Source: Marinitoga sp. 38H-ov (lineage in GTDB: Bacteria; Thermotogota; Thermotogae; Petrotogales; Petrotogaceae). From it: a DNA stretch of 64,000 bases. The notes beneath the pieces are model-generated. The model had not been told where the DNA came from and searched no databases. It saw only the letters and a program-made list of their open reading frames with translations. Position numbers and translations under genes: made by a program. Location of the stretch: positions 1 to 64,000 of the forward strand of contig NZ_LNGH01000015.1 of assembly GCF_011057715.1 (NCBI RefSeq), written 5' to 3'. Shown one piece after another: positions 1 to 64,000 of this stretch (positions within the stretch are counted from its first letter, which is position 1; the number at the start of each line of letters is the position of its first letter).

Positions 1-1
1 A

Positions 2-550
2 AAACATACAGGAGAAGAAGGAGAAACGAGATATAGTCTTAAAATAACAAACAAAGAAACATTACAATACTTCAAAAAAACAGTGGTGGATATAATAAAA
101 GAAACGAAGATAGAACTAGAAAGTATAATACAAGATATAATAATAGGGAAATACAAAGAATTTGGAATAAAATTCAAAAAAATAGTAAAAGAAACATTGA
201 GTTATTATGATGTAAGCGGAGAAGAACCAGAAAGATTTTATCATGGATTAATACTAGGAATGATAGTAGGACTAAGTAAAAAATACATAGTAAAAAGCAA
301 TAGAGAAACAGGATATGGAAGAGCAGATGTAATATTAATACCAAAAGAAAAAACAGAACCGGGAATAATATTTGAATTCAAAAAGTATAGTATAGACTTT
401 GATAAAGATTTAAAAGACAGTGCAGAAAAAGGGATAAAACAAATAGAAGAAAAAGGATATGAAGAAGAAATAAAAAGTTATGGTATAGAGAAAATAATAA
501 AAGTTGCAATTGCTTTTGATAAGAAAGATGTTGAAGTGTTAATTAAATAA
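2..550 (+). CDS. PD-(D/E)XK nuclease-superfamily protein, C-terminal part (5' end outside window)
   Basis: The frame is open from the first bases of the window, so this is the 3' part of a longer gene; an internal ATG at 83 is not the true start. The visible 182 residues contain a run reading GYGRADVIL followed about 15 residues later by FEFK, the D-x(n)-ExK core of the PD-(D/E)XK nuclease fold. In its context this looks like the C-terminal domain of the widespread AAA-ATPase-like/PD-(D/E)XK proteins (DUF1703 type), whose N-terminal ATPase domain would lie upstream. The biological role of that family is not established; a link to mobile elements or defence is often proposed. A cobalamin riboswitch follows directly and belongs to the next operon. 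The fold is fairly clear and the function is open. Confidence 0.7.
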   Translation, partial: KHTGEEGETRYSLKITNKETLQYFKKTVVDIIKETKIELESIIQDIIIGKYKEFGIKFKKIVKETLSYYDVSGEEPERFYHGLILGMIVGLSKKYIVKSNRETGYGRADVILIPKEKTEPGIIFEFKKYSIDFDKDLKDSAEKGIKQIEEKGYEEEIKSYGIEKIIKVAIAFDKKDVEVLIK

Positions 551-560
551 TAATTATAAA
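531..560 (+). promoter_or_regulatory. Candidate promoter of the cobU operon
   Basis: TTGAAG at 531-536 and TATAAA at 555-560 are separated by 18 bp. Transcription would start near 567, just before the P1 stem of the cobalamin riboswitch. The -35 box lies inside the end of the preceding gene. Confidence 0.5.
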
Positions 561-572
561 AGTTAATAGATA

Positions 573-750
573 AGGGTTAAGGTGTAAGGGAAGATGGTGA
601 AAATCCATCACGGCCCCGCCACCGTAACTGGGGACGAAACCAACAAAATGCCACTGGGAAACTGGGAAGGCGTTGGGAGTAGAGCGATCCAGAAGTCGGG
701 AGACCTACCTTAATTCTATCTTAATCCCATTCGCGCGGGCGATATGGGAT
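573..750 (+). promoter_or_regulatory. Cobalamin riboswitch 1 (upstream of cobU)
   Basis: The sequence has the landmarks of the AdoCbl class: CCCCGCCACCGTAACTGGGG (613-632), the B12-box arms GCCACTGG and GGGAAGGC (649-671), and GGGAGACC (698-705). P1 forms between TTAAGGT (577-583) and ACCTTAA (707-713). The expression platform is a hairpin with arms ATCCCAT (724-730) and ATGGGAT (744-750) and an inner TCGC/GCGA pairing; it stands just before the AAAGGAGG ribosome binding site (763-770). No T-run follows, so control of translation initiation is more likely than termination. The family normally represses in the presence of cobalamin. The aptamer is nearly identical to the second copy at 3271. 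Confidence 0.95.
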
Positions 751-776
751 GAAAATTAATTTAAAGGAGGAGATTT

Positions 777-1328
777 ATGATAGTTTTAGTCACAGGAGGA
801 GCGAGAAGTGGGAAAAGCACATTTGCACAGGAATATATAAAAAAAATAGGAAATAAAATAGTATATATAGCAACAGCAATACCATTTGATGATGGTATGA
901 AATATAGAATAAAAAAACATATAAATTCTAGATCAAAAGAATGGAAAACTATTGAAATGTATAAATCATTTGAGAAATTAGAATCTAATATAGATTTTTT
1001 AAACAGCGATTCAATTTTATTTGAATGTATGACACTGATGGTATCCAATCTATTATTAGAAGAAAATATAGAAAATGCAGATTATGAAACAATAGAAAAT
1101 ATAGAGAAAAAAATATTTTTTGAAGTAGAGAAAATTATAGCAATAATGAAAAAATACAATAAAAATTTTATTATAGTTACAAATGAAGTTGGTATGGGAA
1201 TAGTACCATCATATAAACTTGGTAATATTTTTAGAGATATTGCCGGAAGAGTAAATCAATATTTAGCTAAAGAGGCTGATGAGGTGTATATAACCATATC
1301 AGGAATACCCTTAAAATTGAAGGGATGA
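777..1328 (+). CDS. cobU: Bifunctional adenosylcobinamide kinase / adenosylcobinamide-phosphate guanylyltransferase CobU
   Basis: CobU phosphorylates adenosylcobinamide and then transfers GMP to give AdoCbi-GDP in the nucleotide-loop assembly of cobalamin. The 183-residue protein is of normal family length. It begins with the P-loop GGARSGKS (residues 7-14), followed by YIATAIPFDDGM and the KKHINSR motif, whose His48 matches the guanylylated histidine of the family. The start is set by AAAGGAGG seven bases upstream, directly after the riboswitch hairpin. It is the first gene of cobU-cobS-cobC-cblS. No corrin-ring synthesis genes are nearby, so the set looks like salvage of cobinamide or corrinoids. 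Confidence 0.95.
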   Translation: MIVLVTGGARSGKSTFAQEYIKKIGNKIVYIATAIPFDDGMKYRIKKHINSRSKEWKTIEMYKSFEKLESNIDFLNSDSILFECMTLMVSNLLLEENIENADYETIENIEKKIFFEVEKIIAIMKKYNKNFIIVTNEVGMGIVPSYKLGNIFRDIAGRVNQYLAKEADEVYITISGIPLKLKG

Positions 1329-1332
1329 TAAT

Positions 1333-2046
1333 ATGAAAGGCATAATATTAATGTTTAATTTTTTTACCAGAATACCAATATATACTGAGTACAATGAAAA
1401 AGATTTTTCTAAAGGTATGTATTTTTTACCTTTAATTGGATTAATTATAGGTTTTTTTATGTATATATGTTCGTATATTCCTGTTAATAAACCAATATAT
1501 GTATTATTAAGTTGGATATTTTATATATGGATTACAGGAGGTCTTCACTTAGATGGTGTGGCGGATACCTTTGATGGAGTATTTAGCAATAGAAATAAGG
1601 AAGAAATATTAAGAATAATGAAAGATAGTAGAATAGGAACGTTTGGAGTAATAGGTTTAATAATGCTAATATTAACAAATTTAATTTTTAGTTATTACAT
1701 AAATTATATATATATTTTAATTATGCCAATTATCGGAAGAAGTTCAGCATTATTAGCAGCATCTATATCAACATATGCAAGAAATAACGGAATGGGTTAT
1801 ATATTTATAACACATTCAAATATAAAAAAATTTATTATTTCTTTTTTAATAGTATCACCTATATTAATGTTTTTTAATCCATATATATTATTACCAATAA
1901 TATTATCATATATATTTGTTATATTCATAACTAAAAAAATAATAAAAAAAATAGATGGTATGACAGGGGATACAATAGGATTAGTAATTGAGTTATCACA
2001 AACATTTTATTTAATAAGTATATATATATTGAGAGGTATATTATGA
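1333..2046 (+). CDS. cobS: Adenosylcobinamide-GDP ribazoletransferase CobS (cobalamin synthase)
   Basis: CobS joins AdoCbi-GDP with alpha-ribazole or its phosphate at the membrane, completing the nucleotide loop. The 237-residue protein is largely hydrophobic with several predicted membrane segments. It has the family's N-terminal NFFTRIPI motif and the metal-binding LHLDGVADTFDG motif at about residues 71-82, followed by the conserved KDSRIGTFG. It starts four bases after the cobU stop, and its own stop overlaps the cobC start (ATGA at 2043-2046), indicating translational coupling. Confidence 0.95.
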   Translation: MKGIILMFNFFTRIPIYTEYNEKDFSKGMYFLPLIGLIIGFFMYICSYIPVNKPIYVLLSWIFYIWITGGLHLDGVADTFDGVFSNRNKEEILRIMKDSRIGTFGVIGLIMLILTNLIFSYYINYIYILIMPIIGRSSALLAASISTYARNNGMGYIFITHSNIKKFIISFLIVSPILMFFNPYILLPIILSYIFVIFITKKIIKKIDGMTGDTIGLVIELSQTFYLISIYILRGIL

Positions 2047-2555
2047 AGTTAATATTAATAAGACATGTTGAAACAGAAGCGAATATAAGAGGAATATTTA
2101 GTGGTTGGAGTAATTATAATATTACAGAAAATGGATTAAAACAAATTAATGTATTAAAAAAAATATTTAAAAACAAATATGCTGATTATATAATTTCTAG
2201 TCCATTGTACAGAGCATATTACACAGCTTTAGAAATATCAAAGGTATTAAATAATAAAATTATTATTGATGAAAGAATGAAAGAAATAAATTTCGGTATT
2301 TTTGATGGAAAAACAATAGAAGAAATAAAAGAAAAATATTATAATGAATATATGTTATGGATGGAAGATTATAGGAAATACTGTTTTCCAAAAGGAGAAT
2401 GTTATACATCATTCTTTAAAAGAATAGATGAATTTTTATCAAAGTTAGATAAAAATAAAAGATATATTATAGTTACACATGGAGGAGTAATTAATTATAT
2501 TATGGAAAAATATTCATATATAAAATTTGATAGATATACGGAGGTGGAAATATAA
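2043..2555 (+). CDS. cobC: Histidine phosphatase, probable alpha-ribazole-phosphate phosphatase CobC
   Basis: This branch-2 histidine phosphatase-family protein (170 residues, slightly short) would dephosphorylate alpha-ribazole phosphate or cobalamin phosphate. The catalytic histidine sits in IRHVETEAN (residues 6-14), a RHGET variant with Val for Gly. The SSPLYRA motif follows near residue 54, and THGG near residue 144 provides the second histidine. The function is inferred mainly from its place between cobS and a putative alpha-ribazole kinase, because the phosphatase family itself is broad. The start overlaps the cobS stop. Confidence 0.85.
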   Translation: MKLILIRHVETEANIRGIFSGWSNYNITENGLKQINVLKKIFKNKYADYIISSPLYRAYYTALEISKVLNNKIIIDERMKEINFGIFDGKTIEEIKEKYYNEYMLWMEDYRKYCFPKGECYTSFFKRIDEFLSKLDKNKRYIIVTHGGVINYIMEKYSYIKFDRYTEVEI

Positions 2556-3262
2556 TCAAAGTAAGAGATTTAACAATAGTAGATTTAGGAAATAAAGAAC
2601 TAATAATATCATGTGATTCATCTGGTGCTATTGGCAATAAAGAGATGGATGTGGTAAAAGTTTCACCAGATATTGTTGGTTATTATGGAGCACATGTAGC
2701 ATTGTGTGAAAATATAGCATATGGAGCAACGCCTATAACAATTGTAAATACATTATCAGTTGAAATGAATAATACAGGGAAAGAGATTATAAAAGGAATA
2801 AGAAGAGCAATTGATTTAATAAATATAGATGTAATAATTACAGGAAGTACAGAAGAGAATTTTCCAACAATACAAACAGGAATAGGTATTACAGTTATAG
2901 GTATTAAAGAAAAAAATATTAACTTTAAAACAGAAAAAGATGACATTGCAGTATTAATAGGTTTGCCTAAATTAGGAGAAGAGGTATTAAAGAGCAAAGA
3001 AATTCTTAGATTGGATATATTAAAAACTTTAAGAAATAGTAATTATTTACATGAAATAGTGCCTGTGGGTTCAAAAGGAATTTTTCATGAGATTAATGAA
3101 ATATCCAAGATATGGAATTTAGAATTTAATTTATTTAATAATAATATTGATCTATATAAAAGTGCTGGACCAGCAACATGTGCAATAATAACTTTAAAGG
3201 AAGAAAATTTAAAAAATATAAATATAGATATTCCAATAAACATTTTAGGAAAATTTAATTAA
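2552..3262 (+). CDS. PurM/AIR synthase-like protein, putative alpha-ribazole kinase (CblS-like), apparent ATA/ATC start
   Basis: The protein has the N-terminal signature of the PurM/ThiL/HypE/SelD superfamily: DLTIVDLGNKELIISCDSSG, then GAIGNKEMDVVKV, which forms the substrate and ATP clamp. Next to cobU, cobS and cobC it is best explained as the alpha-ribazole kinase CblS described in Firmicutes; this functional link is inference. No ATG, GTG or TTG lies in frame before 2645, and starting there would delete the conserved Asp-Ser-Ser-Gly loop. A GGAGG at 2540-2544 is correctly spaced for ATA at 2552 (7 bases) or ATC at 2555 (10 bases). I therefore give the long form of 236 residues, overlapping the cobC stop. 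Confidence 0.72.
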   Translation: MIKVRDLTIVDLGNKELIISCDSSGAIGNKEMDVVKVSPDIVGYYGAHVALCENIAYGATPITIVNTLSVEMNNTGKEIIKGIRRAIDLINIDVIITGSTEENFPTIQTGIGITVIGIKEKNINFKTEKDDIAVLIGLPKLGEEVLKSKEILRLDILKTLRNSNYLHEIVPVGSKGIFHEINEISKIWNLEFNLFNNNIDLYKSAGPATCAIITLKEENLKNINIDIPINILGKFN

Positions 3263-3270
3263 ATACCTCC

Positions 3271-3448
3271 GGATTAAAGGTGCAAGGGAAGATGGTGAAA
3301 ATCCATCACGGCCCCGCCACCGTAACTGGGGACGAAACCAACAAAATGCCACTGGGAAACTGGGAAGGCGTTGGGAGTAGAATGATCCAGAAGTCGGGAG
3401 ACCTACCTTTAGTCCTAAGGTATTCCCATTCGCGAGGGCGATATGGGA
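3271..3448 (+). promoter_or_regulatory. Cobalamin riboswitch 2 (upstream of sucC)
   Basis: The aptamer matches copy 1 at 124 of 126 positions (3284-3409 against 586-711; differences only at 3382 and 3383). P1 is different in sequence but still pairs: GGATTAAAGGT (3271-3281) with ACCTTTAGTCC (3405-3415), including one G-U pair. The expression-platform hairpin TCCCAT/ATGGGA (3424-3429, 3443-3448) with inner TCGC/GCGA precedes the AGGAGG of sucC. No terminator T-run is present. Its unusual aspect is the regulated operon: succinyl-CoA ligase and a carrier, not a B12 synthesis or transport gene. Confidence 0.95.
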
Positions 3449-3478
3449 GAAATTTTTATATATATTAGGAGGTGTAGT

Positions 3479-4498
3479 ATGAAGATTCATGAATTTGTTG
3501 GCAAATCCTTTCTAAAGGACTATGGTATTAAAGTCCCTGAATCATATTTGATTAGGGAAGATTATGAAATTAAGTTTTTACCAGCTGTATTAAAATCTCA
3601 GGTATTAGTTGGTGGAAGAATGAAGGCTGGAGGAGTATTATTTGCACATGACGAAGATGATTTTAGGAAAAAGGTAAAGGAATTATTGAAAAAGGAGATT
3701 AAAGGAGAAAAGCCATATGGAGTATTAGTAGAAAAAATGATACCTATACAAAAAGAATATTATATTTCTTTAATATTAGACAGAGAAGAAAAGAATATTA
3801 GTATATTGTATTCTGAAAAAGGTGGAATTGATATAGAAGATAATAAGGATAGTATTATTAAAACAAATTTTGATGAATTTCATGACAAGATTCCACAAAA
3901 AATATCAAAAATATTACCTAATCTAAGGAAATTATTTAGGGAAAAAGATTTAACGTTATTAGAAATAAACCCTTTAGTTGAAGATGTTGATGGTAATTTA
4001 TATGCACTTGATATAGTAATACATTTAGATGATAATGCTATATTTAGACAAGAATGGGCAAAAGAATTTATTGAAGATGAGTATCCATTTCACTTTGTTA
4101 AATTAGATGGAGATATCGGGATAATTGGATGTGGTGCAGGTATAGTTATGGCAACTATGGATGCTGTAAAATTATCTGGAGGGAATCCAGCAGATTTTCT
4201 TGATTTAGGTGGTGGTGCTGAAAAAGGAATAACTATACAAGCATTAGAATTATTAAAAAGTTATGGAATAAAAAAAATAATATTAAATATTTTTGGTGGA
4301 ATAACAAAATGTGATGAAATTTCTTTGGCTTTAGTAGAATTTAAAACTAATAACCCAGATATAGAATTGTATATAAGATTAACAGGTACAAATGAAGATA
4401 TAGCAAAAAAAATATTAAAAGAGAATAATATGAATTATTATGAAGATATGTATAGTATGATAACTGATGCAGTCAAGGTGGTGAGTTTAAATGATTAA
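3479..4498 (+). CDS. sucC: Succinyl-CoA ligase (ADP-forming) beta subunit-like
   Basis: The ATP-grasp beta subunit, with SucD, interconverts succinyl-CoA + ADP + Pi and succinate + ATP. The 339-residue protein is shorter than typical SucC (about 388) but keeps the start MKIHEFVGKS, GGRMKAGGV, the metal-binding LEINPLV, DDNAIFRQ and the power-helix segment LNIFGGITKCD. An upstream ATG at 3443 is rejected because AGGAGG sits just before 3479 and the upstream part overlaps the riboswitch hairpin. The 3' end overlaps sucD by 8 bases. Another short-chain dicarboxylate or acyl-CoA as substrate cannot be excluded from sequence. Confidence 0.87.
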   Translation: MKIHEFVGKSFLKDYGIKVPESYLIREDYEIKFLPAVLKSQVLVGGRMKAGGVLFAHDEDDFRKKVKELLKKEIKGEKPYGVLVEKMIPIQKEYYISLILDREEKNISILYSEKGGIDIEDNKDSIIKTNFDEFHDKIPQKISKILPNLRKLFREKDLTLLEINPLVEDVDGNLYALDIVIHLDDNAIFRQEWAKEFIEDEYPFHFVKLDGDIGIIGCGAGIVMATMDAVKLSGGNPADFLDLGGGAEKGITIQALELLKSYGIKKIILNIFGGITKCDEISLALVEFKTNNPDIELYIRLTGTNEDIAKKILKENNMNYYEDMYSMITDAVKVVSLND

Positions 4499-5330
4499 TG
4501 GAAATGAAAGAGTTTGTGTTCAAGGTATAACAGGAAAATACGGGAAATTACATACTGAAAAGATGTTAAAATATGGAACTAATATAGTATGCGGTGTTTC
4601 AAAGAATAAAAGTGTAAAGTATATAAATGGAGTTGAAGTGTTAGATAATATGTACGATGCTGTTAAAAAGCATAATGTAGATACTTCAATTGTTTTTGTT
4701 CCTGCTCCATATGCAAAAGAAGCGGTTTTTGAAGCGATAAATGCAGGAGTAAAAAAAATTATTATTATAACAGAGCATATACCTCAACAAGATATGTTAG
4801 ATATATATAATATATCTAAGGATAATGATGTAATAATAATAGGGCCAAATTGTCCAGGTGTAATTTTGCCTGGTATATCAAAAATTGGTATAATGCCAGA
4901 AAGAGCATTTAAACCAGGAGATATAGCTGTTATTTCAAGAAGCGGTACATTAATGTATGAAATTTCTAATTATTTATCATTATATTCTAGTGGAATAAAA
5001 GTTGGAATTGGTTTAGGTGGAGATCCAATTATAGGTACTTCTATAGAAGATGCATTTGATTATATTATGAAAGAAAATATAAAAAAGGTTGTTGTTATTG
5101 GTGAAGTAGGAGGAAATGATGAAATAAAAGGTATTGAAAAGGCTTTAGAAAAAGGATATAATGGAGATATAAAAGTGTTTTTTGCTGGTAGAACAGCACC
5201 AAAAGGTAAAAGAATGGGACATGCTGGAGCAATTATTGAAGGATATGAAGGAAGTATAGAATATAAAGAAAAGAAATTAAAAGAAATAGGTGTAAATGTA
5301 ATAAGCCAAATTCCAGAATTAGGAGGTTAA
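4491..5330 (+). CDS. sucD: Succinyl-CoA ligase (ADP-forming) alpha subunit-like
   Basis: The alpha subunit binds CoA and carries the phosphohistidine. The 279 residues include the Rossmann start VCVQGITG, FVPAPYAKEA, IIGPNCPGV, ISRSGTLMYE, GIGLGGDP and, near the end, KGKRMGHAGAII, which contains the active-site histidine. All catalytic positions I can identify are kept, so the pair with sucC should be active. The gene overlaps sucC by 8 bases and stops one base before the downstream carrier gene, so the three genes form one riboswitch-controlled operon. Confidence 0.88.
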   Translation: MINGNERVCVQGITGKYGKLHTEKMLKYGTNIVCGVSKNKSVKYINGVEVLDNMYDAVKKHNVDTSIVFVPAPYAKEAVFEAINAGVKKIIIITEHIPQQDMLDIYNISKDNDVIIIGPNCPGVILPGISKIGIMPERAFKPGDIAVISRSGTLMYEISNYLSLYSSGIKVGIGLGGDPIIGTSIEDAFDYIMKENIKKVVVIGEVGGNDEIKGIEKALEKGYNGDIKVFFAGRTAPKGKRMGHAGAIIEGYEGSIEYKEKKLKEIGVNVISQIPELGG

Positions 5331-5331
5331 T

Positions 5332-6459
5332 ATGAATAATTCATATTTGCTATTATTTTTATCAATATTTTTTGGAATATTAATTGGAAAGATAAAAATT
5401 AAAAACTTTAAATTAGGTAGTTCTGGATCATTATTTAGTGGATTAATATTAGGCTGGTATTCTACCAGCCTATATTCAAGTAATATGGAAATAATGAATA
5501 AATTAAATAGTGATTTTAAACAATTTTTCTTGTTTTCCTTAATTTTATTTATATCCTCAGTTGGATTAATAGCATCAAAGGATTTGGATAAAATTATAAA
5601 AAAGTATGGATTAAAGTTTTTAATTATGGCATTTTTTATCACATTTGTAGGGTTTATATCTACATATATATTTTCTAAGTTTGGTAATAAATATGAATTT
5701 GTTGGATTATATTCTGGAGCATTAACAAGTTCGCCTGGTTTAGCAACGGCTTTAGAAACAGCACCTAATTTTGAAAAAGAAATAATTTCGGGTTATACAT
5801 TTGGATATATTCCCGGAGTTTTAGCAGTTATACTTTCTATGTATATTTTTCCGTATATATTTAAAGTTAATATTGAAGATGAAAAAAGCAAATTAAAAGA
5901 AATTATGCAAATTGAAAAGGATAAGGAAGAAGGATTTGACTTTTTGGCCTATTCATTGATAATAATTATAGGGATATTAATAGGAAATATTAATTTTGAT
6001 TTTAATTATATATCCTTTAAATTAGGAATTACTGGTGGAGTGTTATTGTCTTCGTTATTTTTAGGAAGATTAGGCAAGATTTGGATATTTGATTTTAGAA
6101 TGAATAAAAAAATATTAAAAACAATTCAAGAATTAGGGTTATTAATGTTTTTATCTTCTGTAGGTTTAAAATCTGGGGATATTAATTTAAATGCACAAAC
6201 TGCTAGTCTAATGTTTTACTCTTTTATTATAGCTATAATATCAATAGTATTAGGAGTAATAATAGGTAAATATATATTGAAAATCAATTGGATAATATTA
6301 TCTGGTGCTATATGCGGGGGAATGACAAGTACGCCAGGTCTTGGAGCTGCAATAGATGCAAATGATTCAGAGGAAGTTGCAATAGGTTATGGAGCTACCT
6401 ACCCATTCGCATTACTTGGAATGGTGATATTTAATAAGATATTGATATTAATTATATAA
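5332..6459 (+). CDS. AspT/YidE-type membrane carrier (Asp-Al exchanger domain duplication), possible succinate exporter
   Basis: This 375-residue membrane protein has two copies of the Asp-Al_Ex signature: GALTSSPGLATAL (residues 129-141) and GGMTSTPGLGAAID (329-342), with LGSSGSLFSGLILG (28-41) and a similar glycine-rich segment near 226 opening each half. It lacks the central TrkA-C domains of classical AspT (about 540 residues); a charged loop of roughly 30 residues stands in their place. Family members include the aspartate:alanine antiporter AspT and the succinate exporter SucE of Corynebacterium. Sitting one base after sucD, it could export succinate made by SucCD. The family is clear; the substrate is inference. 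Confidence 0.75.
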   Translation: MNNSYLLLFLSIFFGILIGKIKIKNFKLGSSGSLFSGLILGWYSTSLYSSNMEIMNKLNSDFKQFFLFSLILFISSVGLIASKDLDKIIKKYGLKFLIMAFFITFVGFISTYIFSKFGNKYEFVGLYSGALTSSPGLATALETAPNFEKEIISGYTFGYIPGVLAVILSMYIFPYIFKVNIEDEKSKLKEIMQIEKDKEEGFDFLAYSLIIIIGILIGNINFDFNYISFKLGITGGVLLSSLFLGRLGKIWIFDFRMNKKILKTIQELGLLMFLSSVGLKSGDINLNAQTASLMFYSFIIAIISIVLGVIIGKYILKINWIILSGAICGGMTSTPGLGAAIDANDSEEVAIGYGATYPFALLGMVIFNKILILII

Positions 6460-6464
6460 AAAAG

Positions 6465-6487
6465 ACTCCCGAGAAAATCTCGGGAGT
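6465..6487. terminator. Bidirectional terminator between the sucCD-carrier operon and the protease operon
   Basis: A 9-bp perfect stem ACTCCCGAG/CTCGGGAGT (6465-6473, 6479-6487) has a 5-base loop. A-rich sequence on the left and T-rich sequence on the right let it serve both convergent operons. Confidence 0.85.
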
Positions 6488-6490
6488 TTA

Positions 6491-6916
6491 TTATTCAATA
6501 TCTTTTGTAATAATTAAAGGTATTTTATCTTCATATATATATACTTCAACAACTTTAATATCTAATTTTGGAATACTAATGGTTAAACTTGGATAAGAAA
6601 ATTCTTGGGTTACATATTTTGAATTTTGTTTTGATGAAATCTCAATAATTAACTTATCATTTTCTCTTTTTATGGAGTTAACTTTTACTTCATATCCTCC
6701 AGATTTTTTCTCTCCTAAACAAATAGATATCCAAAAATTATTCTCTTTTTCCATTATCTGTAAATTTGGTTCAAATGACTTAAAATTATATTTAACTATT
6801 TCGTATTTTACTGCTTCATATTTTATTGGTTCATTAGTATGTTCTGTGCTTATGAAAAATGAAAAAGAGGATATTATTGCTAAAAATAGAATTAATAAAA
6901 TGCTTTTAAAATCCAT
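6491..6916 (-). CDS. PrcB-domain (protease complex subunit-like) exported protein
   Basis: The 141-residue protein starts with a hydrophobic export or anchor segment (residues 5-22) without a lipobox cysteine. Its C-terminal half carries the PrcB_C signature GEKKSGGYEVKV (68-79) and the closing YPSLTISIPK (108-117). In Treponema denticola PrcB is an accessory protein of the dentilisin subtilase complex. Here the gene follows a subtilase gene by 10 bases with an AGGTG ribosome binding site, so it is very likely co-translated with the protease. A role as chaperone, inhibitor or subunit of that protease is inferred from context. Confidence 0.72.
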   Translation of the reverse strand: MDFKSILLILFLAIISSFSFFISTEHTNEPIKYEAVKYEIVKYNFKSFEPNLQIMEKENNFWISICLGEKKSGGYEVKVNSIKRENDKLIIEISSKQNSKYVTQEFSYPSLTISIPKLDIKVVEVYIYEDKIPLIITKDIE

Positions 6917-6926
6917 AAATATTCAC

Positions 6927-9278
6927 CTAGAAAACATTCCAAGGCAATTCATTTACTGGATCATCATCAACTATATTTCCATCATATAATGAATGAGAAA
7001 TATTTATAGTTTCTCCATTTAAAGTTACAGTACCAGTAACGGCATAATCTAAGTAATCATCTGGTATTTTGGATATTTTAACATTATCTATCCATGCAGT
7101 ATCTTGACCATCAGAAACAGCACCATCTTTTACATAAGCTATTTTAATTTCATGTGTACCTTCAGATAAACTAATTTCCTTTGTAGTCCAATCGATTTCA
7201 CCAGATGCTTTAAATACAGTTTCTCCGTCAACATATACGAATAAGAAATCCCAATCTTTTTCACTAGATACCTTATAATCAAATACTAATTTATAACCAT
7301 ATGTTGCTGAATCAAGAGTAACAGTTGTTGAGATATAACTTTCTTGATCATCATCAATATCAGGGAATGAAATAATCTTATTTCCATTATCATCAATTAT
7401 TGTAGCAGCATTTGTTCCTGTATTCCATTTTAAAATACCTGATTCGAAATTATCTTCAAATACTGGTTCTGGTAAAACAGGCATATTATCGCTTTCAACT
7501 TTAATATAGAATGTAGGAGTACCTATGTCTGATTTTGAAACAGTTGTAGCTTCATTAAATGATTTACTTAATAATTCTTCGTTTGTATCAGCATCTAAAA
7601 TTTTTAATGTATAATTTCCTGTTGCTGTAGGTGGAGTTAAACTTAATTCAAATGTAGAATCAAAAGTTACAGATATTACTTGCACATCATCTAATTCTGA
7701 CATATCTTTTATTTCAACGTTTTCTAAAGTTTTGGATAATTGTTCTTGAGCTCTTAAAACTATAGAATCTAATAAATCTGGACCTCCAACAATAATATCA
7801 TATGTATCAGGGTCTATTTGATAGAAAGCACAATTACCATATGAATCAGTTCTTGCATAGTAATTTGGTCCTGTTTCTCTATATAATGTTACATATACAC
7901 CAGCTAAAGGATTTCCGTATGAATCTTTAACAGAAACAATAGCCATAGCTCCTTTTTCTTCTGGTAATGGCAATGATAATGCTTTTTTTGGATCTATAAC
8001 ACCGTATCCTGAGTTAGTGTCATATCCTGGTTTATCCACATCTTTAGCAGACATTTCAATTAATTTTCTAATTTGATATGCTGTTGCATTAGGATGTTTT
8101 TCCCATAATAATGCTGCTAAAGCTGAAACATATGGTGATGCCATAGAAGTACCGTTCCAGTATGCAAATGGGCCATACAATGGAGAAACATCGCTGCTAT
8201 CAACAGGTATAGTTGATAATATTTGAACACCAGGTGCTAATACAGATACGCTATCTCCTCTTGTTGAAAATTCTGCAACATTATCATTTACATCACTAGC
8301 ACCTACACCTAATATACCAGGTAAAGAATTTGGACTTCCCCAACTTTCTTCTATATGAGTATTACCAGTTGAAACAACAACTAAAACATTATTAGCAAGA
8401 GCATAATCGAAACCAGCTTTTAATGTGTCTGAAAATCCAGGACCACCCCAACTGTTTTGTAATATCTTAGCTCCATTATCAACAGCCCACGCTGCATTAT
8501 ATGCCACATATATATCTCCAACAAAATTAGGAGCAAATACTGGAGCAACCATAATTTTTGCATTTGGTGCTAATCCAGCTATACCGTAATTATCATCTTT
8601 TTTAGCAGCAATAATACCAGAAACATGTGTTCCATGATCTCCATATGGTACAGATGTATTTGCTGGAATAAGAGTATTATTATAGAAATCAACACCAGTA
8701 ACGTATTGTCCATTTAAATCTGGATGACTTGAATCTGATCCTCCATCCATAACAGCAACAACAACACCTGTACCTGTAGCGGTTTCCCAAACTTTTTTAG
8801 CATCAAATTTCTTTAAAGCCCATTGAAATTCATATAATGGATTTTTTGGATCTTCAGGAGAAGCAACAGATTTTACTAATTCTTCTTTAAAGGTTTCTTT
8901 TTTTACAGGTTCAATTAGTTTTCTTTTGTAATTAGGTTCGATGAATTTTATACCTTCAAATGATTTGTTTAAAAGTTTTCTTAGAGCTTCTTCTACTGAA
9001 TAATTAAATCTTAAATTTGCAATCTTAAGTTTTTCTATATTAACAACAATATCAGCTTTTAAATAATTTGCTAATTTATTTAGTGATTCAATATCATTGT
9101 ATCCAACGTTTAATTGATTTTCAAAATAATCATATTTATTTAATGTATTAAGCTTTTTTTCTATTAAATTATTTTTTTCAACTTTTATTGCATTATTTAT
9201 ATTATTATTAACATCAAAATTTGTACAGCTAATTAATAACAAGCTTAAAGAAAGTAGAATAAAAAGAATTTTTTTCAT
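6927..9278 (-). CDS. Subtilisin-like (S8) serine protease lipoprotein with C-terminal beta-sandwich domains
   Basis: A lipoprotein signal ends in the lipobox LLISC (Cys19 counted from the upstream ATG at 9281; 18 from 9278). A propeptide-like region runs to about residue 140. The catalytic domain (about 145-430) shows Asp179 in VMDGG, His216 in GDHGTHVSG, oxyanion Asn307 in STGN and Ser379 in NGTSMASP, so it should be active. A carboxypeptidase-regulatory-like domain (about 440-500) and a C-terminal jelly-roll with AWIDNVKIS follow. Two ATG codons compete; GGAGGGG (9284-9290) is better spaced for 9278. The anchored enzyme probably degrades external proteins. Confidence 0.93.
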   Translation of the reverse strand: MKKILFILLSLSLLLISCTNFDVNNNINNAIKVEKNNLIEKKLNTLNKYDYFENQLNVGYNDIESLNKLANYLKADIVVNIEKLKIANLRFNYSVEEALRKLLNKSFEGIKFIEPNYKRKLIEPVKKETFKEELVKSVASPEDPKNPLYEFQWALKKFDAKKVWETATGTGVVVAVMDGGSDSSHPDLNGQYVTGVDFYNNTLIPANTSVPYGDHGTHVSGIIAAKKDDNYGIAGLAPNAKIMVAPVFAPNFVGDIYVAYNAAWAVDNGAKILQNSWGGPGFSDTLKAGFDYALANNVLVVVSTGNTHIEESWGSPNSLPGILGVGASDVNDNVAEFSTRGDSVSVLAPGVQILSTIPVDSSDVSPLYGPFAYWNGTSMASPYVSALAALLWEKHPNATAYQIRKLIEMSAKDVDKPGYDTNSGYGVIDPKKALSLPLPEEKGAMAIVSVKDSYGNPLAGVYVTLYRETGPNYYARTDSYGNCAFYQIDPDTYDIIVGGPDLLDSIVLRAQEQLSKTLENVEIKDMSELDDVQVISVTFDSTFELSLTPPTATGNYTLKILDADTNEELLSKSFNEATTVSKSDIGTPTFYIKVESDNMPVLPEPVFEDNFESGILKWNTGTNAATIIDDNGNKIISFPDIDDDQESYISTTVTLDSATYGYKLVFDYKVSSEKDWDFLFVYVDGETVFKASGEIDWTTKEISLSEGTHEIKIAYVKDGAVSDGQDTAWIDNVKISKIPDDYLDYAVTGTVTLNGETINISHSLYDGNIVDDDPVNELPWNVF

Positions 9279-9290
9279 CATATCCCCTCC

Positions 9291-11288
9291 TTACTTTGTT
9301 TCGGTTGTGAAATCTGCATGTAGATCTGGTTCCATACCTGAACTTAATCTATCAATAAACCAAGCTTTATCTCTATACCTGAAATCTGCCGCAATAGATA
9401 ATGCTCTACTATCATTATCTAAAGTTTCAGCATAAGCAATGTTAATACCCCAGTTATATGATTTACCTGCTTCTAATTTGTCATATGGATATAATTCTTT
9501 TGTTAATGAATAAGGATTGAATAAATACCATTTTTTACCATAATCTGGATCTGCAGTATTTCCTGTAAATTTAATAGATACGCTATTTGAATTTTCAACA
9601 GAAATTATATCTCCATAAGCGTTTGTGCTTTCAACATTTTCAACAGGAATCATTAATCCGTTGTCTGCTTGGTTCCAGTCATATACAAAAATTCCATAAT
9701 TATATGTAACTGTTCCTTCGCCGCTTAAAGTTTTATCAGGTTTCCATTTAAATTCAACATTTCTTGAAACACCAGTTGAATCATCTGTAGGATTTTCTAA
9801 AATAATATTGAAAGTATCTAATGGAATAACAGAACCTAAAACTGTTTTTTCTGTTTCAACATTATCATATACTGAAGATACTGCATACCAAACTTCCTTA
9901 CCTACTTCTAATTCTGCTGAATAATCGCTGAATAAAGGCTTTAAGTAGCTATTTGGGTAACCTAAAAGTTGATATAATGCACTTAAATACATTCTTTCTT
10001 TAACATAAGAACTTGTAACATAACCTATTTTTTCATAATTAATACCATCAAATGATCTATATACATTATATCCATCAGGTTTTTCAGTTTCAGTTGTATC
10101 AGGTAATTCAGGAGGAGTTACTAAAGCAGCATTTAATTTATCGATAGAATCAAAATCAATCCAGTATAAGTCGATTATTAAATTACTATCTTTAGGAGCT
10201 GCATATAAACCTCTATCGATGTTATTTTCGCTATAATATGAAACTCCTCTTCTTCTTGTAAATGAAATGATATTAGGCAATCCTAGATTTTCAACATTTG
10301 CTGGAACAACATTATATGGTGTGCTAGGTAATGTTGATAATGTTCTTTCAATATTTACATAATCTAATCTATATACTATATTTTCATTATGATCATATGC
10401 TAAAGTATGAAGTATATTTAAACCATTTTGAACACTATCAATATTAATTGTAAATATACTTTTTGTGGATTCAACAGTTAAACCTCTTTCAACTCTGTTA
10501 AAATCAAATTTTGGTGTATATGTTATATAATGATGATTATCATTTTCATTAACAATAACTTCTGCAGTGAAATCATCTGATATCTTATCATTAGATGATA
10601 TTGGAGTTCCATCTAATGTATAAAAATTAACAACTAAATCATTTAATTCTTGATTTAAATCAGTATTAATAACAGCTGTTCTATTAAATGCTGTTAATGG
10701 TTTTCCGAATAACAATTCTGGTTTAACATTCTCTATTTTAGTAATAGCATTTCCTTCTTTTGTTATCTTAATATCAATAACTTCTGGCATATTAGGATAA
10801 TTAAAGTCTACATATCCATTTTCATCTGACATTAATTCTCCTATTATTTCATTGTTGTTAAAGAATTCAACCTTAGCATTTTCTACAACTCCACCAGAGA
10901 AATATTGTAAAATATTTAATTCTAAACCTTTTGTCCAGAACTCAAATACATCACTTTCAATTGATTTGCTGTCATCTTTAGCAACAACTTTCCAATAATA
11001 TCTTTTGTTATATTCGGTATTAACGTCATATGATGTTTTTGTTGTATCTGTTAATACCTTTTCCAATGAATCTTTGTTTTCCCCGAAATAAAGATCAAAT
11101 TTTAAACCTTTATTCTCAGGATCAATAGCCTTCCATTTTAAAGTAACAGTTCCACTTAAATGCTTTTGACCATTCATTGGATAGAACTCATCTTCAACAA
11201 CTGATGGCTCTTTGTTCAACATTACACAGGAATTTAGAAAAATAGCGGTTACAAATAAAATCAAAGTAAAAAATACCAGTTTCTTCAT
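9291..11288 (-). CDS. Large surface lipoprotein with fibronectin-like repeats, first gene of the protease operon
   Basis: The 665-residue protein has a lipoprotein signal with lipobox FLNSC (Cys21). After the anchor, residues about 35-115 resemble a fibronectin type III-like domain (TVTLKWKAIDPENKGLKFDLY, then YYWKVVAKD), and further beta-rich, Tyr- and Asn-rich segments follow. I recognise no catalytic motif. It stops 9 bases before the subtilase start, so it is probably a structural or substrate-binding partner. A role like that of PrcA in the dentilisin complex is speculative: only operon position, size and export support it. Confidence 0.65.
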   Translation of the reverse strand: MKKLVFFTLILFVTAIFLNSCVMLNKEPSVVEDEFYPMNGQKHLSGTVTLKWKAIDPENKGLKFDLYFGENKDSLEKVLTDTTKTSYDVNTEYNKRYYWKVVAKDDSKSIESDVFEFWTKGLELNILQYFSGGVVENAKVEFFNNNEIIGELMSDENGYVDFNYPNMPEVIDIKITKEGNAITKIENVKPELLFGKPLTAFNRTAVINTDLNQELNDLVVNFYTLDGTPISSNDKISDDFTAEVIVNENDNHHYITYTPKFDFNRVERGLTVESTKSIFTINIDSVQNGLNILHTLAYDHNENIVYRLDYVNIERTLSTLPSTPYNVVPANVENLGLPNIISFTRRRGVSYYSENNIDRGLYAAPKDSNLIIDLYWIDFDSIDKLNAALVTPPELPDTTETEKPDGYNVYRSFDGINYEKIGYVTSSYVKERMYLSALYQLLGYPNSYLKPLFSDYSAELEVGKEVWYAVSSVYDNVETEKTVLGSVIPLDTFNIILENPTDDSTGVSRNVEFKWKPDKTLSGEGTVTYNYGIFVYDWNQADNGLMIPVENVESTNAYGDIISVENSNSVSIKFTGNTADPDYGKKWYLFNPYSLTKELYPYDKLEAGKSYNWGINIAYAETLDNDSRALSIAADFRYRDKAWFIDRLSSGMEPDLHADFTTETK

Positions 11289-11329
11289 CCAACTACCCCC
11301 TTTGTAAAGATATGTAAATTTAACGTAAT

Positions 11330-11358
11330 ATTATACAACTAAAATAAATCAAAATCAA
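11330..11358 (-). promoter_or_regulatory. Promoter of the lipoprotein-subtilase-prcB operon
   Basis: Reading the minus strand, TTGATT (11353-11358) and TATAAT (11330-11335) are 17 bp apart. The rest of the 11289-11550 gap is very AT-rich, and I see no further gene or repeat in it. Confidence 0.75.
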
Positions 11359-11550
11359 GTTACAAAAAGATGAATCTAAAAAAATTATAAATGTTTTAAT
11401 TATATATATTTAATTATAATTTCAGAAAAAATTCAATAGTATTATGTAATAATGAATTATTTAACAATCAGAAAAGTATAATTAATATTGAAACTCGTTA
11501 TATGTAAAATTATATAACAACATGTAATAAAATTCAAGTTAATAATAGGT

Positions 11551-11577
11551 AAAAAAATAGAGCGTTAAACGCTCTAT
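11551..11577 (-). terminator. Terminator of the SNF2 helicase gene, overlapping its stop codon
   Basis: The 9-bp stem ATAGAGCGT/ACGCTCTAT (11557-11565, 11569-11577) is followed on the minus strand by a run of seven T. The helicase stop codon TAG (11574-11576) is part of the stem. Confidence 0.88.
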
Positions 11578-14435
11578 TCGAATAATTGTAATATATCATC
11601 TTTAGATAAATTTTTTAAAAATGATTTTTCTGTATATATAGCTAAATTATATAAATCTCTTTTAGTATTTTTTAAATTTAAAATTTTTTCTTCAATAGAA
11701 TTTTTTGTAATAAACTTATACACAAAAACAGGTTTTGTTTGACCAATTCTATATACTCTATCTGTAGCTTGATTTTCAACTGCAGGATTCCACCATGGAT
11801 CATAATGTATTACATAATCAGCTCCAGTAATATTTAATCCAGTACCACCAGCCTTTAAACTAATGAGAAGAATTTTAATATCATTATTCTTATTAAATTC
11901 ATTAACAATATCTATTCTATTTTTTGTTTGTCCAATAATTTTGTTATATTTTATTTTTTCTCGATTTAACCATTCTTCTATAATATTTATCATCTTTACA
12001 AATTGTGAAAATACAACAATCTTATGATCTTCCTCTAATATTTCTAAAATGAATTTTTTAAATTCATTGAACTTAGATGATTCTATATTAATACCTAATA
12101 ATTTAGGATGATTTACTACTTGTCGTAATCTTAGTAATCCTTCTAAAACACTAAAGTTTGTTATACCTTGTGATGCTGCTATTTTTTGCTTATACTCATT
12201 TAATAGTTGATGATATATTTTTAACTGATGTTGGTTCATTTCATTAAAAATATATTCTTCTGTTTTAGGAGGTAACTCTTTTAATACATTTTCCTTTTTT
12301 CTTCTTAGAATAAAAGGATTTATTTTTTTCTGTAATTTTTTAATACTTTCTTTATTTGAATAACTATATTTTCTTAAAAACTCCTTTCTATTTCCTAGAA
12401 ATCCAGGCATTAAAAAATTAAAAATATTGTATAAATCATCTAAGGAATTTTCTAAAGGAGTACCAGTTAATGCTAATTTGTGAGGTGCTTTTAATTTTTT
12501 AATAGTTGAATATAATTTAGTTTCATGATTTTTAATATATTGAGCTTCGTCGAGAATAATATAGTATATATCTTTAAAATCATCAATAGAATTTCTAATA
12601 GTTCCATATGTTGTTAAAATAACATCAACATCATTTGGAATATCTTTTTGATTATTATGATATATATAATATTTTAAATTAGAAGTGAATTTTTCAATTT
12701 CATATGCCCAATTATATACTACAGATCTAGGTGTAATAATTAAAAACTTTCTATTTTTTTCTTTTAACGATAATATTAATGATATTGTTTGTACTGTTTT
12801 ACCAAGTCCCATATCATCAGCTAAAATGCCATTAAAATTAAATTCATGTAGATACCTTAGAAAATAATATCCTTGAATCTGATAATCCCTCATAGGAATT
12901 TTTAATTCTGGAATTTCATATTCTTTTATTTTCTCAAAATTTTTAATATTTTCAATAAACGCCCTTGTTTTTTCATCTAATGATTCAATTTCTAAATTTG
13001 GATTATTCAAAAAGGAATATATATTATAACTTTCAATTTCTATTTTATCTTTTTTTATTTTCAAATCTTCTAGTTTTTCCAATATTTTTTCTGGTATTTT
13101 AATTATAGTATCATCATTTAAAATAATATAATTATCTTTTCTATTTCTTAATATATTAATATCTAACTTTTTATTATCCTTTAAAAGGATATCACCCTCT
13201 ACATCAAACCAATTGCTTTTTAAATTTAATTTCATTTGAATGCTTTCAATTTCTTGTCTTTTTATATTTTTATTCATTTTAATTATTATATTTTTATCAA
13301 TTTTTTTATCAATAAACTCAAAGAATGATTCAATATCTAAAGTCGCCTTACCTTTTTCATCTAATTCAATTCCAACCTTTTTTAAAGAATTTAATAATCT
13401 TTGTTCTTCTTCAACATTTTTATATTTATAATCACTATATATATCTATCTCTGTTCCGTATAAGAATTTTCCTTTTAAATAGAATTGATTGTCTATAAAA
13501 TTTATGTATAGATTTAATTTTGGAATAAATATATCTTTTTTTATTCCAAACTTTTCATCAATTTCAATATCAAAACCATATCTTTCGTATTTTATAATAT
13601 TATTTTTTATATAATCTTCAAGCTCTTCTTTGTTTTTATATTTGAATTCCATTTGTATATTGTTATAATACGGGAATTTAATCGATGTTTTTGAATTAAT
13701 AAAAGATAATGAATTTCCATCATAATAAGCATAATCATCTTTAGTGGAAACTATATTATTACTATTTAATTTAGGTAATAATTCTATTTTACCTATATTA
13801 TTATCTCCGGTTATATATAATTTGAAATTAATATCATCATTCCAAATTATTTCCTTTTTTCTATTGAATAATATTTTTTTGCTATTTATTTTTTTAAGCT
13901 CTTTAAAACTAGATAAATATAGCAATGGTTTTATAGCTATAATCAATCTTTTTATAGCGTTTTCGTCTTCTGGAATCTTAGTCTTTAAAAAAGTTAATAT
14001 TTCATCATAATCAATATCCTTTCTTAAAATAATTCTATTGCCTATCTTTTTAGCCAATTTTACTTCTGTATAATTTTTTCCGGGATAAATTAAATAATAT
14101 GTATCTCCATAATCTTTAATACCTAAATATTCATCAAAACTTATATTTCCTTTGTTTTTTATATATCTCTCAACTTCTAAAACTAAAGCAGAAGTGTGTT
14201 TGCAAATTTCTTTATCTTCTTTGCAAGGGCAAGAATGTCTTATTTCAAGAGTATCAGAATTAATAGTCAAATGAGGTCTATAATAATTTCCGTTTTCTTT
14301 TACAATAGCAGTAAAAATAATATTATTATTAATATTAAAGGTAGAAAAATCTTCGATCTTTTCAAAATTACTTATTTGTATTTGTTGTTTTATTTCATCA
14401 ATCTTTTTTAAAATACCTAAGAAATTTAATATCAT
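11574..14435 (-). CDS. SNF2-family (SWI2/SNF2) DNA translocase with SWIM zinc finger
   Basis: The 953-residue protein begins with a SWIM-type zinc motif, Cys69-x-Cys71 ... Cys78-x-His80. A long low-complexity linker region follows. The C-terminal half is a Snf2 ATPase: Walker A DDMGLGKT near residue 540, DEAQ box ILDEAQYIKN, LTGTPLENS, then helicase domain 2 with SLKAGGTGLN and the arginine-finger region ATDRVYRIGQ. Bacterial members remodel protein-DNA or RNA polymerase complexes, but their exact function is unsettled. The gene stands alone with its own RBS (GAGGTG) and terminator. No methylase or nuclease partner is adjacent, so a restriction or defence role is not supported. Confidence 0.92.
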   Translation of the reverse strand: MILNFLGILKKIDEIKQQIQISNFEKIEDFSTFNINNNIIFTAIVKENGNYYRPHLTINSDTLEIRHSCPCKEDKEICKHTSALVLEVERYIKNKGNISFDEYLGIKDYGDTYYLIYPGKNYTEVKLAKKIGNRIILRKDIDYDEILTFLKTKIPEDENAIKRLIIAIKPLLYLSSFKELKKINSKKILFNRKKEIIWNDDINFKLYITGDNNIGKIELLPKLNSNNIVSTKDDYAYYDGNSLSFINSKTSIKFPYYNNIQMEFKYKNKEELEDYIKNNIIKYERYGFDIEIDEKFGIKKDIFIPKLNLYINFIDNQFYLKGKFLYGTEIDIYSDYKYKNVEEEQRLLNSLKKVGIELDEKGKATLDIESFFEFIDKKIDKNIIIKMNKNIKRQEIESIQMKLNLKSNWFDVEGDILLKDNKKLDINILRNRKDNYIILNDDTIIKIPEKILEKLEDLKIKKDKIEIESYNIYSFLNNPNLEIESLDEKTRAFIENIKNFEKIKEYEIPELKIPMRDYQIQGYYFLRYLHEFNFNGILADDMGLGKTVQTISLILSLKEKNRKFLIITPRSVVYNWAYEIEKFTSNLKYYIYHNNQKDIPNDVDVILTTYGTIRNSIDDFKDIYYIILDEAQYIKNHETKLYSTIKKLKAPHKLALTGTPLENSLDDLYNIFNFLMPGFLGNRKEFLRKYSYSNKESIKKLQKKINPFILRRKKENVLKELPPKTEEYIFNEMNQHQLKIYHQLLNEYKQKIAASQGITNFSVLEGLLRLRQVVNHPKLLGINIESSKFNEFKKFILEILEEDHKIVVFSQFVKMINIIEEWLNREKIKYNKIIGQTKNRIDIVNEFNKNNDIKILLISLKAGGTGLNITGADYVIHYDPWWNPAVENQATDRVYRIGQTKPVFVYKFITKNSIEEKILNLKNTKRDLYNLAIYTEKSFLKNLSKDDILQLFE

Positions 14436-14446
14436 AATACACCTCT

Positions 14447-14474
14447 TTGAAAATAAGACTTTTTTTGTTATAAT
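14447..14474 (+). promoter_or_regulatory. Promoter of the ccdA-thioredoxin operon
   Basis: TTGAAA (14447-14452) and TATAAT (14469-14474) are separated by 16 bp; AGGAGG and the ATG at 14506 follow. Confidence 0.75.
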
Positions 14475-14505
14475 TATATATACAAATTATATATAGGAGG
14501 ATGAT

Positions 14506-15186
14506 ATGGATACATTAGTAATTCAACCTACAATAGGATATTTAGGAGCATTTTTTGGGGGTATTGTATCTTTTTTTAGTCCATGTGTATTACCGCTAGT
14601 TCCGCTTTTTTTTGGTATATTAATGACAGATTTAAACAATACAGTATTGACTATAAAAAGGGGAATAGCCTTTTTTTTAGGACTTAGTATATTTTTTTCT
14701 ATACTAGGAGCATTTGCGGGAACTTTGGGTAGTATTCTTTCAAAATATCAAAGTATATTTAATATTATAGCAGGAATTATTATTATTTTATTAGGAATAT
14801 ATTATATTTTTGGTAAGGGAATATTTAGAGGTATAAAAATTAATTTGAATAATTATAAGAATACATCGTTTTTTAGTGCGTTTATTATAGGTGTATTAAT
14901 ATCCTTTATCTGGATTCCTTGTTCTGGTCCTGTTTTAGCTGCGGTATTAACATATGCCTCAACAACAAGCAGCCCTCTTTTAGGCGGTTTAATGTTATTT
15001 GTCTATTCACTTGGAATATCAATCCCATTTTTATTCTTTAGTGGATTAATTAGTAAAATAATTTCTAAAATATCATTTGGAACTTCAAAATGGGAAAGAT
15101 ACGTAAAATTTTTTGGAGGTATATTATTAATATCAATGGGATTATTAATAATTTTTGGTTTATTTAATACATTACAAGGAGTGTGA
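14506..15186 (+). CDS. ccdA: CcdA/DsbD-type thiol-disulfide transmembrane electron transporter
   Basis: The 226-residue membrane protein has the six-helix CcdA/DsbD-beta architecture. Two conserved cysteines lie in FFSPCVLPLVP (about residue 28) and WIPCSGPVLA (about residue 144), the pair that relays reducing equivalents from cytoplasmic thioredoxin to the outside. The start follows AGGAGG. The next gene, an exported thioredoxin-like protein, begins 4 bases after the stop and is the likely electron acceptor. No cytochrome c maturation genes are visible nearby, so a general periplasmic thiol-reduction role is more likely. Confidence 0.9.
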   Translation: MDTLVIQPTIGYLGAFFGGIVSFFSPCVLPLVPLFFGILMTDLNNTVLTIKRGIAFFLGLSIFFSILGAFAGTLGSILSKYQSIFNIIAGIIIILLGIYYIFGKGIFRGIKINLNNYKNTSFFSAFIIGVLISFIWIPCSGPVLAAVLTYASTTSSPLLGGLMLFVYSLGISIPFLFFSGLISKIISKISFGTSKWERYVKFFGGILLISMGLLIIFGLFNTLQGV

Positions 15187-15190
15187 AAAT

Positions 15191-15883
15191 ATGTATAAAA
15201 AATTTTTAGTAATGGTTTTATTGATTATATCTATTATATCATTTACTGATAATACAAATATTGGTAATTCAAGTATAGATAATTCAAGTATCAATAGTTT
15301 TATTATCCATGATTTTGATAATGCATTAAAAATAGGTAATATAACAGGGAAAAAGGTTATTGTTATGTTTTCATCAGAAAGTTGTTATTATTGTAAAAAA
15401 TTTAAAAGTGAAGTTTTAACGGATAAGGAAATTCAAAAATGGTTAAAAACAGAGTTTATATTTGCAGAAATATATGCTGATAAGAACAAAAAAGCAACAT
15501 ATTTAGGTAAAACATTAAATTATTTAGAGTTATTTGGTGCATTTGGAGTAAGGGGAACACCAACATTCTTCTTTTTTAATAGCAAAGGCGAAGCATTATC
15601 TCAATTACCAGGTTATGTTCCTAATGATATATTTTTATCAATCTTAAAGTTTTTTAAATATGATAAAAAAATTACATTCCAGGAATTTCAAGAAAAAAAT
15701 ATAGATGTAAGTATAGATAAAAAGGTATTAAATTTAAGCAAGGAAGAAATACATTTTCTTTTAAAAAATGATCCAAATACAAAATTATATAATAATAATT
15801 TAGATGAATATTCAAATATAGTATTAAAAGAGAAAAACCAAAGTTTAGAAGAAAAGTATTATATTGTAATTTATGAAAAGTAA
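15191..15883 (+). CDS. Exported thioredoxin-fold protein (CYYC active site)
   Basis: The 230-residue product has an N-terminal signal or anchor segment and a thioredoxin-like domain with FSSESCYYCKKF as the redox active site, and RGTPTFFFFNSKG, which contains the cis-proline. It resembles the DsbD-gamma/SoxW-like thiol reductases. An in-frame ATG at 15155 would overlap ccdA and remove the signal peptide from the N-terminus; I chose ATG 15191, preceded by GGAG. The last 60 or so residues are low-complexity and unrecognised. It probably receives electrons from the CcdA-like protein just upstream. Confidence 0.85.
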   Translation: MYKKFLVMVLLIISIISFTDNTNIGNSSIDNSSINSFIIHDFDNALKIGNITGKKVIVMFSSESCYYCKKFKSEVLTDKEIQKWLKTEFIFAEIYADKNKKATYLGKTLNYLELFGAFGVRGTPTFFFFNSKGEALSQLPGYVPNDIFLSILKFFKYDKKITFQEFQEKNIDVSIDKKVLNLSKEEIHFLLKNDPNTKLYNNNLDEYSNIVLKEKNQSLEEKYYIVIYEK

Positions 15884-15886
15884 ATA

Positions 15887-15915
15887 TTGTATTTGAAAAA
15901 ATAGTATGATATAAT
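15887..15915 (+). promoter_or_regulatory. Candidate promoter upstream of purA
   Basis: TTGTAT (15887-15892) and TATAAT (15910-15915) have 17-bp spacing. The transcript would begin near 15922, before a 17-codon reading frame and a terminator-like hairpin that both precede purA. Confidence 0.6.
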
Positions 15916-15943
15916 ACATATGTTATATTTAATAAGGAAGGTT

Positions 15944-15997
15944 ATGTATATGAATAGAAATAATAATGAAAATAAATATACAGAAAAAGCCCTGTAA
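15944..15997 (+). CDS. Possible 17-residue leader peptide before purA
   Basis: An AAGGAAGG (15934-15941) precedes an ATG opening a frame that encodes MYMNRNNNENKYTEKAL and stops at 15995-15997. Five of 17 residues are Asn. The stop codon lies in the loop of the terminator hairpin at 15984-16009. A reading frame with an RBS that ends inside a terminator suggests an attenuation leader, but it may be chance. Its last five codons match the early codons of clpC in the same frame over 16 bases. Confidence 0.35.
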   Translation: MYMNRNNNENKYTEKAL

Positions 15998-16009
15998 AGG
16001 GGCTTTTTT
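15984..16009 (+). terminator. Terminator-like hairpin in the purA leader
   Basis: AAAAAGCCC (15984-15992) pairs with GGGCTTTTT (16000-16008), with the T-run to 16009. It lies downstream of a good promoter and 20 bases before the purA ATG, so it either ends transcription from the ccdA operon or attenuates purA. Confidence 0.8.
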
Positions 16010-16029
16010 ACTTTGTTGGAGGTGAAAAA

Positions 16030-17283
16030 ATGAAAAGAGTAGCTATTGTAGGAGCGCAGTGGGGAGATGAGGGTAAAGGTAAAGTAGTTAATTATTTTTC
16101 AAAAAACTATGAATGGATAGTCAGATTTTCCGGAGGAGCAAATGCGGGACATACAATATATTACAATGGCAAAAAATATGTAAATCATCTCTTACCTTCA
16201 ATAATACCAGAAGGTGATTCAAAAGCTTTTTTAGGAGCCGGTATGGTAATAGACATAGAACAGTTAATAAAAGAAATAGAGATATTAGAAAATGATTTTC
16301 CGGGAGTATCTTCTAAAATATATATAGATTTAGAAGCGTTTATAGTTTTACCATATCACAAAGAAGAAGATGGCATTTTAGAAGAATTGAGGAAAAATCC
16401 TATAGGAACAACAAAAAGAGGAATAGGACCAGCATATACAGATAAGGTTTCAAGAGAAGGTTTTAAAATATATCATCTCTTTGATGAGAAATTATTAAAA
16501 GAAAGATTAGAAGAGGTAATGTATTTGAAGAAAAATATATATGGAGATAAATTTATATTTGATCCTGATAAGATCTTTAATTATTTAATTGAACAAAAAA
16601 AGAAATTAGAAAAAATGAATGTTAAATTCACATCTGCTATTGATATGGCAGATGTATTTAGGAATACATCTGTATTATTTGAAGGGGCTCAAGGTGTGCT
16701 GTTGGATTTGGATTTTGGAACATATCCTTTTGTTACATCTGGAGCTACTATGGCTCATGGTGTTTCATCAGTTGGGTTTTCAACTTTTGAATTAGATGAG
16801 GTATTAGGTGTATTAAAGGCATATACAACAAGAGTAGGAGAAGGGCCATTTCCAACAGAGGAATTTGAAGAAATTGGTGAAATAATACGAAAAAAAGGTA
16901 ATGAATTTGGTGCAACTACAGGAAGGCCTAGAAGGGTTGGATGGTTGGACTTACCAGCATTAAGATATGCAAAACTTAGATCTGGATTAACTAAATTAGT
17001 TATAACAAAAGCAGATGTTTTAGATGGATTAGATGAAATAAAAATATGTGTTGCATATAATGTAAATGGAGAAATAAAAGAAATACCAACATCTTCATAT
17101 GATTTTTTTGTAGGAAAACCAGTATATGAAACATTAAAAGGTTGGCCAAATACAAATCATATAAATTTCTTAAAATACATGGCGTATATAGAAGAGAAAA
17201 CAGGAATAGAAATATCTCATATATCATATGGTCCAAAAACAGAAGAGATGTGTACAAAAAATGATATGATATTTAATATATAA
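16030..17283 (+). CDS. purA: Adenylosuccinate synthetase
   Basis: PurA converts IMP, aspartate and GTP to adenylosuccinate, the first committed step to AMP, in the cytoplasm. The 417-residue sequence opens with GAQWGDEGKGKVV, then GGANAGHTIY with the catalytic histidine, GTTKRGIGPAY and FEGAQGVLLDLDFGTYPFVT. The C-terminal part contains TTGRPRRVGWLDL. It is slightly shorter than the usual 425-430 residues. GGAGGTG precedes the ATG. It is a single-gene unit with its own leader hairpin and terminator. Confidence 0.97.
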   Translation: MKRVAIVGAQWGDEGKGKVVNYFSKNYEWIVRFSGGANAGHTIYYNGKKYVNHLLPSIIPEGDSKAFLGAGMVIDIEQLIKEIEILENDFPGVSSKIYIDLEAFIVLPYHKEEDGILEELRKNPIGTTKRGIGPAYTDKVSREGFKIYHLFDEKLLKERLEEVMYLKKNIYGDKFIFDPDKIFNYLIEQKKKLEKMNVKFTSAIDMADVFRNTSVLFEGAQGVLLDLDFGTYPFVTSGATMAHGVSSVGFSTFELDEVLGVLKAYTTRVGEGPFPTEEFEEIGEIIRKKGNEFGATTGRPRRVGWLDLPALRYAKLRSGLTKLVITKADVLDGLDEIKICVAYNVNGEIKEIPTSSYDFFVGKPVYETLKGWPNTNHINFLKYMAYIEEKTGIEISHISYGPKTEEMCTKNDMIFNI

Positions 17284-17308
17284 CACCTCGATTTTTTCGA
17301 GGTGTTTT
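17282..17308 (+). terminator. purA terminator
   Basis: A 10-bp stem AACACCTCGA/TCGAGGTGTT (17282-17291, 17297-17306) is followed by Ts. The stem begins inside the purA stop codon. Confidence 0.9.
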
Positions 17309-17358
17309 ATAATTATCACATATACTTAAATTAATTGTAATAAAATAAAGTTATCATA

Positions 17359-17385
17359 TTAGCAGTTAAGGTGTTTGATTGCTAA
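17359..17385 (+). promoter_or_regulatory. CIRCE-like HrcA operator 1 upstream of clpC
   Basis: The 27-bp element is TTAGCAGTT, nine bases, GATTGCTAA. Against the CIRCE consensus TTAGCACTC-N9-GAGTGCTAA the left arm matches 7 of 9 and the right arm 8 of 9 positions. The spacing is exactly that of CIRCE. An hrcA gene is in this window. Confidence 0.65.
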
Positions 17386-17462
17386 AATCAATTTGAACTT
17401 TTTTGAATTTTATTAGTCTAAAATAACGAAAAATATTTTTTTCTTATTTTTTTAAAGTGTAT

Positions 17463-17489
17463 TTAGCAAAAAAATATTACAACTGCTAA
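17463..17489 (+). promoter_or_regulatory. CIRCE-like HrcA operator 2 upstream of clpC
   Basis: A second 27-bp element is TTAGCAAAA, nine bases, AACTGCTAA (6 of 9 and 7 of 9 matches to CIRCE). Both outer hexamers TTAGCA and TGCTAA are intact. No clear sigma-A promoter with ideal spacing could be placed between the two elements; a TTGAAC at 17393 and TAAAAT at 17419 are 20 bp apart. Confidence 0.5.
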
Positions 17490-17530
17490 AAATAATAATT
17501 AAAAAATAAATAGATTGGGAGGTGTAGGAA

Positions 17531-19996
17531 ATGATGAATCCAAAAAATTTTACAGAAAAAGCCCTGGAAATAATTGAAAATGCTAGAACTATAGCTAGTG
17601 GATATGGTACAAATGTATTAACTCCTGAACATATAACTTTGGCAATATTAGATAGTGATGATGAATATGTAAAGAGAATATTTGAAACAATTAATGTAGA
17701 AGCAATTAAAGAGAATATAGAAAAAGAGCTAGAAGAAAATGTCCAATATTCATTTGGTGGTGTAAGAGATAATAGAATATATATTTCACCAACATTAGAA
17801 AGAATTTTCGAAATAGCAAAATCCGAAGCCAAGAAAACAAAACATAAGCTAATTACAACATTACATATATTATTAGCAATTATGCAAGAAGGCACTTCAT
17901 ATTCTGCAAAATTATTTTCTAAATATGGTTTAACAACAAATGAAGTATATGAAGAATTGAAAAACATAAAAGTAACTAAAGAAGGGTCTGAAGAAAATGT
18001 TCAAGATGTTTTAGATCAATTTACTATTGATTTAACAAAAATGGCAGAAGAGAAGAAATTAATGCCAGTAATTGGAAGAGATTTAGAAATTCAAAGAACT
18101 ATTGAAATATTAAGTAGAAAAACAAAAAATAATCCAGTTTTAGTAGGAGATCCTGGTGTAGGTAAAACAGCAATTGTGGAAGGACTAGCTCAAAGGATAA
18201 TAACAGGAGCTGTACCTGATGCATTAATAGAAAAAAGAATATTACAATTAGATATGGGAAGATTATTAGCTGGAGCTAAATTCAGAGGAGAATTTGAAGA
18301 AAGATTGAAAAATGTAATTGATGAAGTAAAAAAACAAGGTGATAAGATAATATTATTCATAGATGAATTACATACAATAATAGGAGCTGGTAAAGCAGAA
18401 GGCAATGCAATGGATGCTGCTAATATGTTAAAACCAGATTTAGCTCGTGGTGAATTAAGAGTAATTGGTGCTACAACATTAGATGAATATAGGCAATATA
18501 TAGAAAAGGACAAGGCATTAGCTAGAAGATTCCAACCAGTTCAAGTAGATGAACCTAGTGAAGAAGATGCAATCCAAATATTAAGAGGATTAAAAGAAAC
18601 TTTTGAAAAACATCATAATGTAAAAATAGACGATAATGCTGTAATTGCTGCTGTAAAATTATCCCATAGATATATAACAGATAGATTCTTACCAGATAAG
18701 GCTATTGACCTTATTGACGAAGCTTCAGCTAAAGCAAGACTCGAAAAGAGTTCTAAATTATCTAATATTAAGAAATTAGAATATGAAGCTAAAGAGTTAG
18801 AGGAAGAAATAAATGATTTAACTGTAAAAGGTGAGTATGAAGAAGCTGCTTTAAAGAAAAAGAAATTATTTGAACTAAAAAAACAAATTGAAGAAATGAA
18901 AAGTCAATATGAACAAGAAAAAGATAAAGAAGAGGAAGATGTAATTGTTGATGAAGATAGAATAGCTGAAGTAATTGAAAAATGGACAGGTATACCTGCT
19001 AAAAAAATGTTAGAGGCTGAAAGGGAAAAATTATTGAATTTAGAAAAGGAAATTCATAGACGTGTTGTTGGACAAGAAGAAGCTATAATTAAATTAGCAC
19101 AACATATAAGAAAGGCAAGAGCTGGTTTAAAAGATCCAACAAGACCAATAGGTTCATTCTTATTCTTAGGTCCTACAGGTGTTGGTAAAACGGAAGTAGC
19201 TAAATCATTAGCTGAAGTATTATTCGATACAGAAGAAGCATTAATTAGGATTGACATGTCTGAGTATATGGAAAAACATGCTGTTTCTAGATTAATTGGG
19301 TCACCTCCTGGATATGTAGGATATGAACAAGGTGGTCAATTAACAGAAGCAGTAAGAAGAAAACCATACTCAGTAATATTAATTGATGAAATAGAAAAAG
19401 CTCATCCAGATGTATTTAATATATTACTTCAAGTATTAGACGATGGAAGATTAACAGATGGAAAAGGTAATACAGTAGATTTTAGAAATACAATAATAAT
19501 TATGACAAGTAATATAGGTTCTGAAAGTATTTTAAATAAGTTAGAAAATAGAGGCAAGTTAGGGTTTATTAGTGATGAAGAAAGAATAACCGAAGAAGAA
19601 GATTTAGAAAAGATTGTTAGGGAAGATTTAAAGAAATACTTTAGACCAGAATTTTTAAACAGATTAGACGAAGTGATTGTATTTAAACCATTGACTATAG
19701 AACAAGTAAAAGAAATTGTTGGTATTATGATGAGAAGATTAGAAGAAAGATTAAAAGAAAAAGATCTAGAATTAATGATTACAGAAGATGCAAAAGAATA
19801 TCTAGCTAAAAAAGGATACGATAGAATCTTTGGTGCAAGACCACTAAGAAGAGTAATAGAAAGAGAAGTTGAAATGGAATTAGCAAATAAACTTATAGCA
19901 GGAGAAATACCATCAAAGAGCAAAGTTATAATTGATTTTGAAAATGAAAAGTTAACAATTAGAGTGGGAAAAGGCGAAATAAAACCAAAAGAATAG
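17531..19996 (+). CDS. clpC: ClpC-type AAA+ protease regulatory ATPase
   Basis: This Hsp100 unfoldase feeds substrates to ClpP or disaggregates proteins. The 821 residues contain two N-terminal Clp repeats (about 5-145), NBD1 with Walker A GDPGVGKT (about 207-214), a middle region with a UVR-like motif ([20 protein letters not shown], about 431-450) and NBD2 with GPTGVGKT near 547. The UVR motif and short middle region indicate ClpC, not ClpB. GGAGGTG precedes two adjacent ATGs, 17531 and 17534. The 220-base leader holds two CIRCE-like operators, so control by HrcA instead of CtsR is likely. No mcsA or mcsB is adjacent. Confidence 0.95.
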
Positions 19997-20018
19997 GCAG
20001 CTCAAAGCTGCCTATTTC
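19992..20018. terminator. Shared terminator of clpC and the nag operon
   Basis: The 11-bp stem AATAGGCAGCT/AGCTGCCTATT (19992-20002, 20006-20016) contains the clpC stop codon and touches the nagA stop codon. The T-tract is short on the plus side (TTTCCTT). Confidence 0.8.
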
Positions 20019-21081
20019 CTTCATATATAGTCTGTATTATTTCTAAGTCTTTAGATAATATAACTAAGTTAGCAATATAATTTTCTTTTATTCTACCTTC
20101 ATTAAAAATATTTAAATTTTGTAAGGCGTTATATGAAGAGATTTTAGCTAATTCCTGTAATGAACAATTAGTGGAATTATAAAAATTTCTAATTGCAATA
20201 TCAAAAGTCAATGTGCTTCCTGCAATAGTACTATCTTTTAAAGTGGCTTTTTTGTTTTTTACAAAAACTTCTAGACCACCTAAAGAGTATTTTCCATCAT
20301 CTAAACGAGTAGCTGGTATTGAATCAGTAACTAATATAATATCTTCAATATTTTTAATACTATATACTAATTTGACAAAGTCTGGAGATAAATGTATATT
20401 ATCAACAATTAATTCCAATTTAAAATCATTTAATAATCCTGCACCAACCCCTCCAATTTCCCTATGATGTAATGGTTTAATAGCATTAGGAAAATGAGTA
20501 ATCCTGTTGATTCCAAATTCTAGAGATTTTTTGTATGCATTATAATCCCCATCAGAATGCCCTAAAGAAATAATAACATTTTTTTCTTTTAAAAAATTAA
20601 TAGTGTCAAAAAATCCTTCTAATTCAGGAGCCATAGTAATTATTTTTATTTTGTCACATATTAAATCTTTTAAATATTCTAATTTTGGATTGTATATATA
20701 ATCTTCATTTTGAGCACCTTTTTTCTTTTTATTAATAAAAGGGCCTTCCAAATGAATACCTTTAGCAGATAAAATAGGTTCAAAGTTAATAATAATATTT
20801 TTTAATTTTTCAATAGATGCTGATACAGTAGTTGGATAAAATCTAGTCACACCATGAGAAAAATTTTCTTCTGCCCATCTTTTTAAATCATCTTTTGTTG
20901 AATTCATAAAATCTATACCCTTGTATCCATGGGTATGTGTATCAACAAAACCTGGCATTAGAATATAATTATATGTTTTATCGTGTTTTTTAATAGATTT
21001 TATTAAATTACCTTCTATAACAACATCTCCAACATATTCACCATCAATGGGATCTACTATTAAAACATTTTCTATTAACAT
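20002..21081 (-). CDS. nagA: N-acetylglucosamine-6-phosphate deacetylase
   Basis: NagA removes acetate from GlcNAc-6-phosphate. The 359-residue amidohydrolase shows the metal-site motif PGFVDTHTHG (His49 and His51), HLEGPF near residue 115, SLGHSD near 174, THFPNAI and LVTDSIPAT with the catalytic Asp. An AGAGGTG precedes the ATG. It is the last gene of the seven-gene GlcNAc operon and starts 3 bases after the deaminase-like gene, giving consecutive pathway steps GlcNAc-6-P to GlcN-6-P to Fru-6-P. Confidence 0.95.
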   Translation of the reverse strand: MLIENVLIVDPIDGEYVGDVVIEGNLIKSIKKHDKTYNYILMPGFVDTHTHGYKGIDFMNSTKDDLKRWAEENFSHGVTRFYPTTVSASIEKLKNIIINFEPILSAKGIHLEGPFINKKKKGAQNEDYIYNPKLEYLKDLICDKIKIITMAPELEGFFDTINFLKEKNVIISLGHSDGDYNAYKKSLEFGINRITHFPNAIKPLHHREIGGVGAGLLNDFKLELIVDNIHLSPDFVKLVYSIKNIEDIILVTDSIPATRLDDGKYSLGGLEVFVKNKKATLKDSTIAGSTLTFDIAIRNFYNSTNCSLQELAKISSYNALQNLNIFNEGRIKENYIANLVILSKDLEIIQTIYEGNRQL

Positions 21082-21084
21082 ATT

Positions 21085-21999
21085 TCACCTCTTTAAAATA
21101 ACAGATTTACTTAAATTCTTTGGATTATCGGGATCTAATCCTTCTAAAATAGCTTTTTTAAAGCCAATATATTGAGGTAATATAATTCTCAAAATACTAT
21201 CAAATCCATTATTATATTTTATTTTTAAATCACCATCTTCTGAAACCAATATAATTTTTGCACCCATATTTCTTAATTCATTTGCTAAAACTCTTTCTTC
21301 ATATGTATCTTTTGAATAGATAACTATTAAACTTTTTTCTGTTAAAGTTGATTTTGGGCCATGTCTATATTCTAGAGGTTCATGAAATTCTACATTTTGC
21401 ATAGCCATTTCTTGTACTTTTAAGGCGCTTTCTTTTGCTACACCATATTGCTCATTAAATCCTAAAAATACAAAATGATTATAATTTTTTAAATCTATAG
21501 AATCCACTAAATTTTTAATATTATTTAGTATTGTAATATTTGAATAATCATGAAACTCTATTCCATTAAGAAGAAAATTTAGTATAAAAACAAATGAACC
21601 AGTCATAACTACACTTTCTTCATTAGCAAAGTCAAATATATAATTTTCTGTACATTTTTTTGTTAATGATGAATTAGATGTACAAGTTATACCAATTGTT
21701 TTAATATTTTTAAATCTTTCAATTGCTTGTACAGTTTCTGTTGATTCACCGGTTCTTGATATAAATATTGCTATATCTGTTTTTGGTACTTCGTCAAAAA
21801 CTATTACTTCTCCACCAGATATTACATTTGAATTATAACCAAATTTATTCATTATTTTAGATACAATTAAACCTAAGTTATATGAAGAACCACAACCAAT
21901 AAAAGTGTATTTTTTATTTTTTTCAAATTTAAAATTATAATCCTTTACTCTACTTAATAATTTAGGTATTCTATTGATTTCTTTTAATGTATAATTCAT
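21085..21999 (-). CDS. SIS-domain glucosamine-6-phosphate deaminase (NagB-II/GlmS-like)
   Basis: The 304-residue protein has two SIS domains like the isomerase half of GlmS but no glutaminase domain. Motifs include FIGCGSSYNLG, FISRTGESTETV near residue 92 and EYRHGPKSTL in the second domain. Such proteins act as an alternative deaminase (NagB-II) in Thermotoga and Shewanella, turning GlcN-6-P into fructose-6-P. The position next to nagA supports that role; AgaS-like activity is an alternative. The start ATG (21997-21999) overlaps the stop of the upstream permease as ATGA, so the longer frame from 22110 is rejected. Confidence 0.87.
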   Translation of the reverse strand: MNYTLKEINRIPKLLSRVKDYNFKFEKNKKYTFIGCGSSYNLGLIVSKIMNKFGYNSNVISGGEVIVFDEVPKTDIAIFISRTGESTETVQAIERFKNIKTIGITCTSNSSLTKKCTENYIFDFANEESVVMTGSFVFILNFLLNGIEFHDYSNITILNNIKNLVDSIDLKNYNHFVFLGFNEQYGVAKESALKVQEMAMQNVEFHEPLEYRHGPKSTLTEKSLIVIYSKDTYEERVLANELRNMGAKIILVSEDGDLKIKYNNGFDSILRIILPQYIGFKKAILEGLDPDNPKNLSKSVILKR

Positions 22000-23207
22000 C
22001 CTTTCACAGCTCCTTGAGTTATACCAGAAATAATATGTTTTTGAAAAATTAAAAATGCAATTATAACAGGTATTCCAATAATTGAAGATGCTGCCATTAA
22101 TATTGGCCATTCAACTTGATTGAATTTTTGAAATAAGGCTAATCCAACCTGCACTGTTCTCATATCTTTTGAGGTTGTCATAACTAATGGATAAAATAAA
22201 TCGTTCCAGGAGGTGATAAATGTATTTATTGACATTACTGCAATTGCCGGTTTAGATAATGGGAAAATTATATAATATAGAATTTGAAATGTATTAGCCC
22301 CATCAACATATGCAGCTTGTTCTAACTCAATTGGCAATTGTTCTATATATTGTTTTAATAAAAAGATACCAAACGGAGTTACTAAAAATGGGATAATAAG
22401 AGAATAATATGTATTTATCCATCCAATATTTTTCATAATTATAAATATAGGGATTATAGTTATTTGTGGAGGTATCATCATAGTTGCTAATACTATTAAA
22501 AATAATACATTTTTTCCAAAAAATTCTCTTCTTGCAAAAGCATATGCAACTGAAGTGGAAAAAATAATATTTCCTAAAACTACAGCTAAAGCTATAATTA
22601 AACTGTTAAACATATATCTTCCAAAATCATTTTCTTTCCATACTATAATAAAATTCATTAATGTTGGAAATTTATACTTTATTTTAATATCATCAATATA
22701 TACGCTAGTATTTTTACTGAAAACAAAGCCAATTTTGGTAATATGTTTTAAATCTATATTTTCTATTGTTTTTAAATTTATATTTACTTTTTGCCAGTTA
22801 TTATCCTTTAATTTAATAGGATATCTAAATACATTTTCATCAATATCATTGAATTCAACTACAAAATTATTTACATTTTTAACATAAAAAGAAATATATT
22901 TTGCAACGCGTAAATCCATATCGCTTGTTAATAATTCAACACTTTCTTCATCATTAAAAATATCTATTTTTAAACTCTGTGTTGAAGTTGGTGAATCTTT
23001 AACCAAAGATATCTTTGCATTTGTTTTAATCTTTCTTTTTATATAATTTATATATTTAACCTCAAAATCATTTATATATTTTTCTGTAATTACATTGGTT
23101 AAATTTCCTTGAGGTATAATTGCTGTAAAAAACATAGTAATTAATGGAAATAAAGAAATACCCAGGATTATAAACATAAATATTAAAAATAAAGTTCTTT
23201 TCATCAT
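21996..23207 (-). CDS. Sugar ABC transporter permease (MalG-type) with extracytoplasmic beta-sandwich insertion
   Basis: The C-terminal 220 residues are a normal MalG-like permease with the ATPase-contact EAA motif EQAAYVDGANTFQILYYIIF. The protein is 403 residues, about 125 longer than usual. The extra sequence (about residues 40-178) lies between the first membrane helix and the rest, so it should be outside the membrane. It is beta-rich and ends in NTSVYIDDIKIKY, like jelly-roll carbohydrate-binding modules. The gene overlaps the upstream permease and the downstream deaminase by 4 bases each. It probably imports GlcNAc oligosaccharides with the adjacent permease and binding protein; no ATPase gene is in the operon. 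Confidence 0.88.
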   Translation of the reverse strand: MMKRTLFLIFMFIILGISLFPLITMFFTAIIPQGNLTNVITEKYINDFEVKYINYIKRKIKTNAKISLVKDSPTSTQSLKIDIFNDEESVELLTSDMDLRVAKYISFYVKNVNNFVVEFNDIDENVFRYPIKLKDNNWQKVNINLKTIENIDLKHITKIGFVFSKNTSVYIDDIKIKYKFPTLMNFIIVWKENDFGRYMFNSLIIALAVVLGNIIFSTSVAYAFARREFFGKNVLFLIVLATMMIPPQITIIPIFIIMKNIGWINTYYSLIIPFLVTPFGIFLLKQYIEQLPIELEQAAYVDGANTFQILYYIIFPLSKPAIAVMSINTFITSWNDLFYPLVMTTSKDMRTVQVGLALFQKFNQVEWPILMAASSIIGIPVIIAFLIFQKHIISGITQGAVKG

Positions 23208-24079
23208 ATATCACTCCTGAGGAGTCTTTTTTGTATTATTGTAAAAATCATTATTATACCCATTAATATATATGCAATTGCAGATGCATATCCCATATCA
23301 AATTGTCTAAAAGATGTTTGATATAGATAATGAACAACAGTTTGAGTAGCATTAGAAGGTCCTCCGCCGGTCATAGTAAATATTTCTGCAAAAATTTGAA
23401 ATGAACGGATAGTATTTAATGAGATTATAAAAAACAATGTGGGTTTTAATAATGGTAATGTAATAGAAAAAAAAGTTTGTTTCTTTGAAGCGCCATCAAT
23501 TGAAGCCGCTTCATATAATTCATTTGGTATTCCTTGTAATCCTGCTAAAAATAATATGGTATAATATCCTATAGCTGCCCATATATCCATTATCATAATT
23601 GAAAGTAATGCGGTTTTTGTTGAAGCTAACCAACTAGTATCTAAAGATTTCATTCCAAACAAACTCATCATATTATTAAAAAAACCATTAGCACTATATA
23701 AATATATCCATATAGTTGAAATTACAACCATTGATATAACCGAAGGCAAAAAAAATCCTGCTTTAAAAAGATCTTTAAATGGCAATAATTTGCTATTAAT
23801 AAGTACAGCAATTATTAGTGAAAATACAGTTGTAAAAGGAATTGTACCAATTACGAAAATAAATGTATTTTTTAAAGCAATTAAAAAAACTTCATCATTA
23901 AATGCTTTTATATAATTTGATATTCCAATAAAATCATAATTTGGATTTAATCCGGTATAATTAGTGAAACTCATATAAAGTGAATATCCTATTGGAAATA
24001 CACCAAAGATCATAAAAATTATTAAAAATGGTGATAATAATATAAAAGTTTCAAATTTATATTTTCTTGTTATTTTCAT
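23204..24079 (-). CDS. Sugar ABC transporter permease (MalF-type)
   Basis: The 291-residue membrane protein has six predicted helices and the EAA loop YEAASIDGASKKQTFFSITLP. It pairs with the permease downstream. The ATG follows AAGGAG and comes after a strong hairpin that separates this gene from the binding-protein gene. The substrate is inferred from the operon (GlcNAc or chitobiose-type sugars). Confidence 0.92.
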   Translation of the reverse strand: MKITRKYKFETFILLSPFLIIFMIFGVFPIGYSLYMSFTNYTGLNPNYDFIGISNYIKAFNDEVFLIALKNTFIFVIGTIPFTTVFSLIIAVLINSKLLPFKDLFKAGFFLPSVISMVVISTIWIYLYSANGFFNNMMSLFGMKSLDTSWLASTKTALLSIMIMDIWAAIGYYTILFLAGLQGIPNELYEAASIDGASKKQTFFSITLPLLKPTLFFIISLNTIRSFQIFAEIFTMTGGGPSNATQTVVHYLYQTSFRQFDMGYASAIAYILMGIIMIFTIIQKRLLRSDI

Positions 24080-24097
24080 TTTTTCAACTCCTTAATA

Positions 24098-24121
24098 CCT
24101 GCGCAGGTGGCTCTGCGCAGG
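24098..24121 (-). other. Intercistronic hairpin after the binding-protein gene
   Basis: The GC-rich 9-bp stem CCTGCGCAG/CTGCGCAGG with a 6-base loop lies between the solute-binding protein and permease genes. On the coding (minus) strand no T-run follows, so it is not a classical terminator. Such hairpins commonly protect upstream mRNA and raise binding-protein levels over permease levels. Confidence 0.75.
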
Positions 24122-24128
24122 CATTTTT

Positions 24129-25325
24129 TTAATGGTTTAATAATTGCTGTATTTTTAAATTATAATATCTTAAAGTAGAATCTATATCTTCATTTTCTAA
24201 TATAATCTTTTCTATAGCTTCTGTTAAATATTGTTGTATTTTAAACCATTGTGGATTTGAAGGAGCAGGTTTTGCATACTTATTTTGTTCATAAAATGTT
24301 TTATGTAATGGATGATCATCAAACCAAGGATCTTTATCTGCACCAACTACTGATGGAAATACAGAAGGTACTAATTTTGTAACTTGCATTGCAACATCTG
24401 ATCTTAATAAATATTTAATTAATTTTATAGCAGCTTCTTTATTTTTTGATTGTTCAGTAATTGCTAAAACTTCAGCTCCAGCAAATGAAGCATGTGTTCC
24501 ACTCCATTTATTTGGTTTTGGTAATAATGTTACATCAAATACTATATTAGGATAATTTTTTTCAATACCATCTATGTCCCAAGCACCACTTACATACATA
24601 CCAATTTTACCCTCACCAAAAGCTTTAGCTAAATCTGCTTGTTTTGTTTTTAAAGAATATTTAGAAAGTGCCTTATAAAATTCTGCTGTTTCTATAACCT
24701 TTGTTGAATATAATTGTGATTTATCATCAACTATTATATCTCCACCATTTCCCCAAACAGCAGGCAAAAACCATTGTTGCCAAGGGCTAAAGTTTTCTCC
24801 AGCACACATACCAAATCCATATATATTATCACCAACTTCGTTTATTTTTTTAGCAGCTACATATAATTCTTCCCATGTTTCTGGTGGATTATTAGGATCT
24901 AATCCTGCTTTTTCAAATAAATCTAAATTAAAGAATAAGGCTCTTGTTCCTAATAGCCATGGCATAGCCCATATATGACCATCATATTTTACAGAATCCC
25001 AACCAAAATATTTCTCAACGTCAGCATAATTATCTAGATTTGTTATAGTTTTTTGACTTGCAAAATTAGCTACCCAGGTATTACCTAATTCAACAACATC
25101 TGGAGCATTATTTGCAGCAATAGCTGTTACTATCTTATCAAATCCATTTGACCAAGATAATTGTACATATTCCACTTCAATATCTGGATTTTCCTTCATA
25201 AAATCATTTAAGATTTTTGCTGATGATTCATCATCGAGCATAAATCCCCAAAAAGTTATCTTTGTTTTTCCAAATGAAAAAACTACTAACAAGCTTAAAA
25301 CCAATACCAATAATGCCTTTTTCAT
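24129..25325 (-). CDS. Sugar ABC transporter substrate-binding protein
   Basis: The 398-residue protein has a typical Sec signal peptide (residues 1-19, ending SFG) without a lipobox cysteine. The family-1 binding-protein pattern follows: KITFWGFM, then FMKENPDIEVEYVQLSW and APDVVELGNTWV. It should deliver a carbohydrate to the two permeases encoded downstream. The GlcNAc-oligomer substrate is inferred from nagZ and nagA in the same operon. It starts 2 bases after the nagZ stop with AAAGGGGG as RBS. Confidence 0.93.
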   Translation of the reverse strand: MKKALLVLVLSLLVVFSFGKTKITFWGFMLDDESSAKILNDFMKENPDIEVEYVQLSWSNGFDKIVTAIAANNAPDVVELGNTWVANFASQKTITNLDNYADVEKYFGWDSVKYDGHIWAMPWLLGTRALFFNLDLFEKAGLDPNNPPETWEELYVAAKKINEVGDNIYGFGMCAGENFSPWQQWFLPAVWGNGGDIIVDDKSQLYSTKVIETAEFYKALSKYSLKTKQADLAKAFGEGKIGMYVSGAWDIDGIEKNYPNIVFDVTLLPKPNKWSGTHASFAGAEVLAITEQSKNKEAAIKLIKYLLRSDVAMQVTKLVPSVFPSVVGADKDPWFDDHPLHKTFYEQNKYAKPAPSNPQWFKIQQYLTEAIEKIILENEDIDSTLRYYNLKIQQLLNH

Positions 25326-25327
25326 AG

Positions 25328-26707
25328 TTATACCCCCTTTTTAATAGCCTTAATGGCTTGATATATAGAAATTAATTTTGTAGAATATGTAATAATATAT
25401 GAACAATCATTATAATATTTTTCATCTTGATCATTTCTAATAATCACATATATAGCATTTTTTAAACCTTTATGCATATTTAACTGTTTAGGGAATCTAA
25501 ATGAATCAAGAACAAAAGAAATGATTTTTAAATTTGGATCAAATTTTTCTGATAATACCCCATTTAATGGATTATATTTTATAATTTTTGATTTTTTAAA
25601 TTCCAGTTTAACAAGATTTTCTAATTTTTCTAAATCATTTGCTGTAGTGTCGGCTTGACTTAAATTAATAGCTTCTGGAATTAAAATAATATCAGGATTA
25701 TCAATATTCTTTTTTATATGTATTTTTAAAGAGTTTTTAGCAATATCGATTAAAAATTTACCTTCATATTCATTATTGAAATATTTTTTTTGTAATTCAA
25801 TTATTCTGTATATTTTATTATCCAAAATATTTTTATTAATTTTACTTTCAATTAATGCATTATATGCTGGATAAAAATTTTTTCTAGCATCAGATATTAA
25901 TAATATATCTCCTCCATTATTAAAAAACATATCTATTTTTTCTGGAAAATAATTGTTATAAAAAGCTTTCATTTCAATTGCATCACTTATTACAATACCT
26001 TTGTAGTTTAATTTTTTTCTTAATAATTCATCTAAAATAACCTTAGATACTGTTCCTAATTCATTATCAAGAGGTTTATAAATTACATGAGCTGTCATTA
26101 ATATCTCTATTTCATTAATTAATGTTTTAAATGGAAAAATATCATCGTCATCAAAAGAGAAGTCAAAAATAATAGGAGTTTCTTCGTGAGAATCTTGTTT
26201 TGCTTTTCCATGTCCCGGAAAATGTTTTGGAGTTGGAAGAATGTTGTGTTCTTTTAATCCTTTAATATAATATTTACCAAATTCTGTTATTGTTTCAACA
26301 TTATTAGAAAAAACCCTTAATCCAGTTACAGCGCTTGAATCTTCATGTAAAACATCTAAAACAGGAGAAAAAACCATATTAAACCCATATTCTCTTAATT
26401 TTTTTCCTAAATATTTTGCATAATCATATGCAGAATTAATATCATTTTTTCCAATTGCATAATTACCAGGAGATGATAAAATTCCAGGAACTGTTTCTAA
26501 TTGCCCTCCTTCATGATCTGAGGATATTAATAATGGAATATTTAAAGAATATAGTTTATCCATAGATATTTGTAATTCTTCAATGCTTTTCATGTTGTCA
26601 GGATATAATATTACACCAGCTGGTTCATAATCTTTTATAATATTTAATGCTTCATCATCTAAACCATCTGGAAAACCTAAAAAAAATAATTTTCCGTAAT
26701 TATTCAT
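25328..26707 (-). CDS. nagZ: GH3 exo-beta-N-acetylglucosaminidase (NagZ-type), cytoplasmic
   Basis: The GH3 domain contains KHFPGHG followed by DSHEETP, the Asp-His dyad typical of NagZ, and the nucleophile Asp in VISDAIEM. No signal peptide is present, so it acts in the cytoplasm on imported oligosaccharides such as chitobiose or muropeptide sugars. At 459 residues it is longer than E. coli NagZ (about 340); the C-terminal 110 residues form an extra domain I cannot assign. It overlaps the ROK gene by 8 bases and has AGAGGCG as RBS. Confidence 0.9.
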   Translation of the reverse strand: MNNYGKLFFLGFPDGLDDEALNIIKDYEPAGVILYPDNMKSIEELQISMDKLYSLNIPLLISSDHEGGQLETVPGILSSPGNYAIGKNDINSAYDYAKYLGKKLREYGFNMVFSPVLDVLHEDSSAVTGLRVFSNNVETITEFGKYYIKGLKEHNILPTPKHFPGHGKAKQDSHEETPIIFDFSFDDDDIFPFKTLINEIEILMTAHVIYKPLDNELGTVSKVILDELLRKKLNYKGIVISDAIEMKAFYNNYFPEKIDMFFNNGGDILLISDARKNFYPAYNALIESKINKNILDNKIYRIIELQKKYFNNEYEGKFLIDIAKNSLKIHIKKNIDNPDIILIPEAINLSQADTTANDLEKLENLVKLEFKKSKIIKYNPLNGVLSEKFDPNLKIISFVLDSFRFPKQLNMHKGLKNAIYVIIRNDQDEKYYNDCSYIITYSTKLISIYQAIKAIKKGV

Positions 26708-27758
26708 AATATCGCCTCTTTAAAAATGTTTTTAAAAATTTATCTGACTCAAAAAGTTTATGTAAAATCAATGAAGCTGCTCCACGTGAAGTTAAGAAAT
26801 CCTCAGCTGAGGTATGATTAATATATATATCTCTATTTTTATACATAAAAATATGATTTTTAATACCTCTAATTAGATTTTTTAAAAAATCATCTCCTAA
26901 AAGAGTAATATTTCCTCCAATTAATACATTATCAGGATCAAAGATACTAATATATTCACCAATTTTTTGAGAATATAGTTCTATAAACCGAGTAAAATTA
27001 TAATCTTTTATATTATGCAATAAATCATTAAATGTTGTATTATTACTTGAATCAACTAAAGGTATATTTAATTCAACTTCACCAGCATAATTATTGCTAC
27101 CATGAAATAATTTATTATTTATTATAATTCCTATACCAGTTCCAACAGGTTCATTTACATAATATGGAACAGAAATATGGAAATATAATATATTTTTATA
27201 TTCATCTTTTAAGTTAAAATATAATGCACCACAATTGCTATCATTTTCAATATATACAGGTATATTTTTTAATTCTTTAATTAAAGGAAATCTTTCAATA
27301 TTTAATGCTTTGGAATATATAATTTCACCATTTGATATTATTCCAGGTAAAGAAATGCCAACTCCAAAAATTTTATTGTTTTTAAATTCATCATATGCAT
27401 TTTTAATTTCATCAACTATATTGTTTTTATCTATCTTTAATATTTTTCTTTTGGATTTTAAAATATTTCCTTTTAAATCAGTTAAAATCACTTCAATTCC
27501 ATCTTGTTCAATTGATATCCCCAATACATTACCAATAGAATAATTAAATCCATATATAGATGTTTTTCGTCCTCCTTGAGGAGATGCTGATAATTCATCT
27601 ATTTTTTTAATTAAATCTAAATCTTTTAATTTATTAAGAGTTCTTGAAACTGTGGATTTTTCTAAGGATATATCATTTGATATTTCCATTAAGTAAGTTC
27701 TATCCTTTTTCCATATATAATTTAAAGTTTTTATAAGAGAATCTGTAATTTTTATCAT
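26700..27758 (-). CDS. ROK-family transcriptional repressor of the GlcNAc operon
   Basis: An N-terminal winged helix (about residues 15-60, with SLEKSTVSRTLNKLK as recognition helix) is followed by a ROK sugar-binding domain with GISLPGIISNGEI, VYIENDSNCGAL and GTGIGIIINNKL. The DxGxT phosphate loop of ROK kinases is absent (GISIEQDG instead), and the zinc-binding cysteine cluster CxCGxxGCxE is not present. It should therefore sense sugar without phosphorylating it. It is the first gene of the operon, with an inverted repeat just upstream, so autoregulation is likely. Confidence 0.9.
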   Translation of the reverse strand: MIKITDSLIKTLNYIWKKDRTYLMEISNDISLEKSTVSRTLNKLKDLDLIKKIDELSASPQGGRKTSIYGFNYSIGNVLGISIEQDGIEVILTDLKGNILKSKRKILKIDKNNIVDEIKNAYDEFKNNKIFGVGISLPGIISNGEIIYSKALNIERFPLIKELKNIPVYIENDSNCGALYFNLKDEYKNILYFHISVPYYVNEPVGTGIGIIINNKLFHGSNNYAGEVELNIPLVDSSNNTTFNDLLHNIKDYNFTRFIELYSQKIGEYISIFDPDNVLIGGNITLLGDDFLKNLIRGIKNHIFMYKNRDIYINHTSAEDFLTSRGAASLILHKLFESDKFLKTFLKRRYYE

Positions 27759-27774
27759 TATTTCACCTCAAATT

Positions 27775-27803
27775 AATTAGTTGGTTGTTTCAAACAACTA
27801 ATT
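27775..27803. promoter_or_regulatory. Putative operator for the ROK repressor
   Basis: The perfect palindrome GTTGTTTCAAACAAC (27784-27798) sits within a larger inverted repeat AATTAGTTG/CAACTAATT (27775-27783, 27795-27803). It lies 17 bases upstream of the ROK start codon, in the presumed promoter region of the nag operon. No ideal -35/-10 pair could be assigned there. Confidence 0.65.
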
Positions 27804-27920
27804 AAAATATAACATATATTAAACCAAAATTAAAATATAAAAAAACATGATTATGTATAAGCTATGCTAATTATATTTAAATAAATTGAATTAATATAAA
27901 AAATCGAATAATATAAAAAG

Positions 27921-28853
27921 CTAAATAATTAATAAAATTAAATCATTAAAAGTTTTTATATCCTCTGGAATATCGTATAAATAATAGTCATATTCAGGAA
28001 TAATTTCTTTTTCAAAATATATACGTTTTTCTAAGTATTTTTTTAATTCAATATCAAAAAAATACTTAGAAATATATTCAGATAATATATAAAAATGATT
28101 ATTATCATACGCTACATAATCATCAATAAATAATTTATTAATTCTTTTAAATATTGCATCTAAAACATTATTCTCATAATTATTTTTTAATTTAATAATA
28201 GCAAAATTAAATTCAGAATAATTTTCAAAAAACAGTTTTACCTTGTCAATTAAAAAAGGTTTATTGTAAAATAAGTTATTTGAAATATTAGCCTTTTCAA
28301 GAATAATTTTATTTAATGATAGTTCTCTTTTTAAATTTAATAATTCATATATATAGCCCATGTAATTCGAAAAATACTTAGAAAGTTGGATTATTTCATC
28401 TGAAAAAATATTTTCATTAGAATAATTGTCTAAATTTAAAAATCCAATAACCTCATTTTTGGAAAGGATTGGAATTGATAAATAGGATTTTAATGTGAGT
28501 AAATTCCCACCTTTTATTAATAAATCTACGTGTTCATCTTTCTCAAAATCTTTTCCAGATTTTAATAAATGTATTCCATAAAATCGTTCAATTGAAAAAT
28601 CATATTTATTATAAACAATATTTTTTAATATATTAAAATCATGACCCTTAGTAGCTATATATCTAAAGTAACCATCATCATCTCTTAGAATAATGCTTCC
28701 TGTAGATAAATTCTTATTAGAATTTATAATATATTCTAATATATATGTAAAAATAATATTCATGTCATAAAAATCATTATATTCAAAATTAGATAAATAT
28801 TTAAAAATATTAGAAAAAACAATAAAACTTTTTTCTTTTATTTTATCCACCAT
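27921..28853 (-). CDS. GAF-domain protein with divergent C-terminal domain
   Basis: The 310-residue soluble protein carries a GAF-like domain (about residues 45-155: GSIILRDDDGYFRYIATKG ... SYLSIPILSKNEVIGFLNLD). The C-terminal 120 residues have a size and pattern compatible with a degenerate GGDEF-like fold (FNFAIIKLKN ... DDYVAYDNNHFYILSE), but the GGDEF motif is missing. A sensory or scaffold role is possible; no ligand can be named. It is a single-gene unit with an extended -10 promoter. The RBS is GGGATGGTGG. Confidence 0.65.
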   Translation of the reverse strand: MVDKIKEKSFIVFSNIFKYLSNFEYNDFYDMNIIFTYILEYIINSNKNLSTGSIILRDDDGYFRYIATKGHDFNILKNIVYNKYDFSIERFYGIHLLKSGKDFEKDEHVDLLIKGGNLLTLKSYLSIPILSKNEVIGFLNLDNYSNENIFSDEIIQLSKYFSNYMGYIYELLNLKRELSLNKIILEKANISNNLFYNKPFLIDKVKLFFENYSEFNFAIIKLKNNYENNVLDAIFKRINKLFIDDYVAYDNNHFYILSEYISKYFFDIELKKYLEKRIYFEKEIIPEYDYYLYDIPEDIKTFNDLILLII

Positions 28854-28877
28854 CCCAAATATATATTATATATTTAT

Positions 28878-28906
28878 ATTATATCAAATATAATTATTTT
28901 ATCAAA
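28878..28906 (-). promoter_or_regulatory. Promoter of the GAF gene
   Basis: On the minus strand TTTGAT (28901-28906) and TATAAT (28878-28883) are 17 bp apart, with an extended TGA just before the -10. Confidence 0.6.
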
Positions 28907-28953
28907 AAATAATTATATAATTAATATAAAATTTAACAATAAATTTAATAAAA

Positions 28954-28975
28954 AAATAAAAACTCCCGAAGGAGT
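28954..28975 (-). terminator. Terminator of the suf operon
   Basis: On the minus strand the 5-bp stem ACTCC/GGAGT closed by a TTCG tetraloop (28962-28975) is followed by a T-rich tract, directly after the sufU stop. Confidence 0.8.
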
Positions 28976-28976
28976 C

Positions 28977-29399
28977 TTATTCAAGTTCATCTAATGAATT
29001 TTCTAAAGTATGCCAAGCAAGTGTAAAACATTTAACTCTAATAGGGAATTTAGAAATTTCGGAATAAATACCAACATTACCAACTAATTTTTCATCAAAT
29101 TCATCACCTTGAGCCATTTTTTCTACTTCTTCTAAAATTTTTTTTGCTTCATCCAAGGATTTTTCAGTTATCGCTTCACATAGTAATGCTGCAGATGATT
29201 GACTAACAATACATCCATGGCCACTAAACTTAGCATCTTTTATTATATTATCCTCAACTTTTAAATAAAGAGTGATTTCATCTCCACATGAAAGATTCTT
29301 TCCATCTTCTTTTATGGTTGCATCTTCTATTTCACCTTGAAATTGTGGATTTCTTGCATAATCTAAAATAATATCAGAATATAAATCTTCTATACTCAT
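28977..29399 (-). CDS. sufU: Iron-sulfur cluster scaffold / sulfur acceptor SufU
   Basis: The 140-residue protein has the three SufU cysteines Cys38 (LSCGD, with Asp40), Cys63 (GHGCIVS) and Cys124 (RVKCFTLAW). The roughly 18-residue insertion between the second and third cysteine (region EEVEKMAQGDEF) is typical of SufU and absent from IscU. SufU accepts sulfur from SufS through a zinc site. Its start overlaps the sufS stop (ATGA). It is the last gene of sufCBDSU. Confidence 0.95.
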   Translation of the reverse strand: MSIEDLYSDIILDYARNPQFQGEIEDATIKEDGKNLSCGDEITLYLKVEDNIIKDAKFSGHGCIVSQSSAALLCEAITEKSLDEAKKILEEVEKMAQGDEFDEKLVGNVGIYSEISKFPIRVKCFTLAWHTLENSLDELE

Positions 29400-30607
29400 T
29401 TAAACCACTCCTTAATAAATTTTAATCCTTCTATAAACACATCTACCTCTTCTTCAGTGTTATAGAAATAAAAACTAGCTCGACAAACGGATTTTGTTCC
29501 TAATTGTTGTAAAAGTGGTTGAGCACACAAATGTCCGCTTCTAACAGCAACACCAAATTTATCACTTAAAATTTGAGCAACATCGTGTGGATGAACATTA
29601 TCAATATTAAAAGTAATAATTGATGAAGAATCTTCTGGATTATATAATGTGATAAAGTCTAATTCTTTAATTTTTCTCATAGCATATTTTGTTAATTTTT
29701 TTGAGTGTTCTATAATATTCTCAAAACCAATTTCATTAATATAATCAATAGCAGCTTTTAATCCTACAGCTCCACCAACATTTGGAGTACCTGCTTGAAA
29801 TTTTTCTGGTAATTCTGCAAAATCAGTGTCATCAAGTCTAACCCAATTTATCATTTCCCCACCATAATGAAATGGCGGTAATTTTTTTAATAATTTTTTC
29901 TTTCCATAAAATACACCTATTCCCATAGGGCCAAGCATTTTATGTCCGGAAAATGAGAGGAAATCAACATCATATTTTTTTACATCAAAACCAAAATGAG
30001 GTACAAATTGAGCACCATCTACATGAACTAAAATATCTCTTTCATGAGCATAATTAATGATATTTTCAATTGGTATTATTTGTCCAGTTACATTTGACAT
30101 ACCTGTTATACTAATAAGTTTTGTATTTTCTGTAATATGAGATAGAAATTCATCTAAATTAAATATTCCATTTTTTGGATTATAATAATTAACATTAAAA
30201 TCAAATGTTTTAGCTAATTGTTGCCAAGGAACAAAATTTGAATGATGTTCAATAGTAGTAATTAATACATCTTTATTTTTTAACCAACCGCTTTTTCCAA
30301 TTGAATAAGCAAATAAATTAATTGATTCTGTAGTACCTCTTGTGAAAATAGTTTCCTGTACTTTAGCATTAATAAATTTAGCAACAGTTTTTCTAGCATT
30401 TTCATACATTTCAGTTGCTTCATTAGAAAGCAAATGTGCCCCTCTGTGCACATTTGCATTATGATAATCATAAAAATTTTTAATTGCATTTGTTACTTTA
30501 ACTGGTGTTAAAGTAGTTGCTGCATTGTCAAAATATATTATATTTTTTCCATTTATTTCTCTATTCAGAATCGGAAAATTCTCTATCAAATCTTTTTTCA
30601 ATAACAT
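29396..30607 (-). CDS. sufS: Cysteine desulfurase SufS
   Basis: This PLP-dependent group II cysteine desulfurase (403 residues) supplies sulfur for Fe-S assembly. Visible motifs are YFDNAATTLTP at the start, TIEHHSNFVPW, the PLP-lysine site SFSGHKMLGP near residue 225 and the catalytic cysteine loop RSGHLCAQP near residue 360. The start overlaps sufD by 47 bases and has only a weak GGGGG upstream, which suggests translational coupling. Confidence 0.95.
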   Translation of the reverse strand: MLLKKDLIENFPILNREINGKNIIYFDNAATTLTPVKVTNAIKNFYDYHNANVHRGAHLLSNEATEMYENARKTVAKFINAKVQETIFTRGTTESINLFAYSIGKSGWLKNKDVLITTIEHHSNFVPWQQLAKTFDFNVNYYNPKNGIFNLDEFLSHITENTKLISITGMSNVTGQIIPIENIINYAHERDILVHVDGAQFVPHFGFDVKKYDVDFLSFSGHKMLGPMGIGVFYGKKKLLKKLPPFHYGGEMINWVRLDDTDFAELPEKFQAGTPNVGGAVGLKAAIDYINEIGFENIIEHSKKLTKYAMRKIKELDFITLYNPEDSSSIITFNIDNVHPHDVAQILSDKFGVAVRSGHLCAQPLLQQLGTKSVCRASFYFYNTEEEVDVFIEGLKFIKEWFK

Positions 30608-31787
30608 TTTTTAATTCCCCCGCATATTTAGAGTTATATTGTTCAACAAAGGAAATAGCAGGTTCAAATATACCAAAAGCAATTTCTCTTTTTGCTTGGT
30701 TTTTACTATAACCTCTTGTCATCATATAGTATAACATATCTTCATTAATACTTCCAACACTAGCAGCATGACCCGCAGTAACTTCATTTTCATCAACATA
30801 TAATGAAGGATAAGCCATAACCCTAGCTTTATCGGATAATACTAAATTGAAATCTTGTTCTCCAGCATCTGCTTCTTTAGCGCCTTTTTTAATATCAATA
30901 TTTCCTCTAAAAATAACTCTTGATGAATCCATTAACACACCATGTCCTAAAATATGTCCATATGTATTTGGAGCATAATATCTTATTAAATAAAACATAT
31001 CAATAATTTCTTCTTCTTGTGATAAATAATATGGATATATATTTACTTTACCATTTTCAGAAGCCATTCTTGTTATTATATGTGGAGCAGAAACCTTTCC
31101 ACCGATATTTATATCATATACATTTAAAACTGCATTTTTACCAACATCAAAGAAAATATTATCTGTAGCTATATCATTATTATATAAATTTATGTTTATT
31201 AATGTCAATTCGGAATTTTCTCTTAATTTTGCTCTGAGAGAAGATATATTTGAACTATTACCATTTGATTTAACAAATCTAATTAATACAGCCTTGCTAT
31301 TTTCAGCTAGGTTTATAATCCCTAAATTGTATAATGGATTTTTTTCATCAATAATTGATTCAACAAAATACGTATCTTCTTGTTTTTCATCGGTTTTTAA
31401 ATAAAATCCAGAATTAAAAAACACATCAGTCATTAAAAGAAATTTTCTATTTGAACCATCAAAATCCATATCTTTTAAAATCCATAATCCTTCTTCATCT
31501 AATTCATTTAAACCTTTTAAATTTTCAGATTTAATGGAATTTGCATTTAATACATAATCTATAGGATCAAATCCATTTAATTTTGCTCTTTTCCATTTTG
31601 GGAAACCCATTTTATTATATTCTTCATATCTATTCATCCTAAAATCTATTAATTTACTATTATTATATAATTCATTAGATTTGTTTAATTCATTTAATCC
31701 ATAATCTTTTTCTGAATTAATTTCAGGAACATTCCATTCTGTTGCAAAAAAATCATCATGTCTTAAAATAAGTGCTTTTTCGTACAT
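30561..31787 (-). CDS. sufD: Fe-S cluster assembly protein SufD
   Basis: SufD, a beta-helix protein, partners SufB in the SufBCD scaffold. The conserved C-terminal half shows GAKEADAGEQDFNLVLSDKA, PSLYVDENEVTAGHAASVG and MLYYMMTRGYSKNQAKREI. The N-terminal half is poorly conserved, as usual. An in-frame ATG at 31802 overlaps the sufB stop, but GAGGGGTG (31792-31799) points to ATG 31787, giving 408 residues. Confidence 0.93.
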   Translation of the reverse strand: MYEKALILRHDDFFATEWNVPEINSEKDYGLNELNKSNELYNNSKLIDFRMNRYEEYNKMGFPKWKRAKLNGFDPIDYVLNANSIKSENLKGLNELDEEGLWILKDMDFDGSNRKFLLMTDVFFNSGFYLKTDEKQEDTYFVESIIDEKNPLYNLGIINLAENSKAVLIRFVKSNGNSSNISSLRAKLRENSELTLININLYNNDIATDNIFFDVGKNAVLNVYDINIGGKVSAPHIITRMASENGKVNIYPYYLSQEEEIIDMFYLIRYYAPNTYGHILGHGVLMDSSRVIFRGNIDIKKGAKEADAGEQDFNLVLSDKARVMAYPSLYVDENEVTAGHAASVGSINEDMLYYMMTRGYSKNQAKREIAFGIFEPAISFVEQYNSKYAGELKNVIEKRFDREFSDSE

Positions 31788-31798
31788 TATTTCACCCC

Positions 31799-33214
31799 TC
31801 ATCCTATAGAAGACTCTACTTCTAAGTTAATTAATTTATTCAATTCAAGAGCATATTCAAGAGGTAACTCTTTTACTAGCGGTTCAATAAATCCTCTAAC
31901 TATCATATTTTTTGCATCTAATTCAGATAATCCTCTTGACATTAAATAGTAAATTTGTTCTTCAGAAATTCTTCCGATTTTGGCTTCGTGTCCAACATCA
32001 GCATCGTCTGTAAATACTTCAATTAATGGTACAGTATCACTCTTTGACTTATTATCTAACATTAATGCATTACATTCAACAGAGGATTTAGCTCCTTTAG
32101 CATTTTCGCCAATTTTTACCCAACCTCTATAGAATGCCCATCCGCCACCAATACTAATACTTCTAGCATTTACAATAGAACTGGTATATGGAGCTAAATG
32201 GAACACTTTAGAACCAGTGTCAAGATGTTGATTTGGTCCTGCATATGTTAAAGTAACAGAACTATTTTTAGCACCTTTACCTCTTAATATTGTCATAGGA
32301 TATAACATTGTTTTAAAACTACCTAAAGAACCAGATACCCATTCCATAGAACCTTCTTCATCGACAATAGCTCTTTTTGTATTTAAATTATATGTATTTT
32401 TACTCCAATTTTGTATTGTTGAATATTTCATTTTAGCGCCTTTTTTTACATATATTTCAACCATACCAGCATGTAAATTAGTCACATTATAAAATGGCGC
32501 AGAACAACCTTCTATAAATTCAACTTGTGAACCTTCATCAGCTATTATTAAAGTATGTTCTAACTGACTCATACCAGGATTATTCATTCTAAAATATGCT
32601 TGTAAAGGCAATGGAACCTTTACACCTTTTGGTACGTATAAAAATGATCCTCCACTCCATAATGCTCCATGTAAAGCAGCATATCTGTGATTATGAGAAG
32701 GAACCAATTTCATAAAATATTCTTTAACTAGATCAGGATATTCTTTTACAGCAGTTTCCATATCTAAAAACACAACGCCTAAATCATTCAATTCTTTTTG
32801 TATATGTTGATATACAACTTCAGAGTCATATTGAGCTCCAACGCCTGCTAAGGCTTTTCTTTCTGCTTCAGGAATACCTAATTTTTCAAATGTGTCCTTA
32901 ATTTCTTCAGGAACATCTTCCCATGAATTAGATTTTTTTGCATCTGGTTTCATATATGCAACTATTTTACTTAAATCTAATTTTCTTATATCAACACCAA
33001 AATGTGGTTCATGATAATTCTCAAATATCTTAAATGCTTGTAATCTATGTTCTAACATCCATTTAGGTTCATTTTTAGCTTCTGATATTTCTCTGATAAC
33101 CTTTTCATTTAATCCAGGAGGAGTCTTATATGCATATTTAGCTTCATTTCTAAAATCAAATTTAGATTGATTAATCATTAAATCTTCATAATTTATTTCA
33201 TTAATATCTTTCAT
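31799..33214 (-). CDS. sufB: Fe-S cluster assembly protein SufB
   Basis: SufB is the main scaffold on which the cluster is built. The 471 residues contain the family's AALHGALWSGGSFLYVPKGV, EGCSAPFY, GSKVFHLAPYTSS and the C-terminal DADVGHEAKIGRISEEQIYY. The start at 33214 follows AAGGAGTGG; a longer frame from 33253 would run into sufC and is rejected. One base separates it from the sufC stop. Confidence 0.96.
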   Translation of the reverse strand: MKDINEINYEDLMINQSKFDFRNEAKYAYKTPPGLNEKVIREISEAKNEPKWMLEHRLQAFKIFENYHEPHFGVDIRKLDLSKIVAYMKPDAKKSNSWEDVPEEIKDTFEKLGIPEAERKALAGVGAQYDSEVVYQHIQKELNDLGVVFLDMETAVKEYPDLVKEYFMKLVPSHNHRYAALHGALWSGGSFLYVPKGVKVPLPLQAYFRMNNPGMSQLEHTLIIADEGSQVEFIEGCSAPFYNVTNLHAGMVEIYVKKGAKMKYSTIQNWSKNTYNLNTKRAIVDEEGSMEWVSGSLGSFKTMLYPMTILRGKGAKNSSVTLTYAGPNQHLDTGSKVFHLAPYTSSIVNARSISIGGGWAFYRGWVKIGENAKGAKSSVECNALMLDNKSKSDTVPLIEVFTDDADVGHEAKIGRISEEQIYYLMSRGLSELDAKNMIVRGFIEPLVKELPLEYALELNKLINLEVESSIG

Positions 33215-33215
33215 A

Positions 33216-33986
33216 TTACCACTCCTTAACTTCTTCAATGTCAGTATACTCACTTAATACTGTGTATCCTTTTTCTTCAATTTCTTCAGCAAGATGAGCG
33301 TCGCCAGTATATACAATTTTTCCGTCTACATATACGTGAACGAAGTTAGGATGTAAGTATTTTAATATTCTTTGATAATGAGTAATCATTAATACACTCA
33401 TATCCTCAGTTTTTAATTTATTAATTGCTTCAGCAACATCCCTTAATGCGTCAACATCAAGACCAGAATCTATTTCATCTATAATAACCAATTTTGGTTT
33501 TAAGAAGAATAATTGTAAAATTTCACTTTTTTTCTTTTCTCCGCCTGAAAATCCAGAATTTACATATCTATCTAAAAATTCTGGTTTAAGATTTATATCT
33601 TCACATAATTTCATTAATCTTTTATTTAATTCAATTGGTGAAACTTTTTCATCTGGATGCATATGTCTATATGCATTAATTAAAAATTGTCTCATCTTAA
33701 CACCATCGATTTCTTGTGGGTGTTGGAAAGTTAAGAAAATTCCTTTTTTAGCTCTTTCATTTGTATCTAATTCTAAAATATTTTCACCTTCAAATAATAC
33801 TTCACCATCAGTTGCTTCAAACTTTGGAGAACCCATAATTACATTTGATAATGTTGATTTTCCAGAACCGTTTGGTCCCATTAAAACATGCACTTCACCA
33901 GGATTTATTGTCAAATTAACTCCTTTTAGTATTTCCTTGTCGTCTTCGATAACTTTAGCCCTTAAATTTTTCACTTCTAACAACAT
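33216..33986 (-). CDS. sufC: Fe-S cluster assembly ATPase SufC
   Basis: This ABC-type ATPase (256 residues) drives the SufBCD complex. Walker A is GPNGSGKST (about residues 38-46), the signature motif is SGGEKKKSEI and Walker B is KLVIIDEIDSGLD. It is the first gene of the suf operon, with a strong promoter at 34026-34054 and GGGAGG as RBS. Confidence 0.97.
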   Translation of the reverse strand: MLLEVKNLRAKVIEDDKEILKGVNLTINPGEVHVLMGPNGSGKSTLSNVIMGSPKFEATDGEVLFEGENILELDTNERAKKGIFLTFQHPQEIDGVKMRQFLINAYRHMHPDEKVSPIELNKRLMKLCEDINLKPEFLDRYVNSGFSGGEKKKSEILQLFFLKPKLVIIDEIDSGLDVDALRDVAEAINKLKTEDMSVLMITHYQRILKYLHPNFVHVYVDGKIVYTGDAHLAEEIEEKGYTVLSEYTDIEEVKEW

Positions 33987-34025
33987 TTTAATTCCTCCCT
34001 TTTTTGTCGTATTTATTCTAATTAT

Positions 34026-34054
34026 ATTATACTAAAATAGATAAAAAAAGTCAA
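34026..34054 (-). promoter_or_regulatory. Promoter of the suf operon
   Basis: On the minus strand TTGACT (34049-34054), a 17-bp spacer and TATAAT (34026-34031) form a near-consensus sigma-A promoter. Confidence 0.88.
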
Positions 34055-34086
34055 ATTAAAATTTGTACATTTTGTAACTAATACAT

Positions 34087-34114
34087 AAAAAAACATAGGT
34101 GATTACACCTATGT
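34087..34114 (-). terminator. Terminator after the two unknown genes
   Basis: The 9-bp stem ACATAGGTG/CACCTATGT (34093-34101, 34106-34114) is followed on the minus strand by seven Ts. Confidence 0.88.
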
Positions 34115-34130
34115 CCAAAATGATATGAAT

Positions 34131-34826
34131 TCATATATGTTTAATTAACAATTCAATCTTCTTTTTATCAAATTTTGTTATTCCATTTTTAATTTTTTCC
34201 AAGTTTTTAAGAGAGAATTTTAATATAAAATGCTCTTTAGTTTTATATTCAATTTGATTATTGTTTTCTGGTTTAAAGGAAATGATGTTATTATAATCAA
34301 TAGAAATAAGATAATTAGATAATGCAGTAGAAATTGAATTTAATTCCAGATTATTTAAATCGCAATTTGATTTATTAAAAATAATAAAATGCGGGTCCTC
34401 TAAACGAATATCCATTATTTGATATAACAATTGAGATGAATTTGTTAAAAAGTATAGTTTAGTAGTTTTAAAGTATATATAGTCATTATTATTAATTTTT
34501 TTGATATTGTTTTCTTGAATTAAGTAAAATTCATTATTATATAATACTAAAATTTTTATATCAAATATTTCTGCTATTTCGGAAATATATTTAATATATC
34601 TAAAATTTTTTAATACGATTAATCCTAGCTTTAATTTAAAATGAACATTGTTTTTAAAAGTAGAAATCAGGAAAAAAATATCTTTTAAAGTTATTTTATT
34701 AAATACCCCTAGATTAATAAAATAAAAATTAAAATCATCATTTTCTTTATCTGAAATAGTATAATATGCACTTTTAAGTCTTTTGAATATTAGTTTTTCT
34801 ATAAAAATGTCAAAAATGCTTTTCAT
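34131..34826 (-). CDS. Unknown protein, 231 residues
   Basis: I do not recognise this protein. It is Ile-, Asn-, Lys- and Phe-rich, soluble by appearance, with no signal peptide, no cysteine pair and no known catalytic motif. The pattern of alternating hydrophobic strands (IKILVLYNNEFYLIQENNI, DYIYFKTTKLYFLTNSS) suggests a mixed alpha/beta fold. The ATG at 34826 follows GGTGAT. It overlaps the preceding unknown gene by 17 bases, so the two are translated together and may form a complex. Confidence 0.55.
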   Translation of the reverse strand: MKSIFDIFIEKLIFKRLKSAYYTISDKENDDFNFYFINLGVFNKITLKDIFFLISTFKNNVHFKLKLGLIVLKNFRYIKYISEIAEIFDIKILVLYNNEFYLIQENNIKKINNNDYIYFKTTKLYFLTNSSQLLYQIMDIRLEDPHFIIFNKSNCDLNNLELNSISTALSNYLISIDYNNIISFKPENNNQIEYKTKEHFILKFSLKNLEKIKNGITKFDKKKIELLIKHI

Positions 34827-35397
34827 TTAAATCACCAACTTTTTTCAAAAAAGAAGAAAGTTTATTATGTATCTTATCCCTATAATAACCATGAGTCATT
34901 ATAACGTTATTTTTTTCGGTGATTTCAACAAAAGCATATGGTGAATTATCGAAAATAATGTAATTGTTATTAGGATAAAAATATGAAATAGTATGGATTT
35001 CATTATACACTTTAAATAGTAAAATGGGTATTTTAACTAAAAACATATTTGAAATAATAATATTTAATAGATAGTCAAGTGAAGAATTATTTAATAAATC
35101 TAATCTTAAAACTATTAAATCAGCCTTTCTTATTCTAGCATAAAAATAATTTTCAAATTTAAATCCTTCATGCTGTAAAAAAAAGAAGATATTATTTTCA
35201 TTGTTTAAATTTATAATTCTATTTTCGAAATTATAATAAGAATCTTCATGCATACCATTAAAAATATTTATTCTATCTTTATTCAAAATAACAGAAACCC
35301 CACTCTGGTCTAAAAAAGACCAAGAGTGGGAAGTAATATTTAAATTCACATTTTCAAATTCCATTAAGTGAATTGGATTCCCTGCGAAAATTTTCAA
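34810..35397 (-). CDS. Unknown protein, 195 residues, probable TTG start
   Basis: I do not recognise this protein. The sequence begins MKIFAGNPIHLMEFENVNL if TTG 35397 is used; an ATG at 35364 (MEFENVNL) is the alternative. It contains one hydrophobic stretch (NIIISNMFLVKIPILLFKV, about residues 111-129) that may be a buried helix. No enzymatic motif is visible. An extended -10 promoter lies upstream and a strong hairpin is built into codons 22-33. It overlaps the next unknown gene. Confidence 0.5.
   Translation of the reverse strand: MKIFAGNPIHLMEFENVNLNITSHSWSFLDQSGVSVILNKDRINIFNGMHEDSYYNFENRIINLNNENNIFFFLQHEGFKFENYFYARIRKADLIVLRLDLLNNSSLDYLLNIIISNMFLVKIPILLFKVYNEIHTISYFYPNNNYIIFDNSPYAFVEITEKNNVIMTHGYYRDKIHNKLSSFLKKVGDLNEKHF
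35299..35330. repeat. Inverted repeat inside the coding region of the 195-residue protein
   Basis: CCCACTCTGGTC (35299-35310) and GACCAAGAGTGGG (35318-35330) can pair over about 12 bp with one bulged base and a 7-base loop. No T-run follows on either strand, so it is not a typical terminator. Confidence 0.7.
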
Positions 35398-35430
35398 AAT
35401 TTCACATCCAGAAATAAAAATAACAATAAT

Positions 35431-35439
35431 ATTATACCA
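35431..35439 (-). promoter_or_regulatory. Extended -10 promoter of the unknown gene pair
   Basis: On the minus strand TGGTATAAT is an extended -10 element; the -35 position reads TTTTAA and is weak. It lies just after the M18 peptidase gene. Confidence 0.55.
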
Positions 35440-35442
35440 GAA

Positions 35443-36843
35443 TTAATATTTATTTAAAAACATTTTATATGCATAATGTGTTTCGTATAAATCACCTTTT
35501 GAAGCTAATTCGTATGGAGAATGCATACCAAATAGAGGAACACCAGCGTCTACAACACTTAAACCTTTTTCTGCAAAGAATTTAGCTATTGTTCCTCCAC
35601 CTCCTTGATCAACCTTTCCAAGTTCTCCTGTTTGCCAAATTACTCCATTATCGTTAAATACCTTTCTTAATTTTCCAACAACTTCAGCATTAGCATCATT
35701 TGTTCCTGCTTTTCCTCTAGCACCAGTGTATTTTGCAATGGCAATACCATATCCTAATTTTGGTGCATTAGCTGGATCGTGAACGTCCTTAAAGTTAGGA
35801 TCATATGCAGCAGTAACATCTGCTGATAATAGTGTTGAATTAATTAGTACATCGTCTATACCCAATTCAACATTAGTGCAACCTTGCAATTTTAGTAATT
35901 TTTTAACTACATAAATCCAGAAATGATGTTTTGCACCGGTATTTCCATCACTGCCAGTTTCTTCTTTATCTGTTAAGATAATAGCAGCGCTTCTAATTTC
36001 TGGTTCTGATTCAATTAAAGCAGTTAAAGCTGTATATGAACAAATTCTATCATCGTGTCCATAAGCTGCTATTAATGATCTATCCAAACCAACCTCTCTA
36101 GCAGGTAATGAAGGAACAACCTCTAATTCAGCAGAAATAAAATCTTCTTCTACAATTCCATACTTTTCATGTAATATATTTAAAATATTTAATTTTACAC
36201 TATCTTTTATTTCTTCTTCATATGAGATAGAAATAGTTCCTAACAATAGGTTTAAACTCTCTCCTTTAAATACTTCACTAACCTCACCTTTTCTTCTATC
36301 TAAATGAGGTAATAGGTCAGAGATAACAAAAACTGGATCATCTTTGTCTTCGCCAATAGCAACATCAATTTTAGTTCCATCACTTTTAATTATTACTCCA
36401 TGTAATTCAAGAGGGATATTTAACCATTGATATTTTTTAACTCCACCATAATAATGTGTTTTTGCCATTGCAATACCGGTATCTTCTATTATTGGTTCTG
36501 GTTTTAAATCTAGTCTTGGTGCATCAACATGTGCCCCAACTATGTTTATACCATTTGTTAAATTACCTTTTATTTTAATTGCGAATAATGACTTATGATT
36601 ATTTACATAATATACCTTATCTCCATCATTGATTTTTCCAATATTTAAAAAGTAATCCAATGGTTTAAACCCATTTTCCTCTAATTTTTTTACAGTGTAC
36701 TCAACAGATCTTCTTTCTGTTTTAGAAAAATCAATAAAATTTTTATACTCTTTAGAGTATTCATCAATAACTTTTCTGTCACGTTTTTCCCAAACTGATA
36801 TATTTTTTCTTGTAAGTTTTTCTTTTAATTCCTTTAAATCCAC
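35443..36843 (-). CDS. M18-family aminopeptidase
   Basis: This cytoplasmic dinuclear zinc aminopeptidase releases N-terminal, often acidic, residues. Visible motifs are NIVGAHVDAPRLDLKP (His-x-Asp zinc ligands), GEDKDDP, LTDKEETGSDGNTGAKHHF (catalytic Glu) and HSPYELASKGDLYETHYAY at the C-terminus. The open frame reaches GTG 36852, but that codon is part of the GGAGGTG ribosome binding site (36850-36856). The next in-frame GTG, at 36843, is six bases downstream and gives 466 residues. Confidence 0.92.
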   Translation of the reverse strand: MDLKELKEKLTRKNISVWEKRDRKVIDEYSKEYKNFIDFSKTERRSVEYTVKKLEENGFKPLDYFLNIGKINDGDKVYYVNNHKSLFAIKIKGNLTNGINIVGAHVDAPRLDLKPEPIIEDTGIAMAKTHYYGGVKKYQWLNIPLELHGVIIKSDGTKIDVAIGEDKDDPVFVISDLLPHLDRRKGEVSEVFKGESLNLLLGTISISYEEEIKDSVKLNILNILHEKYGIVEEDFISAELEVVPSLPAREVGLDRSLIAAYGHDDRICSYTALTALIESEPEIRSAAIILTDKEETGSDGNTGAKHHFWIYVVKKLLKLQGCTNVELGIDDVLINSTLLSADVTAAYDPNFKDVHDPANAPKLGYGIAIAKYTGARGKAGTNDANAEVVGKLRKVFNDNGVIWQTGELGKVDQGGGGTIAKFFAEKGLSVVDAGVPLFGMHSPYELASKGDLYETHYAYKMFLNKY

Positions 36844-36990
36844 AATCTTCACCTCCGATATTTAATTAATAAGTTTTCCTAATTAAATTGTACCATATTA
36901 TATTATTTTTTTAAAATATGAAATAAGTTTCATAATTAAAATTATGATATTTAATTAAATATATTTATAAATTATTGAATAATACACAGG

Positions 36991-37019
36991 TTAATTAATT
37001 AGCTTTTTTTTAGTATAAT
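36991..37019 (+). promoter_or_regulatory. Candidate promoter of the glpX operon
   Basis: TATAAT at 37014-37019 with TTAATT at 36991-36996 (17-bp spacing); the -35 is weak. Apart from this, the 209-base gap shows only AT-rich sequence. Confidence 0.55.
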
Positions 37020-37061
37020 AGTTAATAGAGTAAAAATAAATTTAATACAGGGGGTATTAAA

Positions 37062-38108
37062 ATGGCGGATAAAATTGATAGAGAAATTACACTTGATTTA
37101 GTTAGAGTTACCGAGGCAGCAGCATTAACAAGCAGTTTATATTTGGGGATGGGAGATAAAAATGCAGTGGATCAAGCAGCTGTAGATGCTATGAGAGGTA
37201 TGTTGGATTATATTGAAATAAAAGGTACAGTTATAATCGGTGAAGGTGAAAAAGATGAAGCTCCAATGTTATATATAGGTGAAAAAGTTGGAACATGGGA
37301 AGAAGGGGATGAAGAATACGATATAGCAGTTGATCCTATAGACGGAACAAGACTTGTTGCATATGGTCTTCCAAATGCAATTAGTGTTATGTTATTGGCT
37401 GAAAAAGGAAAATTAGCATATTTACCTACATTTTATTCATATAAGCTTGCTGTTGGTCCGGAATTAAAGGGATTATTAGATATTAGAAGTTCTATAAGAG
37501 AAAATTTAAGAGTAGCAGCTGCAGCATTAAAAGTTCCTATTAGCGAAATAACAGTGGTGGTTTTAAATAGAGATAGACATAATAAAATTATAGAGGAGAT
37601 AAGAGAAGTTGGTGCAAGAATAAAATTAATAGGTGATGGAGATATTGCCGCAGCTTTGGCAACAGCAATGCCAGATAGTGGTGTGGATATATATATCGGT
37701 ATAGGTGGATCTCCAGAAGCAGTGCTTGCAGCAGGAGCGTTAAGAACATTAGGTGGAGAATTACAAGTGCAATTATGGCCGCAAAATGAAGAAGAAAAAG
37801 AAAAATTAATTCAAGAAGGTTGGGATTTGGATAAGGTTTATTTCACTGAAGATTTAGCAGGTGGAGAAAATGTATTATTTTCAGCTACAGGAGTAACAGA
37901 TGGAGATTTCTTAAAAGGTGTACATTTTTACAAAGGTAAAGCTATTACAGAAAGTCTTGTAATGAGATCAAAAACTAAGACAATTAGAAGAATAACTACA
38001 TATCATGATTTAGAGCATAAGACGATAAGACTTAAATCTACAGAAGGGGATTTAAAATTATTGAGTATAAATAAAACGCGTGAAGATTATATGGGGGGCG
38101 GCATATAA
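37062..38108 (+). CDS. glpX: Fructose-1,6-bisphosphatase class II
   Basis: GlpX hydrolyses fructose-1,6-bisphosphate in gluconeogenesis. The 348-residue protein shows VRVTEAAALTSS near the N-terminus, IIGEGEKDEAPML, the metal and phosphate motif VDPIDGTRLVA, and IGIGGSPEAVLAAGALR. CAGGGGG precedes the ATG. The next gene begins directly after its stop codon, so the two are coupled. Confidence 0.96.
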   Translation: MADKIDREITLDLVRVTEAAALTSSLYLGMGDKNAVDQAAVDAMRGMLDYIEIKGTVIIGEGEKDEAPMLYIGEKVGTWEEGDEEYDIAVDPIDGTRLVAYGLPNAISVMLLAEKGKLAYLPTFYSYKLAVGPELKGLLDIRSSIRENLRVAAAALKVPISEITVVVLNRDRHNKIIEEIREVGARIKLIGDGDIAAALATAMPDSGVDIYIGIGGSPEAVLAAGALRTLGGELQVQLWPQNEEEKEKLIQEGWDLDKVYFTEDLAGGENVLFSATGVTDGDFLKGVHFYKGKAITESLVMRSKTKTIRRITTYHDLEHKTIRLKSTEGDLKLLSINKTREDYMGGGI

Positions 38109-38912
38109 ATGATAGCTTTTTTTACTGATTGGGGAAATGATAGTTATTATGTTGGAGTTTGTAAAGCGGTAATGAAAAGTATAAATAAGAATGTGGAAAT
38201 AATAGATGTGTTACATGACACAAAGAAATTTGATCCAAAAGTTAATGCCCATATATTATATAGATTTTCAAGAGATTTTCCTGAAGGAACAATATTTTTA
38301 ACTGTAATAGATGCTGGAGTTGGAAGCAATAGAAAACCAATAATATTAAAAACTAAAGAAAGAAATTTTTATTTTGTTTCTCCGGATAATGGATTATTAA
38401 CATTAATTGCTGAAAATTATGGAGTTGAAAAAGTAGTTGAAATAACTAATGAAAAATATTTTTTTAGAAAGAATTACTCTACAACTTTTCATGGTAGAGA
38501 TATTTTTTCTCCTGCAGCTGCATATTTATCAAAAGGAGTTTCAATGGAAGAATTTGGTAGAGAATTAGATATAATAAATTTATTCAGGTATAAGAAAGCA
38601 GAAATAAAAAATAATATAATAGAAGGCGAAATAGTATTTTTTGATACTTTTGGAAATATTCAAACTAATATTCCTGCAGAATTAGGCGATATTTTATTTA
38701 AAAAAGATGATGAAATTGAGATACATTATGAAGGGAAAAAGATTAAAGCATATTATGAAAGAGTATTTAATGATGTTTTGCCTGGTGAATTATTAATACA
38801 TCCTGAAAGTTCTGGATATTTAGAGATTGCTGTTAATCAAGGGAATGCAAAAGAATATATAGGAATAGACAGTGAAGGAGTGGAAATAGTATTAAAAAAA
38901 GAAAATTATTAG
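38109..38912 (+). CDS. S-adenosyl-L-methionine hydrolase (adenosine-forming), DUF62 family
   Basis: Family members split SAM with hydroxide into adenosine and methionine and are related to fluorinases. The 267 residues begin IAFFTDWGNDSYYVG, followed by DAGVGSNRKPI, YFVSPDNGLLT and TTFHGRDIFSPAAAYLS, the conserved family blocks. It follows glpX with no gap. Its last 22 bases overlap the likely start of the histidine kinase gene. Confidence 0.9.
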   Translation: MIAFFTDWGNDSYYVGVCKAVMKSINKNVEIIDVLHDTKKFDPKVNAHILYRFSRDFPEGTIFLTVIDAGVGSNRKPIILKTKERNFYFVSPDNGLLTLIAENYGVEKVVEITNEKYFFRKNYSTTFHGRDIFSPAAAYLSKGVSMEEFGRELDIINLFRYKKAEIKNNIIEGEIVFFDTFGNIQTNIPAELGDILFKKDDEIEIHYEGKKIKAYYERVFNDVLPGELLIHPESSGYLEIAVNQGNAKEYIGIDSEGVEIVLKKENY

Positions 38913-40156
38913 GTTGGGATTTACCGGAAAAATTAGCAACTATACATACTATTTTTTTAATATTAATATTTTGGATTTTTAAAATTTTAAATTATTGGTA
39001 TATATTACCATTAAGTTTCTTTGCTGTTTATATGATTATAGATATATTTGTAGAAAAAAGACTTAGAAGAATTTTACATAAAGGTAATGCATATAATAGA
39101 AATTATAATTTAGAGTATTCTGGATTGTTTAGAGAATTAGATGAAATGTTGAAAACATATTCAATTTTGTTGGAAAAGGAAAGAGAAGGTTTAAAAGAAT
39201 ATTATGATAAGTTTAATGCGATTTTTGATAATATAGGTTCTGGTATATTGGTTTTTGATAATAATGGTGTATTACAAAGATCAAATCAAGAAGCAAAAGA
39301 GATTTTTTCTAGTATTCATATTAAATATGGAATAAACATTTCAAAGATATTAATGAAAAGCGGTATAAAAATTCCCATGCAATCTGGAATATATGAAGTT
39401 TTTTCCAAAAGATTAAGAAAAAACCTTCAAATAATAATTTCAAAACATAGTAATTTTATAATATTGGCCATTAATGATATTACTAACTATACAAAGCTAA
39501 AAAGGAATCTTGAAAATACAAGACATTTTGCGCGATTGGGTGAAATATTAGCAAATGCAGCTCATGGTTTAAAAACACCAATTGCAAGATTAAAAATGGT
39601 TTTTCAAATGTATGAAATGACTTTTGAAAAGGAATATTTAGATCAAATAAAACAAGAGATAAAAAATATAGAAAAATTAATAAAAGAAACATTGGAACTT
39701 TTTAAAACAAATGAGTCAAAAAAAGAATTTAATTTAAATATTTTAATTGATGAAATAATATCCCAATTTAAAATAACATATACAAATATAAATTTTATTA
39801 TTAAAAATAATTGTTATATAAACATTATTGGCGATGAATGGTTGTTTAAATCAGCAATTATGAATATAATTCAAAATTCTGTAGATGCTATGAGAAAAGA
39901 GGATATAAAGGGATGTATAATAGTCAATTTTTTAGAAAAAGAAAAATATTATAAGATAATGTTATATGATAATGGTATTGGAATGGATAATATTGAAAAA
40001 GAAAAATATTTAAAACCATTTTTTACAACAAAGGAAAATGGAACAGGATTAGGAACTGTTTTTTTAGAAAAACTAATTATAATGCAGAATGCAAAATTAA
40101 AAATTAATTCCATTAAAGGAAAAGGAACAATTATTTCAATATTGCTAGAAAAATGA
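38891..40156 (+). CDS. Membrane sensor histidine kinase with PAS-like domain, apparent ATT start
   Basis: Domain order: two N-terminal membrane helices, a PAS-like domain (FDNIGSGILVFDNNGV), a HisKA box with the phospho-accepting His in NAAHGLKTPIARLKM, and HATPase motifs NIIQNSVDA, DNGIGMD and NGTGLGTVFL. The only in-frame ATG, at 39032, falls inside the second membrane helix. The frame is open upstream to a stop at 38873; AAGGAG (38875-38880) stands 10 bases before ATT 38891. That start gives 421 residues and a complete two-helix anchor (TIHTIFLILIFWIF and YILPLSFFAVYMI). No response regulator is adjacent, so it is an orphan kinase here. Confidence 0.8.
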   Translation: MKKRKLLGWDLPEKLATIHTIFLILIFWIFKILNYWYILPLSFFAVYMIIDIFVEKRLRRILHKGNAYNRNYNLEYSGLFRELDEMLKTYSILLEKEREGLKEYYDKFNAIFDNIGSGILVFDNNGVLQRSNQEAKEIFSSIHIKYGINISKILMKSGIKIPMQSGIYEVFSKRLRKNLQIIISKHSNFIILAINDITNYTKLKRNLENTRHFARLGEILANAAHGLKTPIARLKMVFQMYEMTFEKEYLDQIKQEIKNIEKLIKETLELFKTNESKKEFNLNILIDEIISQFKITYTNINFIIKNNCYINIIGDEWLFKSAIMNIIQNSVDAMRKEDIKGCIIVNFLEKEKYYKIMLYDNGIGMDNIEKEKYLKPFFTTKENGTGLGTVFLEKLIIMQNAKLKINSIKGKGTIISILLEK

Positions 40157-40182
40157 ATTGCATTTTCGCAATTCATTTTTTT
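40152..40182 (+). terminator. Terminator of the glpX-SAM hydrolase-kinase operon
   Basis: A 10-bp stem AATGAATTGC/GCAATTCATT (40152-40161, 40168-40177) overlaps the kinase stop codon and ends in a T-run. Confidence 0.9.
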
Positions 40183-40228
40183 GTATATGTAAAAATTTTT
40201 AAAAAATATCAATTATAGTAGAAAAATA

Positions 40229-40237
40229 TGTTATAAT
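40229..40237 (+). promoter_or_regulatory. Extended -10 promoter of the rimO operon
   Basis: TGTTATAAT is an extended -10 element 31 bases before the rimO ATG; no good -35 box is present. Confidence 0.6.
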
Positions 40238-40267
40238 AATATTTAGACTAGATTTTAGGAGGAATTT

Positions 40268-41572
40268 ATGAAAGAAAAAGTACATATTTTAACATTAGGC
40301 TGCCCTAAAAATGAGGCAGATATGGATGTTTTAAAAGGGATTTTTATTAGTAAAGGATATGAAATAACAGAAAATCCAGAAGAATCAGATATAGCAATTG
40401 TTGATACATGTGGGTTTATAGAACCTGCAAAAGAAGAGTCTATAAACGAGATATTTAATTTTGTAGCATTAAGGGATAAAAATCCAAATATGAAGATAAT
40501 ACCAATCGGTTGTTTGGTGGAAAGATATTATGATGAATTAAAAAAGGAATTAACAGAAGTTGATGGATTAATAGGAGTAGTACCACCTGCAAAAATTGTA
40601 GATGCTATAGAAAATAAAAATTATTTTTTTAAATTAGAGAAACCATATGATGTATATAATTGTGATTTTAGGGTTGTGCCAAATAAACCATATGCATATA
40701 TAAAAATTGCAGATGGTTGTAATAGAAAATGTGCATTTTGTTCTATCCCATATTTTAAAGGAGAGCCTGTTAGCAGAGAAATTGAAGATATAAAAAAGGA
40801 AGCGGAATTTTTAATTAAAAATGGAATAAAAGAAATAGTATTAGTTTCTCAAGATAATACATTATACGGGGTTGATTTATATAAAAAACAAGCATTACCT
40901 GAATTGCTTAAAGAAATAAATGCAATAGAAGGAGATTTTTGGATTAGAGTAATGTATTTACATCCTGATTTCATTAATGATGAAATAATAGATTCTATTA
41001 ATAATTTAGATAAGGTAGTTAAATATTTTGATATTCCAATGCAACATGGTTCAGATAATGTATTGACTTTAATGGGAAGAGTTAGAAAAACTGATCAATT
41101 AAAAGACATAATTAAGAAAATTAGAAAAAATAAAGATGCAATAATTAGAACAACAATCATTGTAGGATTTCCTGGTGAAACAGATGAGGATTTTGAAGAA
41201 TTATTAGATTTTGTAGATGAGATAGAGTTTGATAGATTAGGGGCATTTACTTATTTTGATGAAGAAGGAACTCCATCATATTTATTACCTAATAAAGTTA
41301 ATGATAAAATTAAGGAAAAAAGACTTGAAGAATTAATGGAATTACAAAAAGAAATATCATATGAAAAGTTAGAAAGGTTTGTTGGGAAAAAATTAAAGGT
41401 TTTAGTAGAAGAATATGAAAATGGAGTATATATAGGAAGAGCATATACAGATGCTCCGGAAATTGATGGAAATATATTTTTCAAATCTAATATAGATTTG
41501 AAAATAGGTGAATTTGTAAGTGTAAAAATAATAAATTCATCAGAATATGATTTGGAAGGTGTAGTTGAATGA
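40268..41572 (+). CDS. rimO: Ribosomal protein S12 methylthiotransferase RimO
   Basis: RimO methylthiolates an aspartate of ribosomal protein S12 using two 4Fe-4S clusters. The 434 residues begin LTLGCPKNEADM (first cluster Cys), with DTCGFIEPAKEES and IIPIGCLVERY supplying the other ligands. The radical-SAM motif is CNRKCAFC in ADGCNRKCAFCSIP. A C-terminal TRAM domain ends the protein. It is the first gene of a six-gene operon and overlaps pgsA by 4 bases. Confidence 0.96.
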   Translation: MKEKVHILTLGCPKNEADMDVLKGIFISKGYEITENPEESDIAIVDTCGFIEPAKEESINEIFNFVALRDKNPNMKIIPIGCLVERYYDELKKELTEVDGLIGVVPPAKIVDAIENKNYFFKLEKPYDVYNCDFRVVPNKPYAYIKIADGCNRKCAFCSIPYFKGEPVSREIEDIKKEAEFLIKNGIKEIVLVSQDNTLYGVDLYKKQALPELLKEINAIEGDFWIRVMYLHPDFINDEIIDSINNLDKVVKYFDIPMQHGSDNVLTLMGRVRKTDQLKDIIKKIRKNKDAIIRTTIIVGFPGETDEDFEELLDFVDEIEFDRLGAFTYFDEEGTPSYLLPNKVNDKIKEKRLEELMELQKEISYEKLERFVGKKLKVLVEEYENGVYIGRAYTDAPEIDGNIFFKSNIDLKIGEFVSVKIINSSEYDLEGVVE

Positions 41573-42105
41573 GTATATGGACTATTCCTAATATTTTAAC
41601 TTTTACTAGAATATTGGCAACAATACCCATGTTTGTTATAACATATAATGAAAATTATTATTTAGCAGCATTTTTTGCATATATTATAGTGTCATTAACA
41701 GACTTATTAGATGGATATATAGCTAGAAAATATAATTTAGTCAGCGATTTTGGTAAATTTATGGATCAAATTGCTGATAAAATTTTAATCAATGCATTGT
41801 TTTTGGTATTTTTAGAGATTCATAAATTGCCAGGGTGGTTTGTTGCAATTATAATAATTAGAGACATTTTTATTAGTGGATTAAGAATGTTTTTAGCTAA
41901 TAAAAATGTTGTTGTAGCTGCTGATAGATGGGGGAAATTAAAGACTTTTTCTCAAACTATTTTAATAGCATCATTATATTTAACACCAACTTTTGATTTT
42001 TTAAATAGTCTAAATTTCATACTTATTCTTTTAACTACATTTTTTTCTGTTTTTTCTGGATATAACTATCTATCTAAGAATATGGATTATTTTAAGGGGG
42101 AGTAA
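41569..42105 (+). CDS. pgsA: CDP-diacylglycerol-glycerol-3-phosphate 3-phosphatidyltransferase
   Basis: PgsA makes phosphatidylglycerol-phosphate at the membrane. The 178-residue protein begins WTIPNILTFTRI and has the CDP-alcohol motif spread over DLLDGYIARKYNLVSDFGKF and the following MDQIADK, with all aspartates present. Several membrane helices follow. It is coupled to rimO by an ATGA overlap and stops one base before thpR. Confidence 0.94.
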   Translation: MSIWTIPNILTFTRILATIPMFVITYNENYYLAAFFAYIIVSLTDLLDGYIARKYNLVSDFGKFMDQIADKILINALFLVFLEIHKLPGWFVAIIIIRDIFISGLRMFLANKNVVVAADRWGKLKTFSQTILIASLYLTPTFDFLNSLNFILILLTTFFSVFSGYNYLSKNMDYFKGE

Positions 42106-42106
42106 T

Positions 42107-42694
42107 ATGAATAATAAAAATAAACACTTACGAACGTTTATAGCTTTAGATGTAAATGAAAGTGTTCAGAGAATTTTAAGTGATACAATAATAAAACTAG
42201 AAAGAATGGGCTTTAAAGGTAATTGGACAAAGCCCGAAAACCTTCATTTAACATTACATTTTTTGGGGGATACACCTGTTACTAAAATAACAGAAATAGC
42301 TAAAAGAATGGAAGAAAGAATAGTAGGGTTTCCTACATTTGCATTTAGTGTGGATAAAATAGGCTATTTTAAAAATAATAATATTCCGAGAGTTGTTTGG
42401 ATAGGGGTTGAAGGTGGAAATACTTTAAAGCAGCTACATAATGAAATTATTAAATCACTTAAATTATCGAATATACAAGTTGCAGATGAAGATTTTACTC
42501 CGCATTTAACTGTTGGTAGAATTAAAAAAGTACCTGATTTTTGGGAAAAATTATTAAAAGTATTAGATGTAGAAAAGGTTATAGTTCCTGTAAATGCTGT
42601 TCATATATATTCATCCACTTTAACAAGAACGGGACCTATATATAAAAAGCTGTATTCTATAGACTTTGAGGGAGGAATGATTATTAATGGCTAA
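42107..42694 (+). CDS. thpR: RNA 2',3'-cyclic phosphodiesterase (ThpR/LigT)
   Basis: The two HxTx motifs of the 2H phosphoesterase family are present: LHLTLHFLG near residue 47 and [10 protein letters not shown] near 130. The protein is 195 residues, normal for the family. Its biological substrate in bacteria is uncertain. It overlaps recA by 8 bases; the GGAGG used by recA lies within the end of this gene. Confidence 0.92.
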
Positions 42695-43799
42695 AAAACA
42701 ACCAGTAAAAAAAGATGCCATAAATAAAGAAGAAATGTTGGATAAATTAGTTAAAGAATTAGAAAAAAATTATGGCGAAGGTTCAATAATGATTTTAGGA
42801 AAAGGATTAGAAGAAGAAAGAAAATTGGATATAGTTCCAAGTGGTGTTTTATCAGTTGATGTAGCTCTTGGTGTTGGTGGTTTTCCAAGAGGAAGGATTA
42901 TAGAAATATATGGTAATGAATCTAGTGGTAAAACAACTTTGGCATTACATTCTATAGCCGAAGTGCAAAAAAGAGGTGGAATTGCAGCATTTGTTGATGC
43001 CGAACATGCTTTGGATTTAGAATATGCAAAGAAATTAGGAGTAAATCCTGATACATTAATATTATCACAACCAGATTTCGGGGAACAGGCTTTAGAAATA
43101 GTTGATAGTATTGTTAGATCAAATATAGTAGATCTTGTTGTAGTTGACTCTGTTGCAGCTTTAGTACCTCGTGCTGAGATTGAAGGAAGTATGGGAGATT
43201 CGCATATGGGTCTTCAAGCTAGATTAATGTCTCAGGCATTGAGAAAATTAGCTGGTAGTGTAAACAAATCAAAGACTATAGTTATATTTATTAATCAAAC
43301 TCGTATGAAAATAGGAGTAGTTTACGGAAATCCTGAAACAACAGCAGGGGGTGTTGCATTAAAATTCTACTCAACAATTAGAATGGAAGTTAGAAAAGGA
43401 ACAACTTTAAGAGAAGGAAAAGATGCATATGGAAATGAGGTAAATATTAAAGTTGTAAAAAATAAGGTGGCTCCACCATTTAAAGAAGTTAAGGTTGATA
43501 TGATATACGGGCAAGGTTTAGCTAAAGATAATGATATATTTAATTTAGCTGTTGCAGAAGATATAGTTAAAAGAAGTGGAGCATGGTTTTCTTATACAGA
43601 TTTAGAAGGGAATGAAATAAGCTTAGGTCAAGGTAAAATAAAAGCATTAGATTATTTAAAAGGAGATCCATACTTGTTAGATGAAATGGAATATAGAATT
43701 AGAGAAAAATTAGGTTTAGTAATACCAGATGACTTAAAAGAAAAAATAGAGAACAAAGGAGATTCTGAAGTAAAAAATGAAGAAAAAGAAGATAATTGA
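42687..43799 (+). CDS. recA: Recombinase RecA
   Basis: RecA forms the filament for homologous recombination and SOS induction. The 370 residues contain Walker [10 protein letters not shown] (about 74-82), the ATP-site segment FVDAEHALD, Walker [14 protein letters not shown], loop 2 [20 protein letters not shown] and an acidic, Lys/Glu-rich tail. The recX frame starts within its 3' end (23-base overlap). Confidence 0.98.
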
Positions 43800-44250
43800 T
43801 CCTTTTGATGAAAGCGCTGCACAAAGAAGCGCTTTAAACCTTTTGAAATTCAGAGCTCGTTCAGAATATGAATTAAAACAAAGGCTTTTAGAAAAAGGAT
43901 TTGATGAAAAAACCATTGACAATGTTATTGTAAAATTAAAAGAATTTAAGATGATTGATGATGAATTATTTGCATACTTTTATGCATTTGATAAGATGAC
44001 GTTTAATAAAAAAGGACCGAGATTAATAAAATTGGAATTAATTAATAAGTTTCATATTAATGAAGATATAGCTTATAAGGGTTTAGAGAAGGCAATGGAA
44101 GAAGTTGATTTGAAAGAAATAATTCGTGAAATAATTAAAAGAAAAGAAAATTATGATGATAAACGCAAAATAAAAGAATACTTGTATAAAAAAGGTTTTG
44201 AAGGTTATATGATAGAAGAAGTATTAAATGAAGTTGGAGGTGAATATTAA
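43777..44250 (+). CDS. recX: Regulatory protein RecX
   Basis: RecX modulates RecA filaments. The 157-residue helical repeat protein contains [19 protein letters not shown], the typical first repeat, and two further three-helix repeats. The start inside recA and the stop overlapping the rny ATG by one base (TAATG) show tight coupling, as expected for a RecA modulator. Confidence 0.92.
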
Positions 44251-45821
44251 TGGAGATAGCATATATTATAATTATTATAATACTGGCAGTATTATCCGGT
44301 GTTTTATATAAACTAGGTATAAACAAAGGATTAGAAAAAGGCAATAAGGAATTTTTGGAGAAATTAAGATCTGAAAAAGATCAATTAAAAATGGAAATCG
44401 ATATAGCAAAAAGGGAAAAAGATGAAATAATAAGAAATGCAGAAAAAGAAGCAGATAATATTATTAAATCAGCATTGATTGAAAGCAAAGAAGAAATTCA
44501 AAAGATGAAAGAAGAGTTTAATAGAGAGTTAAAGTTAGAAAAAGAAGAACTTAAATCAATGGAAGAAAGGTTAATTAGAAGAGAAGAAACTTTAGATAGA
44601 AAAGAGCAAAATTTAGAAGAATTAAAAGATAAATTAGATAAGGAAAAAGAAGAAATTCAAAATATAAGAGAAGAATTGGAAAACAAATTATATCAAATTG
44701 CAAACTTAACAATGGAAGAAGCCAGAGAAAGAGTTTTAAATGAAGCAAAAGAAACATATGAATTAGAATTAGCTCAGAAATACAAATCAATTAAAGAAGA
44801 GTATGAAGAAGAAGCTAAAAAGCATGCACAATGGGTTGTAAGTATAGCAGTTCAAAGATATGCATCAGATGTTACGTCTGAAATTACAACATCTACTGTA
44901 GCATTACCGACAGATGATATGAAAGGTAGAATTATTGGTAGAGAAGGAAGGAACATTAGAGCATTTGAAAAAATGACAGGTTGTGATCTTATTATTGATG
45001 ATACACCTGAAGTTGTAGTTATTTCAGGATTTAATCCATTAAGAAGAGAAATAGCTAGAAGAACATTAGAAGCATTAGTTGCAGATGGTAGAATACATCC
45101 TGCAAGAATAGAAGAAGTATATGAAAAAACAAAGAAAGAATTAGAAGATATTATTAAAGAAGCTGGTAAAGAAGCTGTTATGAGAGTTGGTATAAAACCA
45201 ATGCATCCAGAATTAGTAAAATTATTAGGTAGATTAAAATTCAGAACAAGTTATGGTCAAGATGTATTAGAACATTCAATTGAAGTTGCGAACTTTGCAG
45301 GTTTAATGGCTGCTGAATTAGGATTAAATGTTGAATTGGCTAAAAGGGCTGCATTATTACATGATATAGGAAAAGCTATTGATCATGAAGTTGAAGGATC
45401 TCATGCAGTTGTTGGAGGACAAATAGCAAAAAGATATAATGAAAAATTAGAAGTTGTTAATGCTATTCAATATCATCATAATGAAGTGGATCCAATGACT
45501 CCAGAGGCTATTATTGTTGGAGCTGCTGATGCTGTTTCTGCTGCAAGACCTGGCGCAAGAAGAGAAACAATTGAAAATTATATTAGAAGAATTGAACAAT
45601 TAGAGGAAATAGCAAAAAGCTTCAGATATGTAGATAAAGCATATGCTATTCAAGCTGGAAGAGAAATTAGAGTTATAGTACAACCTGATAAAATTGATGA
45701 TGCATTAGCGGATAAGTTAGCAAGGGATATTTCTGTTCAAATAGAAGAAAAAATGGAATATCCAGGTGTTATTAAGGTTACAGTTATTAGAGAAAAAAGA
45801 AGTGTTGCTTACGCATCATAA
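44250..45821 (+). CDS. rny: Ribonuclease Y
   Basis: RNase Y is a membrane-anchored endoribonuclease that initiates mRNA decay. Its 523 residues comprise an N-terminal membrane helix (about 3-22), a long charged coiled coil to about 190, a KH domain ([19 protein letters not shown]) and an HD domain with [12 protein letters not shown] near residue 370. The last gene of the rimO operon, it ends at a strong hairpin. Confidence 0.97.
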
Positions 45822-45823
45822 TA

Positions 45824-45848
45824 AAATGGCGGCTTAATGCCGCCATTT
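45824..45848 (+). terminator. Hairpin after rny
   Basis: The 10-bp stem AAATGGCGGC/GCCGCCATTT (45824-45833, 45839-45848) has a short T-tail, so some read-through into the protease gene is possible. Confidence 0.75.
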
Positions 45849-45865
45849 ATATAATGAGGTGGAAT

Positions 45866-47263
45866 ATGAGAAAAATACTAATATTATTACTAATAATAAT
45901 AGCAATATTATCTTCATGTATCTCAAAACAAAGTCCTTTAGTAATATATGAATATATAGAAGGTATGCCTTTAGTTTTGGAATTTGAAAGGCCGGTTATA
46001 AGTGTAGATATATATGAAGGAAATAATTTAGTTTATTCATATAATGGAGATATAATATATCAATTAAAAACAAATTATATATTTCATACAGATATAACAG
46101 TAAAAATTACAGAGTTTAATAATAAAACTTATACTAATGTAATAAGAAAGGTAGAACCAAAAATACATTTTTTGCTATATGGAGGAGCTGACAATTCATT
46201 AGATCAGAAGTTTGATGATCCATTAACTAATGAATATGATTATTTTTTTGACTTAGATATAATAGAAATAAAAAATTCTATTCAAAAATCATCTCAAAAT
46301 ATTCTTGTTACAGTTTTAGGAGATAGGAAAGCAAAAGATGATGAATTGATATTTATAGCTAATTTAAATGGTAAATATATGGAATATAGATATAAACCAT
46401 ATGAATTTAATTTCGATTTAGAAATAACTTCAGCATCTACTGATACATTATTTGAATTTTTAGATAAGATGTTTGTGAAAAATAAAAATACAATAAAAGT
46501 TTTAGATATATGGGATCATGGAAATGGTTGGGCTTGGGAATCGAAGGGCTTATTATCAACTAAAGCCATTGTTCAAGATGATACAAATAAAAGTTATTTA
46601 AAAATAAAAGACATAAGAGATGTTATTGATGCGTATAATAACAAATATAATACTAAAATTGATGTGTTAGCCTTTGATGCTTGTAATATGACAAGTTTAG
46701 AGATCATGTATGAATTTAAAGATTTAGTGGATTATTTTATAGGATCAGTTTACACAGTAGCAGGATTTGGTTTTTATTATGATTTTTTTCATGATTTAAA
46801 TGAAAATAATTTAGTAGAATCTTTTGTATATAATGTCATTAAAGCTTATAATTATTATTATACAAATATATCCTATTTAGATAGGTTAACATTAGTTGGT
46901 TTTAAACTTAATGAATTTAATTGGAATAATATAGAAAAAATAAATGATTTAAAAGAAGATTATGTGTTATATAAGAATGATGGGAGATTATATGAATCTG
47001 AACCAACAGATATGATTGATGTAAATGACTTAGTTTTAAATACAAATGAATATTTAAGCAGTTATATTAATCCAGCAATTGTGAATGCTATTGTTAGAAT
47101 TGATGGAGTTAATTATCCTTATAGCGGCATAGGCATTATGTTTGAAGATATATTTAAAGATACAAATAATAATTATCTTGATTACAAAGCATTATCCTTT
47201 TATAATGATTTTCAAGATTGGATAGAAAATATTTGGAAAAATATAATTATTGGAAATAATTGA
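45866..47263 (+). CDS. Clostripain-family (C11) cysteine protease lipoprotein
   Basis: The protein has a lipoprotein signal with lipobox ILSSC and the C11 catalytic motifs: His218 in IWDHGNGW and Cys273 in AFDACNM, 55 residues apart. The order and spacing match clostripain. C11 enzymes usually cleave after Arg or Lys. Length is 465 residues from ATG 45866, chosen because GAGGTGG (45856-45862) precedes it; the upstream ATG 45854 overlaps that site. It is a second exported protease besides the subtilase at 6927. Confidence 0.87.
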   Translation: MRKILILLLIIIAILSSCISKQSPLVIYEYIEGMPLVLEFERPVISVDIYEGNNLVYSYNGDIIYQLKTNYIFHTDITVKITEFNNKTYTNVIRKVEPKIHFLLYGGADNSLDQKFDDPLTNEYDYFFDLDIIEIKNSIQKSSQNILVTVLGDRKAKDDELIFIANLNGKYMEYRYKPYEFNFDLEITSASTDTLFEFLDKMFVKNKNTIKVLDIWDHGNGWAWESKGLLSTKAIVQDDTNKSYLKIKDIRDVIDAYNNKYNTKIDVLAFDACNMTSLEIMYEFKDLVDYFIGSVYTVAGFGFYYDFFHDLNENNLVESFVYNVIKAYNYYYTNISYLDRLTLVGFKLNEFNWNNIEKINDLKEDYVLYKNDGRLYESEPTDMIDVNDLVLNTNEYLSSYINPAIVNAIVRIDGVNYPYSGIGIMFEDIFKDTNNNYLDYKALSFYNDFQDWIENIWKNIIIGNN

Positions 47264-47288
47264 AAAACTTATAAAAATCTTGTATAAT
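47260..47288 (+). promoter_or_regulatory. Promoter of mreB
   Basis: TTGAAA (47260-47265), a 17-bp spacer and TATAAT (47283-47288); the -35 box overlaps the stop codon of the preceding gene. Confidence 0.88.
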
Positions 47289-47319
47289 AATATCAGTATA
47301 AATATAGGAGGAAATGAAT

Positions 47320-48321
47320 ATGGCAAAGCATGATTTAGGGATAGATTTAGGGACAGCAACATTTATAGTATACAAAAAAAATGAAGGGATAATCATTAAT
47401 GAACCATCAGTAGTAGCTCTTAATAGATTAACAAATGAAATTGAAGCTTTTGGAAATGAAGCAAAAAGTATGGTTGGTAAAACTCCATATGGAATTGAAA
47501 TTGTTCATCCTATGAAAGATGGAGTAATAGCTTATCCATCTATAATAGAACAATTATTAAGATATTTTATAAAACAAGCAAAAACAGGATTTTTACCAAC
47601 TAAACCTAATTTAGTTATTGGGATACCAGCAAGAACAACGGATGTAGAAAGAAGAGCAGTTAAAGATGCAGCAGAAAAAGTTGGGGCTAATAAGGCATTT
47701 TTGGTATTAGAACCTATTATTGCTGCTATAGGAATTGGATTGGATATAACCAAACCAAATGGACAGTTAATAGTAGATTTAGGTGGAGGAACAACAGATA
47801 TTGCAGTAATAAGTTTAGGTGGAAGTGTAATTTCTGAATCAATAAAACTTGCTGGAGAATCTATGGATCAAGAAATAATAAAATATATTAAGAGAAAATA
47901 TAAATTTTTAATTGGTGAAGCAACTGCAGAATATTTAAAAAGAGAAATAGGGAAAGCTCATAGAGAAATAGAGAATCTCGAATTAGAAGTTAGAGGTCAA
48001 GATATAGCAACAGGGATGCCATCTTCAAGGGTAATTAATTCTGAGGATATTCACGAAGCTATAGAAGGAGTGTTAGAAGAAATAATTTTAAAAACTAAAT
48101 ATGTATTAGAAAACACACCTCCTGAATTATCTGCAGATATATTAAAAAATGGAATATACCTTGCAGGAGGAACTTCTAATTTAAGAGGTTTAGATAGGTT
48201 ATTTGAAGAAAAAACTGGTGTAAAAACTACAATAGCTGAGAATCCTCAATTATGTGTTGCTCGAGGTGCAGGTATATTATTAGATAACCCTCAATTATTA
48301 TCAAAGGTAGCTGTAATATAA
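47320..48321 (+). CDS. mreB: Rod-shape-determining actin homologue MreB
   Basis: MreB polymerises on the membrane and directs lateral wall synthesis. The 333 residues include the phosphate-1 loop DLGIDLGTATFIVY, IGIPARTTDVERRAV, the phosphate-2 loop LIVDLGGGTTDIAVISLGG and NGIYLAGGTSNLRGLD. ATG 47320 is better spaced from GGAGG (47307-47311) than ATG 47314. No mreC or mreD follows, so it is a single-gene unit. Confidence 0.96.
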   Translation: MAKHDLGIDLGTATFIVYKKNEGIIINEPSVVALNRLTNEIEAFGNEAKSMVGKTPYGIEIVHPMKDGVIAYPSIIEQLLRYFIKQAKTGFLPTKPNLVIGIPARTTDVERRAVKDAAEKVGANKAFLVLEPIIAAIGIGLDITKPNGQLIVDLGGGTTDIAVISLGGSVISESIKLAGESMDQEIIKYIKRKYKFLIGEATAEYLKREIGKAHREIENLELEVRGQDIATGMPSSRVINSEDIHEAIEGVLEEIILKTKYVLENTPPELSADILKNGIYLAGGTSNLRGLDRLFEEKTGVKTTIAENPQLCVARGAGILLDNPQLLSKVAVI

Positions 48322-48348
48322 AAAATGGTGGATTATCCACCATTTTTT
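48321..48348. terminator. Bidirectional terminator between mreB and mscS
   Basis: A 12-bp stem AAAAATGGTGGA/TCCACCATTTTT (48321-48332, 48336-48347) whose 3-base loop is the mscS stop codon TTA (plus-strand reading). A- and T-runs flank both sides. Confidence 0.92.
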
Positions 48349-49124
48349 ATATGTAAATCTATTTGAGTAAAAGGTATTTCTATATCTTTTTCTTTTAATA
48401 AGTCGAATATTTCGGTAGCTATCTTTTTAGTGCCTTCAAAATAATCCTCTCTTTTAAGCCAAAATTTTATAGAAAAATCTATAGATGAAGCGCCAAAACC
48501 AGAAAAAAGTACTACAGGATTATGATTTTCATCCTTATATATTAAATTGTTTTTTTCCAAATAATCGCTTATAATATTTAAAAAGTCGTTTATACTAGTA
48601 TTATATGAAACTCCGATATTAACTTCACTTCTCCTAATATCAGATGGCCAAAAATTAGTAATAGTACTTCCCCACATTGTTTTATTAGGAATTCTGACTT
48701 CTTTTCCATCAAATGTTTTAATTATTGTATGATTTAAATCAATTCTACTTACAACACCAGATACACCATTTACTTCTATAACATCATTATCTTTAATAGC
48801 TTTGGAAAACATTAATAAAATACCAGAAATAAAATTAGATAATGGTTCTTGTACTGCAAAAGCAATTACAATACCTGATACTCCTAAACCAGTTAACATT
48901 GGCATTAAATCTTTAAAGATAAGGGATAAAATTACAAAGATACCTATAGTATATGATGCAACATTAATCAAAACTTTCATTGTGTTTTTATACGTTAAAT
49001 CCTTTCCAGTTTTTTCAGAAACCTTAATAACAGAATTATATAAAATCTTAGAAACAAATTTTGTGACTATTAAAACAACTATACTTAGACCAATTCTAAT
49101 GGAATAATCAACAATTATATTCAT
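48333..49124 (-). CDS. Small-conductance mechanosensitive channel (MscS family)
   Basis: The 263-residue membrane protein has three predicted helices and the pore/beta-domain signature LGVSGIVIAFAVQEPLSNFI, then DVIEVNGVSGVVSRIDLNHT and RIPNKTMWGSTITNF. It releases solutes at hypo-osmotic shock. It starts 15 bases after the flgG stop with GGAGTG as RBS, so it is probably cotranscribed with flgF and flgG. Confidence 0.93.
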   Translation of the reverse strand: MNIIVDYSIRIGLSIVVLIVTKFVSKILYNSVIKVSEKTGKDLTYKNTMKVLINVASYTIGIFVILSLIFKDLMPMLTGLGVSGIVIAFAVQEPLSNFISGILLMFSKAIKDNDVIEVNGVSGVVSRIDLNHTIIKTFDGKEVRIPNKTMWGSTITNFWPSDIRRSEVNIGVSYNTSINDFLNIISDYLEKNNLIYKDENHNPVVLFSGFGASSIDFSIKFWLKREDYFEGTKKIATEIFDLLKEKDIEIPFTQIDLHIKNGG

Positions 49125-49139
49125 ATTAAATTCACTCCA

Positions 49140-49925
49140 CTATCTTTTTAATGTTCCAATTGTTCTCAAGAAATCATCTGCAGTTTGTATAGCTTTAGAG
49201 TTTAAATCATATGTTCTTTGAGCGACTATCATATTTACCATTTCTTTTACAACATCAACATTAGATTTTTCTAAAGAACCTTGTTCAATAGAACCAAATC
49301 CATCTTGATTTGGTATTCCTTCAGTAGCGACGCCGGATGCAGGAGTTGATAAAAATAGATTGTTTCCAATAGATTTTAATCCGGCGGGATTAACAAATCT
49401 AACTAATGTCAAATTACCAACATTTTGAATAGTTCCATCTGGTAATTTTGCACTTATTATACCATCAGGAGATATATTAACGCTTTCTGCAGTTGTTGGT
49501 AAAGTTATATTTGGAACAAGAAGCAATCCGTTAGATGTAACTAATCTACCATCACCATCCACTTTAAAAGCACCATCTCTAGTATATGCAATTCTTCCAT
49601 CTTGTAATTGAACTTGAAAAAATCCATCACCCATAATTGCTAAATCAAAAGTTCCTCCTGTTTGCTCAATATTACCTTGTGTAAATATTCTATTTGTAGC
49701 AACAACTTTTACACCATGTCCAACATAATCTCCAGTAGGTAAAACAGAATTTTGAGCAACTGGAGTACCTGCTTCTTTTATAGGAGTATATAATAGATCT
49801 TGAAACTCAACTCTTTGCGCTTTATAACCAGTTGTGTCAACATTTGATAAGTTATTGGAAATTGTATCAAGTCTTCTTTGTTGTGCGATCATCCCTGTAG
49901 ATGCAGAATAAAGAGATACTAACAT
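49140..49925 (-). CDS. flgG: Flagellar basal-body rod protein FlgG
   Basis: FlgG forms the distal rod of the flagellar basal body. The 261 residues show the N-terminal rod motif LDTISNNLSNVDTTGYKAQRVEFQ, a central GDGFFQVQLQDGRIAYTRDG, and the C-terminal helix EMVNMIVAQRTYDLNSKAIQ. Length is normal for FlgG. It lies 23 bases after flgF. Confidence 0.94.
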   Translation of the reverse strand: MLVSLYSASTGMIAQQRRLDTISNNLSNVDTTGYKAQRVEFQDLLYTPIKEAGTPVAQNSVLPTGDYVGHGVKVVATNRIFTQGNIEQTGGTFDLAIMGDGFFQVQLQDGRIAYTRDGAFKVDGDGRLVTSNGLLLVPNITLPTTAESVNISPDGIISAKLPDGTIQNVGNLTLVRFVNPAGLKSIGNNLFLSTPASGVATEGIPNQDGFGSIEQGSLEKSNVDVVKEMVNMIVAQRTYDLNSKAIQTADDFLRTIGTLKR

Positions 49926-49948
49926 ATAAATTCCTCCTTGAATTAAAT

Positions 49949-50683
49949 TTAAATTCTTTGAGCAGTTTCAACAATCTTACCAGTCATAGAATCTTGTGTT
50001 TGCACAGATTTTTGTATAATTTCAAATGCTCTATTTGCATTAATTAAGTTTACCATTTCTTTTAATGTATCCACATTAGATTTTTCAACACTACCTTGAA
50101 TCAATTTATAATTCTTTGATTCTAATTCATTACCTGTGAAAAGGTTTATACCAAATTTTGAAGGTTTTTCTAAATTCACAATTGCAATTTTTTGCCCAGT
50201 TAATTGATTACCATTATATATATTTCCTTCTTCATCAACAGTAAAATTGTTAGGAACTTGAATGTGTTGATTATTTGTATCTAAAATATAATCACCATCT
50301 GAATTTACTAAAAAACCATCTTGATTTAATTTGAATTCCCCATTTCTTGAATAATAAATCTCTGAATTTTTTTCAACTTTAAAAAATCCGTCTCCAAAAA
50401 TTGCAAAATCAGTGGGATTATTAGTTTCAATAATTTGACCTTGTGATATAATGGGTTTTGTTTCATCAGCAATTAAAGCTGTTTCCATATATCCAAGATG
50501 TTTTCCTTTTTTTAAATCATTAGAATCATAATTTCTAAATTCCTTTTCAAGGTATGCTTTAAAAAGCACTTCATCTTTTTTATAACCAACTGTATCAGCA
50601 TTTGCAAGATTATTTGATATATTATCTAATTGGGCCATGTTAGCTAACATTCCCATAGTTGAAATATATAATCCTCTATTCAT
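49949..50683 (-). CDS. flgF: Flagellar hook/basal-body protein FlgF-like
   Basis: This paralogue of FlgG has LDNISNNLANADTVGYKKDE at the N-terminus, FGDGFFKVEKNSEIYYSRNG in the middle and EMVNLINANRAFEIIQKSVQ at the C-terminus. At 244 residues and placed before flgG it is most likely the proximal rod protein FlgF. GGAGGCG precedes ATG 50683; the longer frame from 50722 has no such site. No other flagellar genes are in the window. Confidence 0.85.
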   Translation of the reverse strand: MNRGLYISTMGMLANMAQLDNISNNLANADTVGYKKDEVLFKAYLEKEFRNYDSNDLKKGKHLGYMETALIADETKPIISQGQIIETNNPTDFAIFGDGFFKVEKNSEIYYSRNGEFKLNQDGFLVNSDGDYILDTNNQHIQVPNNFTVDEEGNIYNGNQLTGQKIAIVNLEKPSKFGINLFTGNELESKNYKLIQGSVEKSNVDTLKEMVNLINANRAFEIIQKSVQTQDSMTGKIVETAQRI

Positions 50684-50792
50684 ATAATCGCCTCCTAACT
50701 CATTAATATATTTCTTTTTCAAAAAAGTAATATCCTAATTTTTAAAGTAATTAAAAAAAACAACGATAATATATATGAGAAAGTATCTTTAA

Positions 50793-50821
50793 TTGAGTTT
50801 GAAAAAAAAATATGTTATAAT
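50793..50821 (+). promoter_or_regulatory. Promoter of the STAS-domain gene
   Basis: TTGAGT (50793-50798), a 17-bp spacer and TATAAT (50816-50821) with an upstream TG (extended -10). Confidence 0.75.
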
Positions 50822-50866
50822 TAAAAAAAGTTATTATTAAAAAAAATTAATGATGGAGGTGTTATA

Positions 50867-51196
50867 ATGGATTTTACAGTAGATTTTTCAGAGAAAGAAA
50901 ATTATTATTTAATTAAAGTTGATGGGGAAATCGATGCATATCACTCAGCAACTTTTAAACAAAAATCAAAAGAAAAATTATCATCAGCAGATTATTCTAA
51001 ATATGTAATTGATATGTCTTATGTTTCATACATAGATAGTGCGGGATTAGGTGCTGTTGTAAGTTTATTAAAAGAGGCAAGAAATTTAAAGAAAGAATTA
51101 ATTTTAGTAGGTCTTCAACCACAAGTAAGAAAAATTTTTGAAATGACAAAACTTGATAAAATTGTAAAAATTGTTGATACTATTGAAGAAATTTAA
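50867..51196 (+). CDS. STAS-domain anti-sigma factor antagonist
   Basis: The 109-residue single-domain protein resembles SpoIIAA/RsbV. The phosphorylatable serine lies in YIDSAGLGAVV (about residues 58-68), following the strand YVIDMSYVS. Partners would be an anti-sigma kinase and a phosphatase, neither of which is nearby. The start follows GGAGGTG. It is a single-gene unit. Confidence 0.9.
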   Translation: MDFTVDFSEKENYYLIKVDGEIDAYHSATFKQKSKEKLSSADYSKYVIDMSYVSYIDSAGLGAVVSLLKEARNLKKELILVGLQPQVRKIFEMTKLDKIVKIVDTIEEI

Positions 51197-51218
51197 GCTC
51201 CCGGATGGGAGCTTAAAT
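51191..51218. terminator. Bidirectional terminator between the STAS gene and murC
   Basis: A 12-bp stem ATTTAAGCTCCC/GGGAGCTTAAAT (51191-51202, 51207-51218) contains the stop codons of both convergent genes. The T-tracts are short. Confidence 0.82.
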
Positions 51219-52556
51219 AATATTTTCATATTTTTTTTCAAAAATTAAACTTAATTTTTTTGCTACATTAGTAATATCTCCAGCTCCTAAGAATAGGAAA
51301 ACCCCTTCATTAATTTCGAGAGCTCTATCAATCATATCATTTTCGGAGTTAATATATTCAGAATTCTCAATTAAATTAGCCATCTTTAACTCGTCAATGC
51401 CAGCAATAGGTTCTTCAAAGGCAGAATATAATCTGTATATAAAAACCTTATCTGCGTTTTTTAAAACTTCACTAAATTGCATATAATGCCTATATAATCT
51501 AGTATATCTATGTGGTTGAAAAATAGCTATGATAGGATAATTTGGGAAATATTCTTTAGCCGCATTAATAGTTAATTCGACTTCTTCTGGTGTATGAGCA
51601 TAATCATCAACAACGAATATATGACTATTTTTAAATAAAACATTAAAACGTCTATTTACAGAATTAAATGATTCAAATGCGTGTTTAATTTTTTCAAAGG
51701 ATATTCCGGATTCTAAAGCGTATGCAATAGCAGCAATTGCGTCATAGGCATAATGTACTCCAGGTAAATTTAATTTAATATTACCTATTAATTTATCCTT
51801 ATAATTTACATCAAATGTTTGATAATATCCATGGGGTGTTCTATTAGTAAAATAGTAATCAGAATTTGAATTTGAACCAAATTTGATAATTATATTGTCA
51901 TAAAAACCATTTAGTATATAATCATCACCATTTAATAGAACAAAATCTTTCGCTTTAGATGCATAATTATAGATTGAATCAATTAAATTTTGAAATGAGT
52001 TATTGTAATGTTCTAAATGATCAGGTCTTAGATTGGTAATGATAGATACATCTGATACTGTATTTTTAATGAATCCATCACTTTCATCGACTTCGCTAAT
52101 TATAGGACCAGATCCCATTCTAAAATTACCATCTTCTAAACTATCGTGAATTCCTCCTAGGAATACTGTAGGATCACATTTTGCTTTTTTTAATATATGA
52201 GAAATCATAGCTGTAGTGGTAGTTTTACCATCAGTTCCTGTAATTCCAACACTATAACTATTTTTTAAAATATAATTTAAATATTCCATTCTATTCATTA
52301 TAGGTATTTTATATTCCTTTGCATATAATATTTCTGGGTTATCATCTCTAATTGCAGTACTTTTTATAATTAAATCAGAGTCATTTATATTATCTTTATC
52401 ATGACCAATTTTTATATTAATTCCTTTGTTTTTTAAATAATTTGTTCTTTCACTTTCGACATTATTAGAACCAGCAACATCATATCCCTTATATTTAGTA
52501 TATAATGCCAAGGAGCTCATGCCAATTCCACCAATGCCAGAAAAAAAGTATTTCAT
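51213..52556 (-). CDS. murC: UDP-N-acetylmuramate-L-alanine ligase MurC
   Basis: MurC adds L-Ala to UDP-MurNAc. The 447 residues start YFSGIGGIGMSSLA, with the ATP loop GITGTDGKTTTT (family GTxGKTTT), then EVDESDGF and VDDYAHTPEEV. It is the last gene of the wall-synthesis cluster, one base after murG. Confidence 0.96.
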   Translation of the reverse strand: MKYFFSGIGGIGMSSLALYTKYKGYDVAGSNNVESERTNYLKNKGINIKIGHDKDNINDSDLIIKSTAIRDDNPEILYAKEYKIPIMNRMEYLNYILKNSYSVGITGTDGKTTTTAMISHILKKAKCDPTVFLGGIHDSLEDGNFRMGSGPIISEVDESDGFIKNTVSDVSIITNLRPDHLEHYNNSFQNLIDSIYNYASKAKDFVLLNGDDYILNGFYDNIIIKFGSNSNSDYYFTNRTPHGYYQTFDVNYKDKLIGNIKLNLPGVHYAYDAIAAIAYALESGISFEKIKHAFESFNSVNRRFNVLFKNSHIFVVDDYAHTPEEVELTINAAKEYFPNYPIIAIFQPHRYTRLYRHYMQFSEVLKNADKVFIYRLYSAFEEPIAGIDELKMANLIENSEYINSENDMIDRALEINEGVFLFLGAGDITNVAKKLSLIFEKKYENII

Positions 52557-52557
52557 A

Positions 52558-53592
52558 TTAGGCGCCTCCTAGTGAGTCTAAAATATTTCTTATAATTAAA
52601 TTAGCTGGATTTTCTTTTTTAATTGAATAGTTATCTTTTTTTTGCATATTATATATAATATCAATTATTCTTTGTGAAGATATTTCATTTTCGGTAAATA
52701 TATGTATATTTTCTCGATTAAGTGCTTTTGCGTTTAAAATTTGTTGATTTTCTGCAGATTCACCCCACGGTATAATTATAGCAGGTATTTCAAAAAAGTC
52801 AATCTCAGATAAACTTGTAGCTCCGCCACGAGATATTGTCATATCACTAATAGCAAGATACTCTGTTAAATTATCTAAATATTCAAATGTTCTAACATTT
52901 TCCCATTTTGATATTAAATTCTTTGAAATATGAATAAAATTAATATGTTTAATATTATTATATACTTCAATCATTAAATTATCAATAAAACTGGAACCTA
53001 AACTCCCACCAAATACTGTTATTAGTGGATTATCATTGAAATTTAATTTTTCTAATATACTTTTTCTATCTATTATACTGGGAACTCTTAAAGGGTTACC
53101 GCTAACAACGCTCTTTTTAGGAAATTTGTTTCCAATAGTGTTTTCATATGTTAAAAATATTTTTTTTGCGTATTTGCTTAATACTTTATTTGCGACTCCC
53201 ATAATTTTATTTTGTTCAAGTATAAAAATTGGAATATTTAAGTCTTTAGCAGCTAATCCAACGGGAACAGTTACATATCCACCGGTTAAAATAACAAAAT
53301 CAGGTCTAATTTTTTTCATTATTTTTTTTACTTTTAAATAATTTAAAAAAGTATTTGCCAAAACAGATATGTTTTTCAGTGAATACAAAGGTCTAAATAA
53401 TCCCTTAACCTTTAAAGGTATGTGTTTTGCGTTAGGAAAATCTTTAGGAACCTTAAAATAATCTAATCTATTGTATATAGTAAAATAAGTTAAATCAAAA
53501 TCGATATTTTTTTCTAATTCTTTAATAACAGAATATGCGGGATAATAATGACCTCCTGTACCTCCGCCTGAAACAACAATTTTATACTTCAT
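52558..53592 (-). CDS. murG: UDP-GlcNAc transferase MurG (lipid II synthase)
   Basis: MurG adds GlcNAc to lipid I at the inner face of the membrane. The 344-residue GT28 protein has the N-terminal loop VSGGGTGGHYYPA, TGGYVTVPVGLAA, VFGGSLGS and SRGGATSLSEI. It overlaps ftsW by 11 bases. Confidence 0.96.
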   Translation of the reverse strand: MKYKIVVSGGGTGGHYYPAYSVIKELEKNIDFDLTYFTIYNRLDYFKVPKDFPNAKHIPLKVKGLFRPLYSLKNISVLANTFLNYLKVKKIMKKIRPDFVILTGGYVTVPVGLAAKDLNIPIFILEQNKIMGVANKVLSKYAKKIFLTYENTIGNKFPKKSVVSGNPLRVPSIIDRKSILEKLNFNDNPLITVFGGSLGSSFIDNLMIEVYNNIKHINFIHISKNLISKWENVRTFEYLDNLTEYLAISDMTISRGGATSLSEIDFFEIPAIIIPWGESAENQQILNAKALNRENIHIFTENEISSQRIIDIIYNMQKKDNYSIKKENPANLIIRNILDSLGGA

Positions 53593-54724
53593 TTATAATT
53601 TCCACCTTATCTTCAGTATTGTTTTCGTCTATTATTTCATAATATATCATGCCCATAATATATCCAATAGAAACTAGGGTTATCATTAAAGAAGAATTTC
53701 CATAACTCATTAGCGGTAAAGTAACACCAGTTGTAGGTAACATTCCAACAGATACCCCTACGTTTATAAAACTTTGAAAGAAAATCCAAAAAGCAAATAT
53801 AACCATATAGTTTCTTCCTGCAGAATTTTTAATATATCGTGATATTAATATAAGTTCTCTAGAAATTAAGAAATACAATGTAATTATCATTATAATTCCT
53901 AATTTTCCCCATTCTTCTCCAATAACAGCGATAATAAAATCACTATATGAATAAGGAACTGTATATTTTTCTTCACCAACAAATGCACCTGAACCAAATA
54001 ATCCTCCATTTGTAATAGCATCTAAAGATTGACTTAATTGATAATTTTTTTCAATGCTTTTAAACTGTTCTAAACGAGATTTTTGATATCCATGTAAAAC
54101 GTCTGTATTTAAAATAATAAACATTCCAATAGCAAATAAAAGAATAATTGTTAGATAAAAATGTATATTTTTTACTCCGTTTATATATATAGTAAATATA
54201 CCAAGAATAAAAATTAAAAGAGAAGTACTTAAATCAGGTTCCAAAAATATTAAAGAGACACTTAATCCGATAATAAATAATGGAACAATTATTCCATATG
54301 CAAAATATTTTTTCTTATTTCCAATCTTGTAATAATACCATGAAAGATATAATGGTAAAAATAATTTCATAAACTCCGATGGCTGTAATTGAAAACCTGA
54401 AAATGAAATCCATCTTTTTGTACCGTTTATAGGAGTTTGAGTTAATGCAACGACTAATAGTGTAAGAATAACTAAATAAACAAAGTTTATAATATACTTT
54501 CCTTTTGTAACATATTTTGATAATATAAAAGCTATAAAACCCAAAAATGAGGATAACACTATTGTTATAATATGTTTTTGAAATTTACTCTCTATTTCTA
54601 CTTGAGAAAACGAATATTCCATAGCTTTTAAAGAACTATATACAAAAAATGTTCCTAGAGTTAAGGCAATACCAATCATTAGTATAAATAATAAAGCTCT
54701 ACTTTTCAGTATTTTTTTATTCAC
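53582..54724 (-). CDS. ftsW: SEDS-family peptidoglycan glycosyltransferase FtsW
   Basis: This polytopic membrane protein of 380 residues has the SEDS motifs GTKRWISFSGFQLQPSEFMK, GEEWGKLG and PTTGVTLPLMSYGNSS. Its position between murD and murG indicates FtsW (division), not RodA. It overlaps murD by one base and murG by 11. Confidence 0.93.
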   Translation of the reverse strand: MNKKILKSRALLFILMIGIALTLGTFFVYSSLKAMEYSFSQVEIESKFQKHIITIVLSSFLGFIAFILSKYVTKGKYIINFVYLVILTLLVVALTQTPINGTKRWISFSGFQLQPSEFMKLFLPLYLSWYYYKIGNKKKYFAYGIIVPLFIIGLSVSLIFLEPDLSTSLLIFILGIFTIYINGVKNIHFYLTIILLFAIGMFIILNTDVLHGYQKSRLEQFKSIEKNYQLSQSLDAITNGGLFGSGAFVGEEKYTVPYSYSDFIIAVIGEEWGKLGIIMIITLYFLISRELILISRYIKNSAGRNYMVIFAFWIFFQSFINVGVSVGMLPTTGVTLPLMSYGNSSLMITLVSIGYIMGMIYYEIIDENNTEDKVEIINEV

Positions 54725-56028
54725 TATATCATCTCCATTAATTTGTATACCTCTTCTTTAAAAGCCTTACCTCTTTCCTTATAATTTTTAAACAAGTCAT
54801 AGCTTGCACCTGCAGGTGACAAAATAATATTATAATCATTTTCAGACAAATAAACAGCTTTCATAATAGCAGATTTTAAATCATCAACTACTATATAATT
54901 TGAAAAAAAATCATATTTTTTAATCTCATTAATCATTTCGCCAAATACAATAACCTTTTTTGCGTTATTTTGTAATTCTAAAAGAAATTCTTTCATATCT
55001 TCATTTTTTGGTCGTCCAGATAATAATGCAATATAATTTTTACCTCTAAATGATTTATATGCAGTAAAAGCAGAATGTACGTTAGTTGCCTTTGAATCAT
55101 TATAAAATTTTATACCGTTACATTCTCCAACAAATTCTAATCTATGTTCTAATGTTTTAAAAGAATTTAATTTTTCTTCTATTAATTCTTTTGAAATATC
55201 AAGATTTAATGAAATCGCAACAGCAGCTAAGACATCTTCTCTATATAACTCAAGTTTTAAAGACTCGTTATTTACTTTAATATTAATATTATTTTTTGTT
55301 TTTATCATGTTATTTTTCCATATATAATCTCCATTTTCCCCAAAGGAAAATAAATTCTTAACATTATTAATATATGTTTTAAGATTAGAATTAATAAATC
55401 CAAGACCATTATTTTTAATTGTTTTTAGTATTAAGTTAAGTTTAGTATTGTAATATTCTTCTAAAGAAGAATGCCAATCTAAATGATCTGGCATTAGATT
55501 TATTAAAACTGAAAATTCCGGTGTAAAATTTCTTCCCCAATACAATTGAAAGCTAGATACTTCAACAACATATATTTCATTATTAAAATCAGCAGTTGAA
55601 AGAGGAGTTCCTAAATTTCCACCAACAAATGTATTATATGATCCTTTTAATATATGTCCAATTAATTCAGTTGTAGTTGATTTTCCATTAGTACCAGTAA
55701 CACCAATGAAAATAGATTTAGGATTTTCTTTCTTTATTTTTTTCCAAACATATTCAATTTCAGTTGTATAAGGTATATTATTTTCAAATATAATTTGAAT
55801 AGGCAAACTTTTAGGATTTATTCCAGGGCTTATTATTGCCAAATCTGATGATTTTAATAAATTGCCGTGATTTTCTTCATATGATATATTATTTTTTTCA
55901 AAAAAAAGTTTATCTTTATCGGAGAAAGGCTTATTATTGCTTATGCATATTTCATTATTTTCATTAATTAAAATGTTTTTTAATAATTCTTCATTACTAA
56001 TACCATAACCAACAAGACATATTTTCAT
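54724..56028 (-). CDS. murD: UDP-N-acetylmuramoylalanine-D-glutamate ligase MurD
   Basis: MurD adds D-Glu to UDP-MurNAc-L-Ala. The 434 residues contain IGVTGTNGKSTTTELIGHIL, EVSSFQLYWG, NLMPDHLDWHSS and FYNDSKATNVHS. It overlaps mraY by 4 bases. Length is normal. Confidence 0.95.
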   Translation of the reverse strand: MKICLVGYGISNEELLKNILINENNEICISNNKPFSDKDKLFFEKNNISYEENHGNLLKSSDLAIISPGINPKSLPIQIIFENNIPYTTEIEYVWKKIKKENPKSIFIGVTGTNGKSTTTELIGHILKGSYNTFVGGNLGTPLSTADFNNEIYVVEVSSFQLYWGRNFTPEFSVLINLMPDHLDWHSSLEEYYNTKLNLILKTIKNNGLGFINSNLKTYINNVKNLFSFGENGDYIWKNNMIKTKNNINIKVNNESLKLELYREDVLAAVAISLNLDISKELIEEKLNSFKTLEHRLEFVGECNGIKFYNDSKATNVHSAFTAYKSFRGKNYIALLSGRPKNEDMKEFLLELQNNAKKVIVFGEMINEIKKYDFFSNYIVVDDLKSAIMKAVYLSENDYNIILSPAGASYDLFKNYKERGKAFKEEVYKLMEMI

Positions 56029-56972
56029 ATTAATCCTCCAAGTCCAATTAAAGATAAAATTAAATTTATTATAATAAACCTAAAGGTAATATTTTCTTCT
56101 GGCCATTTTTTTAATTCAAAGTGATGATGAATAGGTGACATTAGAAAAACTCTTTTTCCTCTTAATTTAAATGAAGATACTTGAATTATTACGCTTAATG
56201 TTTCTACAATAAATATAAATCCAGTAAAGATTAAGAATAATTCAATATGGTAATAAGTAACTAAAGCTGAAAGTATAGCCCCTAATGCTAAAGAGCCGGT
56301 ATCACCCATAAAAACTTTTGCTGGTTTTACATTAAAAATTAAAAATATGGATATTGGAAGTACTATAGTAAATAGTAAATATAATGATGCATTAAATAAT
56401 AGAACGCTTATTAATATAGTAAATATAGCAGATATAATAAATGTGCCTCCAGCTAAACCATCTAAACCATCTGTTAGATTTGTTGCATTTGAAAATCCGG
56501 TAAATAAAAAAACGTATAAAATAAAATATATGTATGAATTTAAATTATATTGAATATGAACAAATGGAATATAAACATCAATTGGTGAAAAATATTTTGA
56601 AAATATAAAATACAATAATATTGAAAATGCAATTTGTAAAATTAATTTTCCTTTAGGTGTTAATCCCATTGCTTCCTTTTTATATATAGAGCTGAAATCA
56701 TCAAAAAAACCTATAATTCCAAATAATAATGAAGCTATTGATATATATAAGAATATGGGATCTTTAAGAAATAAAAATACTACTGTATTTAATAATACAA
56801 TAGTTGGAATAAATATAATACCACCAGCAGTTGGAGTTCCTTGCTTATAACCATGTAAATCAGGACCTTCAGGTCTAATATATTGTCCAAATTGTTTTTT
56901 TCTTGCCCAAGTGATATATTTTGGATATAATATGAATTCGATAATTAGAATTAAAATTATAAAAAAAATCAT
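56025..56972 (-). CDS. mraY: Phospho-MurNAc-pentapeptide transferase MraY
   Basis: MraY makes lipid I from UDP-MurNAc-pentapeptide and undecaprenyl phosphate. The 315-residue polytopic protein has GTPTAGGIIF, GFFDDFSS, ATNLTDGLDGLAGG, AKVFMGDTGSLALGA and SPIHHHFELKKW, including all catalytic aspartates. It starts one base after the murF stop. Confidence 0.96.
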   Translation of the reverse strand: MIFFIILILIIEFILYPKYITWARKKQFGQYIRPEGPDLHGYKQGTPTAGGIIFIPTIVLLNTVVFLFLKDPIFLYISIASLLFGIIGFFDDFSSIYKKEAMGLTPKGKLILQIAFSILLYFIFSKYFSPIDVYIPFVHIQYNLNSYIYFILYVFLFTGFSNATNLTDGLDGLAGGTFIISAIFTILISVLLFNASLYLLFTIVLPISIFLIFNVKPAKVFMGDTGSLALGAILSALVTYYHIELFLIFTGFIFIVETLSVIIQVSSFKLRGKRVFLMSPIHHHFELKKWPEENITFRFIIINLILSLIGLGGLI

Positions 56973-56973
56973 T

Positions 56974-58215
56974 TTATCCTCCTTTTATAGTATCTTCAAC
57001 TATTTTCCATAAATTTGTGCCATTTGAACCTTTAACATATATAAAAGAATATGGTAAATTTAAAACTTTAATAATATCGTCTTTGGTTTTAATAATATTA
57101 ATTTCATCAAAATTATATTTATTTTCTGGATCGTAAAAATATATTTCATCAAATAATTCTTTTGCTTTTTTTAGAACTTCTAAATGATAATTATAACTAT
57201 TATCTCCTAGTTCTAACATTTCTCCCATTATGAGTACTTTTTTCTCAGATATATTCATTTTTTTAAATGTTTCGAAAGCTGCAAAAAATGATTCTTTTGA
57301 GGCATTATATGCATCATTTATTACAATGGAATTATTGTATCTTTTAAAATCAAATCTTTTTTCCGGTAATTTAAAACTAGAAATATAGAATGGATCAATT
57401 GGTATTTCGAAATATAATGAAACCATTAAAGAAACCAAAGCATCTAATAATTGACCTTTATTCCATATACCGGATAAAGTAAGCATTAACGATTCGCCGT
57501 ATATATTATAATATACGCGAGTATTTCCATTAAGATATTCATAATCAATTAAATAACCATCATTATTTTTATTTTCTCCAAATTTGTAAACTTTTATATC
57601 TTTTGGATAATTTATATCTAAAAGCGGTTCATCACCATTAATGAATATCAGCCCGGGTTTTTCTGAATGAGAAATTATTTTTAATTTTTCTTTTGCAATA
57701 TTTTCTCTAGTTTTAAAAAATTCAATATGAGAAGTACCGATATTTAATATTATTGAAATATTTGGACTATAATATTTTGAAAGATATTCTAAATCATTTT
57801 CTTTTCTTAAACCCATTTCTAAAATTGAAACAGGCTGATTATTATAATTGTTTAAAATGCTTATAGGTATTCCTATTTCTGTATTATAATTTTTTTCTGT
57901 TTTAAAAACATTAAATCCATATGATAATAAATGAAAAAGGAAAAACTTTGTAGTAGTTTTTCCGTTTGATCCTGTAATACCTATTCTTATTTTTGAATTT
58001 TTAATTATTTGAGAAGCTTTTTCATTTATATAATTAATAACATTATCTACCAAAATAACTTCCTTAATATAGTCTCTAGGTTCTTCAACAATGGCCTTTT
58101 GAGCACCTTTTTTAAACGCTTCATTTACAAAGTCATGACCATTATTTCTTTCTCCTTTTATTGCAATAAATATATCACCTTCAGATATTTTACGTGAATC
58201 AATTTCATATTTCAT
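56974..58215 (-). CDS. murF: UDP-MurNAc-tripeptide-D-Ala-D-Ala ligase MurF
   Basis: MurF adds the D-Ala-D-Ala dipeptide. The 413 residues begin DSRKISEGDIFIAIKGERNN and contain ITGSNGKTTTKFF, EMGLRKENDLEYL and INDAYNASKESF. It overlaps murE by 4 bases. Confidence 0.95.
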   Translation of the reverse strand: MKYEIDSRKISEGDIFIAIKGERNNGHDFVNEAFKKGAQKAIVEEPRDYIKEVILVDNVINYINEKASQIIKNSKIRIGITGSNGKTTTKFFLFHLLSYGFNVFKTEKNYNTEIGIPISILNNYNNQPVSILEMGLRKENDLEYLSKYYSPNISIILNIGTSHIEFFKTRENIAKEKLKIISHSEKPGLIFINGDEPLLDINYPKDIKVYKFGENKNNDGYLIDYEYLNGNTRVYYNIYGESLMLTLSGIWNKGQLLDALVSLMVSLYFEIPIDPFYISSFKLPEKRFDFKRYNNSIVINDAYNASKESFFAAFETFKKMNISEKKVLIMGEMLELGDNSYNYHLEVLKKAKELFDEIYFYDPENKYNFDEINIIKTKDDIIKVLNLPYSFIYVKGSNGTNLWKIVEDTIKGG

Positions 58216-59684
58216 CGTTTCATCACCTTTCTAAACTTTTGAACAATATCGTAAGCAACTTCATAATCATTAAAAGGAATTTTTCTTCCATTTTCATATA
58301 ATTGGAATTTCTCATGTCCTCTACCTGCGATTATTATAATGTCATCACGTGAAGCAAAGCTAATTGCGGCTTTTATAGCTGTTTTTCTATTTCTAATGAC
58401 AATGTAAGTTTTCTCCTTATTAATTCCTTCTAATATTTGTTCAATTATTTCATCTGGATCATCATCTTTTGGATCATCATCAGTAATAATAATTAAATCG
58501 CTGTATTTTGATGCAATTTCGCCCATAATTTTTCTTTTTCCAATATCAGCAGATCCTCCTGCTCCAAATACTAATATAACACGACCTTTTGTGATTTTTC
58601 TGGCGCTTTTAAGTACTTTTTCTAAAGCATCAGGGGTATGAGCAAAATCAATATATACCTTATACTCAATATCTTTTGTATTTTCTACTAATTGAAATCT
58701 TCCAGGTACTCCGGTAAATGTAGAAATATTATGCCTGATTTCTTCTCTTTCAATTCCTAAGTTAATTAAAGCCACAAATGCAGCTGTAATATTTTGTGCA
58801 TTATACTCGCCAATTAAGTTAGTATGTATATTGTTTTCAATACCATCAGGTTCAACAATTGTAAAACTCATTTGTGAGTTGTTATATTCAACATCTTTTA
58901 TTATATAATCTGAATTAGTATCAAATCCGTATGTTATTAAATTATCATATGGAACTTCATTTGGGTTTATAGCGTCTAAATTAATGATTCCAATGCCGTC
59001 TAGTTGTTTGAATAATGAGTATTTTGTTTGCTTGTATTCTTCAAAGCTTGAATGATAATCTAAATGGTCTCTTGTAATATTTGTTAATATTGCTATTTTA
59101 AAAGGAATCTTAAAAACTCTTTTTTGAGATAGAGCGTGAGATGAAACTTCTATACAAATATTCTTAATAGATCTTTCTTTTGAAAGATTTATTATTTTTG
59201 CAATTTCATCAACACCTGGAGTTGTATTATATGGTTCATATAATAATTCATCATTTAATTTAATTCCAACAGTGCTAATTAAAGAACTATTTTGAGTTTG
59301 GGTTAAGACATGATGGATTAGTGAAATAACTGTTGTTTTTCCGTTTGTTCCTGTAACCCCAATAAAATTAAAATCTTCAAAATTTATGTTATAATATGCA
59401 TAATTAAGCAATGCATATGCCTCTTTTGTATCACTAACGAGAATATATGGATAATCAATAGGTGTTTTTTTAGCATTTTCTGATATTATTAGATTTGCGT
59501 GGAATTCAATAGCTGTTTTAATAAAATCATGTCCATCAAAATTATTGCCTTTAATACAAACAAAAACAGATCCTGGTTTTATATTGTTTGTATTATTAGT
59601 AATATGATTTATTTCCATATCCAATGGAAAGTTATGCTCAATAATTATATCACTTAAAATATTAATAATATCATGACCATTCAT
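58212..59684 (-). CDS. murE: UDP-MurNAc-dipeptide ligase MurE
   Basis: MurE adds the third peptide residue. The 490 residues include VFVCIKGNNFDGH, GVTGTNGKTTVIS, ITRDHLDYHSSFEEYKQTK and YIDFAHTPDALE. The specificity loop, DNPR in meso-diaminopimelate enzymes, reads DDPK here (ITDDDPKDDDPDE), which favours a lysine-type substrate as known for Thermotoga MurE; this is inference. It is the first gene of the seven-gene cluster, divergent from hrcA; GGAGCG precedes the ATG. Confidence 0.94.
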   Translation of the reverse strand: MNGHDIINILSDIIIEHNFPLDMEINHITNNTNNIKPGSVFVCIKGNNFDGHDFIKTAIEFHANLIISENAKKTPIDYPYILVSDTKEAYALLNYAYYNINFEDFNFIGVTGTNGKTTVISLIHHVLTQTQNSSLISTVGIKLNDELLYEPYNTTPGVDEIAKIINLSKERSIKNICIEVSSHALSQKRVFKIPFKIAILTNITRDHLDYHSSFEEYKQTKYSLFKQLDGIGIINLDAINPNEVPYDNLITYGFDTNSDYIIKDVEYNNSQMSFTIVEPDGIENNIHTNLIGEYNAQNITAAFVALINLGIEREEIRHNISTFTGVPGRFQLVENTKDIEYKVYIDFAHTPDALEKVLKSARKITKGRVILVFGAGGSADIGKRKIMGEIASKYSDLIIITDDDPKDDDPDEIIEQILEGINKEKTYIVIRNRKTAIKAAISFASRDDIIIIAGRGHEKFQLYENGRKIPFNDYEVAYDIVQKFRKVMKR

Positions 59685-59764
59685 ATTCTCACGCTCCTTG
59701 AAACATTTCTTAACTAATTTTACACTAATAATTAATTTTTTACAACCCTCTTTTTATGATATCA

Positions 59765-59770
59765 TATAAT
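59765..59770 (+). promoter_or_regulatory. -10 box of the hrcA operon
   Basis: TATAAT at 59765-59770 shares its last base with the CIRCE left arm, so HrcA binding would block RNA polymerase. TTTACA at 59739 is 20 bp upstream, too far for an ideal -35. Confidence 0.55.
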
Positions 59771-59796
59771 TAGCACTCGAAAAAAAGGAGTGATAA
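59770..59796 (+). promoter_or_regulatory. CIRCE operator of the hrcA operon
   Basis: TTAGCACTC, nine bases, GAGTGATAA: 17 of 18 arm positions match the CIRCE consensus. The right arm contains the hrcA ribosome binding site (AGGAGTG) and ends one base before the ATG. Confidence 0.96.
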
Positions 59797-59797
59797 A

Positions 59798-60808
59798 ATG
59801 CCAAAAGAATTGAGTAATAGACAAAAGAGAGTATTATTTGCTATTATAGAAAATTTTATTGAAGAAAAAAAACCAATTAGTTCATCGGAAATATTAAAAA
59901 AATCAAATTTAAATGTTAGTTCAGCAACTATTAGAAATGATATGCAGAAATTGCAACATTTAAATTTAATATTCCAACCACATTCTAGCGCTGGTAGAAT
60001 ACCTACGGATAATGCGCTAAGACTTTATTTTGAAGCTATTAAAGAAAGTTTTTCAGTTTCTAGTAAAAATATTGAATTACCTCAAGAATATAAATTTTAT
60101 GATATAAATTTAATGTTTGACAGATTTTCCAAGGTATTGTCTGAATTGACAAATGGAATAGTTATTTTGGAATTACCAGATTCAAAATATGTATATATAA
60201 CGAGAGCTGTAGTTTCGGATTTAACAAATGATTTTTATCAAATAACATTAATGACTAATTTGGGATTATCTATTACTAGAACAGTGGAGAAATTTGGTTT
60301 TCCTTCTGTAAAAGAATTAGAAAAAATATTAAATGAAGGTCTTGTTGGAAAATCTATGCATGAGATAATAAATATTATAAAATCTAAAACAATAGAAGGA
60401 GAAAAGGATGTTAGAATAATAAATTTATATAATTTAGTCTTTTTATTAGTAGAGGAGTTTTTTAGAAATAAATTTATTGTTAATGGACTTGCTAGAATTA
60501 TATCTACAGAATATTTTAACACAAAAGAAATAATTTTTCTATCAAAAATTGTTGAGGAAGATAAATTAAAGGCTCAATTATTTTCTATGAAACCATTTGA
60601 TATGGAAATTAAAGTAACTATTGGGAATGAATTTGAAATAAGCGAATTAAAAAATTTTGCGATGTTTGAAACATCATATTGTTATAATGCTAATCCGTTA
60701 GGGAAGGTTGCTATTATAACTTTTAAATATAGTGATTATAAGAGGATATATTCTGTTTTAAAAGAATATACATCTAGATTATCAAAAATAATATCTAAAA
60801 ATTTATAA
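59798..60808 (+). CDS. hrcA: Heat-inducible transcription repressor HrcA
   Basis: HrcA binds CIRCE and represses chaperone genes; its folding depends on GroE in other bacteria. The 336 residues have an N-terminal winged helix (NRQKRVLFAIIENFIEEKKP, then SSATIRNDMQKLQ and HSSAGRIPTD) and the C-terminal GAF-like domain. It is the first gene of hrcA-grpE-dnaJ and should be autoregulated through the CIRCE element that carries its RBS. Confidence 0.97.
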   Translation: MPKELSNRQKRVLFAIIENFIEEKKPISSSEILKKSNLNVSSATIRNDMQKLQHLNLIFQPHSSAGRIPTDNALRLYFEAIKESFSVSSKNIELPQEYKFYDINLMFDRFSKVLSELTNGIVILELPDSKYVYITRAVVSDLTNDFYQITLMTNLGLSITRTVEKFGFPSVKELEKILNEGLVGKSMHEIINIIKSKTIEGEKDVRIINLYNLVFLLVEEFFRNKFIVNGLARIISTEYFNTKEIIFLSKIVEEDKLKAQLFSMKPFDMEIKVTIGNEFEISELKNFAMFETSYCYNANPLGKVAIITFKYSDYKRIYSVLKEYTSRLSKIISKNL

Positions 60809-60828
60809 AATTCTAAGGAGGGATTATA

Positions 60829-61464
60829 ATGCCAAAAAAGAATATAGATAATATAGAAAACAAAGAGAAAGAATTAGATACTGATATGGAAAAATTAATG
60901 AACGAAATAGAAGAGTTAAAAAAACAACTCGAAGAAGAAAAAGATGAAAAGGAAAAAATAAAAGAAGAATATGAAAAGAAAATAGAAGAATATGAAAAAA
61001 TAAAAAATTACGCAGTAAATTTAAAAGTGGATTTTGAAAATTATAAAGATATTGTACAAAAAGAAAAACTGAGAATAAAAAAGGAAGCAAAGGAAAATAT
61101 TATTAAGCAAATACTTCCAATATATAAAAACTTTAGTATAGTTATGAATAATCAAGAAAATCTTGATATTTTTGCTAAAGGTGTAGAAATGGTATATAAA
61201 TCGTTAGTTAAAACAATTGAAGATATAGGAATAGAATTTATAACGCCAAATAAAAATGATAAGTTTGATCCTTTTGAACATGAAGCTATAGAAAGGATTG
61301 AAACAGATGAGGTTGAAGAGTATCATGTATTTAGTTTAGAATCACCGGGAATAAAACTCGAAGGTAAAATATTAGAACCAGCTAAGGTAAAAGTAGCTAT
61401 AAAACCTATAAAAAAAGAAGATAATGGAAATGATGATGTAACAAACGAAGAAAGGGGTGAATAG
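60829..61464 (+). CDS. grpE: Nucleotide exchange factor GrpE
   Basis: GrpE exchanges nucleotide on DnaK. The 211-residue protein has a long N-terminal charged coiled coil (about 10-75) and the beta domain with [15 protein letters not shown]. It starts 20 bases after hrcA with AAGGAGG. The dnaK gene is not in this operon. Confidence 0.95.
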
Positions 61465-61466
61465 TA

Positions 61467-62606
61467 TTGAACCAAAAAAAAGATTATTATAAAATATTAG
61501 GAGTTTCAAAAGACGCGTCTCCAGAAGAAATAAAAAAAGCATATAGACAATTAGTAAAAAAATGGCATCCAGATAGACATCAAGAGAATAAAAAAGAAGC
61601 AGAAGAAAAGTTTAAAGAAATTCAAGAGGCATATGAAGTATTAAGTGATCCTCAAAAGAAATCATTATACGATAGATTTGGATTTGTTCCAGAGAATGGT
61701 ATGCCACCACCAAACCAAGGTGGAAGAGGAGGATTTGAAGATTTATTTGAAGATTTATTTGGTAATTTTGGCAACTTTGGAGATTCTGGAAGTCCTTTTT
61801 CTGATATTTTTGATATGTTCATGGGAGGAAGTTCGTCTTCCAAAAGAAGACAAAGAACCTCTAAACCGCCTGTAAAGGGTGAAGATAAATTCTTTTCTAT
61901 TACTGTAGATTTAAAAGATGTATTAAATGATATAAAAAAACATATTGAATACGATAGATATACTGAATGTAAATCATGTAAAGGTACAGGTGCGAAAAAT
62001 GGGACTAGTTTTACAACATGTCCTAGATGTAATGGTACTGGAACTATAAAAGAGGAAGAGAGAACATTTTTTGGTGTATTTGTAAGAAATTATCAATGTC
62101 CTACATGTAATGGTGAGGGTAGGATAATAAGTGAAAGATGTGATGTGTGTCATGGAAGTGGTAAGGTAATAATAAGGGAAAAAGTAGATATAAATATTCC
62201 AGCTGGTGTTGAGGATGGATATGCATTTAGGATACCTGGTAAAGGGAATGATGGTAAAAATGGTGGCCCCGCAGGAGATTTGATTATAAAGGTAAATGTT
62301 AAAAATCATCCAAGGTTTATTAGAAAAGGTAGCAATTTAGAAACTACAGTTGATATAGATTATATTCAAGCTTTATTAGGAGATACATTAGAGTTAAATT
62401 TATTAAATGGTAAAACGACATTAAAGATTCCTGAGGGAACAAACCCAGGTACAGTTCTTGTATTAAAAGGTCAAGGGTTGCCTGATTTTAGAACTGGTAA
62501 ATATGGAGATTTATATGTTAAAATTAATGTTAAATTTAAGAAACCGGGATTGAGAGAAAGAAAATTATTAAAGGAAATTGCAAAACTTAAGAAATTGGGG
62601 GAATAA
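61467..62606 (+). CDS. dnaJ: Chaperone DnaJ, TTG start
   Basis: DnaJ (Hsp40) stimulates DnaK. The 379 residues comprise a J domain with [10 protein letters not shown] (HPD motif), a Gly/Phe-rich region, four zinc-binding CxxCxGxG repeats ([32 protein letters not shown]) and the C-terminal client-binding domain. The start is TTG 61467, preceded by AAGGGGTG and two bases after the grpE stop. Confidence 0.96.
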
Positions 62607-62609
62607 AAA

Positions 62610-63494
62610 TTGGTAAAAAAAATTAAAAAAGAGGCGTTTAATTATTTTATTATTACTATTGGAACTATATTAACTGCTTTGGGTATAGTTTTGTTTCTTG
62701 ATCCATTTTCAATTGTAGCTGGCGGAGTTAGTGGTTTAGCTATAGTTTTAAAAAGTTTATTTGGATGGTGGCTAGGTCTTCAAATGCTTGTGTATAATGT
62801 TTTCTTATTTACCTTAGGTTTTTGGCTATTGGGTATAGGATTTGGATTTAAAAGTATTTATGCGGCAGGACTTTTATCTGTTTTAATTGATTATTTTGAA
62901 CAGGTTTTGCATTTAGATAAAATGATGAAAGAATTATTATTAAATAATAGTTATAATATGGATCCATTATTGATTAGTGCGATATATGGTGGAGTATTAA
63001 CAGGAATAGGAATAGGACTGGTAATATGGAGAAATGCATCTACAGGTGGAACTGACATAATAGCATTAATTATCAATAAGTATTTTCATATATCCTCGGG
63101 GAAAGGGTTATTGTTAGTTGATTCTTTAGTTACAGCATCTGCATTTTTGATAAATCCTATTGTTCCAATGTATGGTGTTATAACAATATTTGTTACTTCT
63201 AAAATGATTGATACAGTAGTGGAAGGTTTTGAATCAACAAGAACAGTCTTTGTAATAAGTGAAAAATGTGATAAAATTAAAGAGAAAATATTAAAAGATT
63301 TAGATAGAGGTGTAACAATTATAGATGGAAAAGGTGGATATACTTTAAAAGAAAAAAATGTTTTAATGGTTGTATTAACTAGAAGAGAATTGGGTGAATT
63401 AAGAAGGATTATAAGAAATATTGATGAAAATGCTTTTGTTAACATATTACCAAATACAGAAACCTTAGGTTATGGATTTAAAAGATTAAGATAA
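62610..63494 (+). CDS. YitT family membrane protein (DUF161/DUF2179), TTG start
   Basis: The 294-residue protein has five predicted membrane helices, with VAGGVSGLAIVL and NASTGGTDIIALIIN as family motifs, and a soluble C-terminal DUF2179 domain (RGVTIIDGKGGYTLKEKNVL). The function of YitT proteins is not established. TTG 62610 is preceded by GGGG and lies three bases after the dnaJ stop, so it is in the heat-shock operon. Confidence 0.87.
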   Translation: MVKKIKKEAFNYFIITIGTILTALGIVLFLDPFSIVAGGVSGLAIVLKSLFGWWLGLQMLVYNVFLFTLGFWLLGIGFGFKSIYAAGLLSVLIDYFEQVLHLDKMMKELLLNNSYNMDPLLISAIYGGVLTGIGIGLVIWRNASTGGTDIIALIINKYFHISSGKGLLLVDSLVTASAFLINPIVPMYGVITIFVTSKMIDTVVEGFESTRTVFVISEKCDKIKEKILKDLDRGVTIIDGKGGYTLKEKNVLMVVLTRRELGELRRIIRNIDENAFVNILPNTETLGYGFKRLR

Positions 63495-63510
63495 ATAAGG
63501 AGGATGAATT

Positions 63511-64000
63511 GTGGAAGACCCCAGTTATCAGCAGATAATTGTAATGATTGTAGAAATTATAGGATTGTTATTTCTATCGGCGTTTTTTTCAGCATCAGAA
63601 ACTGCATTAACTTCAATGAGTAGATTGAAGGTAAAAGATTTAATTGAAAATGAAGATAATGAAAATGTGAGGGAAAAATTACATCATTTTTTGCAGCATC
63701 CTAATCAATTATTAACTACTATATTAGTAATGAATAATCTGGTAAATATTTTAGTATCATCGTTAACTACAGCTTTTATTATAGAGTTAGTACCTGGTAA
63801 TACGGGTAGAGTTGTAGGTATAGTTACTGGATTATTAACATTAATTATTTTGATTTTTGGTGAGATAACCCCTAAAGTATATGCTAGAGAAAATACAGAA
63901 AAATTTTTTAATATAGTATTTCCTGTTATTTCATTTTTAACATATATATTAAAACCTATAGTATGGTTATTAGTCAATATTTCCAACTTTTTTATAAAAC
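63511..64000 (+). CDS. CNNM/DUF21-domain membrane protein (HlyC/CorC family), 3' end outside window
   Basis: A GTG at 63511 after AAGGAGG opens a frame that runs to the window end (163 codons seen). The start has an FFSASETALTSMSRLKVKDL motif and the conserved LIFGEITPKVYARENTEK, both diagnostic of the CNNM transmembrane domain, with four predicted helices. Complete proteins continue into CBS and CorC_HlyC domains and are linked to magnesium or sodium export. It follows yitT by 16 bases. Confidence 0.9.
   Translation, partial: MEDPSYQQIIVMIVEIIGLLFLSAFFSASETALTSMSRLKVKDLIENEDNENVREKLHHFLQHPNQLLTTILVMNNLVNILVSSLTTAFIIELVPGNTGRVVGIVTGLLTLIILIFGEITPKVYARENTEKFFNIVFPVISFLTYILKPIVWLLVNISNFFIK

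Follow-up and report, generated by a model that had tools for sequence, protein, structure and literature searches.

In type I sugar importers, the binding protein is usually seen as the sole periplasmic specificity part. The E. coli CUT1 importer MalFGK2 has a large periplasmic domain on one of its membrane subunits, the Ig-like P2 domain of MalF. P2 is made of ~180 amino acids inserted between TM3 and TM4 (PMC2246101) and lies around MalE (PMC8134467). The Thermotogales permeases MalG1 and MalG2 were described in 2008 with a hydrophilic region of ~500 amino acids between TM1 and TM2, the function of which was left unexplained (PMC2246101). In Thermotoga maritima, the ChiEFG transporter belongs to the ChiR regulon; this regulon was assigned to chitobiose, the predicted substrate of ChiEFG and a sugar to which ChiR responds, and its operon content is the same as that of the locus described here (PMC3750489).

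The window, a stretch of 64,000 nucleotides from Marinitoga sp. 38H-ov, contains an operon encoding, in this order, a ROK regulator, a GH3 enzyme, a sugar-binding protein (SBP), an F permease, an insert-bearing G permease, a SIS isomerase and NagA (Table 1). Like MalFGK2, this CUT1 importer has a large periplasmic domain on a membrane subunit, but the domain lies in the TM1-TM2 loop of MalG and not in the TM3-TM4 loop of MalF, and is predicted to be a CBM-type sandwich. It shares its phylum and its insertion point with the MalG1/MalG2 loop but is shorter (~149 against ~500 amino acids). The original prediction had considered this architecture to be without precedent among characterised importers; this holds for the solved MalG-type structures that were aligned, from which the domain is absent, but not for its position, at which the MalG1/MalG2 loop is also found (PMC2246101). 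CUT1 permeases with an accessory periplasmic domain are a known class, and it is this type of domain at this position that appears to be new. Our search of the open literature, which is no proof of absence, found no paper on this domain or on a CBM-like domain within an importer permease.

Table 1 Features of the operon and of the insert-bearing permease (positions in the window)
Feature	Coordinates	Strand	Basis
ROK-family regulator, ChiR-like	26700..27758	-	PF00480; gene content of the operon matches the ChiR regulon (PMC3750489)
GH3 beta-N-acetylhexosaminidase, CbsA/NagZ-like	25328..26707	-	PF00933, PF21566 NagA_C; NF003740 below cut-off
Sugar-binding protein (SBP) of the transporter	24129..25325	-	PF01547, E 1.5e-46
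Partner MalF-type permease, 291 aa, without large P2 loop	23204..24079	-	PF00528; UgpA/GlcT-like
MalG-type (CUT1) ABC permease, ChiG-like, insert carrier	21996..23207	-	403 aa, ATG start, no stops
TM1, residues 2-30	23118..23204	-	Helix in model and MalG alignment
Predicted inserted beta-sandwich domain, residues 34-182	22662..23108	-	Insert-less alignment, AlphaFold2 and CBM11/CBM30/agarase-CBM matches
EAA-type coupling motif EQAAYVDGA...IIFP, residues 296-316	22260..22322	-	Sequence
SIS-domain sugar isomerase, GlmD/NagB-II-like	21085..21999	-	PF01380; GlmD E 3.3e-37
NagA, N-acetylglucosamine-6-phosphate deacetylase	20002..21081	-	TIGR00221, 293.9 bits (cut-off 225.65)

Position and predicted fold of the insert

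The open reading frame reported for the permease was found to be intact; it lies on the minus strand, which the original prediction had not specified. Pfam analysis identified BPD_transp_1 (PF00528) above cut-off over residues 220-395 (E = 1.3e-18), and no Pfam match over cut-off was found for residues 1-200. The nearest NCBIfam models for the 403-residue protein were UgpE, MalG and GlcU, each under its own cut-off. Its assignment to the MalG-type CUT1 permeases is based on the PF00528 fold, on the EAA motif (A298, A299, D302, G303 and P316 are invariant in the permease alignment) and on the presence directly upstream of genes for an SBP_bac_1 protein and a second BPD_transp_1 permease. Alignment with insert-less CUT1 permeases revealed that ~149 residues (~34-182) between TM1 and TM2 had no counterpart in these proteins; TM1 is followed by the insert, then by the usual PTLxNF... 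segment and by TM2-6 with the EAA motif. Since the N-terminus of TM1 is inside, the insert is extracytoplasmic. This alignment, together with the matches to MalG folds described below, agrees with the initial description of the protein as a MalG-type permease with an insert in its first extracytoplasmic loop; the limits of the insert, first set at residues 40-178, proved correct within a few residues.

AlphaFold2 modelling of the full permease using 21 aligned sequences gave a mean pLDDT of 78, with a value of ~85 for the insert. When the insert was modelled alone with 22 aligned relatives, the pLDDT reached 90.4 (pTM 0.84) and the predicted structure was a beta-sandwich with about eleven strands. 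The top Foldseek match of this model was the Clostridium thermocellum CBM11 (1v0a, E = 2e-8). VIA-align comparisons with this module (Z 15.4, 136 residues, rmsd 3.1, 20% identity) and with an exo-beta-agarase CBM (4bq2; Z 15.3, 136 residues, rmsd 2.4) gave similar values; CBM30 (Z 14.4) and CBM29 were also among the best fold matches. With few exceptions, among them a complex I factor, the top matches were sugar-active proteins; this factor, NDUFAF1 (CIA30), was aligned over 143 residues with an rmsd of 3.4 (Z 14.5) and reelin gave a Z of 12.7. In the full-length model, CBM11 was matched separately over residues 32-183. The non-insert part resembled the MalG, SugB and AlgM2 subunits (Z 16-18, ~245 residues aligned), the full-length model giving a Z of 17.9 with both the MalG chain 3puy_G (248 residues, rmsd 4.0) and SugB 8hps_B. 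Because the MalG-type match covers the rest of the chain and CBM11 covers the insert, the insert is an addition to those solved structures.

At the sequence level, the insert domain is an orphan: none of 22 inserts matched a Pfam CBM model above cut-off, the weak best hits being CBM_3 (E = 0.47) and, for one member, Agarase_CBM (E = 0.0029). Profile comparison with the PDB gave 1gui (the CBM4 of the T. maritima laminarinase) as its top hit, which was not significant (E = 0.078). The CBM11 of C. thermocellum Lic26A-Cel5E (1v0a, 6r31) and the agarase CBM (4bq2) share their fold with almost the entire insert, but the insert is only ~20% identical to them and, unlike these modules, is not attached to an enzyme. 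A galactose-binding-like, CBM-type jelly-roll beta-sandwich extending across the whole domain is well supported by the models. In agreement with the jelly-roll fold first proposed, the predicted fold is a sandwich, and the C-terminal motif VYIDDIKIKY on which that proposal drew is conserved, D172 being invariant and D173 present in 85% of the sequences.

Distribution of the insert and exchange of the transporter

Of 103 Thermotogota genomes searched with a profile built from 13 inserts, 32 contained the domain; they represent 15 of the 38 genera and five families, and in every case the carrier was this permease. Frames with the insert were 392-425 aa long, save at contig ends and in the frameshift-rich assembly G003. 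Conservation in 32 genomes, almost always in intact frames, together with a fold predicted at a pLDDT of 90, indicates that the insert is not a chance extension of the open reading frame. A full-length-alignment scan of named genomes recovered the insert-bearing form from Thermotogota records only. No insert was found in 45 genomes from other phyla, a set reached via permeases resembling the core and without its own positive control. Candidate extended permeases outside Thermotogota (L132, L144 and L166) were rejected as overlong starts, and other permease frames of intermediate length within the phylum proved to be either start artefacts or members of the long-insert family.

Other permeases with large extra regions are encoded in the same genome. 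L171 (G000:C6, 737 aa) and L172 (G000:C16, 862 aa) have TM1-TM2 inserts of ~470 aa and more; L005 (G000:C17) and L006 (G000:C53), two BPD_transp_1 proteins of ~457 and 554 aa with an extra stretch before the core, appeared OppC-like by eye. When the insert was compared with those of 15 permeases with a length of 737-805 aa, whose inserts span 471-541 aa, the hhalign probability was 0.1; homology to the inserts of these 15 proteins was rejected as unsupported, and the partial overlaps of long-insert frames with the insert are most likely extension noise. The 862-aa type (L172) is closer in length to MalG1/2 than these 15 permeases.

A permease tree was built from the membrane core alone, excluding the insert. 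All 29 insert-bearing rows were found on one side of a single branch (support 95/86), corresponding to one change; the survey of other permeases that had been proposed with the original prediction thus returned one clade within the phylum. The nearest insert-less relatives (L050, L051, L201 and L202) are also Thermotogota proteins, with a permease core ~50% identical, and the genomes G100 and G101 hold both forms. Within the clade, no loss of the insert was seen beyond contig ends and one error-rich assembly. The simplest history is that the insert was gained once, at the root of the clade; an earlier gain followed by a loss in the insert-less sister clade is a possible alternative. The existence of closely related insert-less transporters indicates that the insert is dispensable for such a permease. 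In Marinitoga lauensis LG1, the operon was repeated across contigs with many frameshifts (L093, L094, L095 and L097), which probably reflects an uncorrected long-read assembly and not a real duplication.

Outside the genus, the insert-bearing G permease was found with SBP and F proteins ~52-62% and ~58-71% identical to those of the window, respectively (48% for the broken F frame of L098). The F partners of the f11 relatives (L243:5574-6845, L249:6023-7300 and L088-L090) are ~370-425 aa long and contain an additional segment with many hydrophobic helices, which is missing from the 291-aa partner in the window. The SIS open reading frame as listed begins inside the permease gene (21996-22110), and its true start is likely Met38 at 21999; this start would overlap the permease stop in the sequence ATGA, which suggests translational coupling.

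Based on coordinates, a GH3 gene was present within ~5 kb of the permease in 24 of the 32 genomes with an insert. At loci without GH3, a gene close to the permease encoded either a NAGidase of family GH84 (L244-L247) or an enzyme of family GH20 (L249), and L096 contained an additional GH18 enzyme. Together with the operon content, these neighbours point to GlcNAc oligosaccharides as the likely cargo, in line with the chito-oligosaccharide setting assumed at the outset. The transporter is a probable importer of GlcNAc oligosaccharides (chitobiose or chitin oligosaccharides).

In Thermotoga-like genomes (G095 and G098; loci L237 and L238), the whole operon was found with an unrelated transporter. 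These genomes keep the ROK regulator, GH3, NagB-II and NagA, but their SBP, F and G proteins are only 26%, 32-33% and 34-37% identical to those of the window; their G permease (274-276 aa) has no insert and forms a separate branch of the tree. On the likely assignment of these genomes (G093-G099) to Thermotoga, the window transporter is not orthologous to the ChiEFG proteins (25-37% identity), although the gene content of the operon is shared. Judged from these comparisons, one of the two lineages has replaced its transporter within a conserved operon, and the insert goes with the transporter, not with the enzymes. Since the Thermotoga-like operon has no insert, the domain is tied to the transporter lineage and is not needed for chitobiose uptake.

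Residue conservation and candidate roles of the insert

The insert is the fastest-evolving part seen, with a mean pairwise identity of 29.6% against 69.4% for the membrane core. D121, D172 and P181 are invariant across the 15 genera and five families. The only aromatic residues conserved family-wide are F48 and W138, plus F180 in the linker; F48 and W138 are probably structural, judging by their motif positions (in DFE and at a strand start, respectively). D47, E49, D121, D172 and D173 are the polar residues that are invariant or well conserved; the f11 relatives L088-L090 have N at position 47 and Q at position 49. By analogy with many CBMs, the polar residues of the DFE and DD motifs could perhaps form a metal (calcium) site. 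Y44, Y52 and a Y or W at position 108 are retained in the sub-clade of the window; elsewhere in the family they are replaced by R, K or other residues, and other sub-clades have different sets of aromatics. An exposed aromatic binding platform is possible in the sub-clade of the window, but none is conserved family-wide. The fast drift of the insert and its changing aromatics argue against one conserved ligand site and are compatible with sub-clade-specific sugar binding.

Our preferred reading, held tentatively, is that the insert serves in the periplasm as a platform that docks or stabilises the cognate binding protein, in the manner of MalF P2; docking had also been raised in the original prediction, as one of two possibilities. 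This reading is favoured because the insert is found on the periplasmic MalG side, the F partner has no P2 and the P2 domain of MalF lies around MalE; the conserved residues are mostly structural, which agrees more with a scaffold than with a sugar site common to the whole family. A MalG-like subunit would have gained a CBM-like beta-sandwich in its first periplasmic loop early in Thermotogota evolution. Probably positioned next to the docking surface for the binding protein, on the external side of the permease, this domain may help to capture, orient or stabilise the sugar-loaded cognate binding protein; sugar binding by the insert, if any, would probably be an added property of some sub-clades. 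Both this role and the contact of the insert with the binding protein are inferred. Three observations count against docking: the fastest-evolving part of the transporter is ill-suited to a tightly conserved docking surface, its top fold matches are mostly sugar-active proteins, and the insert-less relatives work without the domain.

We prefer such a platform to a working CBM, a role that we regard as doubtful. A CBM would hold chito-oligosaccharides near the pore and either raise the local substrate concentration or pass the sugar on to the binding protein. Indeed, the best matches by fold are sugar-binding modules (CBM11, CBM30, CBM29 and agarase CBMs), the closest PDB profile, although not significant, is also that of a CBM, the operons serve GlcNAc glycans, and Y44, Y52 and the aromatic at 108 are conserved in the sub-clade of the window. 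These three aromatics are lost elsewhere in the family, however, the same fold is found in the sugar-free proteins NDUFAF1 and reelin, and the domain is missing from the Thermotoga-like version of the operon. The idea that the insert holds the sugar, part of the original prediction, fits poorly with the missing family-wide platform, the fast drift and the non-sugar proteins sharing the fold. More doubtful again is a permease with a functional CBM built in at the pore entrance, which would split sugar recognition between the binding protein and the permease.

It also seems unlikely that the insert is a structural or assembly domain, steadying the permease pair at high temperature or aiding its folding with no direct role in recognition. 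The fold signature is kept despite strong sequence drift, the insert is found only in a largely thermophilic phylum, and NDUFAF1 has the same fold and acts on a membrane complex, but as an assembly factor and not as part of a transporter. In the same genome, however, such a domain is missing from most other permeases, and the insert-less sister clade shares some organisms with the insert clade (G100 and G101), so thermostability alone offers no explanation. Very improbable is a near-neutral, fast-drifting remnant of an ancient insertion that no longer has a function: conservation is the lowest among the transporter parts compared and the insert is confined to a single clade, but the intact frame, the fold signature and D121, D172 and P181 are kept, with no loss of the insert apart from the incomplete or error-rich records noted above.

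Implications for Thermotogota importers

With a CBM-like domain anchored on its MalG side, the importer would have a second periplasmic module in addition to the binding protein. Operons of the same content occur both with the insert and without it, and so offer a natural comparison. Large first-loop insertions are frequent in Thermotogota permeases and have stood unexplained since 2008; the insert would provide a first fold-level handle on them.
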